From the NCBI GenBank assembly GCA_001771575.1, contig MEUD01000001.1, positions 62,001-126,000 on the forward strand: a DNA stretch of 64,000 nucleotides, in the 5' to 3' direction. Position numbers and translations under genes: made by a program. Within the stretch, counting starts at the first letter, position 1, and each line of letters opens with the position of its first letter. Below the pieces are notes generated by a model. That model did not search any database. It was not told the DNA's origin and worked only from the letters and a program-made list of their open reading frames with translations. The DNA is from a candidate division WOR-1 bacterium RIFOXYB2_FULL_45_9 (GTDB lineage: Bacteria > Margulisbacteria > WOR-1 > O2-12-FULL-45-9 > XYB2-FULL-48-7). Positions 1 through 64,000 of this stretch are shown one piece after another.

Positions 1-2
1 TT

Positions 3-659
3 AAGTGGATCAACGCCGAGAAGCTGGAAGAGGAAGAAGATATCGACGCGGTCCTGCGCGACGTGCAGGGGCTGCTCATTCCCGGCGGTTTTGGGGCGCG
101 CGGCGTTGAAGGTAAGATCAAAGCGATCCGCTACGCCAGAGAGAACAATATCCCTTTTCTCGGTTTATGCCTGGGGATGCAATGCGCGGTGATCGAGTTC
201 GCCCGCAACGTTTGCAAGCTCAAAGGGGCCAATTCCTCGGAGTTCGATCCCGAGACCAAATACCCGGTCATCGATTTTATCCCGGAACAGCGCGGCTTGA
301 TCGATAAGGGTGGGACGATGAGACTGGGAGCGTATCTCTGCCGGATCAAGAAGGGGACGACCCTTCATAAGCTCTACGACCGGGACGAAGTTGAGGAGAG
401 GCACCGCCACCGTTATGAATTCAACAACGATTTTCGCAAACAGCTGGAAGAGTGCGGCCTCATCTATTCGGGGATCAATCCTGATGCCGATCTGGTGGAA
501 GTGATCGAATTGCCGACCCACCCGTTCTTTTTAGCGACCCAGTATCATCCGGAGTTTAAGTCCCGACCCAATCGGCCGCATCCGCTCTTCGCTGGTTTTG
601 TGAAGGCGGCGGTAGACCGGCTGGCGGAGCAAGTGGCGCTATTTAAAGAGAAAGCCTAG
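3..659 (+). CDS. pyrG: CTP synthase, C-terminal part (5' end outside window)
   Basis: Makes CTP from UTP, ATP and glutamine in the cytoplasm. The frame is open from base 3, so the true start lies upstream; about 218 C-terminal residues of a usual 535-550 are present. They form the class I glutamine amidotransferase domain: an oxyanion strand ([11 protein letters not shown]), the nucleophile Cys in GLCLGMQ (codon at 168-170), the CTP-synthase-specific [11 protein letters not shown] stretch, and the His-x-Glu of the triad in [10 protein letters not shown]. The last 21 bases overlap the convergent larC gene. The ending is intact and nothing is missing from the visible domain. Identification is firm. 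Confidence 0.97.
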
Positions 660-1802
660 TCTTTTGACATTTTGATCGACAATATTTATAGGGAGACGGT
701 GTTTTCTGGCCAGCTTCTTTAACTCCTCATATTCCGGGGCGGCGGTTATAACCTGACCGGCTAATAAACCTAATTTAATTTTTACTTTTCCATACTTAGT
801 TTTAACTTTAATGAGTTTTCGTCGTAAAACTTCCCTGGTGGCCAAGAAAATTCTGACTCCAAGAGTTGTGGTCAGTTTATAAACTAATTCTAACAGCCGG
901 TCTTTATCTTCCAGCCGGCAAAGAATGATCAGCTTATGGGCGGCGCGCTCCTTTTTCATCAGGATCGGTTCGATAAAGGCATCGAGGGCACCCGCTTTCA
1001 TCAGGGTCACGATCGCCTTATTTAAGTATTTTATGTCCATGTCATCGATATTCGTTTCGATTTGGAGGATCGCCTCGTTTTCCGTCGGCAAATTAGCTTC
1101 GCCAATATAGACCCGGAGCATCCCGAGAGTGGGGAAGGATTTACTGCCGGCGCCGTTGCCGATTTTCTCTACCGCCATTTTCGGCGCCGGTCCAAAGCCG
1201 CTGGCCAAAGTGCTGATTATTGCCGCGCCGGTCGGGGTGACGACCTCCCCTTTAACCTCAATTCCATAAGTTGGGATCCCTTTCAACAATTCCGCGGTCG
1301 CTGGAGCCGGGTTTGGCAGGATGCCATGCGCGTGTTGGATAAAGCCTTGTCCATGAGGGATTGGCGAGGCATAGATCGCCTCGATCCCCAGCTTTTCAAT
1401 AGCGATCGCTGCGCCGACTATATCGATGATCGCGTCGACCGCGCCGACCTCATGGAAATGGATTTTGTTAACAGGGACGCCGTGGACCTTAGCTTCCGCC
1501 TCGGCCAGTCGGCGGAAGATCTTGGTACTAAGTGTTTTGACTGTTTTCGATAGCTTACTTTTGTTGATGAGTTTAAGTATGTCAGCGAGATTGCGATGAT
1601 GTTGTTCGCTGGTAAAGACCTCGAAATAAGTTCCATTAATATGGTGTTTCTTAATAGCTTTAAGCTTTAAGCTGTAAGCTTTTAGCTTAAGATGTTTTAA
1701 CTCTTTTTTGAGCTCTTTATAATCCAGCCCGGCGTCAAGTAATGCTCCCAGTACCATGTTGCCGGCCAGGCCGGAAGAACAGTCAAAATAGGCGATCTTC
1801 AT
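639..1802 (-). CDS. larC: LarC, nickel insertion enzyme of the Ni-pincer cofactor (NPN)
   Basis: LarC inserts nickel into pyridinium-3,5-bisthiocarboxylic acid mononucleotide, the cofactor of lactate racemase (LarA) and related enzymes. The 387 residues begin [16 protein letters not shown] and contain [18 protein letters not shown], both typical of the family; LarC1 and LarC2 are one continuous frame, with no frameshift as in some lactobacilli. It starts inside the last codons of larB (ATGA overlap), so the two are translationally coupled. A short-period AAGCTT-rich stretch near 1655-1691 encodes a Leu/Lys-rich patch ([15 protein letters not shown]) and looks like an in-frame repeat expansion. 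larE and larA are not in the window. Confidence 0.93.
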
Positions 1803-2467
1803 TTCTCATTACCGGCAATATAATGCGCGCAGACGGCGGCGCCAAAGCCGTTGTCGATATTTACCACGCTGATCCCGGGGGCGCAGGAGTTCATCATGGT
1901 GAGGAGGGCGGAGAGCCCTTTAAAGCTCGCGCCATAACCGACGGAAGTTGGGACCGCGATGATCGGCTTGTCGATCAATCCGCCAACGACCGAGGCGAGG
2001 GCTCCTTCCATTCCGGCGACGACGATCGCGACCCGGCATCTTTTTATCTTTGGCAGGTTCTTCATCAGGCGATAGATCCCGGCGACCCCAACATCATAAA
2101 TTCGCTCGACCTTATGGCCAAGGTATTCCGCGGTGACGGCGGCCTCTTCGGCGATGGGGAGGTCTGCGGTCCCGGCGGTGACGATGGCTATTTTTGACTT
2201 CCGACTTCCGACTGCCAACTTACAATTAACGGTAATAATTCCAGCTGTTTCATGATAGACAGCCTTGTGTAAAATCTTCTTGACCGCGGTGAACGCTTTT
2301 TTGTCCGCTCTGGTGGCTAGAACGTCATGGCCTTGTTTGGCGATCTTAGACGCTATTTGGGCGATCTGATCCGGTGTTTTTCCCGGACAATAGATCACTT
2401 CGGGGAAGCCTTTCCGGTGGATCCGGTGGTGATCGACTTTGGCAAACCCGAGTTCTTCGTAGTTCAT
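1799..2467 (-). CDS. larB: LarB, P2CMN (NPN precursor) synthase
   Basis: LarB carboxylates and hydrolyses nicotinic acid adenine dinucleotide to give the dicarboxylated mononucleotide precursor of the Ni-pincer cofactor. The C-terminal two thirds resemble PurE-type AIR carboxylases: [17 protein letters not shown], then the GVAGIYRL and [16 protein letters not shown] segments. Length (222) is close to family members. Start and stop overlap nfo and larC by 4 bases each. The stretch around 2196-2222 contains GACTTCC repeats and encodes a [11 protein letters not shown] patch that interrupts the domain boundary, probably a repeat insertion. Good confidence from the motif and from pairing with larC. 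Confidence 0.92.
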
Positions 2468-3312
2468 TTAATTAAATCCCGTAAAATATTAAGGTTCTCG
2501 ATATCTTCTTTCATTTCCGGCCCTTTGGGTGTTTCCAGAACCATTGGGAGGTTTTCAAAGCGTTTATCGTTCATCAGGAAGCGGAACGGCTCCAGCCCCA
2601 GTTCTCCCCGGCCGATATGTTCATGGCGGTCTTTTTTGGAGCCGAGACCGGTTTTGGAATCGTTCAAATGAAAAGCCAGAAGCTTATCCAGGCCGATTGT
2701 CCGTTCAAATTCTTTCCAGGTCGCCAGATAACCTTCTTTAGTGTTCAATTCATACCCCGCGGCAAAAGAATGGCAGGTATCAAAGCAGACCCCGATCCGC
2801 TCCGGCGCTTTAATGCCGGCTATGATCTCCGCTAAATTAGAAAACTTATACCCGAGATTTGACCCCTGGCCGGCGGTCGTTTCCAGAGCGATTTTTACCT
2901 TAAAACCTTTGGTTTTTTCGATCAGTTCATTAAGATGATTAGTTACTTGGCCTATGCCTTGGCCTTCGCCTTTTCCAAGATGTGATCCTGGGTGGAGGAC
3001 AATAAAGGGGAGCTTGAGCCCTTCGCACCGTTCCAATTCCTCCAGCATTGAACGACGCGATTTCTCGAGGTTGTCGGATGGTGGGGCGGCCAGATTGATC
3101 AAATAACCTGCGTGAGCAAAAACGAAGAGGTTGCTTTGTTTTTTTTCCGCTACAAACCTTTGGATTTCGTCTTCGGTGAGCGGTTTGCCGAACCATTGGT
3201 TGTTGTTCTTGACGAAAATTTGGATCGCGCTGCAGCCGATCGAGAGGCCCCGATTGATCGCTTTATCTATCCCGCCGGCGACCGACATGTGTGCCCCAAG
3301 GAGCCTTACCAT
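2464..3312 (-). CDS. nfo: Endonuclease IV (AP endonuclease)
   Basis: Cleaves 5' of abasic sites during base excision repair. The 282 residues form the TIM-barrel AP endonuclease 2 family: start [14 protein letters not shown], the metal-site segments [49 protein letters not shown] and LETPKG, with the Zn-binding His, Glu and Asp residues all present. Full family length. The start overlaps the end of rarA by 7 bases and the stop overlaps larB by 4, so repair genes and cofactor genes share one transcript. Confidence 0.96.
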
Positions 3313-4454
3313 GGATTGCTCCTGTTTTTCAGGTGGTCCGGGACGGGGATGGTCGCGCTCTTTTCGATCTCTTTGAGAGCGTTATCGATCCCATCGATTG
3401 CTTCCCGGCTTTTCGGCGCTTTCGCGACGTAGATCGCCGCCTGGGCGAGAGGGATGCGCGCTTCCGGCATCCCAACGAACTCGGCTGCCTGCATAGCGGA
3501 ATTGGCAATGACCAGAGCGAGCGGATCGGCGTTGCCGACGTCTTCGGCCGCGCAAATCACGATCCGCCGGGCGATGAATCGAGGGTCTTCCCCGGCATAG
3601 ATCATCTTGGCCAGATAATAGAGGACGGTATTTATATCGCCGCCGCGCATTGATTTTATGAAGGCGGAAATAGTGTCGTAATGCTGGTCCCCCTTTTTAT
3701 CGTAAACGACCGCTTTCTTTTGGATCGACGCTTCGGCGACCGCCAGGGTGAAGTAGATCCGCCCGTCTTCGCCGGGAGAGGTGGAGAGGACGCCGAGCTC
3801 CAGGGCGGTCAAGGCGCGCCGGGCGTCCCCGTCGGAAAGACGAGCGAGGTGGTCAAGAGCATCCGGCTCCATTTTGATCTTGAATTGACCGAGGCCTCGT
3901 TCGGGGTCGGTCAAGGCGAACTTGATCACTTCCTTGAGCTGGTCGGCGGTCAACGGTTTTAGTTCAAAGATGTTCGAGCGGGAGACGAGAGCTGAATTAA
4001 CGTAAAATAACGGGTTTTCCGTCGTCGCGCCGATCAGGATCAAATTCCCTTCCTCGACGTCGGGGAGAAGAGCGTCCTGCTGGAGCTTATTGAAACGGTG
4101 GATCTCGTCGAGAAAAAGGATCGTTTTTGTGCCGTAATGCTTGATCCGCTCTTTCGATTCCAGGCTGACCCGGCGGATATCCTCGACCTTGGCGACGGTG
4201 GCGTTGAGCCACTCAAAATGTCCCCTGGTCGAACTGGCAATCACTCTGGCGATGGCGGTTTTACCAGTTCCCGGCGGTCCGTAGAGAATGACCGAAGAGA
4301 CCTTGTCGGTCTCGATCAGGCGGCGCAGGAGCTTCCCTTTTCCGATGATCGGCTCCTGTCCAATGATCTCATCAAGGCTGCGCGGCGCCATCCGATGGGG
4401 GAGCGGCGCGTTCTTTTCCTTGTAGCTCTTGAGGTTCACGTCAAACAGGTCCAT
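3306..4454 (-). CDS. rarA: Replication-associated recombination protein A (AAA+ ATPase)
   Basis: RarA/MgsA acts at stalled or gapped replication forks together with SSB. Visible are the N-terminal [20 protein letters not shown], Walker [12 protein letters not shown], Walker [12 protein letters not shown], sensor 1 GATTENP, and the C-terminal tetramerisation region with [26 protein letters not shown]. At 382 residues it is a little shorter than the usual 410-450 at the C-terminal end. It leads the operon rarA-nfo-larB-larC. A TATAAT box ends 6 nt before the ATG and no Shine-Dalgarno is visible, so the mRNA is probably leaderless. Confidence 0.95.
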
Positions 4455-4460
4455 GTAAGA

Positions 4461-4466
4461 ATTATA
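4461..4466 (-). promoter_or_regulatory. -10 box of the rarA operon
   Basis: TATAAT on the minus strand with exactly 6 bases to the rarA ATG, placing the expected +1 on the start codon. No good -35 is seen 17 bp further up. It shares a short divergent region with the promoter of the gene on the plus strand. Confidence 0.6.
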
Positions 4467-4471
4467 CTATA

Positions 4472-4502
4472 TTGACAGCTCATTCAGTGTTGATTGTATA
4501 AT
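4472..4502 (+). promoter_or_regulatory. Promoter of the secreted protein gene at 4513
   Basis: TTGACA (4472-4477) followed by TGTATAAT; TATAAT is at 4497-4502 with a 19-bp spacer, or TGTATA with 17. The -10 overlaps the first in-frame ATG (4501), so transcription must begin after it and a later ATG must be the start codon. Confidence 0.6.
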
Positions 4503-4512
4503 GAAACCTGAC

Positions 4513-5436
4513 ATGAGGAAAATGTTCTTAGCTGTTATTTTATTTATGGTTTTTTTGTCGTTGACGGCGGTCGCCGAGCTTGCCCCTGGTGACCAGGTCC
4601 GTTTGGAACGGATGAAAACCCGGATCGCCAATCTAACCCCGGAGGGACGGCAGGCGATGATCAAGTTCTTGAATTCGCGCTTATTTAACCTGGAAAATGG
4701 GATCGGGCTGACCGAAAAGATGACCAGGCAGGAGCGGGCGCAGGAGATCGAAAGAATTAAAGCGGAACTCGATCTTCTATACACCATCCCAAAGGCCGAG
4801 GCCCCGGCCATAGCTGAAGCGACCCCCGAAGCGATCGCAACCCTTGAAGTCATTGCCGTTTCCCCAACTACAGAACCTCTGTCCGTTATCGCGCAGATCC
4901 TTGAGCCTCAAGATGAACCGGTCCAACCGGTTGTTGAAAAACATGAACGGATAAAGTACAACCCTACCGGGCCACTGCCGACCGAGTTAAAGCATCAGCC
5001 AAAACCGGTTAAAATAAACGCTCCCACGCAAAAACAAGAGAAAGCTTCGTCAGGGAAAATTGCTTTTTGCGGAGGATATTTTGCCGGTTTGGCCGCTTTG
5101 CGGGGTGAATGGGAGTTGTCGTTTAATGACATCAACTTTAGATTTGGTGGTTTATATGGATCAGGCGCCGGCAATAGTTCTTTAGCTGCTTTTGCCGACA
5201 GTTACTATTATCTTAATCCTCCGGGGACGGTGGGGATGCTATCTTATGCTGGACTGGGAGTTAATTATACTTTACTATCATCGGCTGGTGGTCAACGGTC
5301 GTTGGGAGGCGAAGTATTTTATGGCGGCGAAACTCCTTTTGGTGATGGGAATCTGTTCTTTGAGTTTGGTTTTGGCTCGGTCAGGCCAGGAGTAGAGCAA
5401 TCAGGGATTACCGCGTTGGTTGGCTATCGTTTTTAA
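4513..5436 (+). CDS. Secreted protein: helical N-terminal half, Pro-rich linker, barrel-like C-terminal domain (paralogue 1)
   Basis: Function unknown. The ATG at 4501 lies inside the -10 box, so I start at 4513 (MRKMFLAVIL). A signal peptide ends near VAEL; then about 70 helical residues rich in Arg/Glu (RLERMKTRIANLTPEGRQAM), a Pro/Ala/Glu linker, and a Gly/Phe/Tyr-rich C-terminal domain of about 130 residues with alternating short strands and a terminal aromatic residue (VGYRF), as in outer-membrane barrels. The segment YAGLGVNYTL...GGEVFYGGE...FFEFGFGSVRPG recurs in the proteins at 33663 and 34799, so the three are paralogues. It stands alone, divergent from rarA. Confidence 0.75.
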   Translation: MRKMFLAVILFMVFLSLTAVAELAPGDQVRLERMKTRIANLTPEGRQAMIKFLNSRLFNLENGIGLTEKMTRQERAQEIERIKAELDLLYTIPKAEAPAIAEATPEAIATLEVIAVSPTTEPLSVIAQILEPQDEPVQPVVEKHERIKYNPTGPLPTELKHQPKPVKINAPTQKQEKASSGKIAFCGGYFAGLAALRGEWELSFNDINFRFGGLYGSGAGNSSLAAFADSYYYLNPPGTVGMLSYAGLGVNYTLLSSAGGQRSLGGEVFYGGETPFGDGNLFFEFGFGSVRPGVEQSGITALVGYRF

Positions 5437-5488
5437 TTCTCCCGTATTTTGCCTGAAATTTTAACCAATATACCACGATAATTTGGGC

Positions 5489-6718
5489 ATGAAGATAGAA
5501 GTTCGTCGTTTTAACGGTCAACCGCGCGCTTGGTGGAAACCCCGGGCGACCGATCACTGGGATAAAAAGCTTGGCGCGGGAAATCGTTTGGAAATACAGC
5601 TTGTCCAATGGAGCAAATATCCGATCCAAACGCTTCAATACCTGATGCCGGGTCAGCTCCGCCTTGACGCCGCAGTCAACCGGCTGGAGAGGCGGATTCG
5701 CGGGATTGAAACGACGATGATCGAACTTTCCCAAATGCCGGACAATTTCCAGCTTATGGTCAGGAAGGCGAGCCGGTTTTACGACCGCTTGATGGCTGGA
5801 ATATTCGCGTTTTCCATTCTTTCGGCCGCGCTTGACCTGACGACCAGTGAACGGGGGAATTGGGAACGGATCGTTTTTAATCTTGGCTTTTTGACCATCC
5901 CGGCGGTGAGCCTTGGGCATATCCGTAAGCGTGCCAGGACAAGTGAGTTGCTTGCCTTAAAAGCTAAAGAAGAATTGGTCCCTTTGCTGGCGTATCGCCG
6001 GGTCATTCAGGAGTGGGCCGGGGTCTCGCATGACATGAAAAACATTTTAGGGGCGATCTATCTGGCCTCGTCCACGGGAAAGTGCGCGTGCTTTTCCAAT
6101 GAGGGAGCGGTCAGGGAACGGCTCAATATTATTCACGATTCGGCGAAAGAGCTGGGAAACCTGATCGACACGATGAAAAATCTGTTCCGTCCGATCAAGC
6201 TTTCCGATAAACCTTTGCCGGTCCTGGACCTCTTGTCGGAAACGGTCTACACCTTTACTCATTTGAAAAATATCGAGGATAGGAAATTCGTCGTGATCAT
6301 TAACTCCAATCCGGAGCGGCCAATGACCCGGCTTGACGAACTAAAGTTCAAGCAGGCGGTCCTTAACCTGCTGATCAACGCTTTTGACGCCATCCCGGAA
6401 ACAACGAGAGGGGAGATCGAAATATCAGCCGATAACGTCAGGGTGCCGCGGGACCTTGAGACCAGCCAAGGGACTATCCCCTCCGGTCATTATATAAAAA
6501 TCACGGTCAAAGATAACGGATCGGGGATACCGGAAGATATCCTGCCGAAAATGTTTGATTTTGGCGAGACCACGAAAGGAAGAAACGGCACCGGGATCGG
6601 TCTGACGATCGTTAAAACCGCGGTCGAGGGGCACAAGGGGTTCATTGACGTTGCGACTTCTCAGAAACCCCGACAGAGCGGGACCAGTTTTTTCTTGTAT
6701 TTCCCGGTCATTGTTTGA
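5489..6718 (+). CDS. Orphan membrane sensor histidine kinase
   Basis: Two-component kinase homologue with no response regulator beside it. From the ATG at 5489: a soluble N-terminal ~95 residues without a recognised sensor domain, two hydrophobic helices (about 101-117 and 127-143) with a very short outside loop, a coiled linker, an H-box with H181 (GVSHDMKNIL), an N-box (QAVLNLLINAFDAIP), G1 (VKDNGSGIPEDIL), an F-box and G2 (KMFDFGETTKGRNGTGIGL). The H-box form SHDMKN is the HisKA type that also occurs in autokinases of NtrB/KinB type. The nearly absent periplasmic loop suggests membrane or cytoplasmic sensing. A TTG codon two codons upstream is possible but less likely. The 3' end overlaps the convergent inhibitor gene by 11 bases. 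Confidence 0.85.
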   Translation: MKIEVRRFNGQPRAWWKPRATDHWDKKLGAGNRLEIQLVQWSKYPIQTLQYLMPGQLRLDAAVNRLERRIRGIETTMIELSQMPDNFQLMVRKASRFYDRLMAGIFAFSILSAALDLTTSERGNWERIVFNLGFLTIPAVSLGHIRKRARTSELLALKAKEELVPLLAYRRVIQEWAGVSHDMKNILGAIYLASSTGKCACFSNEGAVRERLNIIHDSAKELGNLIDTMKNLFRPIKLSDKPLPVLDLLSETVYTFTHLKNIEDRKFVVIINSNPERPMTRLDELKFKQAVLNLLINAFDAIPETTRGEIEISADNVRVPRDLETSQGTIPSGHYIKITVKDNGSGIPEDILPKMFDFGETTKGRNGTGIGLTIVKTAVEGHKGFIDVATSQKPRQSGTSFFLYFPVIV

Positions 6719-7112
6719 TTAAAAAAGAAAGTTTGTATCCCCTGGTCTCATCGGTCCGCAGGTCCCAGGGGCGGCGATAGTCAAAAGCGAGTTCACAGCT
6801 TCCCGGAGCGATCGCTTTAAAGGTGAATTTGATCTGTCCGGGGGAGCCGATCAACTTGTTTTTAGTAATTAACTGCGGCGGAGCGGTTTGTTTCAGCATT
6901 AACGGGTTGACGCGTTTGATCTCCCAGTTGTATCCAGTCGATGGATTTGTCTCAAGCGTGATCACGACATAATCGTTGACGTTCAGGTAAACTTCCCCCC
7001 CGTTGTCTTTTTCGAAAAGCTGGACGGTGGTCCCGGGTTGGGAAAAAAAAGTGTTGGCGACCAGGAAGAATAACAGGGAAAAAAACAAGACGGCTAAAAA
7101 ATTATACTTCAT
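6708..7112 (-). CDS. Secreted chagasin-type (I42) protease inhibitor
   Basis: Predicted exported inhibitor of papain-like cysteine proteases. Start chosen at 7112 (MKYNFLAVLFF) because the longer GTG start lies across the -10 box and would precede the signal peptide. After a hydrophobic signal (to about residue 25) the mature part carries the chagasin loop NPSTGYNW, a Gly-containing middle loop, and the third loop RPWD after FDYR, in the family order. Length (134) is normal. It could protect the cell from its own or foreign peptidases; no target protease is in the window. Confidence 0.8.
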   Translation of the reverse strand: MKYNFLAVLFFSLLFFLVANTFFSQPGTTVQLFEKDNGGEVYLNVNDYVVITLETNPSTGYNWEIKRVNPLMLKQTAPPQLITKNKLIGSPGQIKFTFKAIAPGSCELAFDYRRPWDLRTDETRGYKLSFLIKQ

Positions 7113-7121
7113 ATCGTGAAT

Positions 7122-7130
7122 ATTATAGCA
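7122..7130 (-). promoter_or_regulatory. Extended -10 box of the I42 inhibitor gene
   Basis: TGCTATAAT on the minus strand, 9 bases before the ATG at 7112. No Shine-Dalgarno follows, so a leader of about 2-3 nt is expected. Confidence 0.6.
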
Positions 7131-7139
7131 CAACTATTT

Positions 7140-7385
7140 TTACTGTTTTCTTTCGACCGAGATGGTACATTCGGTGACCAGCGCGGCGACCGCGCCGACA
7201 GCCGCCAGGACCGGGGCCAGGGCCGCGCCGATCACGCCGAAAGTTAAAGGAAAAGAGAAGATCTCGTTCCCGTCTTTGCCTTTGATGGTAATCTGCCTGA
7301 TATTCCCTTCTTTAACCAGCTCATTGATCTTTTTAAGCAGTTGTTCTCCGGAAACCTTGAATTCTTCCTTTAAATTGTCAGTCAT
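7140..7385 (-). CDS. DUF4342 family small membrane-associated protein
   Basis: 81 residues: an N-terminal amphipathic part with KVSGEQLLKKINELVKEGNIRQITIK, then PLTFGVIGAALAPVLAAVGAVAALVTECTISVERK, a hydrophobic helix close to the C-terminus. This arrangement matches DUF4342, whose function is unknown. The start has a good Shine-Dalgarno (AAAGGAG). It lies downstream of the terminator of the gene at 7451, so it is probably transcribed separately or by read-through. Confidence 0.8.
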   Translation of the reverse strand: MTDNLKEEFKVSGEQLLKKINELVKEGNIRQITIKGKDGNEIFSFPLTFGVIGAALAPVLAAVGAVAALVTECTISVERKQ

Positions 7386-7399
7386 AAGCTTTCTCCTTT

Positions 7400-7434
7400 A
7401 AAAAAGGACCCCCTCGTCCAGAGCGGGGCCCTTT
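7400..7434 (-). terminator. Rho-independent terminator after the barrel protein gene
   Basis: On the minus strand AAAGGGCCCC, an 11-base loop, then GGGGGTCC followed by six T. The stem has one G.U pair only in this orientation, which is why the minus strand is preferred. It ends transcription from 8125. Confidence 0.75.
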
Positions 7435-7450
7435 GAAGATCAAATAGGGA

Positions 7451-8125
7451 CTAGATTCTGTAAGCGACGCTGGCTGCGATCTCCGAGCCGGTATAGCTTC
7501 CGCCGGCCTGCGGGGTGATCGATTGCATCGTGTATTCGATCATGACCGCTCCCTGCATTGACCAGGCGATGGCGGTGCCGATCGTCAGGTCGATCTGGGT
7601 GGAGTTTGAATTGGCGGTGCTCACGCTGTTGCTGCGATAAGCGATCGCGCCGTAAGGGACCAGCGGGGCCATGATCTTGCTGATGCCGACGCCGAGCATT
7701 ATCTGCGAAGCGGTCGAGGTGATGTCACCCAGGCCGGTTACCGTGGTCTTATTGTTGAAGGCCTTGTAGCCGCTGCCGAGTGCGACTGACACAGGGATGT
7801 CCGATCCTTCATCAATAATGGTGTATTTTAGGCTTACGCCGTAGCCGGTAGCGGACGCGCCGCTGATGCCGACCGGGAGGCCCGATGCGGTTGCCGATCC
7901 CAATTGAGCGTAGGCATCGAGTTTATCGGTCAAGCCGTAACCGAAATATCCGCCGATCGATCCAAGGCTCATGCCGCTGGTATTCTGGTAGTTTGAATCG
8001 AGAACGTAAGCTCCAGAAACGGCCATTTTGCCCTGGCCCAGAGGATTAGCGGTGACGAGCAGTTCCGCCGAAGCTAATGAAGCGGCGCAAAGCGCCAGCA
8101 CTAAAGTTAACGCGATCTTTTTCAT
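7451..8125 (-). CDS. Outer-membrane beta-barrel protein (predicted)
   Basis: Start chosen at 8125 (MKKIALTLVLALCAASLASAE), a classical signal peptide with Shine-Dalgarno AGGAGG; upstream codons are the leader. The mature ~205 residues are Gly/Ser/Tyr rich with alternating hydrophobic strands (IGGYFGYGLTDKLDAYAQLGSA, GYGVSLKYTII, VSVALGSGYKAF) and end in an aromatic/Ile C-terminus (ASVAYRI), as porin-like barrels do. No finer family could be named. Probably well expressed, given the strong ribosome site and terminator. Confidence 0.75.
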   Translation of the reverse strand: MKKIALTLVLALCAASLASAELLVTANPLGQGKMAVSGAYVLDSNYQNTSGMSLGSIGGYFGYGLTDKLDAYAQLGSATASGLPVGISGASATGYGVSLKYTIIDEGSDIPVSVALGSGYKAFNNKTTVTGLGDITSTASQIMLGVGISKIMAPLVPYGAIAYRSNSVSTANSNSTQIDLTIGTAIAWSMQGAVMIEYTMQSITPQAGGSYTGSEIAASVAYRI

Positions 8126-8194
8126 TGAAGGACCTCCTGAAAAAATTTGGAACCGGAAAGTTTTACTTTCTCTCACCTCCTTAATTCAAAAGGA

Positions 8195-8638
8195 CTATTT
8201 TCGCTTAATCCCGACCAGGGAAGCGACCGGCAATTCCCGCCCGTCAGTTAAAACGATCGTCGGCACGGCTGAATTGCTGACCAGCACCTTATCGACCGTT
8301 CCGGTTGCCTGTGAGCCGGTCGTTTGATCGTAATATATAACTTCCTGGCCCAAAAGTGAAGAGGTTTGTTCCAGAGCGGCCAGGCGTTGGGAATCCATGG
8401 TCGAAGTCTGTGACGCGGTAAGGGAGCTTGTGTCGCTGATCAAAGAAGAGAGAACGCTTGAATCGGAGCTGGAATCCTTTTCGTCCGATCCGCTGACCAG
8501 ATCGTTGAGCATAGTGTTGAATTTTTGCTGGGTCTCCACAATATATTGCTGGTATTCGCTCGCCTGGTTGGGTTTGCTGACGTTATCGGTGTTGGTGTTT
8601 TGGAAGGTTGGTCCGCTGATGCCGTTGATGCCGGTCAT
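8195..8638 (-). CDS. FlgD-like (hook-capping N-terminal domain) protein
   Basis: 147 residues without a signal peptide. The N-terminal part is Ser/Thr/Asn rich, then STMDSQRLAALEQTSSLLGQEVIYYD with GTVDKVLVSNSAVPTIVLTDGRELPVASLVGI. This resembles the end of the FlgD N-terminal domain (SSLEQ, a Gly-Lys/Gln-x-V strand, and a GTV...V..G..V..V..I strand pair) that recruits the hook cap. No other flagellar gene is near and the Ig-like part of FlgD is absent, so it may serve another export system. Start supported by Shine-Dalgarno AAGGAGG. Moderate confidence. Confidence 0.55.
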   Translation of the reverse strand: MTGINGISGPTFQNTNTDNVSKPNQASEYQQYIVETQQKFNTMLNDLVSGSDEKDSSSDSSVLSSLISDTSSLTASQTSTMDSQRLAALEQTSSLLGQEVIYYDQTTGSQATGTVDKVLVSNSAVPTIVLTDGRELPVASLVGIKRK

Positions 8639-8654
8639 ATCGTTTCCTCCTTAA

Positions 8655-9542
8655 TTAATGTCCATCCCAGCCAGCCAGTCTGGCCATGAGCCACCAAAGA
8701 GCCACGCCTTTATTATAGCAGTTTTCCTGACTGGTGTGCGACCATTCATAACTCGGGCCATCGGTATTGATCGCTCCGTACTGGGAATGCCTGATGGGGA
8801 AAGTGTTTCCGCCGTAACTATCGGTCGCTTGAGCTCCTCCGTACCAGCATTCAATATCGGCAAAATCATAGAGAACCTTGTTATTGGTCTGGCAATAGAG
8901 TCTAATCTGCTCATTGCGCTGGTGGCGATTCCAGCCGGACGCGCCGTTGGTGCGAGCGTGACCGGTCATATAAATAAAAGTCACTCCCGGGAATTCCGTT
9001 TCCAGGTTGTTGATCGCGTTCAAGTACTCGGTGACTTGGCCGGCGGTCCAGGTATCCAGTTCCGCGCACCAGGCCCACATTGAATATTTAATATCGGTAT
9101 TGTCGGTTAATATCTGTCGGGTTGTGTTGAGTCCGGCTGTGGTACTCCAGTACTCCTCCGGTTCAACGCAATCGTCGCTTGTTTGGCCGTTCCAGACACG
9201 CAGATTGGGGATCGGATCAGGAGATGAGCACCATTCGACATTGACCGGATAAATGGTTGGATTGGATGTTTCAATGTCCTTCGCTCCGATCGTGAGAGAA
9301 GAGCCGTCAGAACGGCGGCAATAGTGAAGCGCCCGATTATTTGTTCTTACCGTTGTTATCCAGTCAGCGGGGATACCGGAGAGCGCTGTGCTGTTATGGT
9401 CAATGTTGATCGCGCTGGAAGAGGAAGCAACGGTAGTGGTGGTACTAGTGGTGGTGGTCGTGCTGGTGGAGTTGACCACCGTACAACCGCTGCAGAACAT
9501 GATCAAACCGGCCGCCAGCAACCCAATTAAAGATTTGGTCAT
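8655..9542 (-). CDS. Thr-linker lipoprotein, possibly SGNH-hydrolase-like
   Basis: Signal peptide with lipobox-like FCSGC, then a Ser/Thr-rich linker ([12 protein letters not shown]) as spacer from the membrane. The ~250-residue Cys- and Trp-rich domain contains [26 protein letters not shown], a [18 protein letters not shown] segment and a late HTSQENC; this layout recalls SGNH/GDSL-type secreted hydrolases, but I cannot place the catalytic triad with confidence. Its ATG abuts the stop of the upstream lipoprotein gene, so it is the last gene of the three-gene exported-protein operon starting at 11731. Confidence 0.65.
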
Positions 9543-10988
9543 CTACTTTTCGTCGGCCCCAATATCGTATGGGGAGCTTCTCGCCTGTTTATCAATATCG
9601 TAGGCAACGGAGGAGATGGTTTCGCCGGCGTCAACGCAGGGGCTCCCCGTGTTCAAATGGTAAGCGCCGTCAAGGTCCGGGTCCCCTTCGGCGCTGTTAG
9701 CATCACCGGAAATGTGGCTTTGCCAGCCGGAGAGTCCGCCGCTGAACGTGCTGGCCGGGCGCTGATCGACAAAAACCAGCGTTCCGCCGCCAAGTTTGAA
9801 ATAACGGTTGTGGCCCATAGTCGGCAGGCCGCTGTAAGCGTTCATCCCCCCAAGATCGCTGGCGTAGCGGATATAAACCCCATATGAATCCGGGCTGTTG
9901 GATACGGCAATGTTGTTTTTGATGACCGCTCCTTCGCTGGCCGGTCGGCCGGCGTCCGCGTCCCAGTCCTGAAAGGTCAGGCCAAAGTAGATGGGGCTGT
10001 GGTAGGTTTGCGCGGCGTTAACGATTGTATTGTTTAGTACCTGCGGGTTTTTGGCGGCGTACATGCCGATCCCGGAATTTTGGGTGTTGTAAACGATGTT
10101 GTTACGGGCGATCCCATTGATATTTTCAAAGTACTGCGGGTTTACGGCCAGATCAAAGAATTCCGGACTGGTATCAAAGCCGAGCAGGATCCCGGCGCCG
10201 CCGCAATTATAAATGGTGTTCCGTTCGGCGACACAATCGGTTGCTCCCCCCTTAAAATAGAGACCGTTGGTGGCGATGTCGTGGATCTTACAATCAGCGA
10301 CGATCATTCGGTCGCCGTTGACGTTGTCGATCCCTTCGGCGTTGCTGTTGTCGCGCAGGCCGGAATTGTAGATCTCGCAGTTGATTATTCTGATGTCGTC
10401 GCAGTTCGGCGTGACCTTGACGCAGTCGCGGCCGGTGTCGTGGATCTTACACGCTTCGATCGTCACGCTGGAAACGCCGCTCCGATCGGCTCCGCCCCAG
10501 TCCCACATGGTCTCGAATTTGACGGCGTAATAATATCCGCCGATAATCTCCAGGCGGTAAAGTTTGCCTCCGGAAGACGACCAGCCGGCGTCGATGTTGA
10601 ACCTGACGGTCTGGTTGATGGAGCTGTCCCCGGTCGGCGATTGGATATTCGCCCATTCATCGTTCTTGGAGCGTATAGTGATATTTGCTACCCTGATATC
10701 AATGTTTTCATTGTACGTACCGCCGCGCAGGACGATGATATCGCCGGAAACGGCAATGTTGGTGAGGACGTGCTGGATGGTCCGGTAGGGATTGCCGATC
10801 GATCCGTTGCCGGTCGAATCATTGCCGGCGGTGGAGACGTAGATCCCAACCGCGTCGTCATAGGAACTGTCCGCCGGATAAGTTTCGCCGGCGGGGAGGG
10901 TGGTCGTGGTGGTGCTGTTGACTTGAGCGCAGCCGGCGGTAAAACAAAGGATCAGACACAATAATATGATTGGAATATTTAGTTTCAT
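9543..10988 (-). CDS. Lipoprotein with right-handed parallel beta-helix
   Basis: Signal peptide and lipobox FTAGC, a short Thr linker, then IYVSTAGNDSTGNGSIGNPYRTIQHVL, the standard opening of secreted polysaccharide-lyase-like beta-helix proteins (DUF1565/NosD type). About ten helix turns follow, each with N-containing ladders (IEACKIHD, IINCEIYNS, VADCKIHD, AERNTIYN, ARNNIVYN, LNNTIVN). The C-terminus has the usual PCVDAGE...YDIGADE ending. Probably binds or cleaves polysaccharide at the cell surface; catalytic residues are not assignable. The start overlaps the preceding gene by 4 bases. Confidence 0.8.
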   Translation of the reverse strand: MKLNIPIILLCLILCFTAGCAQVNSTTTTTLPAGETYPADSSYDDAVGIYVSTAGNDSTGNGSIGNPYRTIQHVLTNIAVSGDIIVLRGGTYNENIDIRVANITIRSKNDEWANIQSPTGDSSINQTVRFNIDAGWSSSGGKLYRLEIIGGYYYAVKFETMWDWGGADRSGVSSVTIEACKIHDTGRDCVKVTPNCDDIRIINCEIYNSGLRDNSNAEGIDNVNGDRMIVADCKIHDIATNGLYFKGGATDCVAERNTIYNCGGAGILLGFDTSPEFFDLAVNPQYFENINGIARNNIVYNTQNSGIGMYAAKNPQVLNNTIVNAAQTYHSPIYFGLTFQDWDADAGRPASEGAVIKNNIAVSNSPDSYGVYIRYASDLGGMNAYSGLPTMGHNRYFKLGGGTLVFVDQRPASTFSGGLSGWQSHISGDANSAEGDPDLDGAYHLNTGSPCVDAGETISSVAYDIDKQARSSPYDIGADEK

Positions 10989-11731
10989 TTGATTTTTTTC
11001 TCTACGACTATTGGCGAGAAAGGACCGCCCTGCGGCCCTTCATAACGGATGAAATGATGGGGCGCTTCTCCTTGGAACCAGAAAGTGATCGACGGGATGA
11101 TGCCGGAGAGTAGCCCCAGATCGGGCTTGAGATCGACGCGGAAGGAGTTGTCGGAATCTGACTTTATCTGGAAGATCATATTGTAAGTGTCGCCTGTTGG
11201 AATGATCAGCTTGAGTTTTCCAGCCTGACGCTTGTTTTGTACGCAGGCTTGAAGGTAGGGGGCCAGGTCGGAGGTGTAGACGGTGTTATCGGTCAGCTCA
11301 ATTGTTTTAGTTTTTGTCTGTTTTTTATCCAGGTTTTCAAACAATAAACCAGCGACACGGGACGGCCAATCAAATGTTATTTTCACATAACTGAAAGGCT
11401 GGCCATTCTTCTTGCTTTCTCCTTCATGAGAGTAGACGTTGATTGAACCGTCCGAATTGATTTGGTAATAAGAGGTGGTCAGAGAGGTTAGCTTGTCGCC
11501 GTTGTTTATTTCCGCTTGGCCAATCGTTTTGACCACGAAGTAGTCGCGGCCGGCATAGCGGGCTTTTTGCACTTCACGTTCCGAACTACCGGCTAATTTG
11601 CCGCTCTCTTTCAGGCGGGTTTCATAGGTGGACTTGTCTCCGGCGACTAAGGCTGGATTATTAATGCCATATAGAGCGGACGAGGTTATGGGCAGGATCC
11701 ATAAAAAAATGAAAATAATTAAATATTTCAT
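10985..11731 (-). CDS. Exported DUF3108-like protein
   Basis: Start chosen at 11731 (MKYLIIFIFLWILPITSSA) since it begins a signal peptide and lies 6 bases after a TGTTATAAT box; the longer frame would run through the promoter. The 230-residue mature domain is beta-rich with ARYAGRDYFVVKTIG, INVYSHEGESKK, TGDTYNMIFQIK and a terminal HHFIRYEGPQGGPFSPIVVE, similar to DUF3108 proteins, which fold as lipoprotein-carrier-like half barrels. First gene of an operon with two lipoproteins, which would fit a role in their transport, but that is inference. Confidence 0.6.
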   Translation of the reverse strand: MKYLIIFIFLWILPITSSALYGINNPALVAGDKSTYETRLKESGKLAGSSEREVQKARYAGRDYFVVKTIGQAEINNGDKLTSLTTSYYQINSDGSINVYSHEGESKKNGQPFSYVKITFDWPSRVAGLLFENLDKKQTKTKTIELTDNTVYTSDLAPYLQACVQNKRQAGKLKLIIPTGDTYNMIFQIKSDSDNSFRVDLKPDLGLLSGIIPSITFWFQGEAPHHFIRYEGPQGGPFSPIVVEKKIK

Positions 11732-11737
11732 GACTTC

Positions 11738-11746
11738 ATTATAACA
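11738..11746 (-). promoter_or_regulatory. Extended -10 box of the exported-protein operon
   Basis: TGTTATAAT, with six bases (GAAGTC) to the ATG at 11731, so +1 falls on the A of the start codon. cimA has almost the same arrangement (TATAAT-AAAGTC-ATG at 63594). Confidence 0.65.
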
Positions 11747-11775
11747 TGTCAACCTGATCTTCATCGGGTTGAAAT

Positions 11776-11804
11776 TTGACAAGGCGGGAGGAGAGGAGTA
11801 AAGT
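11776..11804 (+). promoter_or_regulatory. Promoter of the Ehr operon
   Basis: TTGACA at 11776-11781, 17-bp spacer, TAAAGT at 11799-11804; expected +1 near 11811 gives a leader of about 40 nt before the ATG at 11850. It is divergent from the operon on the other strand. Confidence 0.55.
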
Positions 11805-11849
11805 AAATATCAAGGCTATCAATGCTATTTTTCTGCCGCCGGCGACAGA

Positions 11850-13676
11850 ATGGAAAAGGCGCAAATGCTCAATTGGGAGTTTTCTTTTTTAATTGATCCG
11901 TTAACGGTTTTATTTCTTTTCATCATTATAACTATATCCATTCCGGTCATTATTTATTCGCTTGGTTATTTATCCGGCAAATATTCCCGCCGCAAGATCA
12001 TTGTCGGCCAGCTATTGACCCTGGCTTTTATCGTTTCAATGCTCCTGGTAGTTTCGGTCCGGAACACGCTGACTTTCCTTGTCTGCTGGGAAATGATGAC
12101 ACTGATGTCTTATTTTTTGGTCATGTTCGAGGCGGAGAACGAGAAATCGATCAAAGCGGCGACTATCTATATCGTCATGAGCCACGTCGGCGCGGCCTTT
12201 ATCGCGGCCGGGATCTTTCTCCTTCACCGTTACACCGGTTCGTTCGATCTTTTGGTCTTGCGATCGGCGGTCTTGCCGGCCGGGAGCGGCGACCTGTTGT
12301 TCTTCTTTTTTCTGATCGGTTTTGGGATCAAAGCGGGGATCGTTCCGCTCCACCTTTGGCTCCCATACGCTCATCCTCGGGCGCCGAGCCATATTTCCGC
12401 CCTGATGTCAGGGGTGATGATCAAAGTGGCGATCTACGGCCTGCTCCGCTTTGTCTTTTTCGCGCTGGGGATCCAGGCGCTTTGGTGGGGAGGGGTAGTG
12501 GTCCTGCTCGCCTGTTTGACCTGCCTGGTCGGGATCATCTATGCCTTGATCGATAACGACCTTAAAACGGTGCTGGCGTATTCCAGTATTGAGAACATAG
12601 GGATCATTATGCTTGGCCTTGGGGCGGCGATGATCTTTGTCCCTCTCGGCCAGCCGGCGCTGGCCAGCCTGGCGCTGGTTGCCGCCCTTTATCATCTCAT
12701 TAACCACGCTGCTTTTAAAAGCCTCCTTTTCCTGGGGGCGGGGAGCGTCTACCGATCGGCCGGAACAAAGAACCTGGAGAAGCTTGGCGGGCTGATAAAC
12801 AAGCTCCCCTGGACCTCCGCCTTTTTTCTGGTCGGTGCGCTGGCGATCGCGGCTTTGCCGCCGCTTAACGGTTTTATCAGCGAGTGGTTGACCCTGCGGG
12901 TCTTTTTTCTTGGCGCGCTTGCCGCTCCAGCCGGATTGAAAGTTATTTTCGGGCTCTGCGTCGCCACTCTTGCTTTGACCGGCGGACTGACCGCCGCTTG
13001 TATGGTCCGGGCTTTCGGGATGACTTTTCTCGCCCGGACGAGAAGCGCTAAAGCGGAACAAGCGAAAGAGGGGCCTTTGACCATGTTATTGGGAATGGGG
13101 CTTTTGGTCATTTTACTTATTGGGCTGGCTCTGGGCGCGGCTCCGATCGTTGATTTGCTGGCAAAAGTCGCCGCTTCCACCGCCGGTCTGCCGGTCCAGA
13201 CTTTTACCCTAAACCATTATATTGTAAGCTTGCCGGGAGCCAGCTTGTCTCCCTTGCTGATCGCGGCAACGATTTTTGGGGCGCTCGTCTTGACGGTCGC
13301 GGCGGCCTATTTGTTTTTTGGCCGGCCAAGACGCGTCATTGTTCCGACCTGGGATTGCGGCTATTATCAGTTGACCCCGCGCCAGGAGTGTTCGGCGACC
13401 GGTTTTTCCAAACCGTTCAGGATCGCTTTCAGCTTTTTCCTCCAGCCTTCGCGCAGTACTCAAAAGATAAAAGATTCCCATTATCACGTCAGGTCTCTCA
13501 CTTATGAGTCGGAGACCGCTAAGATCTTTAGGGATTTCTTTTATCTGCCGTTCATTGGCGGGCTGTTTTTGACGGCCAGGGGGATGAAACGGTTCCAGGC
13601 GGGGAGTATCCAGATCTATTTGGCGTATATTTTGATCGTGGTTTTGGTCTTGTTGTTTTTTGCGGGGAGGTTTTAA
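11850..13676 (+). CDS. hyfB: Ehr complex antiporter-like subunit (HyfB/HycC-like, NuoL family)
   Basis: Proton- or sodium-translocating membrane subunit of an energy-converting hydrogenase-related complex. 608 residues with about 14-16 membrane helices; the channel Glu in LVCWEMMTLMSYF and the Lys/His helix GIKAGIVPLHLWLPYAHPRAPSHISALMSGVMIKVAIYG are conserved, as is LAYSSIENIGIIMLG. The long C-terminal tail with WDCGYYQLTPRQECSATGFSKPFR identifies it as HyfB/HycC type rather than Complex I NuoL. An ATG 5 codons downstream (11865) is an alternative start. First gene of a six-gene operon with 0-5 bp gaps. Confidence 0.88.
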   Translation: MEKAQMLNWEFSFLIDPLTVLFLFIIITISIPVIIYSLGYLSGKYSRRKIIVGQLLTLAFIVSMLLVVSVRNTLTFLVCWEMMTLMSYFLVMFEAENEKSIKAATIYIVMSHVGAAFIAAGIFLLHRYTGSFDLLVLRSAVLPAGSGDLLFFFFLIGFGIKAGIVPLHLWLPYAHPRAPSHISALMSGVMIKVAIYGLLRFVFFALGIQALWWGGVVVLLACLTCLVGIIYALIDNDLKTVLAYSSIENIGIIMLGLGAAMIFVPLGQPALASLALVAALYHLINHAAFKSLLFLGAGSVYRSAGTKNLEKLGGLINKLPWTSAFFLVGALAIAALPPLNGFISEWLTLRVFFLGALAAPAGLKVIFGLCVATLALTGGLTAACMVRAFGMTFLARTRSAKAEQAKEGPLTMLLGMGLLVILLIGLALGAAPIVDLLAKVAASTAGLPVQTFTLNHYIVSLPGASLSPLLIAATIFGALVLTVAAAYLFFGRPRRVIVPTWDCGYYQLTPRQECSATGFSKPFRIAFSFFLQPSRSTQKIKDSHYHVRSLTYESETAKIFRDFFYLPFIGGLFLTARGMKRFQAGSIQIYLAYILIVVLVLLFFAGRF

Positions 13677-13681
13677 CCGAC

Positions 13682-14509
13682 GTGGAATACGGGGAGATCA
13701 TTAAAATATTATTAATGCTGGCGGCTGCCCCGCTGATCAGCGGAGTGATCTCCAGGATAAAAAACAATCTGCGGCTCCGCCGGGGCCCGGGGATATTCCA
13801 GCCATATTTTAATCTCGCTAAATTATTCAAAAAAGAGGAGCGCTTTTCCGAACACTCTTCCTGGTTGATGAAAGTGACCCCGTATATTGTCCTGGGATCG
13901 GTATTGTCCGCGGCTGTTTTTATGCGGGCCGGTGATCTGATCCTCCTGACCTTTGTCTTGTCGCTGGGACGGTTCTTTTTGGCCCTGGCCGGACTTGATC
14001 CCGCCAGTCCCTTTGGCGGGTTTGGCTCTTCCCGGGAAATGTTCTTTGCCGGTTTTCTTGAGCCGATCATCCTCCTGGCGGTTTTTGCCTCGGCTTTGAG
14101 CGGCGGCGGAGCGATTGAGGCCTCATCAATCCTGGCGGCGGCAGCCCTTTTTCTGGCGACGCTGGCGGAGACCTCCCGAGTTCCGGTTGATAACCAGGAG
14201 ACCCATCTTGAACTGACCATGGTCCACGAGGCGATGGTCCTTGAGTATTCCGGACGCTCGCTTGCCTTGATCGAACTGGCGTCTTATCTGAAACAGGCGA
14301 TCTTCTTTACGCTGATCATGCTTGTTCTCTGGCCGTTCCTGGTCAGCCGGATCGGCTGGTACCTTCTCTCTTTGCTGGTCCTTGCCGTTATCGTCGCTTT
14401 TACGGAAGTTTCGCTCGCCAAAATGCGACTTTTCCGGGTCGTTGACTTTCTCTTTTTTGCCGGTATCCTGGCCCTGCTGGCGGTTATTTCGGCCGCCCTG
14501 GGGGTATAA
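13682..14509 (+). CDS. hyfC: Ehr complex NuoH-like subunit (HyfC/HycD-like)
   Basis: Membrane subunit that docks the peripheral arm and links it to the antiporter subunits. 275 residues, eight hydrophobic helices. Family signatures: RLRRGPGIFQPYFNLAKLFKKE, GGFGSSREMFFAGFLEP, and ETSRVPVDNQETHLELTMVHEAMVLEYSGRSLAL, in which the Glu/Arg/Asp cluster forms the E-channel. GTG start at 13682, 5 bases after the preceding stop; no ATG is nearer. Residues needed for ion coupling are present even though the large subunit is altered. Confidence 0.9.
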   Translation: MEYGEIIKILLMLAAAPLISGVISRIKNNLRLRRGPGIFQPYFNLAKLFKKEERFSEHSSWLMKVTPYIVLGSVLSAAVFMRAGDLILLTFVLSLGRFFLALAGLDPASPFGGFGSSREMFFAGFLEPIILLAVFASALSGGGAIEASSILAAAALFLATLAETSRVPVDNQETHLELTMVHEAMVLEYSGRSLALIELASYLKQAIFFTLIMLVLWPFLVSRIGWYLLSLLVLAVIVAFTEVSLAKMRLFRVVDFLFFAGILALLAVISAALGV

Positions 14510-15142
14510 ATGACTTATATTTTATATGGAATATTGCTGACCGCTTTCGCGCTGGTCGCGGCGAAAAGATTCGACGCCCTGATCGGTACTTTTCGCCTGC
14601 AGGCTGTTTTACTGGCGGCGTTGGCTTTTATCGAAGCCTGGCATGGGGGAGGATTTGGGATCTATATTATTGCCGTCCTCCTCTTGATCGTCAAAGGAGG
14701 GGTGATCCCTTATTTTCTTTCCAGGATCCTCAAGGAGATTGGCGCCTCCGAAGACCTGGGCTTTTTTTTAACGCCGCAGCTTTCTCTCCTCCTGTCGGTC
14801 TTTTTTGCTTATCTTTCCTGGCAGTTTTCCGGCCGGATTTTTCCCGGGGAAGATCTTCTGCTTAAGATTTCCGGTACCGCCGCGTTTACTTTATTGCTTG
14901 TCGGAACGCAGATCATGATCTTTCGGCTCAAGGCTCTGGCGCAGATCATCGGCCTGCTGGTCATGGAGAACGGGATCTTTCTCCTGGGGATCGCGCTGGC
15001 CGGCGGCCTCCCATTTCTGGTGGAGATCGCGGTTTTTTTAGACGTGTTTATCAGCGTCATGATCCTGGGAGTCTTTGTTTACCGGATCAACCGGCTGTTT
15101 ACCGGGATTGACGTCAGCCGGCTGAACCGGCTGAAAGGATAA
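14510..15142 (+). CDS. hyfE: Ehr complex HyfE-like (NuoK-related) subunit
   Basis: 210 residues, about seven membrane helices. The C-terminal half QIIGLLVMENGIFLLGIAL carries the buried Glu typical of HyfE/NuoK. HyfE-like proteins join the two antiporter-type subunits. ATG directly follows the hyfC stop (TAAATG), with Shine-Dalgarno-like GGGGG upstream. Present in hydrogenase-4 and Ehr complexes, absent from formate hydrogenlyase-1, so it helps place the operon. Confidence 0.85.
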   Translation: MTYILYGILLTAFALVAAKRFDALIGTFRLQAVLLAALAFIEAWHGGGFGIYIIAVLLLIVKGGVIPYFLSRILKEIGASEDLGFFLTPQLSLLLSVFFAYLSWQFSGRIFPGEDLLLKISGTAAFTLLLVGTQIMIFRLKALAQIIGLLVMENGIFLLGIALAGGLPFLVEIAVFLDVFISVMILGVFVYRINRLFTGIDVSRLNRLKG

Positions 15143-15144
15143 CA

Positions 15145-16599
15145 GTGGAACTCTATTCGCTATTATTAATACCTTTGTTTTTGGCGCTGGCCGCTCTGCT
15201 GATCGGACGCTCCCGGTCGTTTGGCGCGATCAATGCTTTGGGTTACCTGGCCGAGCTTTCCTGCGGGCTCTTCTTTTCGGCCGCTTTTCTTGAACGTCCC
15301 GAGCCTTTTACCCGAGGGCTTTTTTTTGTCGATTCCTTGACCATATTTTTTGTTTTGGTCATCACGATCGTCGCTTTCGCGGCCGCTCTTTATTCGATCG
15401 GTTTTTTGGAGCGCGAGCGGCGGCAGATGAAGGTGACCGATAAAAAGAGCGGGTACTATTATTTTCTTTTTAATCTGTTCATCCTGGCGATGCTCCTGGC
15501 GACAATGGTCAACAACCTTGGTTTGCTCTGGGTGGCGATCGAACTGACGACCTTGATCTCCGCTTTTTTGGTCGGATTTTACAATACCAAGTTTTCGGTC
15601 GAAGCGGCCTGGAAGTATTTGATCATCTGTTCGGTCGGGATCATTCTGGCCTTGCTGGGGACCATTCTTTTCGCTTACGTGTTTTCTTTAACGGGAGGGA
15701 TCAGTCTGAATTGGTCCGACCTTTCCGCCGCCGCCGGCCAGTTCGACCCCGATCTGGTAAAATTTGCGTTTATCTTTATTATTGTCGGCTACGGCACAAA
15801 AGCGGGGCTGGCTCCCATGCATACTTGGCTTCCCGACGCTCACAGTCAGGCGATTTCTCCGGCTAGCGCTCTTCTTTCGGGACTTCTGCTTAAGACCGCG
15901 CTTTACGCGATCATCCGTTATGGCTTGATCGTCGTCAAATGCGTCGGCTTTGGATTTTTCAGCCACCTCATGCTATTGTTCGGCCTTTTTTCCCTGCTTA
16001 TAGCGGCCGGTTTTGTCCTGGCGCAAAAGGACCTCAAGCGGCTACTGGCTTACAGCAGTATCGAGCATATCGGGATCATCGCCGTGGGGATCGGGCTTGG
16101 CGGGCCGCTGGCCCTGTACGGAGCTTTTCTCCACCTTCTTGGCCACGCCGCGGCCAAATCGCTGATGTTCTTTGGCGCCGGCAACATTATTCAAGCCTAC
16201 GACCGCCACAACATGAACTCGATCCGGGGGGTGATCCGCGTTCTGCCGTTCACTGGGCTCTTCTTTTTGGCCGGCTTGTTTGCCCTGGCCGGTTTTCCTC
16301 CATTCTCCCTTTTTCGGAGCGAGGTCATGATCTTAATGTCCGCCTTCGGCCGGGGGTCGTATTTGATCGCCGGATCGCTCTTGTTATTTATGACGGTGAT
16401 CTTTGGCGCGCTGGTCTTTCATGCCGGCAAGATGATCTTTGGGCCGCGGCCGCCTGAAGTGCCGCCGGCCAAAGAAGACCTGGCCGGCAAGCTGGCTTTT
16501 ATTTTTCTTTTATTAATTATCGTGGTCCTGGGGGTCTGGGTCCCGGGACCGCTCGACCGTTTGCTTATTTTAGTTGTCGATACTACGCGGGGGATTTAA
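15145..16599 (+). CDS. hyfF: Ehr complex antiporter-like subunit (HyfF-like, NuoN/NuoM family)
   Basis: Second ion-pumping subunit, 484 residues and about 14 helices. Seen: ALYSIGFLERE near the N-terminus, the channel Glu in LLWVAIELTTLISAFLVGFY, the Lys/His helix GTKAGLAPMHTWLPDAHSQAISPASALLSGLLLKTALYAIIRY, and LLAYSSIEHIGIIAVGIGLGG. GTG start 2 bases after the preceding stop. With HyfB this gives two putative translocation modules for the complex. Confidence 0.9.
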   Translation: MELYSLLLIPLFLALAALLIGRSRSFGAINALGYLAELSCGLFFSAAFLERPEPFTRGLFFVDSLTIFFVLVITIVAFAAALYSIGFLERERRQMKVTDKKSGYYYFLFNLFILAMLLATMVNNLGLLWVAIELTTLISAFLVGFYNTKFSVEAAWKYLIICSVGIILALLGTILFAYVFSLTGGISLNWSDLSAAAGQFDPDLVKFAFIFIIVGYGTKAGLAPMHTWLPDAHSQAISPASALLSGLLLKTALYAIIRYGLIVVKCVGFGFFSHLMLLFGLFSLLIAAGFVLAQKDLKRLLAYSSIEHIGIIAVGIGLGGPLALYGAFLHLLGHAAAKSLMFFGAGNIIQAYDRHNMNSIRGVIRVLPFTGLFFLAGLFALAGFPPFSLFRSEVMILMSAFGRGSYLIAGSLLLFMTVIFGALVFHAGKMIFGPRPPEVPPAKEDLAGKLAFIFLLLIIVVLGVWVPGPLDRLLILVVDTTRGI

Positions 16600-16601
16600 C
16601 C

Positions 16602-18143
16602 ATGGAAAAGTTGCTGTTTGAACTGACCAGGCTGGGGATCGTCCCGGTCAGGTTGACCAATGAGAACGAAGTTTATTTGGAGGTTTCACCGGCCGATTTT
16701 AAGCCGGCCTGTCTGGCCCTGCACAAACTGCTCCGCTCAACGGTCATGCTGATGTTTGCCGAAGACCGCCGCTCAAGCGAAGGAACGTTCACGATCAGGG
16801 CCGGCTTTATTGGAACGAAACAGCGCCGGTGGTTTTTTGTCGAGCAGAAAGTCCCCGGCCCGGCCTTTGGCTCGATCGCCAAAGAGATTTACTCGGCCAA
16901 TCTTTTTGAGCGGGAGATCAAAGAGATGTTCGGCCTGGAGCCGGAGGGGAATCCGGATGGCCGGCGCCTCCGCCTTCACGATGAGGTCTGGTCGGGCGGC
17001 TATCCATTAAGAAAAGACTTTGAGTCGGCGGTCTCGGGACCGATCGGAAACTATCCTTTTATGCCGGTTGAAGGCGAGGGGGTCTTTGAGGTCCCGGTCG
17101 GCCCGGTCCATGCCGGGATCATTGGGCCGGGTCACTTTCGTTTTAGCGTCGCAGGGGAACCGATCATCAACCTGGAGAGCCGGTTTGGCTTTACCCACCG
17201 CGGGGTGGAAAAAATGCTCGAGGGACGGGACGCGGCCTCCGCGGCCAAACTTTCGGAATGCGTCGCCGGCGACGCCGCTTTCTCCCACAGTCTGGCCTAT
17301 TGCAGAGGAGTGGAAAGGGCTTGCGGGATCGCGGTGCCGACGCGGGGGGATTATTTAAGGGGGATCTTTTTGGAGCTGGAGAGGCTCTATAACCACGTTG
17401 CCGACGTTGGAACGATCGCCTTAGATGTTGGTTTTTCTTTTCCGGCGGCGGAGGCTTCCGTCATTAAAGAAAACCTGCAAGCCTTGAACGCGGAGTTGAC
17501 CGGCAGTCGTTTTTTAAAGCACATTAATCTGCCCGGCGGGGTGAGCCGGGACCTGGACCAGGCGAGCGTTAAAAATTTGCTGGCCCAAACGGCCGCGGCC
17601 ACTCGTGATTTTCGGCGCCTGCGAGAAATACTCTATGCCAGTGTCTCGTTCCTTGACCGGGTCGAGACGACCGGCGCGTTGAGCAAAAAGCTGGCGGAAG
17701 ACCTTGGCGTAATCGGACTGGCTGGTCGGGCTTCCGGAGTTAAACTTGATCTGCGCGAAGTTTTTCCCGGTGTTTACGACGGGTTGAAGGTCGTGTTCAG
17801 AGAAAAGGGGGATGTTTTGGCTAGGCTGGAGGTCCGCCTCGACGAGTTTGAAGAATCGGTCCGGCAGATCGAACGGCTGGCCGCGAGGCTTCCCGAGGGG
17901 GCGATTGCCGGGGATGAAGTAACAGTAGGGAGCGGCCAGGCGTTGGGATGGGCGGAGAGCTGGCGCGGTCCGGTCTTGTACTGGCTTCGTTTTACTGATG
18001 GAAAATTGGAAAGGGCCAAGATCGTTGATCCCTCTTTCCATAACTGGACCGGATTAAGCGCCGCGGTCCTGGATAATATTGTTCCCGACTTTCCGGTCTG
18101 CAACAAGAGCTTTAATCTTTCTTACGCGGGGAACGACCTATGA
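16602..18143 (+). CDS. Ehr large subunit: fused NuoC-NuoD-like protein without Ni-Fe ligands
   Basis: 513 residues: NuoC-like domain (about 60-140, ending GGYPLRKDF) fused to a NuoD/hydrogenase-large-subunit domain (about 165-513), as in HycE/HyfG. In true group 4 hydrogenases the L1 motif reads E-R-x-C-G-x-C; here residues 219-230 read ECVAGDAAFSHS, with Ala at both cysteine positions (222 and 225). The C-terminal L2 motif D-P-C-x-x-C is replaced by NLSYAGND (505-512). All four Ni-Fe ligands are therefore gone while the surrounding fold (FTHRGVEKMLEGRD, LELERLYNH) is kept. It cannot bind the active-site metal and belongs with the Ehr complexes of unknown electron donor/acceptor. Confidence 0.88.
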   Translation: MEKLLFELTRLGIVPVRLTNENEVYLEVSPADFKPACLALHKLLRSTVMLMFAEDRRSSEGTFTIRAGFIGTKQRRWFFVEQKVPGPAFGSIAKEIYSANLFEREIKEMFGLEPEGNPDGRRLRLHDEVWSGGYPLRKDFESAVSGPIGNYPFMPVEGEGVFEVPVGPVHAGIIGPGHFRFSVAGEPIINLESRFGFTHRGVEKMLEGRDAASAAKLSECVAGDAAFSHSLAYCRGVERACGIAVPTRGDYLRGIFLELERLYNHVADVGTIALDVGFSFPAAEASVIKENLQALNAELTGSRFLKHINLPGGVSRDLDQASVKNLLAQTAAATRDFRRLREILYASVSFLDRVETTGALSKKLAEDLGVIGLAGRASGVKLDLREVFPGVYDGLKVVFREKGDVLARLEVRLDEFEESVRQIERLAARLPEGAIAGDEVTVGSGQALGWAESWRGPVLYWLRFTDGKLERAKIVDPSFHNWTGLSAAVLDNIVPDFPVCNKSFNLSYAGNDL

Positions 18144-18646
18144 GCGTCTTTGACAAGGTGATTGCCGCCCGGCTGGCCCGGGGGATTGTGACCCGGCCGA
18201 TCGAATACGAAAAGAGCGGCGCGGAATTAAAAGACCTGGTCGCCGCGAAATTCAGCAGATCGTTCTTTATCCGCGAGGTTGATACCGGCTCGTGCGGCGC
18301 CTGCGAATCGGAGATTATCTCCGCGACCAATCCGCTCTATGATCTTCAGCGGTTCGGGATCAGTTTTGTCGCGTCTCCCCGCCACGCCGATGCCATGCTG
18401 GTGACCGGTCCGGTCTCAAAGAACATGGTCCTGGCCCTGAAAAAAACATATGACGCGATGCCGGAGCCAAAGCTGGTTATCTCGGCCGGGGATTGCGCTT
18501 TAAATGGTGGGGTTTTCAAGAGCTCTTATTACATTGCTGGGGGGGTCAATGCTATTTTGCCGGTCACTCTCCATATTCCCGGCTGTCCTCCGACCCCGCT
18601 GACTCTGGTCAAAGCGTTGCTTTCACTTATTAAGCGAAGGTGCTGA
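18140..18646 (+). CDS. Ehr small subunit (NuoB/HyfI-like, one 4Fe-4S cluster)
   Basis: 168 residues. The four ligands of the proximal (N2-type) cluster are present: C52 and C55 in DTGSCGACESE, C119 in SAGDCALNGGVF and C149 in HIPGCPPTP. So electron-transfer chemistry next to the quinone/active-site cavity is kept even though Ni-Fe is lost in the large subunit. Its ATG overlaps the stop of the large subunit (ATGA). It is the last gene; no HyfH/NuoI-type two-cluster ferredoxin subunit follows. The 3' end overlaps the convergent JAMM gene by 17 bases. Confidence 0.9.
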   Translation: MSVFDKVIAARLARGIVTRPIEYEKSGAELKDLVAAKFSRSFFIREVDTGSCGACESEIISATNPLYDLQRFGISFVASPRHADAMLVTGPVSKNMVLALKKTYDAMPEPKLVISAGDCALNGGVFKSSYYIAGGVNAILPVTLHIPGCPPTPLTLVKALLSLIKRRC

Positions 18647-19208
18647 ACGAGGAGGCGTCCCAATCGCCTGGTTCAAGTTTTGGGTAATTGGGCATCTTTC
18701 CGGCTATCATCGTATCGATATCTTGGGCTAACTTATCGGCCGCTTCTTTGGCGGAGTTTTCGGTCAGTTTCGGCTGGCCAGTGTGGATATCGATAACCGT
18801 TGCGCCAAAGTCGCTGATGATTTTAATGTCTTCCGCGAAGACCTGCTTGTTCTCCACCCGCCAGGCGTAAAGCTCCGGACTGCGCCGGTCCCGCAAGCCG
18901 ACGATAAAAAGATATTTTTGGTTATGGGCGAGGTCTTGCGGCGAAGGATAGGGGACCCCTCGCGGATGGGTGTGGTAGACGCCGAGGTATTCCAGTTTAT
19001 GCTTCACCAGAAAACGGTATGCGAGCTCAATGTCGTCTCCGGTCAGGGCGAATTGGGTAGTCTGGTCCCCCGGGTTTTTGTTGGGGATCGGCAGGACCCC
19101 CAGGATCTTATTGTCATGCCCGCCGAGAAATCCGCCCGTCTCCGCCGGATAGCAATCCTGCGCTTGTTTCATGATAATTCCGTACTGTCGCTCGGTAATA
19201 ATAAACAT
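18630..19208 (-). CDS. JAMM/MPN-domain metalloprotease (M67-like)
   Basis: 192 residues from the ATG at 19208 (MFIITERQYG). Zinc-protease motif complete: E23 in ETGGFLGG, H79-x-H81-P in GVYHTHPRGVPYPSPQD, S89 and D92. Bacterial JAMM proteins remove peptides from sulfur-carrier or ubiquitin-like proteins or desampylate targets; no ThiS/MoaD-like gene is adjacent, so the substrate is unknown. The ~70-residue C-terminal extension after the domain is not recognised. A TGTTATAAT box lies 9 bases before the chosen start, which argues against the longer frame to 19271. Confidence 0.85.
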   Translation of the reverse strand: MFIITERQYGIIMKQAQDCYPAETGGFLGGHDNKILGVLPIPNKNPGDQTTQFALTGDDIELAYRFLVKHKLEYLGVYHTHPRGVPYPSPQDLAHNQKYLFIVGLRDRRSPELYAWRVENKQVFAEDIKIISDFGATVIDIHTGQPKLTENSAKEAADKLAQDIDTMIAGKMPNYPKLEPGDWDASSFSTFA

Positions 19209-19217
19209 TTGAAAAGA

Positions 19218-19226
19218 ATTATAACA
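19218..19226 (-). promoter_or_regulatory. Extended -10 box of the JAMM gene
   Basis: TGTTATAAT on the minus strand, 9 bases before the ATG at 19208, with no Shine-Dalgarno between. Near-leaderless arrangement. Confidence 0.6.
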
Positions 19227-19269
19227 TGTAATATGATTGACCAGAAAACCATCATAAAGGAGCAATGAC

Positions 19270-21261
19270 ATGGGATATATATCCTGGTCCTTAATTGCCG
19301 GAGCGGTCGGCCTTATTTTTTCCGTTTATTTGTTTGTATTTATCTTGCGCCAGCCTCGCGGCACCGAGAAGATGAACGAGCTCTCATCCATGATCCACCA
19401 GGGGTCAATGGCTTATCTGAAACGGCAATACCTGACGATCGTAATATTTATGGCGGCGATTTTTCTTGTTTTGGCTTTTTTGCTTAGCCTTCAGGTCGCG
19501 CTGGCGTATGTGTTTGGCGGGGTTTGTTCGATTGTGGCCGGATTGATCGGCATGAATGCCGCGACCAGGGCCAATGTTCGGACGACTCAGGCGGCGAGAA
19601 AAGAAGCCTCAATGGCGCTTGACGTGGCTTTTTCCGGCGGGGCGGTCATGGGGATGGCGGTTGCTTCGATCGGAGTCCTGGGGCTTGGTCTCCTCTTTTA
19701 TTTTGTTCATGGACTGGTTGAGCAAGCGATAATTATCAGCGGGTTTTCGATGGGGGCCTCTTCGGTCGCTCTCTTTGCCCGGGTCGGCGGCGGCATTTAC
19801 ACCAAGTCGGCCGATGTCGGAGCCGATCTGGTCGGCAAGATTGAGGCCGGCATCCCGGAAGACGATCCGCGCAATCCGGCGGTCATTGCCGACCAGGTGG
19901 GGGATAATGTCGGTGATGTGGCCGGGATGGGGGCCGACCTTTTTGAGTCTTACGTTGGCGCGGTCGCCGCAACCGTGGTGATAGGTTCCTTGATGGCGGT
20001 CAACAGGTCCGGCTGGATGCTCCTCCCGCTGGGGCTGATCGCGGTCGGCACGATCTGCTCGATTATCGGCGTGATCTTTATCCAGCTTTTCCATCGGATG
20101 GACCCGCAAAAGGCGCTTCGCAACGCGACCTACGTTTCCAGCGTCCTGTTCGTTGCCGCCGCGTATTATCTGACCGTGTTTACGGTCGGTGAGCTGGGGA
20201 TATTTTGGGCGATCCTCTCCGGTATCGTGGTGGGGAGCGTTATCGGTTTGATCTGCGAATTTTACACTTCCGGCAAAGTCTTAAAGGGGATCGCTGACGC
20301 CTGCAAGACAGGCGCGGCGACCGATATTATCAGCGGGCTGGCGGTGGGAATGAGGAGCACCGTTCTGCCGGTGTTATCCATTTGCGTGGCGATATACGTT
20401 TCGTTTTCTTTCGGCGGCCTTTACGGGATCGCCATCTCCGCGGTCGGCATGCTTGGGACGATCGGGGTGATCATGTCGGTTGACGCTTATGGCCCAATCG
20501 CCGACAATGCCGGAGGGATCGCGACCATGGCCCATCTGCCGGCCAAAGTCAGAAAAATAACCGATGAGCTTGATTCGCTCGGCAACACGACGGCAGCGAT
20601 CGGCAAGGGTTTCGCGATCGGCTCCGCCGCCCTGACCGCTCTTGCCCTGTTCACCGCGTACACCCAGACCGTTAACTTGCAGTCGATCGATCTTCTCAAG
20701 CCCCAGGTGGTGATCGGCTTGTTCATAGGGGGGCTGATCCCTTTTATTTTCACGGCGATGACCCTGCAGGCGGTTGGACGGGCCGCTTACAAGATGGTTG
20801 AAGAGGTACGCCGGCAGTTTCGCAAGATCAAAGGGCTTCTCCAGGGGACGGCGAAACCGCGAATCGATCAATGCGTTGACATTGCTACCTCTGCCGCCCT
20901 GCGGGAAATGATCGTCCCCGGGATCGCGGCGGTTGTTATTCCGTTGGTCGTTGGTTTGTTGCTTGGCGGTGAGGCGTTGGGGGGGATGCTTGCCGGATCC
21001 CTGATCGTTGGGGTTCCGATGGCGATCATGCTGGCAAATTCTGGGGCGGTTTGGGATAACGCCAAGAAGCTGATCGAAGAGGGGTATTTGGGGGGGAAGG
21101 GGACGGCGATCCATGCCGCGTCGGTGGTCGGGGATACGGTTGGCGACCCATTCAAGGATACCAGCGGCCCGGCGATCAACATTTTGCTTAAGCTGATGTC
21201 GATCGTTTCCCTAGTCCTGGGGCCGGCGGCGGTTGGGCTGCATCAGGTGTTATTTAAGTAG
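19270..21261 (+). CDS. hppA: Membrane-bound ion-pumping pyrophosphatase
   Basis: Couples pyrophosphate hydrolysis to H+ or Na+ export. 663 residues, about 16 helices. Signature [47 protein letters not shown], the second acidic loop [12 protein letters not shown] and the third [21 protein letters not shown] are intact. [10 protein letters not shown] has Ala where K+-independent enzymes have Lys, so it should be K+-dependent; whether it pumps H+ or Na+ I cannot decide from the sequence. Shine-Dalgarno AAGGAG precedes the ATG. With the Ehr complex this points to energy saving at low ATP yield. Confidence 0.96.
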
Positions 21262-21302
21262 CTTTCACGGCTCCCCTTTTTTATGCTATTATTGAGAGAC
21301 TT

Positions 21303-21376
21303 GCGCCCATAGCTCAGATGGATAGAGTACTTCCCTGCGAAGGAAGGGGTCGTGCGTTCGAGTCGCACTGGGCGCA
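21303..21376 (+). tRNA. tRNA-Arg, anticodon GCG
   Basis: 74 nt, full cloverleaf: acceptor GCGCCCA/TGGGCGC, anticodon arm CTTCC-CTGCGAA-GGAAG, T arm GTGCG-TTCGAGT-CGCAC, no encoded CCA. Anticodon GCG reads CGC/CGU. Most bacteria use a gene-encoded ACG edited to ICG instead. A TGCTATTAT box lies just upstream (about 21283-21291). Confidence 0.93.
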
Positions 21377-21385
21377 ATTTTTTAT

Positions 21386-21472
21386 GGAGGGGTGTCCGAG
21401 TGGTTGAAGGAGCACGCCTGGAAAGCGTGTGTACGTTAACCCGTACCGAGAGTTCGAATCTCTCCCCCTCCG
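21386..21472 (+). tRNA. tRNA-Ser, anticodon GGA
   Basis: 87 nt with the long variable arm of tRNA-Ser: acceptor GGAGGGG/CCCCTCC, anticodon arm CACGC-CTGGAAA-GCGTG, T arm GAGAG-TTCGAAT-CTCTC, discriminator G, no encoded CCA. Nine bases after tRNA-Arg, so probably one transcript. Confidence 0.95.
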
Positions 21473-21477
21473 AATTT

Positions 21478-21564
21478 GGAGGAGTGGCCGAGTGGTTGAA
21501 GGCGATCGTCTCGAAAACGATTATACCTTAACGGGTATCGGGGGTTCGAATCCTCCCTCCTCCG
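21478..21564 (+). tRNA. tRNA-Ser, anticodon CGA
   Basis: 87 nt: acceptor GGAGGAG/CTCCTCC, anticodon arm ATCGT-CTCGAAA-ACGAT, long variable arm, T arm GGGGG-TTCGAAT-CCTCC, discriminator G, no encoded CCA. Five bases after the previous tRNA-Ser. Confidence 0.95.
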
Positions 21565-21594
21565 TTTCTGAATATTTTCCGGGGGTGCTTGGCA

Positions 21595-22137
21595 ATGGTA
21601 AAAAAAAGCCCTAACGTTAAGATCGTGATGGATGAGGTGGAGATGGGGAGGGCGCTCAAGCGGATCGCCCATCAGATAATTGAAGCCAATAAAGGAGTTG
21701 ACGATATAATCCTGGTCGGTGTCATCCAGCGGGGGGTGCCGATCGCCAAGCGTTTGGCCGAGATCATAACCGCGCAGGAGAAAAACACTGTTCCCGTCGG
21801 CTCTCTCGACGTTTCCCTTTATCGCGATGATCTGACCGAAAAAGGCTCCTATATTGAGGTCAAAAAATCCGATATCCCATTCAAAGTGGACGGCAAGGTC
21901 GTGGTCCTGGTTGATGACGTGATCTATGCCGGCCGGACCGCCCGGGCGGCTCTTGATGGGCTCAAGGATTACGGTCGGGCGGCCAAGGTCCAACTGGCGG
22001 CGCTGATCGACAGGGGCCATCGCGAGCTCCCGATCCACCCAGATTTTACCGGTAAAGTTATTCCGACCTCGAAAAAAGAAGAGGTCAAGGTCGAGATCAT
22101 GGAGATTGACGGAATCGACAGGGTAGTGATCAAGTAA
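21595..22137 (+). CDS. pyrR: PyrR, pyr operon regulator / uracil phosphoribosyltransferase
   Basis: PyrR binds pyr mRNA with UMP to control pyrimidine genes and often has UPRT activity. 180 residues from the ATG at 21595 (a TTG two codons earlier would sit on the ribosome site GGGGGTG). The PRPP-binding motif VVVLVDDVIYAGRTARAAL and QRGVPIAKRLAE are present, as is the SLYRDDL loop. It is alone, directly after the tRNA cluster and followed by a terminator; no other pyr gene adjoins, though pyrG is 21 kb away. Confidence 0.93.
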   Translation: MVKKSPNVKIVMDEVEMGRALKRIAHQIIEANKGVDDIILVGVIQRGVPIAKRLAEIITAQEKNTVPVGSLDVSLYRDDLTEKGSYIEVKKSDIPFKVDGKVVVLVDDVIYAGRTARAALDGLKDYGRAAKVQLAALIDRGHRELPIHPDFTGKVIPTSKKEEVKVEIMEIDGIDRVVIK

Positions 22138-22142
22138 GATTT

Positions 22143-22174
22143 AAAAGGCCCCAACAGTATTGCCGGGGCCTTTT
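22143..22174. terminator. Bidirectional intrinsic terminator
   Basis: AAAAGGCCCC, 12-base loop, GGGGCCTTTT, with A-tract before and T-tract after. It can serve both pyrR (plus) and the convergent gene ending at 22178 (minus). Confidence 0.85.
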
Positions 22175-22177
22175 AGT

Positions 22178-22906
22178 TTAAGCGATCGATCCAGTTGATG
22201 ATGCGGGCTTTGGCGGCGGTTGCAGTCGAGTTGAGTGGCTCATGATTTGTGTCCTGCCGGATTGACCTTCCACATAATATTCAGCGCTCCAACTGCCGTC
22301 TTTTTCCTGCCAGACGTTGACTTTATGTCCCGCTTTGCCTTGAACATCAAAAGTAATATTGCGTCCCCCGCTGTTCATCGTTATTTCAGAAGCATAGGTC
22401 AGCCCAACCCGCTGGCCGGCGGTATTGTCCGGTCCCATGAAAATAGCTGAACAGTCGGCGCTGACCCCCTGCAGGTTCTCTCCAGAACTTAACCTAACCC
22501 CTTGAATTCCCCTGGCCCCGCCGGCAGAATCCCCTGATTCAATAAGCGGGGCAGGGTGTTGACCGGCGGTTCCGACAGACGATGCGGTTGGTCTGGCTGG
22601 GATCCCCGGTCCGTTGAAAGCAATAGTTATCGCCCGGCGGTTTCCCTGATGTTGAATCCCCAAATTAGAGACAGTATAACCGCTTAACGCGCTCGCGGGG
22701 ACCCCTTGTTGGCGTAAATAAGCGATAACCTGGTCCTGGCCGATCGTCCCGGCCTGATTATCGCGCACACTGGCGGGGAGGTTGAAGGTTATTTGTCCGC
22801 TGGAAAAATCACCTTTTATCTCTGTTTTATTGATCGATAATCTGCCGGCGCCGGGGGTTTGTCCTCCGCTTCCTGATGTTGGCTGAATAGGTCTGGCGTC
22901 ATTCAT
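22178..22906 (-). CDS. Hypothetical protein, low-complexity, no signal peptide
   Basis: 242 residues of unrecognised family. Starts MNDARPIQPTSGSGGQ; the first 30 and the region 105-140 are Gly/Ser/Pro rich and look disordered. Between them is a compact segment ending in TIAFNGPGIPAR, and the C-terminal part is beta-rich (ITFDVQGKAGHKVNVWQEKDGSWSAEYYVEG). Clear Shine-Dalgarno AGGAGG. It resembles in composition the other lineage-specific proteins at 23996, 56748, 57511 and 59662. Confidence 0.65.
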   Translation of the reverse strand: MNDARPIQPTSGSGGQTPGAGRLSINKTEIKGDFSSGQITFNLPASVRDNQAGTIGQDQVIAYLRQQGVPASALSGYTVSNLGIQHQGNRRAITIAFNGPGIPARPTASSVGTAGQHPAPLIESGDSAGGARGIQGVRLSSGENLQGVSADCSAIFMGPDNTAGQRVGLTYASEITMNSGGRNITFDVQGKAGHKVNVWQEKDGSWSAEYYVEGQSGRTQIMSHSTRLQPPPKPASSTGSIA

Positions 22907-22972
22907 AGTAATAACCTCCTAAAATAAGATCTGACCTTAGTATCCCACTATTTTAGTTGATGTCAAGCTGGT

Positions 22973-23920
22973 TTAGCGACAGACCGGGAGAGAGCTTGCG
23001 GGGCGAGGAGAAACCGGCTGGTCTGATTTTGGGAGAATAATAGTCACCCTGTTTTCTTGCCTAAGCAAGGTGATTCCGGTCGCGGGGATTGACCCCCTTA
23101 TTTCTTCGGTCAGGTATTTCCCCGGAACGGTTGGTAATAGTTCGGCCAGCAGGATGTCGATCTCAAGGTAGCGATCGGCAGGGAAGAGCTGGCCGAAGCT
23201 ATGAGCTTCTTCACCAGTGAGGGGGATAACATTGTTATGCCTGGCCCCATTGTAGGTGGTGATCAAACTGGTGGAATCTTGGTCTCGCAATGCGCTAATA
23301 ACGGTTAGAGTGTTTCGGTTGACCGTCATTGAGAGCTCATCTTCTCTTCCCGCCATTCGCAAGGCCAAATATTCTTCCGGGGTGCTGATATTGGTGCCGT
23401 ATAGAGTGATTCCATTATCGGCCGCCGCGTTCAGCATCCCCAAAGTGCCGCAATAGTCGGGAAGCATAACCTCATTGAGCCAGTGATCAAGAAGCGAGCC
23501 GGGCTGAACCGTCCTGGTCCTATTGAATTCCGCTACCGCTTGGTTGTTTTGCAGGCCAAAGGGGAGAAGCTCGGTCGCTAAGGTGCGGCGGCCGTGTTTT
23601 TTCATAATAGGAAAGAGTTCTCCAGCGACCAGTTCGGCGGTCGAAGGGAGACTGGTGTTATCGAACTTATGGATCTCTCCCAAGGCGATGATCGGGGTCC
23701 TGGTCGCCATGACCGCTTCCAGCGCCGCGACTAGCGATTCGTAATGGCCCGGAGTGATTTGGGGGACGGTGGGGGGAGCGGAATAGCTGACAGTTACAAT
23801 AGTGGTGTCGAGATTGGCTCGGGGTGCGACGGTTTTTTTATAGGGGGCGGCGCAAGCGCCGGATAGCGTCGCCATTGAGCCAAGCAGGAAAGTTCTTCTT
23901 GAAAGTTGAGTAATAGCCAC
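22973..23920 (-). CDS. Tat-exported ChaN/TIKI-like lipoprotein (predicted)
   Basis: GTG start; N-terminus has a twin-arginine motif (SRRTFLLGSM) and a lipobox-like SGAC, so a Tat lipoprotein is likely. The mature domain begins a beta-alpha fold with TPIIALGEIHKFDN and later TLATELLPF and TTYNGARHNNVIPL, which fits the haem-binding-uptake/ChaN-EreA-TIKI superfamily (conserved Gly-Glu-x-His near the start, His-Asn late). A metal or haem site with E and H of GEIH is plausible. No partner genes nearby show the substrate. Confidence 0.55.
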   Translation of the reverse strand: MAITQLSRRTFLLGSMATLSGACAAPYKKTVAPRANLDTTIVTVSYSAPPTVPQITPGHYESLVAALEAVMATRTPIIALGEIHKFDNTSLPSTAELVAGELFPIMKKHGRRTLATELLPFGLQNNQAVAEFNRTRTVQPGSLLDHWLNEVMLPDYCGTLGMLNAAADNGITLYGTNISTPEEYLALRMAGREDELSMTVNRNTLTVISALRDQDSTSLITTYNGARHNNVIPLTGEEAHSFGQLFPADRYLEIDILLAELLPTVPGKYLTEEIRGSIPATGITLLRQENRVTIILPKSDQPVSPRPASSLPVCR

Positions 23921-23995
23921 GGAACTACTTCGAAAGAGCGGGGAGGGAATTTCAGGTAATACCGCGGATAATTAGTATATTAGATATCGGACATA

Positions 23996-26900
23996 TTATT
24001 GTCGTCTTTGCTGAATGCTTATTTGCATCGTAACCTCACGCGTTGGGGTAAGGAATGGTGTAAGCCTGGGTGGATTAGAGATTGGCGGATCAGTCGCCAT
24101 TGTTCCATCCGGCTTAAAAGTAAGGCTCAATCGGCCGCTAACGCCAGAATTTCGAAATAATTGCTTGATGGAACTATCAGAAGTTCTGATCCTTTCATTC
24201 CAAGAAGTTCTAGCGGCAGTATCATAGGAAATGGCGATCCCTTGAGGAGTAACCTGGAAGGTTTCACCTGGAATTAATCCACTGGGGGCTAGGGTGATGC
24301 CGCTTAAAATTGATCTTGGCGGATTCCCACCTGCGGAGCTTACGGACGCTGGTGGATTAAATCGATCAGTGCTAGTAATGCGCTCATCAACCCTCAATTG
24401 GGTTATCCTACCGTTGCTTCCCAATACAGCGGTAAGGCCTGGAGGGACATAAACATTTTGTCCGTTAATTGAGCAGGTCAACCCGTAGTTTCCCGCTTTG
24501 ATTGAACCTATTTTTTGGGGAGAAGCAGTGGTAAAGCGTATCTCGCTCGATGACGCCGCGGGAACAGTAACGTTGCCAATCGTCATTGGGCCGTCAACCC
24601 TGGCTTGAGTAGGTCGCCCATTGTTCCCAAATTCAACTACCGTGCCGGTTGGTAAGGAAATCCCGGCAATTGTCGCTGGGGAGGCGAGTTTGAGTGAACT
24701 CAAACCATCAGGCAGTGCGCCCGTAAAAGTCGGAGTGACTGTGGCTTGGTAATCAACGCCTCCAAGCCGCACAGTCATAGTCTTTTCTTGTCTTTGGCCT
24801 TGGACCAATAAACCGCCCTGGTTCAGGACTGGAGAAGCGAGCCTGGTAAAGGCGCCAGATTGAGGATTGATATGGCCGAGCAACTGGTTGTTGCTATTTA
24901 TTACCGCCATCATACCAGCGGGGACGTTAGGTGTCGCGCTGGTTAGCGGTTCGGTAATATGGAAATCAACAGAATGAACACTTCCAGCCATATGGCTGAT
25001 GGTGATGAACCTATTGTAGCCAGCTGGTGAAGATTGATAGCCAGACGGGAGTGTGACATTATTGCCGCGATCGATTGTTACCTGGAGTGTTTTTTGTTCT
25101 CCAGGATTGCCAAAATTTATAGTTGAAGTAACTGTACCGGCAAAACTTGCCGTTGCTGTGGTCAAAGTTCTAGGCGTTACCGGTGTAGTTGTCCGCACGG
25201 GACGAGTTGATTGTCGAGTGACAACGGTCGGCGGTACCGTCGGCGGTGGAATTACTGGTTGCGGCGGTTGTTGGGCGACAATGGTCGGTGTCGCCGCCTG
25301 ACCAGGTTGCAAGAGGGCGGGGGTTGATGTATCGATCAGCGCGTCATTGCCGGCAAAGGTATAAGTTGAAGTCCCTCTGGTTAAGCTAACAACCTTGCCA
25401 GATTCAATTGTCAGCTTGTCGCCTGGCAGGACATTGTAAACCGCGACCTCGTTTTTGCTGTTGTAGATCAGGATCCGGCCTTGAGCAGTGACATTGTGGG
25501 TCCCATTGGCGGGACGCGTGTGGCTGTCAATCAAACCTCTGCTGGTTCCCGGTACTTGGCTGGAAAAGGTCAAGCCGGGTGGCAGGGAAGAGGCGGCCAC
25601 TGGTGCTGTCGCTGGCGGCGGTGGAGTGGTTCTTCGTCTTGCTGTGCCTGTGCTTGGCATACTTTGATCAGAGGCTAAAACAACTGCAACTGTTGAGCCG
25701 GATTCGTTTGTCTTCTCATATGAAACCCACTTGATATTATTGTTATGCATAGTTGGTTCTCTGGTGGCATAACAAGTTTCTCTTGTTTTATCTGCATTAT
25801 GGAGAATAGTTATATTACCCTTGCTGTCTTTTGTTAAAGTATCCCCATTGGCAACGGCTATGGTCCTGGTTCCAGGCGTGCCGGAAGATAATGTGACCGT
25901 AATCGTCCCAGCATTATGAAAAGTGTAAGTTCCATCTGTTCCTTGTGTTGTCCCGGCGGGCAGAGCAATGTTTGTCCCCCTAAAGGCCAATGGTTGTATG
26001 GTTAGGGGAGGCGGTGGTGGTGGGGGTGGCGCAACCTGGGTCACTGGAGCCTGCGGCTGAACTACAGGGTTTGCGGCTATCCTTACAGGCGCCGGAGCCA
26101 AAACAGTTCCTCCAGCCGTTCTTGTCACAGGCGGGCTGACCAATGGGCGAGTCCTGGGCCCTTGAGCGACGGCGGTGTTGGGGGTGCTGGGCTGGACATA
26201 AGCCGCGAGCAAGACATCTCTTGTGTTTTGATCAAGAACGCTGGCTATTGTTCCATCGGCGTTCAGGTTTACCCTTCCTGCTCTTTGGCAGTTTATCTCT
26301 TCTCCTCCGGCAGTAATTGTAAAGGGCTCAAAAAAAGCGATTTGACTAACCTTACCATTGGTTACAGTGACTACGGAATTAGCGGGAATTGTTAAGTTTT
26401 TTCCCTCGATTGTTACGATGACGGGCCTGTTTAAGGTGTGGAGCTGGGTATTGCCTTGAGTGGAAGAAGCCCCCGGCTTATGGATTGCCGTATTTGTGGC
26501 CAGTTCGTTTACACTGGTTAGCCTTGTAGGAAGAGTGGCGGTAAAGCTCGTGAACCTGGCGTAGGCGCCGCGAACTGTATCAATGCCTCTCCTAAGCCAG
26601 GACATTGGCAGGTTGGGATCAAAAGCTGGTTGCCTCTGCTCGGTTGGTGTTTGCCTTATTGGCGCGGGGCGGCTTGGCCCGGGCTGACGAATTGGGGCTG
26701 GGTGATTAAGCGGTGCGTTTGGTGTTTCGATTGTCGGGGCGGGAACGATTGGGTTTGCGGGGGTGTCAACGATTGCCGCCGGAGGATTTGGCCGACTTGC
26801 AACGGTAGGCTCAAGAAAACCAGCTGGATGGACCAGCCCCCGGGCGGCGACGTGTTCAAGGCTGGTGATTGGAATGGTCCTGGTCCGGGTGACCATGATC

Positions 26901-28579
26901 GGCCCGGTATCGATGCTTTCTCCCCGAACATGCGCTGATCTGCCGCGGTCGACTTCATAGGTTTGGATCAAACAAACCTGGGGGACATTGTGCCGCTGTC
27001 CTCTGCTGTCGATCGCGCCCCCTTCGTCATTTTTTATGATGGTGTCTTTTGGTAGGGTCCCTTTGGCCAGATGCCAATTTCCACCTTGAAAAACAACCAC
27101 AGCCGCGTAATTTTTCCCTTGATAAGTGAAAGCAAGGAGTCGTTGGTTTGTTGGCAGGTACTCCTGGATGAAGGGACGCAATGGCCCCCTGACCGCGGCA
27201 AGATCAGCGGCGGTTGCGTTGGGAGAAGCGCTGGTCAATAAGTTGACCCCTCGCTGGCCGACTTGACGGCGGTTATTCGCCTCGACGTAATTTAAAACAT
27301 TACTGTTTATTGGCGGAGTGCCGGTCAGCAAAGAATATAGATCGGTCGCGTTGCATTGGCAGGCCAAGGTACGCACGGTCAGTTCATTGGTAACCTTTCG
27401 GCTGGCAATGACCTCTTTTGCCTGACCGCTGTTTAGCCGGGGGGCAAGAGTAGCGATGACTTCCGGGTTGGTTACTTTTCCGCTTTTTATCGCGGTGGCA
27501 AGCGCGGCGCCGTCAATATGGTCGGCAACAAGGCGGGCGACTTCGGGATTGGTGATCTCCCCATTTAATATCGATTGTCCAACAACCGTTTTGTTCATAT
27601 AGGGGAGGATGCTTTGAGCCGCGGACAGATTTTCAGGTGTCGACGCGGTTTTAAGGAAAACAAGCCCTTTGGTCTCGATTTGGGCCCTTAAAGCCGAGGT
27701 GCTATTAATGATCGCCCGGTTCTGATTGACCGCATTGGCGAGCTGACCCAGGTTTGCGGCGCTGGTAATAGCATTGGCGGCAGTTGAGATATGGCCAAAT
27801 CTGGTCTGCATGTTCGTGACAGACCGATTTGCCACTTCATTGGTTTGGTTCGCGTTATGAGGCAGGCTTGCCCAGTACTTAAAAGCATTTTCGGTGGCGG
27901 TTTTTTTAGCCGGATTAAACGAATCCGCTTCGTAGGCACGGAGAGCTTGGTCGCAGGCGGTCGCGCTTTCTAAGGCGGAAGCGGCTGTCGCCTGGTCAAT
28001 TTTGCTTTGGTTTACTTCCCTTCTTATTTTATTTTGATCCCGGCCGCAAGTGGTAACCAGCTGGGATAAGTTAACATATTTTCCTATTAAGTTTCTAATT
28101 CTTCCTAGGGCAGATAATACGGAATAAGGAGCGTTAGCATTGCCCGGAGCATCGGCCCCATGAGTTTCGGTTAAATTTCGTCTGGTCGCGGCTAAAAGAT
28201 CGGTCTTGCTATTGTAGATTGTTTCTTGTCCGGTAGTTTTGTTGTAGACAATATATTTGCCGTCTTCTTTTCGGTAAATAAAATTGCCGTCTTCAATGGT
28301 TGCCCCCCGGTCAATAAGCGCGGCAAGGGAGTTGGCAGATTGCTGATAGCCATGAACTTCGGCTGTTAACGCGACATCTGATAGGCTTATGCTGTCCGCG
28401 GTGCCGTCTTTTCCGGCGATTTGGTCAAAATTTTCATCAGTTATTTGGTCAGTGTCAGTGGTTGATTTGCGGTTGGTCTCGGTAACCTCTTCTTTGGTAA
28501 TTTTTCCGTCATTATTTTTGTCATATTTTCTCATTAACCTGTTTAAGTCTGCTTGGTTTTTAATGCCATCCATTCCCAT
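23996..28579 (-). CDS. Giant EF-hand protein with degenerate beta repeats and Pro-rich linkers
   Basis: 1527 residues, family not recognised. The N-terminus has one canonical EF-hand loop at residues 20-31 (D-K-N-N-D-G-K-I-T-K-E-E), so Ca2+ binding is likely. Residues about 150-430 are helical, with repeats such as NGEITNPEVARLVADHIDGAALATAI and SGKVTNPEVIATLAPRL. After Pro-rich linkers (one has PPPPPPPP) come many degenerate ~35-residue units of the type I/L-P-x-G-T-x-V-x-x-x-N-G-x-x-x-Q-x-x-V-D (for example GISLPTGTVVEFGNNGRPTQARVDGPMT and NVYVPPGLTAVLGSNGRITQLRVD). There is no signal peptide, so location is unclear. SD AAAGGGGGG lies 10 bases before the ATG, and a terminator-like hairpin sits in the leader. 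Confidence 0.75.
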   Translation of the reverse strand: MGMDGIKNQADLNRLMRKYDKNNDGKITKEEVTETNRKSTTDTDQITDENFDQIAGKDGTADSISLSDVALTAEVHGYQQSANSLAALIDRGATIEDGNFIYRKEDGKYIVYNKTTGQETIYNSKTDLLAATRRNLTETHGADAPGNANAPYSVLSALGRIRNLIGKYVNLSQLVTTCGRDQNKIRREVNQSKIDQATAASALESATACDQALRAYEADSFNPAKKTATENAFKYWASLPHNANQTNEVANRSVTNMQTRFGHISTAANAITSAANLGQLANAVNQNRAIINSTSALRAQIETKGLVFLKTASTPENLSAAQSILPYMNKTVVGQSILNGEITNPEVARLVADHIDGAALATAIKSGKVTNPEVIATLAPRLNSGQAKEVIASRKVTNELTVRTLACQCNATDLYSLLTGTPPINSNVLNYVEANNRRQVGQRGVNLLTSASPNATAADLAAVRGPLRPFIQEYLPTNQRLLAFTYQGKNYAAVVVFQGGNWHLAKGTLPKDTIIKNDEGGAIDSRGQRHNVPQVCLIQTYEVDRGRSAHVRGESIDTGPIMVTRTRTIPITSLEHVAARGLVHPAGFLEPTVASRPNPPAAIVDTPANPIVPAPTIETPNAPLNHPAPIRQPGPSRPAPIRQTPTEQRQPAFDPNLPMSWLRRGIDTVRGAYARFTSFTATLPTRLTSVNELATNTAIHKPGASSTQGNTQLHTLNRPVIVTIEGKNLTIPANSVVTVTNGKVSQIAFFEPFTITAGGEEINCQRAGRVNLNADGTIASVLDQNTRDVLLAAYVQPSTPNTAVAQGPRTRPLVSPPVTRTAGGTVLAPAPVRIAANPVVQPQAPVTQVAPPPPPPPPLTIQPLAFRGTNIALPAGTTQGTDGTYTFHNAGTITVTLSSGTPGTRTIAVANGDTLTKDSKGNITILHNADKTRETCYATREPTMHNNNIKWVSYEKTNESGSTVAVVLASDQSMPSTGTARRRTTPPPPATAPVAASSLPPGLTFSSQVPGTSRGLIDSHTRPANGTHNVTAQGRILIYNSKNEVAVYNVLPGDKLTIESGKVVSLTRGTSTYTFAGNDALIDTSTPALLQPGQAATPTIVAQQPPQPVIPPPTVPPTVVTRQSTRPVRTTTPVTPRTLTTATASFAGTVTSTINFGNPGEQKTLQVTIDRGNNVTLPSGYQSSPAGYNRFITISHMAGSVHSVDFHITEPLTSATPNVPAGMMAVINSNNQLLGHINPQSGAFTRLASPVLNQGGLLVQGQRQEKTMTVRLGGVDYQATVTPTFTGALPDGLSSLKLASPATIAGISLPTGTVVEFGNNGRPTQARVDGPMTIGNVTVPAASSSEIRFTTASPQKIGSIKAGNYGLTCSINGQNVYVPPGLTAVLGSNGRITQLRVDERITSTDRFNPPASVSSAGGNPPRSILSGITLAPSGLIPGETFQVTPQGIAISYDTAARTSWNERIRTSDSSIKQLFRNSGVSGRLSLTFKPDGTMATDPPISNPPRLTPFLTPTREVTMQISIQQRRQ

Positions 28580-28602
28580 CTTATTCTTGCCCCCCTTTAA
28601 CT

Positions 28603-28624
28603 AAAAAGTCCGCCAGAGGCGGAC
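28603..28624 (-). terminator. Terminator-like hairpin in the leader of the giant EF-hand gene
   Basis: On the minus strand GTCCGCC-TCT-GGCGGAC followed by TTTTT, only 24 bases before the start codon and just ahead of the ribosome site. No gene ends upstream on this strand, so it may act as an attenuator. A similar palindrome (TCCGCCTGCGGCGGA) lies at the tRNA-Ser element near 48584, so it could instead be a dispersed repeat. Confidence 0.55.
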
Positions 28625-28655
28625 CTGTTATTTGGCATAGAAACGACAAAAACAA

Positions 28656-28702
28656 CCTCTTCAGCAACAGGCTAACTGAAAGGCCATCTGGGTGACTCTC
28701 AC
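28656..28702 (-). promoter_or_regulatory. Structured 5' leader upstream of the EF-hand gene
   Basis: On the minus strand: small hairpin GTGA-GAG-TCAC (28692-28702), then an 8-bp stem CCTTTCAG/CTGAAGAGG closing an 11-base loop (28656-28683), then the terminator-like hairpin at 28603. A GATAAT box at 28707-28712 could start the transcript. I could not match it to a known riboswitch class. Confidence 0.35.
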
Positions 28703-28870
28703 ATATATTATCGTGATATGGGGTATGAAACTTGCGCGAAAAAGGGGGAAAGCCTTGACAGATAAGGGGGAATGTAACCCAGCTATTATTCAAATAATTA
28801 CTTTTCATAAAGCTTCTTGTGAGCCGTTGCCTGGAATGGTACTACTATGGAGAGGAGAAGGCAAGGGGGT

Positions 28871-29020
28871 GGGACAAGGGGATACGGGACAAGGGGATAC
28901 GGGACAAGGGGATACGGGACAAGGGGATACGGGACAAGGGGATACGGGACAAGGGGATACGGGACAAGGGGATACGGGACAAGGGGATACGGGACACGGA
29001 GATACGGGACACGGGGGTAC
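28871..29020. repeat. 15-bp minisatellite (GGGACAAGGGGATAC)
   Basis: Eight perfect copies from 28871 to 28990, then two decayed copies (GGGACACGGAGATAC, GGGACACGGGGGTAC) and a fading tail into GGGACGGGGCAGGGC. Unit length is a multiple of three, so all frames stay open by accident; I do not call a gene here. Inverted, decayed copies of the same sequence lie beyond the four-helix-bundle gene at about 29464-29500. Confidence 0.95.
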
Positions 29021-29043
29021 GGGACGGGGCAGGGCAGGGATGA

Positions 29044-29409
29044 TTAATGGTAGTTTTTTTGGCGAATATATTTTACGAAATTATTGATGCCGGCAATTAC
29101 TTTCTCGTAACAATTTGACCATTCATTGGCCCTGTTTCGGGGAAGATAATTCTTGCTGAATAATGCTTCGATATGGCTTTGCATTTCGCTGGCCTCTTTT
29201 CTGGCAATGTAAAAGATTTTGATCTTATCCTTATAGTAAAAGGCGCGATAACCTTCAGCTATATTGGCAGCGACAGATAAAGAGGCTCTTTCAATTTGAT
29301 CTCTGATCCTAAATCTTTCATCAATCGGAAGGGTTCGAGCAAATTGATGAATTTCCGCCATCAATTTGTTTGCTTCTTGCCAAATTCGTAATTCTTTAAA
29401 GGTTGGCAT
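29044..29409 (-). CDS. Four-helix-bundle protein (23S rRNA IVP/S23 family)
   Basis: 121 residues with the family pattern: FKELRIWQEANKLMAEIHQFARTLP, IRDQIERASLSVAANIAEGYRA (the most conserved helix, with N-I-A-E-G), a third helix FYIARKEASEMQSHIEAL and a C-terminal helix. Relatives are found in 23S rRNA intervening sequences and, as Avd, in diversity-generating retroelements; no reverse transcriptase or rRNA is present here. It lies between a minisatellite and an inverted copy of that repeat, as if the gene and repeats moved together. Confidence 0.88.
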   Translation of the reverse strand: MPTFKELRIWQEANKLMAEIHQFARTLPIDERFRIRDQIERASLSVAANIAEGYRAFYYKDKIKIFYIARKEASEMQSHIEALFSKNYLPRNRANEWSNCYEKVIAGINNFVKYIRQKNYH

Positions 29410-29463
29410 ATATAAATAATCTCATGAAAATGATGTAGCAATCTTATTGCCAAAATCTCCGCT

Positions 29464-29500
29464 CCCCGTCCCGTATATCCGTATCTCCGTCTCCCGTATA
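29464..29500. repeat. Inverted, decayed copy of the 15-bp minisatellite
   Basis: Contains CCCCGTCCCGTA, CCGTATCTCCGT and TCCCGTAT, which are reverse complements of the degenerate end of the array at 28991-29032. With the array it frames the four-helix-bundle gene. It ends directly at the promoter of the helicase gene. Confidence 0.7.
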
Positions 29501-29501
29501 G

Positions 29502-29507
29502 TATAAT
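29502..29507 (+). promoter_or_regulatory. -10 box of the helicase-nuclease gene
   Basis: TATAAT with 7 bases to the ATG at 29515 and no Shine-Dalgarno. It abuts the inverted minisatellite, which may supply the upstream part of the promoter. Confidence 0.6.
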
Positions 29508-29514
29508 AATCCCC

Positions 29515-32500
29515 ATGCCTACCGATATCCTAGCCGGCCTTAACCCGGAACAAACCGCCGCCGTGACCCATAAGAAAGGGCCGCTTCTGATCGTAGCGGG
29601 TGCGGGAACCGGAAAGACCACGGTCATTACCCGCCGGATCGCCTGGCTGATTGCCGAGAAACTGGCCAAGCCGGGGGAGATCCTGGCGTTGACCTTTACC
29701 GACAAAGCGGCCAGCGAGATGGAAGCCAGGGTCGACATGTTGGTTCCTTATGGCTACATTGATATATCCATTTCGACCTTTCACGCCTTTGGCGACCGGA
29801 TCCTGCGCGACCATGCCCTCGACCTGGGCCTTCGGCCCGATTACCGGGTTCTCTCCCGCGCCGAACAGATCGTCTTTTTTCGCGAACACCTCTTTGATTT
29901 TCCATTGAAGCATTTTCTCTCTCTGGGAGACCCGACCAAGCACATTGAAGCGCTTATCGGGGTGATTAGCCGGGCAAAGGATGAGGATATTACGCCGGAA
30001 GAGTATGTGGAATGGGCGGGAGAAAAGGCGAAGGCAAAGGCGGGACAGAAGGCAGAGGCAAGGGTTAAGGCGGGGCATAAGGGAGAAAAAAAAATAACCG
30101 CGACGTTTAGTCGCGGGACGGGAGAAACGGCGGAAGAAAAGTTAGAAAGAGAAAAACAACTTGAGATCGCGCTGGTTTATAAAAAATACCAGGAGCTAAA
30201 GGGGCAAAAAGGGTTCCTTGATTTTGGCGACCAGGTCTCCTTGACTCTTAAGCTTTTCCGGGAACATCCCGATATTCTCAAAGAATTGCGCGGCCGCTAT
30301 AAATATATTTTAGTCGACGAATTTCAGGACACCAACTTTGCCCAGTTTGAACAGCTCAAGCTTCTGGCGACGAAAAAAACAAACCTCACCGTCGTGGCTG
30401 ACGATGACCAGGCGATCTACCGCTTTCGCGGCGCGGCGATCAACAACGTCATTGGTTTCGAGTCCCACTATAAAGGGAGCAAAAAGATCGTCCTGACCAG
30501 GAATTACCGCTCGACCCAGCTGATCCTCGATACCTCAAGGCGGCTGATCAAACACAACGACCCCGAACGGCTCGAAGTCAAAGCGGGGATCGATAAACGG
30601 CTTATTGCTGAAAGTAAAGAAGCGGGCCAACCGGTCCAGCACCTTCACTTTGATACCGCTTCTTCAGAGGCCGATTGGGTGGCGCGCACAATTAAAGAGA
30701 AGTTCGAGGCCGACGCCTATAAATACCGCGACTTTGCTGTTTTGACCCGCTCCAACGCCGACGCCGAACTTTTCCGCCAGTCGCTCAACATGTTAAGTAT
30801 CCCCTTTGTTTTTTCTGGCGGGGGTGGATTGTATGTCCATTCGGAAGTCCGTTTGGCGGTCTCATTTCTAAGGGTCATCGGCGACCTGACCGATTCCAGG
30901 GCCCTTTATCATCTGGCGGTATCGGACCTTTATAAGTTAGCCCCCCTCGACCTGCAAAAAATGAATACCTTTGCCAGCCGGCGCAACTATACCCTGCATC
31001 ACGTTTTTTCCAACCTGGAGAAGGCGGGGATCCCCGGATCGGGATTTGAGGTCCTCTCCGATGTTGAAGGCGGCAGCCGAAAAATAGTCGGCAAAATAAT
31101 GGAAGATATCAATTATTACGTCGATTTTGCCAAGGACAAGACGACCGGTGAGGTTTTGTATCAATTTCTAAAAAGGTCCGGCTACCTGGCCGCTTTGACC
31201 AAGGTCCAAAGCCAGGAGAACGAAGGGCGGATCAAGAACCTGGCCAGATTTTTTGACAAGGTGAGAGAGTTCAAAGAGGTCGCCGACCACGACCGGGTCA
31301 GCGAGTTCGTTAAATATCTCAACATTCTTAAAGAGGCAGGGGACGACCCGGAATCTTCCCAGCCGGATATCGACGCCGACGCCGTCAGCCTCCTGACGGT
31401 CCACAAGTCAAAAGGGCTGGAGTTCCCGGTCGTTTTTATGGTTTCGCTGGTCGCCGATAAGTTCCCGGTCAGGAGCCGTCGCCGGCCGCTGGAGCTTCCG
31501 GACGGCATTTTAAAGGAAAAGCTTCCCGCGTCCGACCTGCACGTCATGGAGGAGCGGCGGCTTTTTTACGTCGGCATGACCAGGGCTAAAAACGAGCTTT
31601 ACCTGACCTCCGCGGTCGATTACGGCGGCAAACGTGATCGCAAAGTTTCGCAATTTATACTGGAAGCCCTCGACCTGCCGAAGGCCGATCTTTCCGTGAT
31701 CAAGCGGCCGCTGCTTTCCCAATTGGAGCTATTTACTCCCATGGCCGAAATCCCGGTGCCGGAGCGGGTTTATGGGCCGGATGAGCTGGTACAGCTTTCC
31801 CATTACCAGATCGACGATTATCTGACCTGTCCATTGAAGTATAAATTTGTCCATCTTCTTCGGGTGCCGCTTTTGCCGAATCAGCAGATCATTTACGGCT
31901 CGGCTTTGCACAAGGCGGTCCAGGCGTTTTTTACCGCCAAAAAACACGGCCAAAAATTCGGTGAAAAAGAACTCCTTGAGGTCTTTGCCCATAACTGGTC
32001 GCCGGAAGGGTTTATTTCACGAGCTCATGAAGAACAGCGCTTTGCCGCGGGAAAAGAAGCTCTTAAACTTTTCTGCTCCGCCCAGAAAAAAAGCGAACGC
32101 CAGCCCGCTTTTGTTGAAGAGGAATTTTCGATCAATCAGGATAATATTCAGGTCCGGGGGCGCTACGATTTAGTTGAAAAAAAAGCAGAGAAAACCTATA
32201 TCGTAGATTTTAAATCGTCTGATATTAGGACCCAGGAAAAAGCGGACAAGAAAGCCAAAGAGAGCCTCCAGCTTCTGATCTACGCCCTGGCGTGGCAAAA
32301 GATGTTTGGCATACTCCCCGATCGGCTTGAGCTCCATTTTCTTGAAACCGGGTTGATCGGTTCGCTGGAACCGGAAGAAAAGAACCTGGCTGGGGCATGG
32401 CAAAAAGTGGTGAAGGTGGCTGAAGGAATTAGGGCGGCTTATTTCCCGCCAAAACCGGGGCCTATTGCCTGCAGCTACTGCGCTTATAATGAACTTTGCT

Positions 32501-32517
32501 CCGCGTCGGCGGTTTAA
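29515..32517 (+). CDS. UvrD/Rep-family helicase fused to a Cas4/RecB-type Fe-S nuclease
   Basis: 1000 residues. Superfamily 1A helicase: Q-motif GLNPEQTAAV, Walker A AGAGTGKTT (28-36), Walker B LVDEFQDTN, YRFRGA, TRNYRST, LLTVHKSKGLEFPVVF and RLFYVGMTRAKNEL. The last ~230 residues are a RecB-fold nuclease: LSHYQIDDYLTCPLKYKF, GRYDLVEK...YIVDFKSSD (Asp and Glu/Asp-x-Lys catalytic core), QLLIYALAW, and cysteines at 772, 986, 989 and 995 that can hold a 4Fe-4S cluster as in AddB/Cas4. It probably processes DNA ends, acting as a one-chain AddAB-like enzyme. Residues about 170-205 are a Lys/Ala/Gly-rich insert made by repeat DNA. Confidence 0.92.
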   Translation: MPTDILAGLNPEQTAAVTHKKGPLLIVAGAGTGKTTVITRRIAWLIAEKLAKPGEILALTFTDKAASEMEARVDMLVPYGYIDISISTFHAFGDRILRDHALDLGLRPDYRVLSRAEQIVFFREHLFDFPLKHFLSLGDPTKHIEALIGVISRAKDEDITPEEYVEWAGEKAKAKAGQKAEARVKAGHKGEKKITATFSRGTGETAEEKLEREKQLEIALVYKKYQELKGQKGFLDFGDQVSLTLKLFREHPDILKELRGRYKYILVDEFQDTNFAQFEQLKLLATKKTNLTVVADDDQAIYRFRGAAINNVIGFESHYKGSKKIVLTRNYRSTQLILDTSRRLIKHNDPERLEVKAGIDKRLIAESKEAGQPVQHLHFDTASSEADWVARTIKEKFEADAYKYRDFAVLTRSNADAELFRQSLNMLSIPFVFSGGGGLYVHSEVRLAVSFLRVIGDLTDSRALYHLAVSDLYKLAPLDLQKMNTFASRRNYTLHHVFSNLEKAGIPGSGFEVLSDVEGGSRKIVGKIMEDINYYVDFAKDKTTGEVLYQFLKRSGYLAALTKVQSQENEGRIKNLARFFDKVREFKEVADHDRVSEFVKYLNILKEAGDDPESSQPDIDADAVSLLTVHKSKGLEFPVVFMVSLVADKFPVRSRRRPLELPDGILKEKLPASDLHVMEERRLFYVGMTRAKNELYLTSAVDYGGKRDRKVSQFILEALDLPKADLSVIKRPLLSQLELFTPMAEIPVPERVYGPDELVQLSHYQIDDYLTCPLKYKFVHLLRVPLLPNQQIIYGSALHKAVQAFFTAKKHGQKFGEKELLEVFAHNWSPEGFISRAHEEQRFAAGKEALKLFCSAQKKSERQPAFVEEEFSINQDNIQVRGRYDLVEKKAEKTYIVDFKSSDIRTQEKADKKAKESLQLLIYALAWQKMFGILPDRLELHFLETGLIGSLEPEEKNLAGAWQKVVKVAEGIRAAYFPPKPGPIACSYCAYNELCSASAV
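30098..30116. repeat. Palindrome inside the helicase gene
   Basis: CCGCGAC-GTTTA-GTCGCGG, a perfect 7-bp stem, within a G/A-rich low-complexity stretch (about 30020-30130) that encodes a Lys/Ala/Gly-rich insert in domain 1B. Reading frame is kept. Confidence 0.8.
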
Positions 32518-33569
32518 GAAAGTTGCAGTGGTTGGGGCTCGTGCTTGTCTTCCAGGGCGTCGAGCTTATCGTTAAACTTGATGATCCGTTTTTCGGTGTC
32601 TTCGTATTTTGTCGCCAGGTCTTTTAAGTGTTTTCCCATGGTCCCAAAATCGTTCATCACCCGTTCAAAGTCTCCCTGAAGGCGGGAGATGTTCTTTAAA
32701 ATTTCTTTGGCCTGTTCCTCGATCTTCATGCCGCGCAGGCCGAGGAGGATCGTTTGCAGGTAGCCGTAGAATGAGTTGGGGGAGACCGGGATAACTTTAT
32801 TTTCGATGGCGTAGCGGAAGATGCTTTTGTCGTCTTCCAGGTCCTCGTCCTTGATGATCATTTCGTAATAAACGTTTTCCGCCATAACGTACATCAGGGC
32901 GAAATCAAAGGTCCCTTCGTCGGGGAGGATGTATTTGCGACGGATATCGTCAATGTGTTTTTTGACGTCGCGGACGAACTGTTTTTTTGCCGCCAGCTTT
33001 GAGGCGTCATCCGGCGATTCGATCACTCGCTTGAAGTTTTCCAGCGGGAACTTGGAATCGACCGGGACCATTCCGTCCTTGAGGACGATCACCGCGTCGA
33101 CTTTTTCGCCGCTTTTGAAACGGTACTGTTCCTGGTAGCGCGAAGGGGGGAGGACCTGCTTGAGCAAGTCGCTCAAGAAAAGTTCGCCCATGCCGCCGCG
33201 CAATTTCGGCGCCCGCAGGATCTCTTGCAGTGAAGCGATGTCCTTGCCGACTTCCTGGACCCGCTTGGTCGTTTCATGGACTTCGCCGAGCTTGCGGCTG
33301 ACATCGCTGATGACCTTGGCCGCGTTGTCGAGCCGGGCGTTGACGTTCTTGTCGACGTTTTGCAGGGTCTGGGTCAGGTCGGTATTTACCTTTTGCATGA
33401 TCGTCTGGTTGTCGGCGTAAAGACGGGTGACCGAGGTCCTGATCTCTTCCATTTGCTTTTGCATCAGGTCCAGGGTCTTATCTTCTGGAGCTTTTGGCTG
33501 AAGCTTGTAAACGACCAGCCCCAGCAGGGCGAGCGTCGCGACCAGCAATACGATCATGATCATTTCCAT
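32514..33569 (-). CDS. rmuC: RmuC family protein
   Basis: RmuC limits recombination at inverted repeats; its mechanism is unclear but the fold is nuclease-like. 351 residues: an N-terminal membrane helix (MIVLLVATLALLGLVVYKL), a coiled coil (about 30-110), and the RmuC domain with LRGGMGELFLSDLLKQVLPPSRYQEQYRF, VDAVIVLKDGMVPVDSKFPLENF and YVMAENVYYEMI. Its stop overlaps the helicase stop region by 4 bases (convergent). TGCTAGAAT ends 9 bases before the ATG. A palindrome-suppressing protein is notable in a genome rich in palindromic repeats. Confidence 0.92.
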   Translation of the reverse strand: MEMIMIVLLVATLALLGLVVYKLQPKAPEDKTLDLMQKQMEEIRTSVTRLYADNQTIMQKVNTDLTQTLQNVDKNVNARLDNAAKVISDVSRKLGEVHETTKRVQEVGKDIASLQEILRAPKLRGGMGELFLSDLLKQVLPPSRYQEQYRFKSGEKVDAVIVLKDGMVPVDSKFPLENFKRVIESPDDASKLAAKKQFVRDVKKHIDDIRRKYILPDEGTFDFALMYVMAENVYYEMIIKDEDLEDDKSIFRYAIENKVIPVSPNSFYGYLQTILLGLRGMKIEEQAKEILKNISRLQGDFERVMNDFGTMGKHLKDLATKYEDTEKRIIKFNDKLDALEDKHEPQPLQLS

Positions 33570-33578
33570 TAGATGGAA

Positions 33579-33587
33579 ATTCTAGCA
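33579..33587 (-). promoter_or_regulatory. Extended -10 box of rmuC
   Basis: TGCTAGAAT on the minus strand with 9 bases to the ATG at 33569 and no Shine-Dalgarno. Confidence 0.55.
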
Positions 33588-33662
33588 TAAATAGCTATCT
33601 CCCGCACTCGGGTTGAATGGGGTTGACTTATTTGGCGGATTTGGTAATCTTTTAGTCTAATA

Positions 33663-34718
33663 ATGATAAAAAGAGCTTTTTTGATCGCCCTGGCCATTTT
33701 TACCCTCACTCAATTTGCTTTCGGGTATACCCCCGAGGAGATCAAAGGTTTTCAAACCCGATTGAGCACCATCCGGGCCGAGATCAATACATTAAAAATA
33801 AGATTGACCGGCACCACCGACAGCGCGGCCCGTCAGGACATTACCGAAGATATCCAGTTTTATGAATTAATGGCATCCGATCTGGAAAGAAAGTTAAAAG
33901 AGAGTGATGGGGCGGCGGCAACAACAACTCCCTCCACTACTTCCACTACGACCACTACTTTGGCCTCGGTCAAAAAAGCGCCGGCTCTGGCGCCGACCAA
34001 TAAAGATAAATTACGTTTAGCCGCTTTAACCAAAGAGATAGCCAGTCTGAACAAACGATTTGACCGGGCCAGGAGTAAAACGGAGCAGAATAATATAGCA
34101 AAGCAGATCCTGGGATATAAAGCTGAAGCCGCGGCGATCAAAAACCGGTTATACCCCAAAAAGGTCGTTCCAGCCAGGCCGGCGGCCACGATGGAGGCCG
34201 AACGGATCAGCCGAATAATTTCACTTGAGGCAGAGGATTTTGTTACAGCTCCGCAGGAAACGGCCGAGAACATTGAGCGTCAGAAGTTTAGGCATTCAGT
34301 TGGGATCGGGGGAGGATTTTTTGGAGGGACGACCAGTTTCTTTGGAGGGGCCCGGTTTCCTCTAAAAGTGGTTTTTGGCCCGGCCTTAATGTCTATCAGG
34401 GTGGGGGCGGGATTAGCACAAAGCCGCGACGCCGGGACCCGTTATTATCCGGCCACGTTTGATTTTCTTTTTTGTTTCCCTCCCGGCTGGCTGACCGGGA
34501 CCGATAACTATATTGGTTTCGGGTTAAATTACGTTGTTTCAACTACCCTTGGCAAGGCCGGCACCGTGGGCGGAGAAATATTTTACGGCGTGGAAAGCGA
34601 AGGGTTTGGCGGCATCGTTTTTGGTGAGGTCGGCTACTCGATCTTGCGAACCGGGTTTTCGCCAAGCCACAAAGGGGGGACCGTTCTGGTCGGGATGCGA
34701 AAAGTCCTTGGATATTAA
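33663..34718 (+). CDS. Secreted coiled-coil / barrel-like protein (paralogue 2)
   Basis: 351 residues, unknown function. Signal peptide MIKRAFLIALAIFTLTQFAFG; a helical segment (FQTRLSTIRAEINTLKIRLTGTTDSAARQDITEDI), a Thr/Ser linker, a second similar helical segment (RLAALTKEIASLNKRFDRARSKTEQNNIAKQILGYKAEAAAIKNRL), then a C-terminal ~150-residue Gly/Phe-rich domain with IGFGLNYVVS, VGGEIFYGVESEGFG and FGEVGYSILRTGF. The two helical segments look like an internal duplication. The C-terminal domain is shared with the proteins at 4513 and 34799. Possible -35 TTGACT at 33623 and -10 TAATCT at 33645. Confidence 0.75.
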   Translation: MIKRAFLIALAIFTLTQFAFGYTPEEIKGFQTRLSTIRAEINTLKIRLTGTTDSAARQDITEDIQFYELMASDLERKLKESDGAAATTTPSTTSTTTTTLASVKKAPALAPTNKDKLRLAALTKEIASLNKRFDRARSKTEQNNIAKQILGYKAEAAAIKNRLYPKKVVPARPAATMEAERISRIISLEAEDFVTAPQETAENIERQKFRHSVGIGGGFFGGTTSFFGGARFPLKVVFGPALMSIRVGAGLAQSRDAGTRYYPATFDFLFCFPPGWLTGTDNYIGFGLNYVVSTTLGKAGTVGGEIFYGVESEGFGGIVFGEVGYSILRTGFSPSHKGGTVLVGMRKVLGY

Positions 34719-34732
34719 AGAAAAATCGGCTA

Positions 34733-34760
34733 TTGACAAAAAATCGTAGGCTGTTAGAAT
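34733..34760 (+). promoter_or_regulatory. Strong promoter of paralogue 3
   Basis: TTGACA (34733-34738), 16-bp spacer, TAGAAT (34755-34760) with an upstream TG (extended -10). Gives a ~30-nt leader with Shine-Dalgarno AAGGGGGTG. Best consensus match in the window. Confidence 0.7.
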
Positions 34761-34798
34761 TTTTACAGTAATTAAACAAAAAAGGGGGTGAAATATTA

Positions 34799-35617
34799 AT
34801 GAAAAAATTTGTTATTTATCTTTTCGTCGTGGCGTTCGTCGCTTCATTTGCCACAGTTGCTTTCGGCCGCACTCTTGAAGAAGAGAAACAAGCGGTCCGC
34901 GACTACCTGAAAGTAGTTGATGCCAAAATCATCAAATACCGGAAGGCGGGGAACAAAGCCAAAATGACCCAGCTCCAGAAAGAGAAAAAAGGGACGCTGG
35001 CTCGTTGGGAAAAACTGAAGGCACAGATGGAAGCGGCTCCTACACCACCACCACCGCCGCCACCGCCACCACCACCAGCGCCGATCAGCGTCAAACCTGC
35101 TCCGGCACCGATGGCTGGATTGTTCGGTTGGGGACTTAACACCGATGTTGCCGGCGTCTACATGATGACTGGTAAAGGTAAGATCAGCGGAGGTCTAATG
35201 CTTAGAGGGGACATCGTTCTCGATGACCCGATGGCACTTGGCTCCATGATCGGTATGTCGGCTAACGCCGTCAACTACAAACTCGGTTTAGGTGGTCTGT
35301 ATGGTGTTGATATCAACGGTAACCGGATCAAAGCGATCCCGGTCTTTGCCGATGTTATACTCAACATTCCAGCAGACGCGATGGGCGGTATTGATTCATA
35401 TGTCGGTGCAGGTCTTAACTACACCGTCTACGGGTCAGGTCAAACCAGCGGGTCCTATGGCGCTCAGGTCTATTATGGCATGAAGTCAGACCTCGGACTT
35501 GGACTTGGTAAGACTGCGTTTGAAATCGGTTGGGGTGCGATCAGAGCTAACGGTGCTACACCGAAGCTGTCGTCCAAAGGTTTCACACTGTCTATTTGCC
35601 AGCCAGTTGTATTATAA
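34799..35617 (+). CDS. Secreted coiled-coil / poly-Pro / barrel-like protein (paralogue 3), likely abundant
   Basis: 272 residues: signal peptide ending VAFG-R, a charged helix (EEEKQAVRDYLKVVDAKIIKYRKAGNKAKMTQLQKEKK), a run of about ten Pro, then a ~160-residue barrel-like domain with YVGAGLNYTVYGSGQTSGSYGAQVYYGM...FEIGWGAIRANG and an aliphatic C-terminus. Architecture and C-terminal motif match paralogues 1 and 2. Strong promoter, strong ribosome site and a strong terminator suggest a major envelope protein. The helix plus Pro-rod could bridge the periplasm to peptidoglycan; that is inference. Confidence 0.78.
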   Translation: MKKFVIYLFVVAFVASFATVAFGRTLEEEKQAVRDYLKVVDAKIIKYRKAGNKAKMTQLQKEKKGTLARWEKLKAQMEAAPTPPPPPPPPPPPAPISVKPAPAPMAGLFGWGLNTDVAGVYMMTGKGKISGGLMLRGDIVLDDPMALGSMIGMSANAVNYKLGLGGLYGVDINGNRIKAIPVFADVILNIPADAMGGIDSYVGAGLNYTVYGSGQTSGSYGAQVYYGMKSDLGLGLGKTAFEIGWGAIRANGATPKLSSKGFTLSICQPVVL

Positions 35618-35660
35618 AGAGCGGGGCCCCCAAAATTTTAAAGAGAACTTGGTTACTTTA

Positions 35661-35688
35661 AAAGAGGAGGGGGCCTCCTCTTTTTTTA
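35661..35688 (+). terminator. Intrinsic terminator after paralogue 3
   Basis: AAGAGGAGG-GGG-CCTCCTCTT with a run of T after it; 9-bp GC-rich stem. Confidence 0.88.
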
Positions 35689-35732
35689 TAAATTGACTGA
35701 AATTATCTCTTCATAGCGGCGAAAAAAGGAAT

Positions 35733-37700
35733 ATGAAACCGTATGGAGTAGACAAGAGCGTCAAAAATCCCAATTTTGGGGCCGGCAATCGGTTTTGGTT
35801 AAGCGAACTCTTTCGCGAGCAAGGAATAACCGTTTCCGGCAATACCCAAATTCTTCGGCACCTTTCGATCCCGCTATCCAGTAAACAGCTAATTACCCAA
35901 TCGCTTCAGGGGGTCTCGTCCCTTAGGATCAGCTTTCAGCTTCGCTATGATCAACTCCAGGAAATCGCCGCCGATCCGGCCGACTTTGCCGGATTGATCT
36001 GGTCGAACGGTAAAAAAAGCGTCGCTCTCCTTGCCCCTCACGAGATCGCCAATCAAACGGCCGAGCTTATTGACCGGTCGACCGTTGAAGGGATAACTAC
36101 CTTGATCAATTGCCGGCAGGCGATCGCCCCGGAGAGGCTCTCTTCGATCATTAGAGATAAAATTACCATGATCGCCGGGATCTTTGATGAACCGGACGGC
36201 GAACTGGTCGATCTTTTTGACCGCTTATTGGAAACGCTTAATGAGGTCGGCAGTCGCGACTTAAACTATGTATTTTTACGCGAGCTTAGCCGGAACGAAG
36301 AGAGGTTGTGGGCGATCACGGCATATGAATATTTTACCCGGCTTTCCCCCCGCGATTATGCTGAAGCGTATGCCGACCTGCTGATGGAATTCAGCGCGGC
36401 CAAGCACCCGCGCTATCCCGGCTACTCCGCGTATGATCTGGCGATCGCTAATTATCGATTAGCGGCCAAAACGAACGACAAGCCCGCCCCATCGCAGAAA
36501 AAGTTCAAGAAAGCTGAGAATTTATACCGGGAGGATCAAAAAAGGAAAGCTGACGAGTTCAAATGGGATGTTGCCCGCCTTTTCCGGGAAGCGGCTCGCG
36601 AGCCGAACGCGGCCCGTAAACTGGTCGACATTGTCGTTTATCGGACGGATGAATTCGACGCGATCGTGGGGCGAAACCCCCTGAAGGCGGCGGTTGACCT
36701 GGAAGACGCGATCACCTCCCTGGAAAAACTGGAAACTGCGGCGAGAGAAATGGGGCGCGAAAATACCGCGGAATATTTTTGGGGCTTAACCAATCGCTTG
36801 ATCAGCGACCTGTTTGAAAGCGCCTATTCAAAAAAAGAGGTCCCGGCGACCTCGATCAGGGTGGCGGACCGCCTGCTCGATCAGGAGGTGATCTACTCGA
36901 TCGAAGATGAGGTCGCGGCCAGGATCGAAGCAAACGTCAATTCAATCAACCCAAATCAGCGCCAACTCTGCAGAGTGATCATGTGGCGGATCTATTACGA
37001 CCAGGCCAAGAAAGCGTTTGAAGCGGACGAACTCGACCTGGCGATCGATCGTCTGCTGGCGGCCAAAAGAATGATCCCCGATAACCGAAAGCCTGATTTT
37101 GTCCTGGCGGGGATCCACTGCGATAAAGCGGCCAAATTGCTGGACGAAGGGAATGAACCGGCCGTTTTGGCCGAACTCGCCAAGGGGATGGCCTTTAGCG
37201 TGAAGGGGTTGACCATCTGGCTGCAATACGGGGTCCATTTTTTATACGAGGGAAGATACGATCAGGCTCTTCGCTACGCCGAGACGATCAAAAAAGTGAA
37301 AGTGCCGGTGGCGTTGAGCCAATCGGTTATCGCCAGGTGGCTTTGTTCGATCAATAGTTTCCATGGTTTTGCCTGCCTGGAAAAGTATCTGGAGACGGGG
37401 GTCGCCGAATATTTGGAGAACGCGGAAAAATTTACCGCCGCCGCTTTGGCTTATGACCGGACCGAGCCGACCACGCCGCTGATCATGGCCAGGATCAAAG
37501 CCTGGAGGGGCGATCATAGTCGGCTTCTACCGGCGATCGAGCATTATATGAATAACAGCACCCATCCGGAGACCAAGGTCCTGGAGATGGTTATGAGAGA
37601 TGTCCTGGCTAAGTTGAAAAAAGAGGGGGAGAGCCCAGAGCTAATGTCCGCCTTATGCAGATTATCCCAGCTCATAGCCGATCGCGGCCAGGCTGGCTAA
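35733..37700 (+). CDS. Large helical-repeat (TPR-like) hypothetical protein
   Basis: 655 residues, no signal peptide, no recognised family. The first ~130 residues form a mixed domain (FWLSELFREQGITVSGNTQILRHLSIPLSS). The rest is all-helical: AITAYEYFTRLSPRDYAEAYADLLMEF, a charged linker around 250-275, and from about 410 TPR-like pairs (IDRLLAAKRMIPDNRKPDFVLAGIHCDKAAKLL; GVHFLYEGRYDQALRYAETIKKVK; YLENAEKFTAAALAYDRTEPTTPLIMARIKAWRG). Probably a scaffold. Start has an AAAAGGA ribosome site. The last 39 bases overlap the convergent rsmE. Confidence 0.7.
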   Translation: MKPYGVDKSVKNPNFGAGNRFWLSELFREQGITVSGNTQILRHLSIPLSSKQLITQSLQGVSSLRISFQLRYDQLQEIAADPADFAGLIWSNGKKSVALLAPHEIANQTAELIDRSTVEGITTLINCRQAIAPERLSSIIRDKITMIAGIFDEPDGELVDLFDRLLETLNEVGSRDLNYVFLRELSRNEERLWAITAYEYFTRLSPRDYAEAYADLLMEFSAAKHPRYPGYSAYDLAIANYRLAAKTNDKPAPSQKKFKKAENLYREDQKRKADEFKWDVARLFREAAREPNAARKLVDIVVYRTDEFDAIVGRNPLKAAVDLEDAITSLEKLETAAREMGRENTAEYFWGLTNRLISDLFESAYSKKEVPATSIRVADRLLDQEVIYSIEDEVAARIEANVNSINPNQRQLCRVIMWRIYYDQAKKAFEADELDLAIDRLLAAKRMIPDNRKPDFVLAGIHCDKAAKLLDEGNEPAVLAELAKGMAFSVKGLTIWLQYGVHFLYEGRYDQALRYAETIKKVKVPVALSQSVIARWLCSINSFHGFACLEKYLETGVAEYLENAEKFTAAALAYDRTEPTTPLIMARIKAWRGDHSRLLPAIEHYMNNSTHPETKVLEMVMRDVLAKLKKEGESPELMSALCRLSQLIADRGQAG

Positions 37701-38357
37701 ACCGGCTGTTTCGCTTCGCAGGATCCTTTTTCCCAGAGTAATCGGCTTAAACCCGTTTTTTATCGCCAGGTCGATTTCTTGACGGCTGAATCCCCCTTCG
37801 GGTCCGATCAGCAGGAGGATCGAGGCGGGGAGTCCTTTTAATTCATCTTTTAAAGTTAAAGATTTTTCTAATTCCCAGGGGATCAGGGAAATCTCATGAT
37901 CTTGTCCGAGTTTTAACACTTCTTCAAACGGTAGAGGGGGGAAGATTTCCGGGATCGCGCCGCGGCCCGATTGTTCCGCCGCTTCTTTGGCGAGCTTCTT
38001 CCAGCGGTCGAGCTTGGCCTGTTTGGGGATCGTCCGCTCGGTCAGCATTGGAATAATTGACGCGACCCCCAGCTCGGTGCATTTCTCGACTATAAAATCC
38101 ATCTTTTGTCCTTTGGCGAGCGCCTGGGCGAGGGTAACTTTGACCTTTAGTTCGCTTTCCGCTCTTTTTCGCTCGGTGATCCGCGTGGTGATGATCTCCT
38201 TGCCGATCTGTTCGATCTTGACCCGATAGATAAAACCGTGGCCGTCAAAAAGTTCCAAATCGTCACCCGGTTTGAGGCGGATGACGTCTTTGACGTAATG
38301 AAGGTCGCTTCCGGTGATATTGGGGAATTGCTCTTTGGGAACGAACAGCCGATGCAC
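37662..38357 (-). CDS. rsmE: 16S rRNA m3U1498 methyltransferase
   Basis: SPOUT-class enzyme that methylates N3 of U1498 in helix 44. 231 residues: an N-terminal PUA-like part (MHRLFVPKEQFP, HYVKDVIRLKPGDDLELFDG) and the knotted SAM-binding C-terminus LLIGPEGGFSRQEIDLAI...LGKRILRSETAGLASLAAIGY. GTG start overlaps the dnaJ stop by one base (TAGTG). It is the last gene of the heat-shock operon, a common position for rsmE. Confidence 0.95.
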   Translation of the reverse strand: MHRLFVPKEQFPNITGSDLHYVKDVIRLKPGDDLELFDGHGFIYRVKIEQIGKEIITTRITERKRAESELKVKVTLAQALAKGQKMDFIVEKCTELGVASIIPMLTERTIPKQAKLDRWKKLAKEAAEQSGRGAIPEIFPPLPFEEVLKLGQDHEISLIPWELEKSLTLKDELKGLPASILLLIGPEGGFSRQEIDLAIKNGFKPITLGKRILRSETAGLASLAAIGYELG

Positions 38358-39409
38358 TACCTGGCCTCGTTGTATTTCTTGAGCAATTCCGCCTGCTCTT
38401 TGGTGATATTTTCGGGGATCTTAACCTCGACTAAAACATAAAGGTCGCCGCGCCCTTTGCGGCCAAGATGGGGGAGCCCTTTTTCTTTGAGCCGGAGATT
38501 GGTGTTTGGCTGGGTCCCGGCCGGGATCTTTAGCCTGGCTTCGCCGTCAATGATCGGAATGGTGATCTCGTCTCCCAGGATCGCCTGGACAAAAGAGACG
38601 CTGGTCCGGTAGTAGAGATTGGCCCCGTCCCGATTAAAACGGGGATGGGGATCGACAGTGATAAAAATGTAGAGGTCTCCCGGCTCACCCCCACGGTTTC
38701 CGGCGTTCCCGGCTCCCGGCACCCTTAAGCGGGAGCCCGAATCGATCCCCGCCGGGATCTTGACGGTAACCTTGTGTTTTTTCTTTTCTTTGCCGGTGCC
38801 GTGACAGGTGGGACAGGGAGAATCGATTGAAGTCCCTTTTCCGTGACAGGTGGGGCAGGTGATGATCTGCATAAAACTTCCCAGCGGGGTCCTTTGCGCC
38901 CGTTTGACCTGGCCGCTCCCGTTGCATTGCTTACAGCGGACCGGGCTGGTTCCCGGTTTGGCGCCGCTCCCTTTGCAGGTGGAGCAGGCGGTGAAGTGAA
39001 TGATCTCGATCACTTTTTCGATCTCTCGGGCCACTTCTTCCAGGGTCAGACGGACGTCGTAGCGGAGATCGTCCCCGCGTTCCGGTCCGGTCCGCTGGGC
39101 GCGTCCGCCAAAGAACATGTCAAAGAGATCTCCAAAATCGCCAAAATTTTCCGCGCCGCTGAATCCTCCCTGGCCAAAGCCCCCGGCCCCCTGACCGCCG
39201 GTCTGGCCGTAATAGTCGTAGTGGGAGCGTTTATTCGGGTCGGAGAGGACCTGGTAGGCTTCGTTGATCTCCTTAAACTTTTCGGCCGAACCCGGCTCTT
39301 TGTTGACGTCCGGGTGATACTTGCGCGCCAGGCCGCGGTAGGCGCGCTTTATTTCGTCGGCCGACGCCCCCTTGGAGATCCCAAGGACTTCGTAGAGATC
39401 ATGGCTCAT
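38357..39409 (-). CDS. dnaJ: Chaperone protein DnaJ
   Basis: Hsp40 co-chaperone that delivers unfolded proteins to DnaK and stimulates its ATPase. 350 residues: J-domain with HPD in [11 protein letters not shown], a Gly/Phe linker ([31 protein letters not shown]), four CxxCxGxG zinc repeats ([32 protein letters not shown]) and the substrate-binding C-terminal domain ending in LLKKYNEA. A little shorter than the usual 370-380. Start overlaps the dnaK stop by 4 bases. Confidence 0.97.
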
Positions 39410-41307
39410 TCTTTAACTTCGTAATCGGCGTCGACTGTTTTCCCTTCTTCCGGGCCTTTGTCTCCGCCCGCGCTTCCGCCCTGATCCGGACCCTGCGGCG
39501 GGGCCGCTTCTTTATAGAGCTTGGCGGACATTTCATAAACCTCTTTTTGCAGAGCTTCGAAGGCCGCTTTAATAGCCGGGAGATCTTTTTCCGCCAGAAC
39601 TTTTCTGACCTCGGCGATCGCTTTTTCGATCTTCTCTTTGGTCGGCGCGTCGACTTTGTCCCCCGCGTCTTTGATGGTCTTTTCGGCGGTGTAGCAGAGC
39701 CCGTCAGCCTGGTTCCTGACCTCAACCTCTTCCTTGCGCTGTTTGTCGTCCGCTTCGTGGGAAGCCGCTTCTTTCTTCATCTTTTCGATCTCGTCCTTGG
39801 AGAGGCCCGATGAGGCGGTGATGGTGATCTTTTGTTCTTTGTTGGTCCCTTTGTCCTTGGCTTTGACGTTCAAGATCCCGTTGGCGTCGATGTCAAAGGT
39901 GACCTCGACCTGCGGAATGCCGCGCGGCGCCGGGGGGATGCCGTCCAGATGAAATCGTCCCAGGCTCCGGTTGTCGGCCGCCATTGGCCTCTCTCCCTGC
40001 AGGACGTGGACCTCGACCGAGGTCTGGCCGTCGGCCGCAGTCGAGAAGACCTGGCTCTTACTGGTTGGGATGGTGGTGTTCCTTTCGATCAGCGGGGTCA
40101 TTACGCCTCCCAGGGTCTCGATCCCGAGGGTGAGCGGGGTGACGTCGAGCAGGACCATCTCTTTGACTTCGCCGGCCAAAACGCCTCCCTGAATAGCGGC
40201 GCCGATGGCGACCACTTCGTCCGGGTTGACCCCTTTGTGCGGCTCCTTGCCGAAAAATGATTTGACCGCCTCCTGGACCTTCGGCATTCTGGTCTGCCCG
40301 CCGACCAGGATCACTTCGTCGATCTCTTTAGTCGTGAGGCCGGCGTCGTCCAAGGCTTTGCGGCAGGGGATCAGGGAGCGTTCGATCAATGGGGCGACCA
40401 GCTGTTCCAGTTTTGCTTTGGTCAGTTTGATGACCAAATGTTTCGGGCCGCTCTGGTCGGCGGTAATAAATGGAAGGTTGATCTCGCTTTCGGTAGAGGT
40501 AGAGAGCTCGCATTTGGCTTTTTCCGCCGCTTCCTTGAGCCTCTGCATTGCCATCCGGTCTTTGCCGAGGTCGACCCCCTGGTCCTTTTTGAATTCGTCG
40601 AGGAGCCACTGGATGACCGTCTGGTCAAAGTCGTCGCCGCCAAGATGGGTGTCGCCGTTGGTCGATTTGACCTCAAAAACACCGTCGCCAAGCTCCAGGA
40701 TGGAAATGTCAAAAGTTCCGCCGCCAAGGTCGTAGACGGCGATCTTTTCGTTCTTCTTTTTGTCGAGGCCGTAGGCAAGGGCGGCGGCGGTCGGTTCGTT
40801 GATGATCCGGACGACTTCCAGACCGGCAATTGTCCCCGCGTCCTTGGTTGCCTGGCGCTGGCTGTCGTTAAAATAGGCCGGGACGGTGATGACCGCTTTC
40901 TTGACGCTTTCGCCCAAAAAATCTTCCGCCGACTGCTTCATTTTTTGCAGGACCATGGCGGAGATCTCCGGCGGAGTGTAATCCTTATCGTCAACCTTGA
41001 TCTTAACTTCGCCTTTGCCGCCGGACATTACCCGGAAGGGGACATATTTTAATTCCGCTCCGACCTCGTCAAAGCGCCGGCCGATGAACCGCTTGATCGA
41101 GGAGAGGGTGTGTTCAGGGTTGGTGACCGCTTGCCGTTTGGCTACCTGGCCGACGACCCGGGAGCCGTCTTTCAGGAACGAAACGATCGACGGGGTGGTC
41201 CGTCCCCCTTCCGCGTTCGGAATCACGGTCGGTTCTCCCCCCATCATCACCGCGACGCAACTGTTTGTAGTCCCCAGATCGATACCGATAATCTTTTCGT
41301 TAGCCAT
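39406..41307 (-). CDS. dnaK: Chaperone protein DnaK (Hsp70)
   Basis: ATP-driven folding chaperone. 633 residues: [26 protein letters not shown], the phosphate-2 and adenosine motifs [17 protein letters not shown] and [11 protein letters not shown], linker region [17 protein letters not shown], and a lid ending in a Gly/Pro-rich tail ([20 protein letters not shown]) plus YEVKE. Strong Shine-Dalgarno AAGGAGG; 19 bases separate it from grpE. Confidence 0.98.
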
Positions 41308-41326
41308 AATGAAACCTCCTTGTGAA

Positions 41327-41788
41327 TTATTTTTTCTTAGAAACTATAACCATTGCCGGCCTGATCACCCGGCCGCGGAAAATAAAGCCTTGTTGCGTCT
41401 CTTCCAGGACGATCCCTTCGGGGCCGTCAGATTCTTTTTGCAGGATCGCTTCGTGAAAGTTAGGGTCGTAGGTTTTGCCGATCGCTTCGATCGCTTTGAG
41501 CCCATGTTTTCCCAGGGTATCTTCGAATTGTTTTCTGACCAGGGCGACCCCTTTGAGCAGGTCCTCGCTCATCTTGGCTTTGGCGGCGGCGTCGATCGCC
41601 CGGCTCAAACCGTCAAGGACCGGTAGAAGCTCGGCGACGATCGCTTCATTGGCGAACTGAGCGAACTGTTCCCGCTCAACGGCCGACCGTTTCTTGAAAT
41701 TGTCAAAGTCGGCCAAACAGCGAAGCAGGCGATTTTTGGTTTCGTCCAATTCCTGTTGCAACGGGTTATCTATCGTTTCTTCGGCCAT
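41327..41788 (-). CDS. grpE: Nucleotide exchange factor GrpE
   Basis: Releases ADP from DnaK. 153 residues: a long N-terminal helix ([33 protein letters not shown]), [34 protein letters not shown] and the beta-domain [15 protein letters not shown]...[25 protein letters not shown]. Start overlaps the hrcA stop by one base (TAATG). Confidence 0.97.
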
Positions 41789-42531
41789 TATTCATCTCCC
41801 ATAAGGTTAAGTCTTTGGGCCAGCGCCTCAAGAATAGCGGAGGCCCGGGCGTACGACATCCGGGTCGGGCCGATGATCCCGATCCCGCCGCAGGCGCCGT
41901 TTTTCATGTCATAGGAATTCATGACCACGCTGTAGTTCTTAACCTCTTTAAATTTGTTTTCATTGCCAATGTGAATGCTAAGGCCCTTTTCGTTAGTGTA
42001 CTCTTTGACCATGTCGACCATCAGCTCTTCTTCTTCCAGGGCGGAGAGAAGCTGTCTGGTGGTGTTGATGTCGGCGAATTCCGGCTGTTTGACCAGGCGG
42101 GAGAGACCGGACGAAAAGACCTGCTTCTTTTCGCCAAGGGTGGCGATCAGCGACGCGTACTCTAGCAGGTGAGAGAGGACCTTTAACGTTTGGCGGACCG
42201 CTTCTTCAACGTTTTGGTTGATCTGGCCGAGAGCGGCGCCGATCATCTCTTCCTCTTTTGGGGTCAGTTTGCGCGTTTTCATCATATGATCGACGTAATA
42301 GCGGTACCCCAGATCGGTCGGGATCCGGCCGGCCGAAGTATGCGGCTGGACGATCAGGCCCATCTCTTCGAGGTCGGCCATTTCGTTCCTGATGGTTGCG
42401 GGCGAAAGCTCTTCCATGTGGGAGCGGCAGATCATCCGGGAGCCGACCGGCTCGGCGGTGTGCAGGTAATCTCTGACAATGCACTCCAGGATCTGTTTTT
42501 TGCGGTCGTCTAGTTCAAAGTGTTTTATCAT
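41788..42531 (-). CDS. hrcA: Heat-inducible repressor HrcA (short form)
   Basis: Represses its own operon by binding CIRCE; needs GroEL for activity. 247 residues against a usual 330-350. The winged-helix N-terminus (DRKKQILECIVRDYLHTAEPVGSRMI, LSPATIRNEMADLEEMGLIVQPHTSAGRIPTDLGYRYYVDHMM) and the C-terminal GGIGIIGPTRMSYARASAILEALAQRL are intact, so the shortening is in the central GAF-like/insert part. Preceded by a perfect CIRCE. Leads hrcA-grpE-dnaK-dnaJ-rsmE. Confidence 0.94.
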   Translation of the reverse strand: MIKHFELDDRKKQILECIVRDYLHTAEPVGSRMICRSHMEELSPATIRNEMADLEEMGLIVQPHTSAGRIPTDLGYRYYVDHMMKTRKLTPKEEEMIGAALGQINQNVEEAVRQTLKVLSHLLEYASLIATLGEKKQVFSSGLSRLVKQPEFADINTTRQLLSALEEEELMVDMVKEYTNEKGLSIHIGNENKFKEVKNYSVVMNSYDMKNGACGGIGIIGPTRMSYARASAILEALAQRLNLMGDE

Positions 42532-42532
42532 C

Positions 42533-42559
42533 TTAGCACTCTCGCTCCTTGAGTGCTAA
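42533..42559 (-). promoter_or_regulatory. CIRCE operator
   Basis: Perfect TTAGCACTC-N9-GAGTGCTAA, one base before the hrcA start codon. The 9-base loop contains AAGGAG on the minus strand, which is also the ribosome site of hrcA, so the operator could act at DNA and RNA level. Confidence 0.97.
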
Positions 42560-42567
42560 TTATAGCA
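42559..42567 (-). promoter_or_regulatory. Extended -10 box of the heat-shock operon
   Basis: TGCTATAAT on the minus strand, overlapping the outer base of CIRCE; the expected +1 is inside the operator, so HrcA binding would block initiation. Confidence 0.75.
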
Positions 42568-42640
42568 ATTGTAAAAGGGGAGTGTCAAGTACTGGGAGAA
42601 GGACAAGAATCAAGTGGTAAGGGATAAGTTGGAAGGGAAC

Positions 42641-43828
42641 TTAAATAAACTTTTCAAAGACCAGGTTGGCCAGGTGAAGCCCTTTTTTGGTGAGCTTGTA
42701 ATTACAATTCTCCTGTTTTAGCAGGCCGTCGGCCAGCAATTCCGCGACCTCGCTTTCAAAGCCTTGGAACTTTTCAGTTGGGAGGCCATCTAGTAACCGG
42801 AGACCCATGAAGAGGGAATCATGCTGACCCCCTCTTGTCTCACTTCGTTCGACATTCTCCCCCTTGGCGAGGGGGGGAAAAGAAGAGGGGGTTTTTAGGT
42901 ATGTTTCGATGCTGTCAGGATTGGCCCAAAGTTTCCCGTCAACATGCGAATGGGCGCCGGCCCCAACGCCAAGCCAATTTCCCATTTGCCAGTAATTCAG
43001 GTTGTGGCGGCATTCTCTTCCCGGTTTGGCAAAGTTGGATATTTCATAATGCTTATAGCCGGTCAGCCAAAAACAATCGACCGCGTATTCGTACATTGCT
43101 ATTTCGGTCTCTTCCGTAGGCAGTTGGAGGTTGTTAGTTGTTTGTTGTTGGTAAAAATGGGTCCCTTCTTCGATCTGCAATCGATAGGCCGAGAGATGCT
43201 CGGGCTGCATGACGATTGCTTGCTGAACGTCCTTCTTCCATTCAAGGAGGCTTTGGTCGGGGAGCCCAAAAATAAGGTCAATGTTTATGTTCTCAAAGCC
43301 GACGGCGCGGGCGTCATCGTAAAACCGTTCGGCGGTCTCGGAATCATGGATGCGGCCAAGCGTTTTCAGGTGGCGATCGTGAAAAGATTGGATCCCGATC
43401 GAGATCCGGTTGATGCCGAGCAAGCGGAGCTCTTTTAATTTGGCCCGGTCAGCAGTGCCGGGATTCGCCTCGATCGTGATTTCTATTGTTTTCGCCCCCT
43501 CTCCCTTTGGGAGAGGGGGATGGGGGGTGAGGGTTGTTAGAATCTTTTCATAATGCTTTGGTTCTAATAGTGTTGGGGTACCGCCACCGAAAAAGATTGT
43601 TTGTCTCTCTCCCGCCGGGAGTGGGGTGAGGGTCTTGATCTCTTCGCAAAGCTTTTCAACGTAGCGATCGATCAACTCTTCCTTACCGGCATAAGAGACA
43701 AAATCGCAATAGTTGCACTTCCGTTTGCAGAAAGGGAGATGGACGTAGAGAGCGGCACCCCCTCTTGTCTCCCTTCGTTCGACATTCTCCCCCTTGGCAA
43801 GGGGGAGAAAAGAAGAGGGGGTTATCAC
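42641..43828 (-). CDS. hemW: HemW-like radical SAM protein carrying in-frame repeat insertions
   Basis: HemW family (formerly HemN-like); haem chaperone with a radical SAM cluster. 395 residues; radical SAM Cys34, Cys38 and Cys41 in [14 protein letters not shown], then [31 protein letters not shown] and the HemW C-terminus with [13 protein letters not shown] start overlaps the lepA stop (GTGA). Repeat DNA interrupts it: residues 3-24 ([22 protein letters not shown] region) and about 312-334 are two copies of a 67-bp palindromic repeat; [14 protein letters not shown] and [10 protein letters not shown] come from other palindromes; [13 protein letters not shown] from a short-period repeat. The core motifs lie outside the inserts, so the protein may still work. 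Confidence 0.9.
42827..42893. repeat. 67-bp palindromic repeat, copy 1 (inside hemW)
   Basis: Ends are a perfect 10-bp inverted repeat (ACCCCCTCTT...AAGAGGGGGT) around an inner CCCCC...GGGGG hairpin. Three mismatches to copy 2 at 43757. Same orientation and same reading frame as copy 2; encodes the peptide [20 protein letters not shown]. Confidence 0.93.
43495..43519. repeat. Palindrome CCCCCTCTCCC-TTT-GGGAGAGGGGG inside hemW
   Basis: Perfect 11-bp stem; encodes PPLPKGEG on the minus strand. It is the kind of short palindrome found dispersed in many bacterial genomes. Confidence 0.9.
43605..43632. repeat. Palindromic repeat (CTCCC-GCC-GGGAG) inside hemW
   Basis: Stem at 43609-43621 followed by a GTGGGGTGAGGG tail. 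Encodes LTPLPAGER just before the FFGGGTPT motif. Confidence 0.75.
43757..43823. repeat. 67-bp palindromic repeat, copy 2 (N-terminus of hemW)
   Basis: Same element as at 42827 (64 of 67 identical), placed immediately after the hemW start codon and touching the end of lepA. It adds about 22 residues before the conserved YVHLPFC. Confidence 0.93.
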
Positions 43829-45609
43829 GTTCCGATCCGGAGCACCGCTAGAAACGCTTCCTGGGGGAGATCGACCCGTCCGACCCGTTTCATCCGCTTT
43901 TTCCCTTCCTTCTGTTTTTCCAAAAGTTTGCGTTTACGGGTGATGTCGCCGCCGTAACATTTGGCGAGGACGTTTTTCCCCATGGCGGAGATGTTTTCCC
44001 GGGCGATGACCTTGGCGCCGATCGAGGCCTGGATCGGGATCTGGAACTGGTGGCGGGGGATCACTTCTTTGAGCTTTTCGACCAGTTTTTTTCCTTTATA
44101 ATATGCTTTTTCCCGATGGACGATGATCGACAGCGCGTCGACCGGTTCACCGTTGAGCAGGATGTCGAGCTTTACCAGATCTGACTCTTTATAGCCGATC
44201 AATTCGTAATCCATGGAAGCGTAGCCGCGGGTGACCGATTTGAGCTGGTCATGAAACTCGGAGATGATCTCGGAGAGGGGCATTTCAAAGGTCAGCATGA
44301 CCCGCTTTTGATCAAGATATTCCATATTTATAAAGGTCGCCCGCTTGTCGATCGCCAGGTCCATGACCGAACCGACGTAATCAGACGGAGTAAAGATCGT
44401 CAATTTCAAATAAGGTTCTTCCACCGAGGCGATCTCGGCGGTCGGGGGCATCAGGGAAGGGTTGTCGACATATTTAGCCTCTTTGCCGTTGATCAGGTTA
44501 ACTTTGTAAACGACGTTTGGGGCGGTGGCGATGATATTAAGGTTGAATTCCCGCTCCAGCCGTTCTTGAATGATCTCCAAATGCAGTAGACCGAGGAAGC
44601 CGCAGCGCAAACCATACCCCAGGGCGGCGGAAGTTTCCGGTTCAAAGAAGAGGGCGGCGTCGTTGAGCTGAAGCTTGCCGACGGCGTCTTTAAGGTTTTC
44701 GTAGTCTTCCCCGGCCAATGGATAGAAACCGCAGAAGACCATCGGTTTGATCTGCACGTAACCGGGAAGCATGTGGGCGGCCGGTTTGACCAGGTTGGTG
44801 ATGGTGTCGCCGACCCGGCATTCCTTGACGTCCTTGATATTCGCGACGATATAGCCGACCTCGCCGGCATTCAACTCTTCCTGGGGGATGAGCCCCAGTT
44901 TCAGGGTCCCGACTTCCTGGACCTCAAATTCCCCGCCGGCTCCCATCATAATGATCTTTTGTCCCTGCTTGAGGCTACCGTTGACGATCCGGATATAAGC
45001 GATGACCCCGCGAAAAGAATCGTAATGCGAATCGAAGATCAGCGCTTGCAGAGGGGCGTTTTGGTCGCCGGCAGGGGGAGGGACCCGCTCGATGACCGCG
45101 TCAAGAATGTCGCTGATGCCGATCCCTTCCTTGGCCGAAGCCAGGATCACTTCGTCGCGGCTGATGGCAAAAATATTTTCGATCTCTTCCATGATCTTGT
45201 CAGGCTCGGCCGCCGGGAGATCGATCTTGTTGATGACCGGGATGATCTTGAGCTTGGCTTGGGTAGCCAGGTTAGCGTTGGCCAGGGTTTGCGCTTCGAT
45301 CCCCTGGGAAGCGTCAATCAGGAGGAGGGCCCCTTCGCAGGCGGCCAGCGAACGGGAGACCTCGTAGGAAAAGTCGACGTGCCCCGGGGTGTCGATTAAA
45401 TTAATAATATAACCTTTATAGTTCATCCTGATCGCCTGGGCTTTGATGGTTATCCCGCGTTCCCGCTCCAAGTCCATGGTGTCGAGGACCTGCGCCTTCA
45501 TGTCCCGCTTGGAGATTGTCCCGGTGAATTCGAGCAATCGATCGGCCAGGGTCGACTTGCCGTGGTCGATATGGGCGATGATCGAGAAGTTGCGGATTTT
45601 TGAGAGCAT
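43825..45609 (-). CDS. lepA: Elongation factor 4 (LepA)
   Basis: Ribosome-bound GTPase that back-translocates or aids ribosome assembly. 594 residues: G1 [14 protein letters not shown]2 RGITIKAQ, G3 [22 protein letters not shown]4 VINKIDLP, G5 SAKEGIG, and the LepA-specific C-terminal domain ending [31 protein letters not shown]...[12 protein letters not shown]. Full length. Leads a two-gene unit with hemW, a frequent pairing in bacteria. Confidence 0.98.
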
Positions 45610-45614
45610 AAGTC

Positions 45615-45643
45615 ATTTTATCACAACCCCGAACTCATGACAA
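45615..45643 (-). promoter_or_regulatory. Promoter of lepA-hemW
   Basis: TTGTCA (45638-45643), 17-bp spacer, TAAAAT (45615-45620) on the minus strand; only 5 bases to the ATG and no Shine-Dalgarno. Leaderless or nearly so. Confidence 0.6.
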
Positions 45644-45663
45644 AAAGCGAATAATTTAGTGTG

Positions 45664-45692
45664 TTGACATTAAAAATAATAAAAGAGATAAT
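45664..45692 (+). promoter_or_regulatory. Promoter of the barrel-SLH gene
   Basis: TTGACA (45664-45669), 17-bp spacer, GATAAT (45687-45692). It lies inside the longest possible reading frame and thereby sets the start codon at 45706. Confidence 0.7.
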
Positions 45693-45705
45693 AACTTGTA
45701 AAGAA

Positions 45706-47424
45706 ATGGTAATTACCAAATTAAAATACTTCGCCCGTCATATACTGTTTTTGCTTATCGCTTATTGCTTTATGCTTCCCGCCTTTGCCGCTCTCGACTT
45801 AAGTGAAATCGGGGTCGGCGCCCGGCCTCTTGGCATGGGGAAGGCGTACTTTGCCGTGGCCGATGATGCCAGCGCTATTTTTACCAATCCTGCCGGACTC
45901 GGCCTAAGCGACCGTTTAAATTACACCAGCATGAGCGGGGTTATGCTGAATGACGCCAATTACTTAATGCTGGGGATCAGCGACAGCTTTTTGATCGGCA
46001 AGTTCGGGCTTGGCTATGTCAGTGCCGGGGTCGGCTCAATTCCTCTGACCCGGCTAGTTGGTTCCGGTCCAACCCTGGAGGTCCAGCGCTACGATCAAAC
46101 CGACTATTCCTCCAGCATGATCTTGTTTTCATACGGGACCAAATTAAGCCGGATCCTGCGCAACAATGCCGGGAGCGGCATCAGCCTTGGGGCGACGCTG
46201 AAGTACTTTTTCCAGGGTTTCAGCGGTGGCGGCGACGCGATGAAAGACGCCAACGGCTATGGGATGGACATGGACCTGGGGCTTCTTTGGGACGTCAATA
46301 AATGGACGACCGCCGGCCTGACCTTCCAGAACATTCTTCCGATCAACATGGGAGGGAAATTTGTCTGGAAAGAGCGGAGCGGCCATCCGGAAGTCGTGGA
46401 GGGGATCCCGATGGTGACCCACCTGGCCGGACGCTTTACCCTGCTTGGTCCGTCAGGGCTTCAACAACTAAATGATCAAAAACTCGACATGTCCCTGGAA
46501 TACGAAAAGAGCAACAGCCAAAATTGGCCGGCCGTTTACCATGTTGGCTTTGAATATTGGCCGCTGCAAATGCTGGCGATCAGGACCGGGATCGACCAAA
46601 AGCCAAAAGCGACGGAAGCTGGTACCGGGGTCGACAGCAATTATACTTTTGGGGTCGGAACGATATGGGAAGGTTTTACTTTTGACTACGCTTATCACCA
46701 GTTCGGCGAACTGTCGGAAAACACTTCTCACTTCTTCTCTTTCGGTTATCGCGGCATAGAGAAGATCTGGGAAAAAGGGAAGCGCAAGGTCGAAGAAAAG
46801 CGCAAGCCGGTGATCCCTGCTCCCGAGATCGTTCCCAAACCGACGCTGGAGGCGTTCTCCGATGTTCCAGTCGGCTTTTGGGCTAGGAAGCCGATCCAGT
46901 ATCTGGCGACTCTGGGGATCTTTCCCGGCGACGCCGATAATAAATTCCGTCCTGACAAAGAGATGACCCGGGGCGAAATGGCGGTCCTGTTGATCAAGGC
47001 GAAAGGGTTCAGCGTCAACAAAGATTTCAAGAATATATTTTCAGACGTCCTGACCCAGTCCTATGAGGCGCCGTTTATCGCTATGGCGGTGGAGCGCAAG
47101 TACATCAGCGGTTTTCCCGACAACACTTTCCAGCCCAAAAAGCGGCTGACCAGGGCGGAAACCGCCGTTATTATAACCAGGTTTGCCGGGTTATTCGTTA
47201 AGCCGAAGATCGAAGCCAAGCCTTTCCCGGACGTTCCGGTCAATCATTGGGCGGCGCCGGCGATCGGGGCCGGTCGGTTGGCCGGTTTCTTTGAATATTT
47301 AAGCGGCAAAAACTTTTTGCCGAACAGTTTTCTGACCCGCGCCGAAGCGGCGGAGATCATTTCCAAAACCCCGTTCGCCAAACAGCAGATCGAAGAGTTG
47401 ATCTCCGGCAGTAAGTTCGACTAA
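45706..47424 (+). CDS. Outer-membrane barrel (PorV/UPF0164-like) with three C-terminal SLH domains
   Basis: 572 residues from the ATG at 45706, chosen because a complete promoter overlaps the upstream part of the frame. Signal peptide to FAAL, then a ~340-residue barrel opening with LSEIGVGARPLGMGKAYFAVADDASAIFTNPAGLG, the hallmark of PorV/UPF0164 (FadL-related) barrels. After a charged linker come three SLH modules: FSDVPVGFWARKPIQYLATLGIFPGD...MTRGEMAVLLIK, FSDVLTQSYEAPFIAMAVERKYISGFPDNTF...LTRAETAVIITR, and PFPDVPVNHWAAPAIGAGRLAGFF...LTRAEAAEIIS. The SLH end should bind peptidoglycan-linked polymer. In OmpM-type proteins SLH precedes the barrel; here it follows. Confidence 0.88.
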   Translation: MVITKLKYFARHILFLLIAYCFMLPAFAALDLSEIGVGARPLGMGKAYFAVADDASAIFTNPAGLGLSDRLNYTSMSGVMLNDANYLMLGISDSFLIGKFGLGYVSAGVGSIPLTRLVGSGPTLEVQRYDQTDYSSSMILFSYGTKLSRILRNNAGSGISLGATLKYFFQGFSGGGDAMKDANGYGMDMDLGLLWDVNKWTTAGLTFQNILPINMGGKFVWKERSGHPEVVEGIPMVTHLAGRFTLLGPSGLQQLNDQKLDMSLEYEKSNSQNWPAVYHVGFEYWPLQMLAIRTGIDQKPKATEAGTGVDSNYTFGVGTIWEGFTFDYAYHQFGELSENTSHFFSFGYRGIEKIWEKGKRKVEEKRKPVIPAPEIVPKPTLEAFSDVPVGFWARKPIQYLATLGIFPGDADNKFRPDKEMTRGEMAVLLIKAKGFSVNKDFKNIFSDVLTQSYEAPFIAMAVERKYISGFPDNTFQPKKRLTRAETAVIITRFAGLFVKPKIEAKPFPDVPVNHWAAPAIGAGRLAGFFEYLSGKNFLPNSFLTRAEAAEIISKTPFAKQQIEELISGSKFD

Positions 47425-47478
47425 ACCCTCATTTTTTCTCCAAGGCAACTATGATATTATAGTCAAGGTTTATTTCAT

Positions 47479-47568
47479 GGAGGGATGGCCGAGCGGTTGA
47501 TGGCGGTAGTCTTGAAAACTACTATGCGCGTAAGCGTATCGGAGGTTCGAATCCTCCTCCCTCCGCCA
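47479..47568 (+). tRNA. tRNA-Ser, anticodon TGA
   Basis: Acceptor GGAGGGA/TCCCTCC, anticodon arm GTAGT-CTTGAAA-ACTAC, long variable arm, T arm GGAGG-TTCGAAT-CCTCC, discriminator G and encoded CCA (47566-47568). The upstream tRNA cluster at 21 kb lacks encoded CCA. Confidence 0.95.
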
Positions 47569-47575
47569 ATATTTT

Positions 47576-48403
47576 ATGCGGAAAAAAATCAAATTAAAAC
47601 TTCAAGCGTTGTTTGGCCGGCTGATCAAAAAAATCCTGGGAAAGTATGTTTTTGCCCTGGTCACCAAGACGAGCAACGGCCTTTTTGCCGTTGACCCGGA
47701 AGATTACGGGGTAGGGAAGCATTTGCGGCAGGAGGGAAACTACGGCGAGGATGAGCTCCTCCGGCTTCGTCCGCTGATCAATCCTAATAGTTCTGTTTTA
47801 GTCGTTGGTTCCCATATTGGTTCTTTAGTTATTCCATTGGCCAAGGTCTGTAAGAAGATCGTGGCGATCGAAGCCAATCCGGCGAACTATGAACTGCTCG
47901 AGCTGAACCTTTCCTTGAACAAAGTTATGAACTGCCGGGCTTATAACCTGGCCGCCAACGATCAAAAAGGGATCCTGGAACTGCTTGCCAGCCGTTCCAA
48001 TTCTGGTGGGAGCAAGCGGGTCCCCCAAAAGAAGGATTACGCTTATTATTATGATAATCCTGAAACGATCAAGGTCCCGGCGGTCCGGCTTGACGATCAG
48101 CTGGCGGAAAAACAATTTGATCTGATCGTTATGGATATTGAAGGATCGGAGTATTTTGCCTTGAAGGGGATGCCGGAGATCTTAAAGCAGTCCAAGGTCC
48201 TGGTCGTGGAGTTCCTTCCTCATCATTTAAAGAAGGTGAGCGGGGTGAAGGTTGATCAATTCTTAAGCCTTATTGAACCATATTTCTCCCGGTTGATCGT
48301 CCCTTCGAGAGGGTTAAAAGTTGCCGGCAAAGAGATCGGGACCGTACTTCAAGAGATGTACGACCGGGACTTGGAAGATAACGGGATCATTTTCGAGCGG
48401 TAA
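47576..48403 (+). CDS. FkbM-family methyltransferase
   Basis: SAM-dependent methyltransferase, often for sugars or lipids. 275 residues: SAM-binding VLVVGSHIGSLVIPLAKVCKKIVAIEANPANYELLELNLSLN, YNLAANDQKGILEL, the FkbM segment KVPAVRLDDQL and FDLIVMDIEGSEYFALKGMPEIL. The ATG lies 7 bases after the tRNA-Ser CCA; no separate promoter is visible, so it may be co-transcribed with the tRNA. Substrate unknown. Confidence 0.85.
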   Translation: MRKKIKLKLQALFGRLIKKILGKYVFALVTKTSNGLFAVDPEDYGVGKHLRQEGNYGEDELLRLRPLINPNSSVLVVGSHIGSLVIPLAKVCKKIVAIEANPANYELLELNLSLNKVMNCRAYNLAANDQKGILELLASRSNSGGSKRVPQKKDYAYYYDNPETIKVPAVRLDDQLAEKQFDLIVMDIEGSEYFALKGMPEILKQSKVLVVEFLPHHLKKVSGVKVDQFLSLIEPYFSRLIVPSRGLKVAGKEIGTVLQEMYDRDLEDNGIIFER

Positions 48404-48460
48404 TCCCCTCAATAAAAAACTACCCAACTAAAATCGATTAAGGTATAATTAAATCAACGC

Positions 48461-48548
48461 GGAGGAGTACCCAAGCGGCTCAAGGGGACGGTTTGCTAAA
48501 CCGTTAGTGGGGGCAACCCCAGCGTGGGTTCAAATCCCACCTCCTCCG
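48461..48548 (+). tRNA. tRNA-Ser, anticodon GCT (integration target)
   Basis: 88 nt: acceptor GGAGGAG/CTCCTCC, anticodon arm ACGGT-TTGCTAA-ACCGT, variable arm with stem TGGGG/CCCCA and a GCAA loop, T arm GTGGG-TTCAAAT-CCCAC, discriminator G, no CCA. From 48491 on, the 3' half and its flank are repeated at 51178. The anticodon arm contains the core GTTTGCTAAAC that also occurs at 48647 and 51178. Confidence 0.96.
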
Positions 48549-48617
48549 AGTTTAATAATAAAAGGTTCTGCGCCGGAGGCGCATCCGCCTGCGGCGGAAA
48601 ATCTCGCCTCCTCCGTA
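48491..48617. repeat. 127-bp direct repeat, left copy (3' half of tRNA-Ser plus flank)
   Basis: Matches 51178-51304 at 120 of 127 positions, offset 2687. Differences: 48509 and 48520 (a compensating G-C to A-T pair in the variable arm), 48536, 48537 and 48539 (T arm), 48561 and 48562 (flank). Reads as the left attachment-type copy and gives the functional tRNA. Confidence 0.95.
48549..48615. repeat. 67-bp palindromic insertion at the tRNA-Ser 3' end
   Basis: The tRNA ends CCTCCTCCG (48540-48548) and the same nine bases recur at 48607-48615. Between are two adjacent hairpins, TGCGCC-GGA-GGCGCA and TCCGCC-TGC-GGCGGA. This looks like a small palindromic element inserted with duplication of the tRNA end. 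It is also present in the right copy. Confidence 0.75.
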
Positions 48618-48624
48618 TTTTTTT

Positions 48625-48645
48625 ATGAATTTAAAACAAATCCTT
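48625..48645 (+). pseudogene. Stranded first seven codons of the alkD-like gene
   Basis: 21 bases from an ATG, identical to the first 21 bases of the intact gene at 52021-52041 (MNLKQIL), then cut off by GTTTGCTAAAC. Identity starts exactly at the start codon. It implies that the alkD-like gene once directly followed the tRNA here or in a donor genome. Confidence 0.8.
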
Positions 48646-48657
48646 AGTTTGCTAAAC
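48645..48657. repeat. Attachment-core-like copy, left edge of the cargo
   Basis: TAGTTTGCTAAAC, identical to 51176-51188; the inner GTTTGCTAAAC also occurs in the tRNA anticodon arm at 48491-48501. Marks the probable left edge of the 2.5-kb cargo. The core is itself an inverted repeat (GTTT...AAAC). Confidence 0.75.
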
Positions 48658-48772
48658 AGAATCGCGCCATAATTATTTCTATAGTCACAGAGAAAAGCTA
48701 TCAATCGTCTTTAGCCACTTTGGTGATATTATAATTTAATGAGGTGCCTCCGGTGTCTATTTTGGAATAAAC

Positions 48773-50965
48773 ATGACTAAGAAAAGTAACAAAAGAAAGA
48801 TCATAATTAATGGTCGTGAGTATGAGTCGATCGGCAGTGCGGCGAGTGCGTATAGCATTTCGCGCAATACAATTGATTACCGACTCTCAAAGGGATGGAC
48901 GCCAGAACAAGCAGTCGGTTTTGAACCCTGCCCAAGTCACGCTGCTTCAACCCCAGGAATTAAAGTTAAGGTGCAAGGTCACGAGTTCAATAACATCAAA
49001 GAAGCGGCAAAATATTACGGTCGATCCTACACACATATATTTAACCGGCTAAAGCAAGGTTGTACTATCGAACAAGCGCTTGGTCTGGTTAAGCGAACAG
49101 ATTCACTACAGTCAGAATACCCAGAAATATCTAAACAATGGCACGCAACCAAGAACGGTACATTAACTGCTGATGCGGTAACACCACATTCTGGCCAAAA
49201 AGTGTGGTGGCGGTGTTCACACGGTCATGAATGGAAAACGGTCATCAACAGCCGCACGCGAGGATACGGTTGCCCGTACTGTGCAGGACAAAAACCAACT
49301 GCTGAGCGAAATTTTGCTACAAAATATCCCGAGCTAGTAAAAGAGTGGAATTGGGAAAAGAACGGGCATATGAAACCGGAGGACTTTGCTCCTCGTTCCC
49401 AAAGTAAGGTTTGGTGGAAATGTGATAAAGGGCATTCATGGGAAGCGGTTATAACAAACCGCACACGTGACACGAGGAATCTGTGTCCAGTGTGCAGCAA
49501 TAGAATGTTAGGCAAAGACAATAGTCTAGCCCAGGTTTGCCCTGACATTGCCAAAGATTGGCATCCATACAAGAATGCGCCATTAACACCAAACGACGTT
49601 GTGGCCGGAGGTAGTAAAAAAGTCTGGTGGATATGCAAGCATGGTCACGAATGGCAAGCAATGATCATAAGCCGTGTTAAAGGTACTGGGTGTCCAAAAT
49701 GTTCTCTTCAGACATCCAGGATTGAAATCGCAGTCTATTCAGAATTGGTTGCACTATTTGATAATATTACTTGGCGTGAAAAGATTTCAGGTTATGAGTG
49801 TGATATATATCTACCTGATAACAAGATTGGCATCGAGATCGATGGAGTCTACTGGCACAGTCGAAAGCCAAAACAGGAGTTAGCGAAATCAGCAGCATTT
49901 GAAGCCGAGGGGATTCAACTGTTTCGATTAAGGGAATATGGATTGCCGGTTCTGAGCGAACGAGATGTTTCATATAAGAACTCTGAAAATGAGTTCCATA
50001 TTGTATCTAGAATTGTTAAAAGTTTGCTTAAATACGCAAAACTAACTAAGGCACAATATGCCAAGCTTAACGACTATCTTGAAGGGAAAGGACTTGCTAA
50101 CGAAAAGCTTTATCGTAAATTGGTAGCTAATTTACCTGCTCCACCACCTGGTCAGTCATTAGCAGACAAGTATCCGGAGATTGCAAAAGAATGGGCTTAT
50201 GACCTAAATGCTCCCTTATCACCTGAACATTTTTGGCCCCAAGCAAATAAGAAAGTTTGGTGGCGCTGTAAAAACGGGCATATTTGGAAGACGACACCTA
50301 ATATCCGTGTATGTCAGGGAACTAACTGTCCCAATTGTCCACGACCTTTTATCAAAGTCACAGATGGAAGGAGTCTTGCCGTGGTCAATTCTGGATTGGC
50401 AAGTGAATGGCATTCTGAAAAGAATGGGGACCTTCGACCAGAAGATGTTCGGCCGAGATCAAACCTAAAAGTATGGTGGCAATGTAGCAAAGGACATGAA
50501 TGGGAAGCCGTAGTGAGTAGTAGAGCAGGTGGAAGCGGTTGTCCCTACTGTTACGGTCGTTTTGCTTCGAAAACTAATAATCTGGCATATAAATATCCGG
50601 AATTATTAAAAGAATGGGATCAAGAAAAAAATATTGGCCTCAATCCTTCCGAATTAACTCCACATGTAGGCAAGAAGGTTTGGTGGCGTTGCGTAAAGGG
50701 GCACAGTTGGCAAGCAACTATTTACAACAAAGCCAAAAACAAGTCAGGATGCCCTATCTGCGCACGAAATAATAGCCGAAAACATTCGATCGAAGAAATT
50801 CAGGCGATCGCGAAAAAACGTGGCGGAAAATGTTTGTCCAATATATATACGAATTGCAGATGCAAAATTAAATTGCGTTGCAAAGAAGGGCATATTTGGG
50901 AAACGCGCGGAGATAGTATCTTATATACCAATAAGTGGTGTCCAGTATGCGCAAAAAAACAATGA
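48773..50965 (+). CDS. Zinc-ribbon-repeat (DUF4379) protein with Vsr/EDxHD-like endonuclease domain
   Basis: 730 residues, AT-richer than its neighbours. Order: two ~45-residue DNA-binding repeats of the type that accompany homing endonucleases (INGREYESIGSAASAYSIS...GWTPEQAVG at 11-49; VQGHEFNNIKEAAKYYG...GCTIEQALG at 67-104); three DUF4379 treble-clef modules (about 113-171, 182-243, 252-312) each with KVWW-x-C-x-x-GH-x-W and a closing C-x-x-C; a PD-(D/E)xK/Vsr-like nuclease (315-395) with E318, D344, E355, D357 and H362 in TSRIE, YECDIY and IGIEIDGVYWH; three more modules (464-524, 536-595, 605-664) and a degenerate one (685-730). Likely a site-specific nuclease that drives spread of this element; a defence role is the alternative. 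TATAAT at 48730. Confidence 0.85.
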   Translation: MTKKSNKRKIIINGREYESIGSAASAYSISRNTIDYRLSKGWTPEQAVGFEPCPSHAASTPGIKVKVQGHEFNNIKEAAKYYGRSYTHIFNRLKQGCTIEQALGLVKRTDSLQSEYPEISKQWHATKNGTLTADAVTPHSGQKVWWRCSHGHEWKTVINSRTRGYGCPYCAGQKPTAERNFATKYPELVKEWNWEKNGHMKPEDFAPRSQSKVWWKCDKGHSWEAVITNRTRDTRNLCPVCSNRMLGKDNSLAQVCPDIAKDWHPYKNAPLTPNDVVAGGSKKVWWICKHGHEWQAMIISRVKGTGCPKCSLQTSRIEIAVYSELVALFDNITWREKISGYECDIYLPDNKIGIEIDGVYWHSRKPKQELAKSAAFEAEGIQLFRLREYGLPVLSERDVSYKNSENEFHIVSRIVKSLLKYAKLTKAQYAKLNDYLEGKGLANEKLYRKLVANLPAPPPGQSLADKYPEIAKEWAYDLNAPLSPEHFWPQANKKVWWRCKNGHIWKTTPNIRVCQGTNCPNCPRPFIKVTDGRSLAVVNSGLASEWHSEKNGDLRPEDVRPRSNLKVWWQCSKGHEWEAVVSSRAGGSGCPYCYGRFASKTNNLAYKYPELLKEWDQEKNIGLNPSELTPHVGKKVWWRCVKGHSWQATIYNKAKNKSGCPICARNNSRKHSIEEIQAIAKKRGGKCLSNIYTNCRCKIKLRCKEGHIWETRGDSILYTNKWCPVCAKKQ

Positions 50966-51175
50966 TGTAACTACTGCAGAATCTAATTTAGGGATCAAGA
51001 GGTATCTAAACGTCATCCTCAATACTATACATGATTCTTTCTAACAAGCTTCTAACAAAACCAAATCAAATGAACATAAATGAACAGCCTTCCTAACTAA
51101 AAATCAAACCTGAAATACTTTAAATATTTGACTTTGTTGAGAGTAAAAGTATAAAATAATAACAGTTTCCGAAGG
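50966..51175. other. AT-rich non-coding tail of the tRNA-Ser element
   Basis: About 210 bases, clearly richer in A+T than the rest of the window; no credible gene, tRNA or terminator. It ends at the TAGTTTGCTAAAC core. Confidence 0.5.
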
Positions 51176-51177
51176 TA

Positions 51178-51304
51178 GTTTGCTAAACCGTTAGTAGGGG
51201 CAACCCTAGCGTGGGTTCAAATTTCGCCTCCTCCGAGTTTAATAATAGGAGGTTCTGCGCCGGAGGCGCATCCGCCTGCGGCGGAAAATCTCGCCTCCTC
51301 CGTA
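51178..51304. repeat. 127-bp direct repeat, right copy (displaced tRNA-Ser 3' half plus flank)
   Basis: Second copy of 48491-48617, starting in the anticodon arm; it lacks the 5' half, so it is not a tRNA gene. The variable-arm pair is exchanged in a compensating way (A at 51196, T at 51207), while the T arm is weakened (GTGGG against TTCGC). This suits a displaced host 3' half that evolved in a working tRNA before it was cut off. Confidence 0.95.
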
Positions 51305-51322
51305 GTTTTAATTCCCCCATGA

Positions 51323-51328
51323 TATAAT
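51323..51328 (+). promoter_or_regulatory. -10 box of the nucleotidyltransferase operon
   Basis: TATAAT, 8 bases before the ATG at 51337, no Shine-Dalgarno. Near-leaderless. Confidence 0.6.
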
Positions 51329-51336
51329 AATCTCAT

Positions 51337-51825
51337 ATGTATTATGCTGAAGTCTTTGAGGCTTTAAATCGCGAAAAAGTAAAGTATTTAGTTGTTGGCG
51401 GGGTTGCTGTTGTTTTGCACAGTGTTATGCGCTTAACCGCTGACCTTGATTTGATGGTTGATTTGAAAAAAGAAAATCTGCTTAGTTTTATTAAGGTGCT
51501 ATCTTCCCTTGGTTATATGCCAAAACTGCCAGTTGAGGCCATCGATTTTGCCGATCCCTTGAAAAGAAAGACTTGGATCAAAGAAAAAAACATGAAGGTC
51601 TTCTCGTTTATTCATTCCCAGCAAGCTTATAAGATTATAGATGTTTTTGCCGACGAACCGATCTCGTTCGCTGACGCTTATAACAGGAAGCAGGTTGTTA
51701 GAGCAGGGGAATTGCCCATTGATGTTATATCCTTAGCCGACCTAATTATTTTAAAAAAACTTTCTGCCAGAGAACAGGACTTGGCGGACATTAAAATGCT
51801 GGAGGCGTTGCAAGACAATGATTGA
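51337..51825 (+). CDS. Nucleotidyltransferase-fold protein (DUF6036/AbiEii-like)
   Basis: 162 residues of the Pol-beta nucleotidyltransferase superfamily: VKYLVVGGVAVVLHSVMRLTADLDLMVDL gives the GG helix start and the D-x-D metal pair, followed by LGYMPKLPVEA, KVFSFIHS, IIDVFADEP and VISLADLIILKKLSARE-QDLADIKML. Such proteins are often found in toxin-antitoxin-like pairs or as isolated RNA/protein modifiers. It overlaps a small second gene by 8 bases. The pair sits between the right repeat and the alkD-like gene, in a place the stranded alkD start suggests was once absent. Confidence 0.75.
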   Translation: MYYAEVFEALNREKVKYLVVGGVAVVLHSVMRLTADLDLMVDLKKENLLSFIKVLSSLGYMPKLPVEAIDFADPLKRKTWIKEKNMKVFSFIHSQQAYKIIDVFADEPISFADAYNRKQVVRAGELPIDVISLADLIILKKLSAREQDLADIKMLEALQDND

Positions 51826-52012
51826 AAACAATCGGGCCGGGAAGATTGGTTGGTATAGTTTTCAAATTGATGGCGAACGTTTGCGAGAATATGCGAAACT
51901 TTCGGCCGCTGCCCGTTTGGAGTGGCTGGAAGAAGCTAATCAATTTTTTAATTCGATTTCCGATCCCGCTATTAAAGAGCGTTGGCGGCTTGGGCGGGAA
52001 GGAAAAATTTAA
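51818..52012 (+). CDS. Small partner protein of the nucleotidyltransferase
   Basis: 64 residues: MIENNRAGKIGWYSFQIDGERLREYAKLSAAARLEWLEEANQFF; a short beta start then helices with the A-R-L-x-W-L-E-E-A pattern seen in small proteins encoded next to such nucleotidyltransferases. The overlap (8 bases) indicates coupled translation. Possibly the antitoxin or substrate of its neighbour, which is not shown by sequence. Confidence 0.65.
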   Translation: MIENNRAGKIGWYSFQIDGERLREYAKLSAAARLEWLEEANQFFNSISDPAIKERWRLGREGKI

Positions 52013-52020
52013 TTTCTCTG

Positions 52021-52680
52021 ATGAATTTAAAACAAATCCTTGCCGAACTGAATAAACATGCCAATGCTAAAAATGTCGCTGGGATGGCCCGCTTTGGGAT
52101 TAATTCTAAAAATACGCTCGGCATCAATATCCCAACACTCCGCGCTTTGGCCAAGAAAATAGGGAAAGATCACCAGTTGGCAGTTGAGTTGTGGCAAACC
52201 GGGATCCACGAAGCGCGGCTCTTAGCCGGTTTCATCGATGATTATAAGCAGGTGACCGACCAACAGATGGAGCGGTGGGTCAAAGATTTTGATTCCTGGG
52301 ATATTTGTGACCAGGTTTGTTCCAATCTTTTTGATAAAACTCCTTTACCATATGAAAAAGCGAAGAAGTGGGCCGTTAGGAAGGAAGCATTCGTGCGACG
52401 GGCCGGGTTTGTGATGATGGCCTGCCTGGCGGTCCACGATAAAAAAGCGCCGGATGAGAAGTTTAAGCTTTTTTTTCCGCTGATCAAGGAATATTCGACC
52501 GATGAGCGGAACTTCGTAAAAAAAGCGGTCAATTGGGCTCTGCGGCAGATCGGCAAGCGGAACCCAGCTCTTAAGACAGAGGCGATAAAGTTGGGGGAAG
52601 AGATCGTTAAAGTTGATTCGCCGGCGGCGAAATGGATCGCTCGTGACGCGATCCGGGAATTAAAAAGCCGGAAGTTTTAA
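52021..52680 (+). CDS. AlkD-like DNA alkylation repair protein
   Basis: HEAT-like-repeat DNA glycosylase family (AlkC/AlkD) that removes bulky or cationic alkylated bases. 219 residues from the ATG at 52021: FGINSKNTLGINIPTLRALAKKIGKDHQLAVELWQTGIHEARLLAGFI, FDSWDICDQVCSNLF (the W-D-x-C-D active-site helix) and VKKAVNWALRQIGKRN. Eight bases after the small gene, so now part of that operon. Its first 21 bases are duplicated at 48625. The stop overlaps the convergent zinc-ribbon gene by 4 bases. Confidence 0.9.
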   Translation: MNLKQILAELNKHANAKNVAGMARFGINSKNTLGINIPTLRALAKKIGKDHQLAVELWQTGIHEARLLAGFIDDYKQVTDQQMERWVKDFDSWDICDQVCSNLFDKTPLPYEKAKKWAVRKEAFVRRAGFVMMACLAVHDKKAPDEKFKLFFPLIKEYSTDERNFVKKAVNWALRQIGKRNPALKTEAIKLGEEIVKVDSPAAKWIARDAIRELKSRKF

Positions 52681-53318
52681 AGTTTCTCCCCGCAGTCAGG
52701 ACAGAACTTAACCCCGGGATTCAGGGTTGCTTTGCATTTAGGACAGGCGGATAGGGCGAGGCTTTCTCCGCATTGCGGACAGAACTTGGCATTGGTCGCC
52801 AGCGGCGCTTCGCATTTGGGGCAGGAGGCTTTGATGTTCTTTCTCCAATATTCGGTCCCCAGTTTTTTATCTTCTTCGGCCATGGCGGCGTGAGCCCAGA
52901 CTTCTTCCACCGATTTGCTCGCTTGCGCGGCGGCCATTTCGACCCCAAGGTCGGGAGCGCACTCTTTGCACAGCCCCTTTTTGTCGTTCCAACAGCTCTT
53001 GCGGCAGACCCAGGTGGAACAGCGAGGGCACTGAATGAAACTGGGCTTGATCTCATTGACCGCTTTGCTGAAGGCCCCGTCATGGGCTTGTTTCCAGGCG
53101 GCGGAGCGGACCTGTTCGCCGATCACCGCGGCGCGGCTGAAGACCCCGCCAAAAATATTGCCGGCCGCCTGCAGAGCGCCTGCGATGTTCCCCGGGGCCC
53201 AACTTTCAAAGCTGGTCCGGTAACCGGTTCCACAGCGATTGCAGGTGAACTCGAACTGGAAGCCGCGATCGCTGCTGATATCATTATAATTTTTAACGAA
53301 CTCAATAATATTGCTCAT
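52677..53318 (-). CDS. Multi-zinc-ribbon protein
   Basis: 213 residues, unknown function. Cysteine pairs: CNRCG near the N-terminus; CPRCSTWVCRKSCWNDKKGLCKEC in the middle; and at the C-terminus two double zinc ribbons, CPKCEAPLATNAKFCPQCGESL and CPKCKATLNPGVKFCPDCGEKL. Between is a Gly/Ala-rich helix (GNIAGALQAAGNIFGGVFSRAAVIGEQ) that could be membrane-active. Probably a metal-binding scaffold in the cytoplasm. Confidence 0.75.
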   Translation of the reverse strand: MSNIIEFVKNYNDISSDRGFQFEFTCNRCGTGYRTSFESWAPGNIAGALQAAGNIFGGVFSRAAVIGEQVRSAAWKQAHDGAFSKAVNEIKPSFIQCPRCSTWVCRKSCWNDKKGLCKECAPDLGVEMAAAQASKSVEEVWAHAAMAEEDKKLGTEYWRKNIKASCPKCEAPLATNAKFCPQCGESLALSACPKCKATLNPGVKFCPDCGEKL

Positions 53319-53327
53319 AATTAAAGA

Positions 53328-53966
53328 TTATTCGAAGTTGAGCGGCAGGTTGAGACGTTTCTTCATGGCAATGTTATACTCGTCGATCTTGGCCTGGGCG
53401 TAGGCCGGCCTGATGTAGTGCGCCGGGGTGCTGTTGAAAGCGTCAATGAAGAAGCCGACGACCATGCCGAGCGCGCCGCCGGTCACCACTTTTGATTCGG
53501 CGCCGAAAGCGGCCCCGCCAAGCATGACGGTCAGTCCGGTCCCGATAAAGATGTTGCCGATAAACCGCATTTTGTTTTTCTGGTCTTCGATCGCCTGGAT
53601 GCGGTCGATCTCCCGGTTGTCGCCGATCAATCTAAGGAACTCCAGGTCGGAGATCTCGCTGATCCCGCCAAGATAGATATACCATTCGTTGATCTCTTTG
53701 ACCTCCGCCTTGGAGAAGCCCTGCTGGGTGATGTTGGTGTTTCTGGTGGTGTAATTGTCGGCGTAATAAGTGGAAGAGGTAATGTCGACGTCGTTATAGT
53801 TCCGTTTTTCGTCGATCAGCCGCTTCCTGGTCAAGAGCTCGAGCTTATTGTGCCGGTAGTAGAGCTTATTAATGTAGTCCTGGTCCGCCTGCTGGTTTGT
53901 TTCCTGCCCGACGGCGAGCGAAGCGGCAAAGAGGACCAGCAAAGAACCGATAATTAGTTTTTTCAT
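53328..53966 (-). CDS. Exported protein with C-terminal membrane helices
   Basis: 212 residues, no recognised family. Signal peptide MKKLIIGSLLVLFAASLAVGQ, then a Tyr/Asn/Asp-rich region (YYADNYTTRNTNITQQG), an acidic helical stretch (IQAIEDQKNKM), and two Gly-rich hydrophobic helices (about 133-150 and 157-172: IGNIFIGTGLTVMLGGAAFG, VTGGALGMVVGFFIDAF). Could sit in the inner membrane facing the periplasm. Confidence 0.7.
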   Translation of the reverse strand: MKKLIIGSLLVLFAASLAVGQETNQQADQDYINKLYYRHNKLELLTRKRLIDEKRNYNDVDITSSTYYADNYTTRNTNITQQGFSKAEVKEINEWYIYLGGISEISDLEFLRLIGDNREIDRIQAIEDQKNKMRFIGNIFIGTGLTVMLGGAAFGAESKVVTGGALGMVVGFFIDAFNSTPAHYIRPAYAQAKIDEYNIAMKKRLNLPLNFE

Positions 53967-53975
53967 AATGCTTGT

Positions 53976-53981
53976 ATTATA
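53976..53981 (-). promoter_or_regulatory. -10 box of the exported protein gene
   Basis: TATAAT on the minus strand, 9 bases before the ATG at 53966. Confidence 0.55.
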
Positions 53982-54058
53982 GAATATAAGCTGGATTATT
54001 TCTACTTTTCAAGGAAAATTATATCTGATATACTAAAGCTTGCCGCTGTGAAATAAGT

Positions 54059-54137
54059 GGGCCCGTGGTGTAGCCTGGTTTAACATGCCTGCCTGTCACG
54101 CAGGAGATCGAGGGTTCAAATCCCTTCGGGCCCGCCA
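54059..54137 (+). tRNA. tRNA-Asp, anticodon GTC
   Basis: Acceptor GGGCCCG/CGGGCCC, anticodon arm CCTGC-CTGTCAC-GCAGG, T arm GAGGG-TTCAAAT-CCCTT, discriminator G and encoded CCA (54135-54137). It ends 7 bases before the stop of the convergent pta gene. Confidence 0.95.
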
Positions 54138-54143
54138 CTTATT

Positions 54144-55139
54144 TTACTGCGCCTGCACTGCGGTTATCGCGATAACATTGAGGATGTCTTCCACGCTGCA
54201 ACCCCGGGAAAGATCGTTGACCGGTTTCGCTTCCCCCTGCAAAATTGGCCCGAAAGCCTGCGCTTTGGCTAACCGCTGGGTCAGCTTGTAGCCGATATTC
54301 CCGGCGTCAAGGTCGGGGAAAATAAGGACGTTTGCCCGTCCGGCGACGATGCTCCCCGGCGCTTTCCGGGAGCCGATCTCCGGGACAATAGCGGCGTCGA
54401 GCTGAAGCTCTCCGTCAAGGAGAAGATTGGGCTTTTTTTCTTTGGCGATTTTAGTCGCGTTAATTACCTTATCGACGTCCGGATGAACCGCCGAAGTTTT
54501 GGTCGAGAAAGAGAGCATGGCGACCCTTGGTTCGCGGCCGACGAGTTTTACGAACTGGTCGGCGGTCTGGATGGCGATGTCGGCTAATTGTTCCGCGGTC
54601 GGGTTGGGAACGACGCCGCAGTCGGCGAAAAAAATGATCCCTTCTTCGCCGAATGTTTTGTCCGGCATGATCATCACAAAATAGCTGGAGATGATCGATT
54701 GTCCGGCTCCTTTGCCGATACAGTCGATTGTTGCCCGGAGGGTGTCGGCGGTGGTGTGGGTCGCGCCGGAGACCATGCCGTCGGCTTCTCCCTGGTCGAT
54801 CAGCATCGCTCCAAAGTAGGGGTAATCACGGGTCAGGAGCTGGCGGGCTTTTTCGATCGTCATCCCTTTGGCGGCCCGTTTGTCTTTTAACACCTGGATA
54901 TATTTATCGAGTTTGGGATGCTCCAGCGGATTGACGATGGTCATGCCGGAGAGGTCGACGTCGCCGGCGCCGGGGGTCTTTTTTATTTTATCGGCTTCGC
55001 CGATCAGGACGATCCTGGCGATCTTGCTTTGGGCGGCCAGCTCCGCTGCTTTCAGGGTCCGGGCATCGTCGGTTTCCGGGAGGACTATCGTTTTATTGAG
55101 GCGCTTGGCTTTGTTCCAGATCTCGGCGATTAAATCCAT
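54144..55139 (-). CDS. pta: Phosphate acetyltransferase
   Basis: Converts acetyl-CoA and phosphate to acetyl phosphate, the first step of acetate fermentation with ATP gain. 331 residues, the short Pta form: [114 protein letters not shown] and [18 protein letters not shown]. All family blocks present. Six bases after the DUF362 gene. No ackA in the window. Confidence 0.96.
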
Positions 55140-55145
55140 GATTTT

Positions 55146-56069
55146 TTATTTTACCACAAGCTCATACTTCCGGCTACCCAGGCAGATCTTCTCGGCGTGA
55201 GAGAGCTGGACGCTCCAGTCGACGGCTGGCCAGAGAGCGCGGAATTTGTCATGGCCGGCCGCTTTGTTGACCAGATCGACGCAAGCCTGGTCGAGAGCGA
55301 CCGGGTCGAGGGAGGCGGCGATTCCGATGTCCGGAACGACCGGCGGGTCATTGTGCGGATAACAGTCGCAATTCGGCGAAACGTCGGTGATAAAGTTTAT
55401 ATAAGCGATCTTTCCCTTAAATTGAGCGGCGATCCCGGCGGCATATTCGGCGATTTTCTCCTGGACCAATTCGGGGGAGCCGAACCAGCAGGCGTCAAGG
55501 GTCTGGTTTTTGCGGCAGGTCTTGACCTCGGGGCAATGAAGGCAATCCTGGTGCATTTTTAGCTTTCCCAGTTTGCTCCCCAGTCCCATGCCGATATTTT
55601 TCAGGGCGCCGCCGAAGCCGGTCGTTTCATGGCCTTTGAAGTGGGTTAAGACAATCATCGTTCCGGCGGTCAGCGCTCCGGCGGCGACGTAAAGCTTTTT
55701 GAAATGGGGGTAATTTACGGCCAATTCGCGGCCCCACTGGTCTCCCGGTTCATCGGCGATGATCGCTTCCGCTCCGGTATTTGCTGACGTATAGCCATGT
55801 TCGTGGGCGGTTTGTAAATGGGTCTCGTTGTCGTTCCGTTTGCCCTGGTATAAGGTGTTCGCGTCGGTCCAAAAGGGAAGCCCGCCAAGCTGTCTGATCA
55901 GCCGGGCGATCGGGCTGACCCGGTCGGGCTTAAGGTAGGCGGTATTACCCGGTTCACCAAAATGGATCTTAAGGGCGACGGCGTCGTTTTGGAAGATGAT
56001 CTTGCTGAAACCGGCAGTTTCAAATATTTCTTTGGCTTTTGAGATGTCTGAAGAGAAAAAGACATTCAT
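55146..56069 (-). CDS. DUF362 domain protein (Fe-S, ferredoxin-like context)
   Basis: 307 residues from the ATG at 56069, which overlaps the upstream stop (ATGA); longer frames run into the glycosylase gene. DUF362 core: VALKIHFGEPGNTAYLKPDRVSPIARLI, FWTDANTLYQGKRN, HFKGHETTGFGGALKNIGMGLGSKLGKLKMHQD. Cysteines CLHCPEVKTC and NCDCYPHNDPP may bind a metal cluster. Family members are anaerobe-rich and of unknown reaction. The tail GIAASLDPVALDQACVDLVNKA is typical. Confidence 0.88.
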   Translation of the reverse strand: MNVFFSSDISKAKEIFETAGFSKIIFQNDAVALKIHFGEPGNTAYLKPDRVSPIARLIRQLGGLPFWTDANTLYQGKRNDNETHLQTAHEHGYTSANTGAEAIIADEPGDQWGRELAVNYPHFKKLYVAAGALTAGTMIVLTHFKGHETTGFGGALKNIGMGLGSKLGKLKMHQDCLHCPEVKTCRKNQTLDACWFGSPELVQEKIAEYAAGIAAQFKGKIAYINFITDVSPNCDCYPHNDPPVVPDIGIAASLDPVALDQACVDLVNKAAGHDKFRALWPAVDWSVQLSHAEKICLGSRKYELVVK

Positions 56070-56707
56070 TTGACAGTGGACAATTCTTCGACTTTCTTCA
56101 AATATTCCAGCGCGTTCTTGACCTCCTGCATGTCCTGCCAGGTGATCCATTTTGGCGCCCCTTTTTCTTTTGAAGGATTGCGCAGGAGGTAAGCGGGATG
56201 GAAGAGCGGCATGACCGAAATATCCTGGTTTCCCGGGAACTTGAACCAGCGGCCGCGAATGGAGGTCATCGGCTCGTCAAGCTTTAAGATCGCTTTGACT
56301 GCCGGCGCGCCGAGCAAAATGATGATCTTTGGGTCGACCAGCCGGACCTGGGCGGCAAGGTAGGGGGCGCAGGCCGCCTGTTCGGTCGCCAGCGGAGCCC
56401 GGTTGTTTGGCGGGCGGCATTTGACGGTATTGGCGATATAAACATCGTCCGGCCGTTTGATCCCGACTGAGCCAAGGATCTGGGTCAATAGTTGTCCGGC
56501 CCGGCCGACAAAAGGAAAGCCCTGCTCGTCCTCGTCCGCTCCAGGAGCTTCGCCGATGATCATCAGGTTGCACGGAACAGGGCCGTTGCCGAAAACAACT
56601 TTGGTCCGGCCGTTGGAGAGAGGGCATTTGGTGCAGGTTTGCGCGAGCTGTTCGATCTCGTTATAAGACATTTGGCTAAGATCAGGTTCGTTTATAAGCA
56701 ATCCCAT
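56066..56707 (-). CDS. Type-4 uracil-DNA glycosylase (Fe-S)
   Basis: Removes uracil from DNA. 213 residues: 4Fe-4S ligands C25 and C28 (CTKCPL), C97 and C113 (KCRPPNN...AACAPYL, spaced by 15 as usual); motif A GEAPGADEDEQGFPFVGRAGQLL and motif B PLFHPAYLLRNP. Full family length. First gene of UDG-DUF362-pta. TGCTAAAAT ends 8 bases before its ATG. Confidence 0.94.
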   Translation of the reverse strand: MGLLINEPDLSQMSYNEIEQLAQTCTKCPLSNGRTKVVFGNGPVPCNLMIIGEAPGADEDEQGFPFVGRAGQLLTQILGSVGIKRPDDVYIANTVKCRPPNNRAPLATEQAACAPYLAAQVRLVDPKIIILLGAPAVKAILKLDEPMTSIRGRWFKFPGNQDISVMPLFHPAYLLRNPSKEKGAPKWITWQDMQEVKNALEYLKKVEELSTVK

Positions 56708-56715
56708 TGTCTAAA

Positions 56716-56724
56716 ATTTTAGCA
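56716..56724 (-). promoter_or_regulatory. Extended -10 box of the UDG operon
   Basis: TGCTAAAAT on the minus strand with 8 bases to the ATG at 56707; no Shine-Dalgarno. Confidence 0.5.
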
Positions 56725-56747
56725 CCAATAAAGGAGAAAATCAAAAA

Positions 56748-57455
56748 CTAGTAAGGGATTTTAATTCTAAAGGGGAGTGTTAATGGCGGATTAACAATCA
56801 AGGAATTGGTGGTGAAATACAAAACTGGAGGGAAATATTCGCTATGATACGCAAGATTTGTTTGGTAGGGATACATCAACTTTCTCACCTGGTCAGAGCC
56901 TAAACCGACCGGCCGATCAATATAAACCTCCTGATAATTTCTTGGTCGGTTTCCTGCAAGATCTATGCACCATTGATACATGAAATTAGTCAGGGCCTGT
57001 GCGCAGGCCAGGACCTTGAGGTTAATAAATTCGTCCGAAGGATCGATCGGGTGGACCTGTTGCATGGCGTTCAGCCGCAAGCCGGTCCCAACCTGTTCAA
57101 TTTCCAGGGAATTAAATCCGGCCACCAGGTTGAATTGGAGTCCGCCGGGAAGATTTTTTAAGGGATCAGGGTATCCGGCCAGCAGTTGGGCGTACTTTTG
57201 GTAATTATCGAAAGCGTTCAGGGAGGTGTCCAGCCCCTGGGTCGTGAAAATATGATCAAACTTGTTTTGGGCCGCCAGGCTCATGACGACCACTCTTTTT
57301 GCCTGCTCAAAAGCTGGTTCGCCAGCCGGATCGTAGGCCAAGGCCTTGCTCTGGCGGCGTCTCAACAGGTCCGAGGCGGCCCGAGAAGCCGATAGCAGTT
57401 CTCTTTCAGAGTACTGGTGTAATCTTGGCAATAAAAATTGGACCCGATTGGTCAT
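56748..57455 (-). CDS. Hypothetical protein
   Basis: 235 residues, no signal peptide or known motif. Helical N-terminal part (LHQYSERELLSASRAASDLLRRRQSKALAYDPAG), then mixed structure (LAAQNKFDHIFTTQGLDTSLNAF, PGGLQFNLVAGFNSLEIEQVGTGLRLNAMQQVHP) and a Tyr/Pro/Asn-rich end. Shine-Dalgarno GGGAGAA. Probably forms a unit with the gene at 57511, 55 bases upstream on the same strand. Confidence 0.65.
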   Translation of the reverse strand: MTNRVQFLLPRLHQYSERELLSASRAASDLLRRRQSKALAYDPAGEPAFEQAKRVVVMSLAAQNKFDHIFTTQGLDTSLNAFDNYQKYAQLLAGYPDPLKNLPGGLQFNLVAGFNSLEIEQVGTGLRLNAMQQVHPIDPSDEFINLKVLACAQALTNFMYQWCIDLAGNRPRNYQEVYIDRPVGLGSDQVRKLMYPYQTNLAYHSEYFPPVLYFTTNSLIVNPPLTLPFRIKIPY

Positions 57456-57510
57456 TGTTTCTCCCGGTTATTTGTCGATAATAAAAGAGGGTAATTTCAG
57501 GCTATTTCGA

Positions 57511-58536
57511 CTATTCGGCCCCTTTGGGGAGATAATTCTTTTTTTTAGGTAGAAAGAGGGCAGGATCATACTTTACGCTTAACCATACCAGAGCGGTCCG
57601 GAAGGCTTCGGTTAAATCTGCCGGGGGGAGGCTGGTCCGATCGGATCGGAAGGCGGTTAAAATACCCAGTGCCCAGTTAAAACCTCGTGTTTCAAGCTCC
57701 CTCGCGTCATAGGGATGAGGAAGATCCGCTTGGCCTGGCTGGTGGATCGAATGGTCATATTTTCGCGCTTCGGCTGTTCTTGCTTCCGGGGTTAAGGCGG
57801 CAAACTGTCTGATTGCCTCTTCCAAAAGGGCTTTTACCGGCAAAGGATGGGGGGTGATAATAATTGATGTAATTGTTTCTCTCCAGGTATCGTCCTCAAT
57901 TTTGGACACGTTGATATTTTCGGTAATAACATAGGTCAGATCCCGATCAAGCCTGTCAGCGGTTTGGACCGGCAGAGGAGTGGCACTGGCAATGGGGATA
58001 ATATTCCCGTTGGCAAGTATTTCACCAGCTCGTAGAACATAGTATATTTTCTCAAAGCGGCTAAGTATCGCGCCTGAATATCTGGCGTATTTTGCTGGAT
58101 CGCCGATCATTTGCAGGGCGACCAGGTTTTGGGATAAAAATTGACTAAGATCAACCTTGCCATTTGGCGTGATGGCAAAAAAGTTGTTGACCAGCAGATT
58201 GTCGTTAGGTAGTTCCTCGGGTCTGGTAAAAGCAGTCTCCGTATCAAGGTAATTATTAATGGTTATCCTGGCTTGAGCGATAATTTGCGCTGGACCCAGC
58301 TTCTCGATCTCTTCAATATTTGGGGCCAGCACTTTCATCAGGTCGGTGTTGTTCATCATCTTGTTAAATTGATTGATGATATCTTGCACGCTTTCAGGGG
58401 CTTTATCAAAAAACTGCTTGGCCAGGCGATTTTGCATCAACCGAGTGGTTAATGGATGTGGGCTGACAACCCCTCCGGTTTGTTCCGCCTGATGAGCGGC
58501 GATTGAATGTGAATGATTGATTGGCGATGAGCGCAT
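57511..58536 (-). CDS. Hypothetical protein
   Basis: 341 residues from the ATG at 58536 (MRSSPINHSH), chosen for its Shine-Dalgarno AGGAGA. No signal peptide or known motif. The N-terminal ~25 residues are polar; then helices (FDKAPESVQDIINQFNKMMNNTDLMKVLAPNIEEIEKLGPAQIIAQARITINNYL) and a C-terminal half with LPVKALLEEAIRQFAALTPEARTAEARKY and ELETRGFNWALGILTAFRSD. Composition resembles the proteins at 56748 and 59662. Confidence 0.65.
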   Translation of the reverse strand: MRSSPINHSHSIAAHQAEQTGGVVSPHPLTTRLMQNRLAKQFFDKAPESVQDIINQFNKMMNNTDLMKVLAPNIEEIEKLGPAQIIAQARITINNYLDTETAFTRPEELPNDNLLVNNFFAITPNGKVDLSQFLSQNLVALQMIGDPAKYARYSGAILSRFEKIYYVLRAGEILANGNIIPIASATPLPVQTADRLDRDLTYVITENINVSKIEDDTWRETITSIIITPHPLPVKALLEEAIRQFAALTPEARTAEARKYDHSIHQPGQADLPHPYDARELETRGFNWALGILTAFRSDRTSLPPADLTEAFRTALVWLSVKYDPALFLPKKKNYLPKGAE

Positions 58537-58604
58537 AGGATCTCCTGTGAATACATATCGTAACAAATATCGAAAATATTGCATAATATGAGGTCAAATT
58601 AAAC

Positions 58605-59624
58605 TTAATTTAAATTTAATTTGTAGCGGGTCGCCCGGCTTTCCCCTTCCTTGATAATTACCCCCCCCTTGATCAGCGGGGTGATGAGCTGGTTGATCCT
58701 GGCGCGGGAGACTTTTAGTTCGGTCATCAGTTCGTTGACCTGGACCGAGCGCCGGTCGCGCAGGAGGCGGAGGGTCTCTTCCTGGCGCCGGGAGATGGCG
58801 AGCGGGTAATTGGCGGTCACCTGCAACCCTTCGATCCGTTTTTTTGTCCGCTTCAGGGTTTCAACCACTCCCTGGGCGACATATTCGATCCAATGGGTCA
58901 GATCGTAGTCCAGGCCGCGGGCCTGCTGGATCTTCTGATAGTAGAGCTTGAGGTCCCCGGCAAAAAATTCGTCGAGGCTGAAAATATGATGAAGGTCAAA
59001 TTCCCGCTGGTAGAGGATCAGGGTGCTGATGGCGCGGGCCAGCCGGCCGTTCCCGTCGCTGAACGGGTGGATCGAAACGAAGCGATGATGGAAGATCGCG
59101 CAAACTAAAATACTGTGGAGTTCCCCGGCTTTTTTGCTGTTGACCCAGGCGAGCAGATCGGCGACCGCGGCCGGCGTTTCGGCCGGAGAGGTCGGGGTAT
59201 GGACCCTGATCTTTTGGTCGTCGACGACATAGTTCTGTTTGGTTTTATAGCGGCCGCTTTTTTCTTCGGAGAGGAGCCCGTGGGTGATGATCTGGTGCAG
59301 ATTGAAGACCAAAGCTTCATCGATCGGCGCTTTGGTGTTGTGGGAGATCCAGATCATTGCCTTTAAATAATTAGTGACTTCCACCTCGTGCTTTTGGGAA
59401 TGGCCGACCGTTTCACCCCGCTCGACCGCTTTGACTTCCGGCAGGGTCAGGGCGTTCCCCTCGATCGAGGTCGAGAAGTGGGCCTGCCGGGCTCTGGTAT
59501 CTTTCTGCATAAGAGGGAGCCAGGCGAGCTGGAGGGGCGCCAGTTCGATCCAGGTTTTAAGCGCGCTCGCTTCGTCAATTAAGTTTAATAAGTAAGGCGT
59601 TATCCTAAATATTGGTTTGTACAT
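58605..59624 (-). CDS. Fic-domain protein (class II, likely AMPylase) with winged helix
   Basis: 339 residues. Fic motif HPFSDGNGR at 186-194 is canonical (catalytic His, phosphate-binding G-N-G-R), so nucleotide transfer is likely. The inhibitory helix motif S-x-x-x-E-G (STSIEG, 51-56) lies before the Fic core, the class II arrangement that self-restrains activity. C-terminal ~70 residues (ISRRQEETLRLLRDRRSVQVNELMTELKVSRARINQLITPLIKGGVI) form a winged-helix, suggesting DNA binding or autoregulation. A TATAAT box (59637-59642) is 12 bases before the start. Confidence 0.92.
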   Translation of the reverse strand: MYKPIFRITPYLLNLIDEASALKTWIELAPLQLAWLPLMQKDTRARQAHFSTSIEGNALTLPEVKAVERGETVGHSQKHEVEVTNYLKAMIWISHNTKAPIDEALVFNLHQIITHGLLSEEKSGRYKTKQNYVVDDQKIRVHTPTSPAETPAAVADLLAWVNSKKAGELHSILVCAIFHHRFVSIHPFSDGNGRLARAISTLILYQREFDLHHIFSLDEFFAGDLKLYYQKIQQARGLDYDLTHWIEYVAQGVVETLKRTKKRIEGLQVTANYPLAISRRQEETLRLLRDRRSVQVNELMTELKVSRARINQLITPLIKGGVIIKEGESRATRYKLNLN

Positions 59625-59661
59625 TTGAATATGATAATTATACTAAAGCGTAAAGGAAGCG

Positions 59662-60186
59662 TCAAGTGTTGGGTTGAGCTGGTTTCTTTGGAGTTCGGCC
59701 TAAGCAGGTGATCATGTAGGTTAGAGTCTCGCTTCCGGGGAGGGAGCTCAAGCTTGGCTGGCTCGGTTCAGTGGACATCGCGTTAGCTGCTTCCTGGACG
59801 ATCAGCTGGCGTTGCACGGATAGGGAATGACCAAGAAACGCTTGAGCGAAGGAGGTCAGTGATAAATAATAATCGCGCATTGCTTGAGCGCTGGTTTCTT
59901 TATAAGATATCCGGAGCATTGGATTGGTCTTCACGCGATCAATAAAATCCCGGTCTGCAAATAATGCTTTAACTTCAGCGAAAGAAGCAAGCTTTTCAAG
60001 ACTGAAATCTCTTTTTTCTGCTTCTTTAGCCAGAAGGTAAGTTGACTTTTCCCTTTTTAATTGGGAAAGTATTATTCCGCGCAGGGTCGCGCCAAGTCCG
60101 CTATGCGTGAAATATGTTTCCCACGCGGAGCGTCGAACACCGTAAACCATTTTTGGGCCTAATCTCGCGGAGGAGCAAATATTCAT
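59662..60186 (-). CDS. Hypothetical helical protein
   Basis: 174 residues, unknown. Starts MNICSSARLGPKMVYGVRR; mostly helical (TLRGIILSQLKREKSTYLLAKEAEKRDFSLEKLASFAEVKALFADRDFIDRVK; AMRDYYLSLTSFAQAFLGHSLSVQRQLIVQEAANAM) with a Pro/Ser-rich tail. No signal peptide, no partner gene on the same strand nearby. Confidence 0.6.
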   Translation of the reverse strand: MNICSSARLGPKMVYGVRRSAWETYFTHSGLGATLRGIILSQLKREKSTYLLAKEAEKRDFSLEKLASFAEVKALFADRDFIDRVKTNPMLRISYKETSAQAMRDYYLSLTSFAQAFLGHSLSVQRQLIVQEAANAMSTEPSQPSLSSLPGSETLTYMITCLGRTPKKPAQPNT

Positions 60187-60259
60187 AAATAATTATCGTA
60201 ATAATATAGCTGAAATTTCAGTCGCGACGGTCGGTTTGCGTTTGGATCGGCACTTAAGA

Positions 60260-60265
60260 TATAAT
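60260..60265 (+). promoter_or_regulatory. -10 box of the slipin gene
   Basis: TATAAT, 8 bases before the ATG at 60274, no Shine-Dalgarno. Confidence 0.55.
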
Positions 60266-60273
60266 ATACAATT

Positions 60274-61215
60274 ATGGCTGATATTGAATCAAATCTCATT
60301 AACATGATCAATGAAAAGATCGGCGAAAAAAACCTTAACAAGGGGGAGAAGATAACAATGTTTAACGGAGTAGCGACCCTGATTTTTTTTCTGTTATTTC
60401 TTGGCGGATTGGTCCTTGGTTTCCTGGCGTTTGTGGCGACTGAAAGCGGGATCGTCTTTTCTTTGGTCGTTTTCGCTTCATTTGTCCTGGCCTCAATTAT
60501 ATCTTCCGCCGCCCGGATCGCCGCCCAGTGGGAGAAGGGCTTGCTCTTTCGGCTCGGTAAGTTCCGCGGTTTGAAAGGGCCGGGCCTGTTTCTCATTATA
60601 CCTATCATTGACAGCGTGACAATGATTGATACGCGGATCCAGACCCTCGATATTCCCAAACAACAGGTCATTACCAAGGACAATGTTCCGGTCTCGATCA
60701 ACGCCGTGCTTTACGTCAAAGTGGTCGCCCCTGATGACGCGGTGATCAAAGTGCAGGATTATACCTATGCGGTCTCCAACTATGCTCAAGCCACCCTGCG
60801 CGATGTGGTGGGAGGCATGACGCTGGATGAACTGTTGGCGGAGCGGCAGAAGATCGGCGAAGAGATCGAAAAGATCGTCCTGGCGGAAAGCAAGAACTGG
60901 GGGCTGGAGATAACCAACATCAAGATCCAGGATATCGATATGCCGGAAGACTTGAAAAAGATGATGTCCCGCCAGGCTTCGGCGGAAAGAGAAAAGCGGG
61001 CGAACATTACCAAAGCGGAAGGGGATAAAATGGCCGCGCTTAACCTTTCGGAAGCGGCCAAAACCATGGCCTTGAGCCCGGGGGCAATGCAGCTTAGGAC
61101 GCTCCAAACTATTGACGGCCTTGGTCCGACCGCCTCAAACACAGTGGTGCTCGCAGTTCCGATCGAGATCATGGAAGCGATTAGAGCGTTTACTAAATCG
61201 CAAGGCAAGGAATAG
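60274..61215 (+). CDS. Slipin / stomatin-like SPFH protein
   Basis: Membrane scaffold of the SPFH family, often linked to NfeD-type proteases (none here). 313 residues: a ~28-residue cytoplasmic start, two hydrophobic segments (about 31-55 and 60-80), then the SPFH core: QWEKGLLFRLGKFRGLKGPGLFLIIPIIDSVTMIDTRIQTLDIPKQQVITKDNVPVSINAVLYVKV, NYAQATLRDVVGGMTLDELLAERQKIGEEI, WGLEITNIKIQDIDMPEDLKKMMSRQASAEREKRANITKAEGDK, and the C-terminal LRTLQTIDGL. Classical slipin sequence. Confidence 0.93.
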   Translation: MADIESNLINMINEKIGEKNLNKGEKITMFNGVATLIFFLLFLGGLVLGFLAFVATESGIVFSLVVFASFVLASIISSAARIAAQWEKGLLFRLGKFRGLKGPGLFLIIPIIDSVTMIDTRIQTLDIPKQQVITKDNVPVSINAVLYVKVVAPDDAVIKVQDYTYAVSNYAQATLRDVVGGMTLDELLAERQKIGEEIEKIVLAESKNWGLEITNIKIQDIDMPEDLKKMMSRQASAEREKRANITKAEGDKMAALNLSEAAKTMALSPGAMQLRTLQTIDGLGPTASNTVVLAVPIEIMEAIRAFTKSQGKE

Positions 61216-61221
61216 ACCGGG

Positions 61222-62454
61222 TTAGCCGACTATCGTTTGCCTTAGATTTTCCAGGCCATCCAGACCATGTTTGCGTTGATATCTTTTCAGCGCTTCAAGA
61301 AAAGGATTGACGCGGGTGGCAAAGGGAGAGCAGGTTGGGGGACAGATGCTGGGGAGTCCACGGCTGATCAGGGCATGCATCGGTCCTTCCCAAACTTCTT
61401 GAAAAGGTTTATTGATCGCGTTGCCGTAGTGTGGGGCGCCGGGGTATGTGTTATGGTCACAGGGATACACATTGCCGTCGGAGCCGACCGTTCCCCAAAG
61501 GAAATGGGTATAACAGCGCGAAAAACATCGCCGCTCGTCGGGCGGGCCCTCCAGCAGATGGGTTTCGACCAGTTTGAACCCGGGGCTTACCAGTTTGGTC
61601 CTGACTTCCCCGATCAGTTCTTTGGCTTCCCTGATTTGGGGGACGCTGAGAGTCAGCTGGTCGGCAATATCAATTTTTAACCGCAGATAGTTAACTCCGA
61701 GCTCTTTCAGGCGATGAGCGATTGCCGGGAGCTCACGATAATTGTAGGGGTTGAGAATAAAGCCGACATTGAGATCGGCGGCGGCGCCGGACGATTTTGC
61801 TTTGCGGGCCGCCAGCCCTTCCAGATTGTGCATTATCAAGTCAAAATATTTTTCGCCGAGGGCTAAGTCGCGTTTACATTTCAGATAGGCAAAAGTTTCT
61901 GGCGAGCCGGCATCAAGGCTTAGATGAAGGAAGCCGGCGTTGGCGATACTGTCCCAAGTCGTTTCGTCCATCAGGATGCCGTTCGTAAAAAGTCCGACCC
62001 GGACGTAATTTTGCGAGAGATATTGCATGCCCGCCAGGGTCGCCTCCTTGGCTACCAGCGGATCGCCGATAAAACCGGAAAATTTTACGGTTTCGATGCG
62101 GTAATCGCGCATGCCTTGCGCTCCATTTTCCGTATAACTCTCACGGACTTTGTAGTCGACTATCCCGGCGACGACCTTGAGCATGTCCTGCGGTTTTCTT
62201 AGGGCGTTGGGCAGGCGGATAACCCGGTTGGCGTTTTGGATGCTTTCGCCGATGCACCAGATGCAGCTGATGTTGCAAGCGCTTGAAGGCTGGATTTCTA
62301 CTTCATATGGTGGGACGACTTTTCCCTGCAGCGCTTTGATAACACGCGGCCATTGCCGTTGCACCAGGTGCCTTTCATAATTCATGGGGGTATTGTCTCC
62401 GGGACGAACAAACCGCCTTATTATTTCCTGCCCCTTCAAGATTGTTGGCGGCAT
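61222..62454 (-). CDS. Radical SAM protein with SPASM-like C-terminus
   Basis: 410 residues from the ATG at 62454, which directly follows the stop of the upstream gene and has Shine-Dalgarno AAGGAGGGG. Radical SAM cluster C60-x3-C64-x2-C67 in SSACNISCIWC; FSGFIGDPLVAKEA, LFTNGILMDETTW and HLSLDAGSPETF are the core strands. The C-terminus has a second Cys set (CFSRCYTHFLWGTVGSDGNVYPCDH, ICPPTC) as in SPASM/twitch proteins that carry auxiliary Fe-S clusters. No peptide precursor gene is visible. Coupled to an epimerase, so a sugar or cofactor substrate is possible. Confidence 0.88.
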   Translation of the reverse strand: MPPTILKGQEIIRRFVRPGDNTPMNYERHLVQRQWPRVIKALQGKVVPPYEVEIQPSSACNISCIWCIGESIQNANRVIRLPNALRKPQDMLKVVAGIVDYKVRESYTENGAQGMRDYRIETVKFSGFIGDPLVAKEATLAGMQYLSQNYVRVGLFTNGILMDETTWDSIANAGFLHLSLDAGSPETFAYLKCKRDLALGEKYFDLIMHNLEGLAARKAKSSGAAADLNVGFILNPYNYRELPAIAHRLKELGVNYLRLKIDIADQLTLSVPQIREAKELIGEVRTKLVSPGFKLVETHLLEGPPDERRCFSRCYTHFLWGTVGSDGNVYPCDHNTYPGAPHYGNAINKPFQEVWEGPMHALISRGLPSICPPTCSPFATRVNPFLEALKRYQRKHGLDGLENLRQTIVG

Positions 62455-62455
62455 T

Positions 62456-63508
62456 TTATTCCCCTCCTTGAGCGGCCATGACATTTTTAAGTCCCTCTGC
62501 TATTGATGTGAAGTTAGCGGTGTAAAGGTCCGGGTATCTAGACGCAAAATCAATTTCCGGTTCGGAGATGTTTTCATTGAGAATAACGCGGGAGAGAGAG
62601 CCTGGAAAGTTCGAACTTATTTCCCGTGCCAGGTCGGGGAGAGGGACCGTGCATCCAGGGGCGAAAATATTGATTGGACCGACTGGCGCCTCGTTCCGGG
62701 AGATAACGCGGCCCAGTAAATATTCGAAATCAGCCCAGTAAATAAAATTGCGCGAAAGAAGGTGAACAACCACATCCTGGCCGGCGGCAAACTTCCTGAT
62801 GAACGAAGGGATAATACGCGGGCCGTTGTCCCCAGCGTTATAGAGGTTGGCTACCCGGAGGAGCCTTCTGTTTTGAGGGGGGAGCCACTTTGCTACGCTA
62901 GCTTCAGCCAGGTACTTTCCCAGGGAATAGGCGAGGCGAGTACTTTTGATGTTTTCCAGCAAAGACTGGGGGAAAACGCCATTTCCGCGGACGAGCGCTT
63001 CACTTGTTTGGTGGATCCGGAACCTGGCGATCCCGGCTTCGGCCATTTCAAGCAGTTGGGTCGGGAGCTCAAGCGGCGAGTCTTCATTTGCCAGCTTGAC
63101 TTGCGGGGAAAGAAATTGATAATAGACCGCCATGCTCGAAAACGAAACAAACATTTGTACCCCCGCTTCAGCGGCGGTTTGCGCCAGCTGATCGGTGTGG
63201 AGGAGGTTGCCGGCCAGACTCATGGCCACAGCTTCAGGGCTCAATTCTCCGTAGCCGCTGGGGGAACCAACAGCATTCAGACAGGTCCGCGAATCAGCAA
63301 GAGCGGTTTGCAGGCTTTTTTTGTCATAGGGGTTGCGGGAAATCTGGCGAGGTTTTTTTTCTCCTTTTTCCTGAATAAAAATGCCGCCGCGATTTTGCAA
63401 GTATAACTTATCAGTCTTCCCGGCCAGGCTCGCTTGAAGCGCGCCGCCCAGAAAACCGGAAAAGCCGGCAATAAAAATATGATGACCGATCGAATAATTA
63501 TTTAGCAT
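62456..63508 (-). CDS. NAD-dependent epimerase/dehydratase family protein (extended SDR)
   Basis: 350 residues. N-terminal Rossmann motif FIAGFSGFLGGALQASL (G-x-x-G-x-x-G), ...CLNAVGSPSGYGELSPEAV, and the active-site YSLGKYLAE (Y-x-x-x-K) followed by LRVANLYNAGDNGPRIIPSFIRKFAAGQDVVVH. Middle strands are less typical, so the sugar substrate cannot be named. Shine-Dalgarno GAGGGAG. Forms a two-gene operon with the radical SAM gene (1-base gap). Confidence 0.82.
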   Translation of the reverse strand: MLNNYSIGHHIFIAGFSGFLGGALQASLAGKTDKLYLQNRGGIFIQEKGEKKPRQISRNPYDKKSLQTALADSRTCLNAVGSPSGYGELSPEAVAMSLAGNLLHTDQLAQTAAEAGVQMFVSFSSMAVYYQFLSPQVKLANEDSPLELPTQLLEMAEAGIARFRIHQTSEALVRGNGVFPQSLLENIKSTRLAYSLGKYLAEASVAKWLPPQNRRLLRVANLYNAGDNGPRIIPSFIRKFAAGQDVVVHLLSRNFIYWADFEYLLGRVISRNEAPVGPINIFAPGCTVPLPDLAREISSNFPGSLSRVILNENISEPEIDFASRYPDLYTANFTSIAEGLKNVMAAQGGE

Positions 63509-63590
63509 ACTTGCGCGTCTCCCTCTGTTTAATTATCGCTACTTTAAGGGGAAATTTCACACGTTTTAAATGAGGACGTTGATTTTTTTA

Positions 63591-63599
63591 TGCTATAAT
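63591..63599 (+). promoter_or_regulatory. Extended -10 box of cimA
   Basis: TGCTATAAT, six bases (AAAGTC) before the ATG at 63606; expected +1 is the A of the start codon. Confidence 0.65.
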
Positions 63600-63605
63600 A
63601 AAGTC

Positions 63606-64000
63606 ATGCTCGTTAAATTATTTGATACTACCTTGCGGGATGGGGCCCAGACGGAAGGGATCAGTTTTTCCCTGGAGGATAAACTTAAAATAACGAAGCT
63701 TCTGGACGAGCTGGGGGTTCATTACATTGAGGGGGGATGGCCGGGTTCCAACCCCAAAGATATTGAATATTTTAAAGCGGTCAGAGAGATAAAACTTAAA
63801 CAGGCAAAGATCGTTGCTTTTTCTTCGACCAGGCGGGCCAATATCAAAGTCGAGGACGACCAGAACATTAAAACTTTGCTGGCGGCCGAGACCCCGGTCG
63901 TTTCTATCTTTGGCAAGGCCTGGGATTTCCACGTGACCGACGCCCTGAAGACGACGCTTGAGGAGAACCTGGCGATGATCAAAGAGACGATCGCGTACGC
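63606..64000 (+). CDS. cimA: (R)-citramalate synthase, N-terminal part (3' end outside window)
   Basis: Condenses pyruvate and acetyl-CoA to citramalate, opening the threonine-independent route to isoleucine. 131 N-terminal residues are present: [56 protein letters not shown] (the HMGL-like DTTLRDG-Q metal/substrate motif and the E-G-G-W-P-G strand typical of the CimA branch, TIGR00977), [10 protein letters not shown] and [26 protein letters not shown]. 2-isopropylmalate synthase is the alternative, but [11 protein letters not shown] favours citramalate synthase. Leaderless start likely. Confidence 0.9.

Follow-up and report, generated by a model that had tools for sequence, protein, structure and literature searches.

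Related systems

A homing nuclease tied to tRNA genes is known from phage T4, namely SegB, a member of the GIY-YIG family. It is the homing endonuclease of the tRNA gene region of that phage (PMC2988022, PMC13096335). The EDxHD/Vsr-like homing endonucleases, such as I-Bth0305I (PDB 3R3P), join a nuclease domain to modular DNA-binding repeats. Phage group II introns carry endonuclease genes, described as a large unrecognized outgroup, that encode ~60-aa domains distantly related to CapR, DUF4379 and DUF723 together with a distant EDxHD/Vsr domain (PMC12350094). Among elements located at tRNA genes, islands of the tyrosine-integrase type (Islander database, PMC4383910) show a restored tRNA, a displaced 3' fragment at their ends and an empty site in a relative, and the tycheposons of Prochlorococcus and Methylophilaceae (PMC10872708) are cargo elements that begin at a tRNA. 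DUF4379 itself is almost unstudied in the literature searched, where few papers name it, and no link of the DUF4379-EDxHD family with tRNA genes was found there.

The tRNA-Ser(GCU) locus and its empty site

The window (the whole 64,000-nt stretch of DNA analysed here, on the plus strand of which all oriented features given below lie) carries an intact tRNA-Ser(GCU) (nt 48460–48549), followed by an ORF of 730 aa (nt 48773–50965) and a displaced repeat of the tRNA 3' half. All three had been recognised in the original prediction, which took them for a mobile element having the nuclease as its only gene and as its possible substitute for an integrase. The two copies of the direct repeat (nt 48491–48622 and 51178–51309) are 2687 bp apart, as described earlier, while their extent was revised from 127 bp (120/127 identical) to 132 nt at 94% identity. 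With an E-value of ~1e-44 the repeat is not due to chance. It begins at tRNA position 32, in the anticodon loop, covers the rest of the tRNA and extends 73 bp past its 3' end; the T-arm of the right copy carries substitutions, and no tRNA is called there. The anticodon loop is a sublocation used by tyrosine integrases. The window thus shows a restored tRNA with a displaced fragment at the far end, as expected of a tRNA island, but not the island's own integrase gene: an HMM built from the integrases of the studied loci detected neither a tyrosine integrase nor an integrase remnant in the window, in agreement with the earlier description of the element as integrase-free.

Beyond the tRNA, the repeat includes a GC-rich palindromic sequence (nt 48564–48603, no strand assigned) that is dispersed in related genomes and was matched in several belonging to the same class. 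Both copies end in a further degenerate tRNA-Ser 3'-end fragment (17 nt, nt 48599–48615, in the left copy; nt 51286–51302 in the right). The left copy then runs on into a remnant of the first 15 codons of a DNA-alkylation-repair gene (nt 48625–48672), the first 21 nt of which are identical (21/21) to the host's copy from nt 52021 onward. A related genome, G002, has a different palindrome at the equivalent place by tRNA-Ser(GCU), followed by the same degenerate tRNA 3' end. A search of the organism's own genome for further copies of the repeat or element gave only weak, short matches, and no close match to the tRNA repeat was found elsewhere in it.

An empty tRNA-Ser(GCU) site, which the original prediction had proposed to seek in related genomes, was found in a member of the same genus (G001). 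Here tRNA-Ser(UGA), tRNA-Ser(GCU) and the DNA-alkylation-repair gene follow one another without interruption, the last starting within 12 bp of tRNA-Ser(GCU), and the nuclease gene is not present at the site. Relative to G001, the window has an inserted block (nt 48561–52020) between tRNA-Ser(GCU) and the repair gene (nt 52021–52680), which carries not only the nuclease gene but also a DUF6036-type nucleotidyltransferase gene (nt 51337–51825), and the single-gene description was therefore too narrow. The block is AT-richer, as had been noted for the nuclease gene, with the G+C content falling from ~0.51 upstream to 0.38–0.46 across it. Since the left repeat runs into the repair-gene remnant, the order of the region can be written A-B'-X-A'-N-B, where A is the repeat, B the repair gene, X the nuclease and N the nucleotidyltransferase, and at least two events are needed on the downstream side of tRNA-Ser(GCU). 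On the other side, an FkbM-type methyltransferase gene (nt 47576–48403), absent in G001, lies between tRNA-Ser(GCU) and tRNA-Ser(UGA) (nt 47479–47568), which directly precedes the former tRNA in G001; no repeats flanking this insertion were detected.

The 730-residue protein

The nuclease domain (residues 314–393, nt 49712–49951) is homologous to the catalytic domain of EDxHD/Vsr homing endonucleases, as had been predicted. A profile of 42 relatives, compared with PDB sequences, gave I-Bth0305I as its sole match (3R3P, E 3.5e-5), and the fold of the predicted domain (pLDDT 89) matched 3R3P first, followed by DUF559 and Vsr (Foldseek; probability 1.00 for 3R3P, all E-values >0.001). The best matches in PHROGs were phage HNH/homing endonuclease families. 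Residues E318, D344, E355, D/N357-G358, H362 and K372 are conserved, and the conservation of E318, D344, E355, H362 and K372 suggests that the enzyme is active. Linked DNA-binding modules, as found in EDxHD/Vsr homing endonucleases, are also present. Of the two N-terminal repeats and six to seven DUF4379 modules originally proposed, Pfam recovered six DUF4379 zinc-module stretches, placed on both sides of the nuclease domain, and an I-TevI_DNA-bd/NUMOD1-like N-terminus that matched only weakly, under the curated cut-off. A defence function was considered and rejected, as PADLOC gave only homing-endonuclease and weak matches.

Homologues and their association with tRNA genes

The gene is present in five of 57 relatives, counting its own genome and weak matches, and its absence from the other 52 accords with the mobility originally proposed. 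Homologues are spread over many phyla, large viral contigs and plasmids, and a scan of Bacilli yielded few family members. A co-oriented tRNA (Ser, Ala, Val, Leu, Pro or Glu) lies within 600 bp upstream in 14 of 82 homologue loci, at distances of 100–557 bp, while within the same range no tRNA was found upstream on the opposite strand (0/82) or downstream (0/82). Most homologues lie away from any detected tRNA. Of the remaining ORFs in these loci that are 150 aa or longer, 6/424 are preceded by a co-oriented tRNA within 600 bp (Fisher p ~1e-7, uncorrected for relatedness), and in control loci of AbiEii and AlbA_2, two cargo families, any tRNA within 1.5 kb was seen in only 2/60. Mapped onto a nuclease-domain tree, the tRNA label requires 11 changes, at least nine of them forced by well-supported branches, and tRNA-Leu, -Pro and -Ala are all used within a single clade of near relatives, next to which tRNA-Ser is used. 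The adjacency has therefore arisen repeatedly and does not reflect a single inherited position. The expectation that would have undone the original proposal, homologues never lying beside tRNA repeats, is not borne out, since they adjoin tRNAs and tRNA repeats in other phyla.

At loci lacking a tRNA, 34/48 upstream neighbours share the orientation of the gene, so that the orientation bias is real but moderate. A systematic RNA target was not found by Rfam in 21 homologue loci lacking a predicted upstream tRNA. In three Clostridia genomes (L195, L196, L189) a 463-aa DUF4379 protein lies upstream of a shared, conserved 2.3-kb ParA-like block, an arrangement that is possibly vertical.

Islands bounded by tRNA fragments

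Clear displaced tRNA fragments bound islands in the window and in several homologue loci. The fragments are of tRNA-Ala in L106, L083 and L086, of tRNA-Leu in L188 and L200, and of tRNA-Ser in L198 (21 nt, exact, on either side of the gene) and in L064 and L360 (20 nt), and L104 has the 5' 40 nt of tRNA-Leu on both sides. Such fragments were counted in 8/82 homologue loci and 0/60 controls, a comparison that is biased, the tRNA set coming mostly from the test loci, and so is not proof. An HMM derived from the integrases of these loci detected no tyrosine integrase in the segments of L106, L188, L200, L198 and L104. Only a 5' stub and a 3' fragment of the host tRNA are left in L106 and L200, whose islands contain a complete tRNA. 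L106 also provides a small island of the same build with other cargo, a DUF4062-NTPase.

Further details were observed at individual sites. In L200 (nt 5357–5671 and 9060–9117) the host tRNA-Leu is interrupted at the anticodon loop and shows a repeat of 12 bp, ACTCAAAATCCG; the complete tRNA-Leu of the island has a different anticodon stem. In L083 and L086 (nt 4600–4780 in each) two tandem tRNA-Ala 5' stubs of ~22 nt, with a 68-bp linker, precede the complete tRNA-Ala. In L104 (Pelagibacteraceae) the boundaries are 40-nt tRNA-Leu 5' halves plus upstream flank (nt 4829–4868 and 11200–11238), and the segment between them contains the nuclease gene together with a helicase-like gene of 1528 aa. 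Three other candidates were set aside: the tRNA-Pro repeats of L067 occur also in congeners lacking the gene, the 12-nt right-end repeat of L066 is weak, having no counterpart at the orthologous insertion in G503, and a 10-nt match in L183 is near chance.

The closest homologue (L360, Bdellovibrionales, 64% aa identity) resides in an element of 13.5 kb that extends from an intact tRNA-Ser to the 20-nt 3'-end repeat and carries a Phage_integrase gene, a DUF3987/CHC2 primase-helicase gene and a helix-turn-helix gene, possibly an excisionase. Tyrosine integrases were also found by Pfam near homologues at tRNA-Val (L113) and in L101, a locally built integrase HMM gave matches in L081, L191 and L199, and a serine recombinase follows the nuclease gene at tRNA-Ala in L086. 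Elsewhere, homology between different sites is limited to the gene (L093/L109, 86%; L067/L313, 84%); a congener of L067 has its 84% copy at another place, with similarity confined to the ORF. In L093 (Niallia), the sequence in common with a gene-less relative reaches ~100 bp past the tRNA, so the insertion did not split the tRNA; in that relative a tyrosine-integrase gene lies immediately downstream of the same tRNA. The corresponding Peribacillus locus, L109, has no tRNA. The L067 and L093 cases fit a homing-endonuclease-type gene moving alone or as a passenger. Unlike these gene-only cases, the window gene is bracketed by the 132-bp repeat and has a second gene beside it.

Origin of the insertion

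We consider it somewhat probable that the window gene is a homing-endonuclease-type passenger in a tRNA hot spot that bears an integration scar. DNA would then have entered the tRNA-Ser(GCU) hot spot on more than one occasion. Most likely the repeat of the tRNA 3' half was left by a site-specific integration at the anticodon loop, the integrase that would have catalysed it may later have been lost or have acted in trans, and further insertions would have occurred beside the scar. The DUF4379-EDxHD gene would be a selfish gene, its nuclease perhaps promoting its own spread, that rides small tRNA-integrated islands and sometimes moves bare. The empty site in G001, the start of the repeat at tRNA position 32, the integrase-bearing element of L360, the integrases and serine recombinase near other homologues, the different cargo of L106, the gene-only homologies and the lack of a close match to the tRNA repeat elsewhere in the genome all count in favour of a passenger. 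Against it are the failure to detect an integrase or remnant in the window and the extension of the repeat 73 bp past the tRNA, which is longer than a usual att site. Moreover, proximity to tRNAs is far above that of the AbiEii and AlbA_2 cargo controls, and small tRNA-bounded islands in which no integrase was detected recur (the window, L106, L188, L200, L198 and L104), a recurrence that plain cargo status does not explain.

This recurrence lends weight to a nuclease-driven element, in which the protein would cut an empty tRNA gene, repair would copy the element in and the carried tRNA sequence would restore the tRNA. The strictly co-oriented, upstream position of the neighbouring tRNAs against low controls, the repeated changes of tRNA label, including those within a single clade, and the conserved catalytic residues are all in keeping with such homing, which we nevertheless regard as somewhat unlikely at this locus. 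Proximity to a detected tRNA is the exception among the homologues, the insertion in L093 left its tRNA unsplit, the sublocations vary from the D-loop to the 3' end, and a restored tRNA would be expected to remain open to cleavage unless the nuclease recognises a site reaching past it. The role of integrase substitute suggested for the nuclease in the original prediction is not supported, for related reasons: the nearest homologue's element comes with an integrase and with att repeats of tRNA-Ser, other cases are accompanied by integrases too, the tRNA-end repeats of one site (L067) are found in relatives lacking the gene, and the gene also travels by itself to sites that have no tRNA. The general form of the proposal, that DUF4379-EDxHD nucleases are minimal integrase-free homing islands colonising tRNA genes across phyla, with cleavage by the nuclease, installation by repair and rescue by the carried tRNA sequence, seems unlikely. 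Rather improbable, too, is a scenario in which a bare gene was inserted beside the tRNA and the repeat then arose by local duplication, or by recombination with related DNA, as a segmental duplication or co-conversion tract and not an attachment site. The run of the left copy into the start of the host gene, a point against the passenger, also fits such an origin, and the dispersed palindrome in both copies and the gene-only homology elsewhere agree with it, but the boundary in the anticodon loop and the extra tRNA-end fragments are better suited to site-specific integration, and the association with tRNAs recurs in other phyla.

Comparison with known systems

If the gene is a passenger, as we favour, the family remains useful for marking those small tRNA islands that are missed by integrase-based island finders. 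Should the nuclease drive insertion, it would represent a second, integrase-free route for tRNA-located islands, with a rescue logic resembling that of a natural gene drive. The window gene resembles I-Bth0305I in its nuclease domain and modular DNA-binding repeats, but is free-standing, without an intron or intein, has its nuclease amid the DUF4379 modules, and its cleavage activity is predicted. The CapR/DUF4379-EDxHD genes of phage (PMC12350094) lie in introns and have a C-terminal nuclease, whereas the present gene is bacterial and located at a tRNA gene. SegB likewise couples a homing nuclease to tRNA genes, but is a phage gene without bracketing tRNA fragments. The restored tRNA, displaced 3' fragment and empty site are those of Islander-type islands, from which the window differs in having no detected integrase and a repeat that continues 73 bp past the tRNA; tycheposons, which also begin at a tRNA, differ in carrying a tyrosine recombinase.
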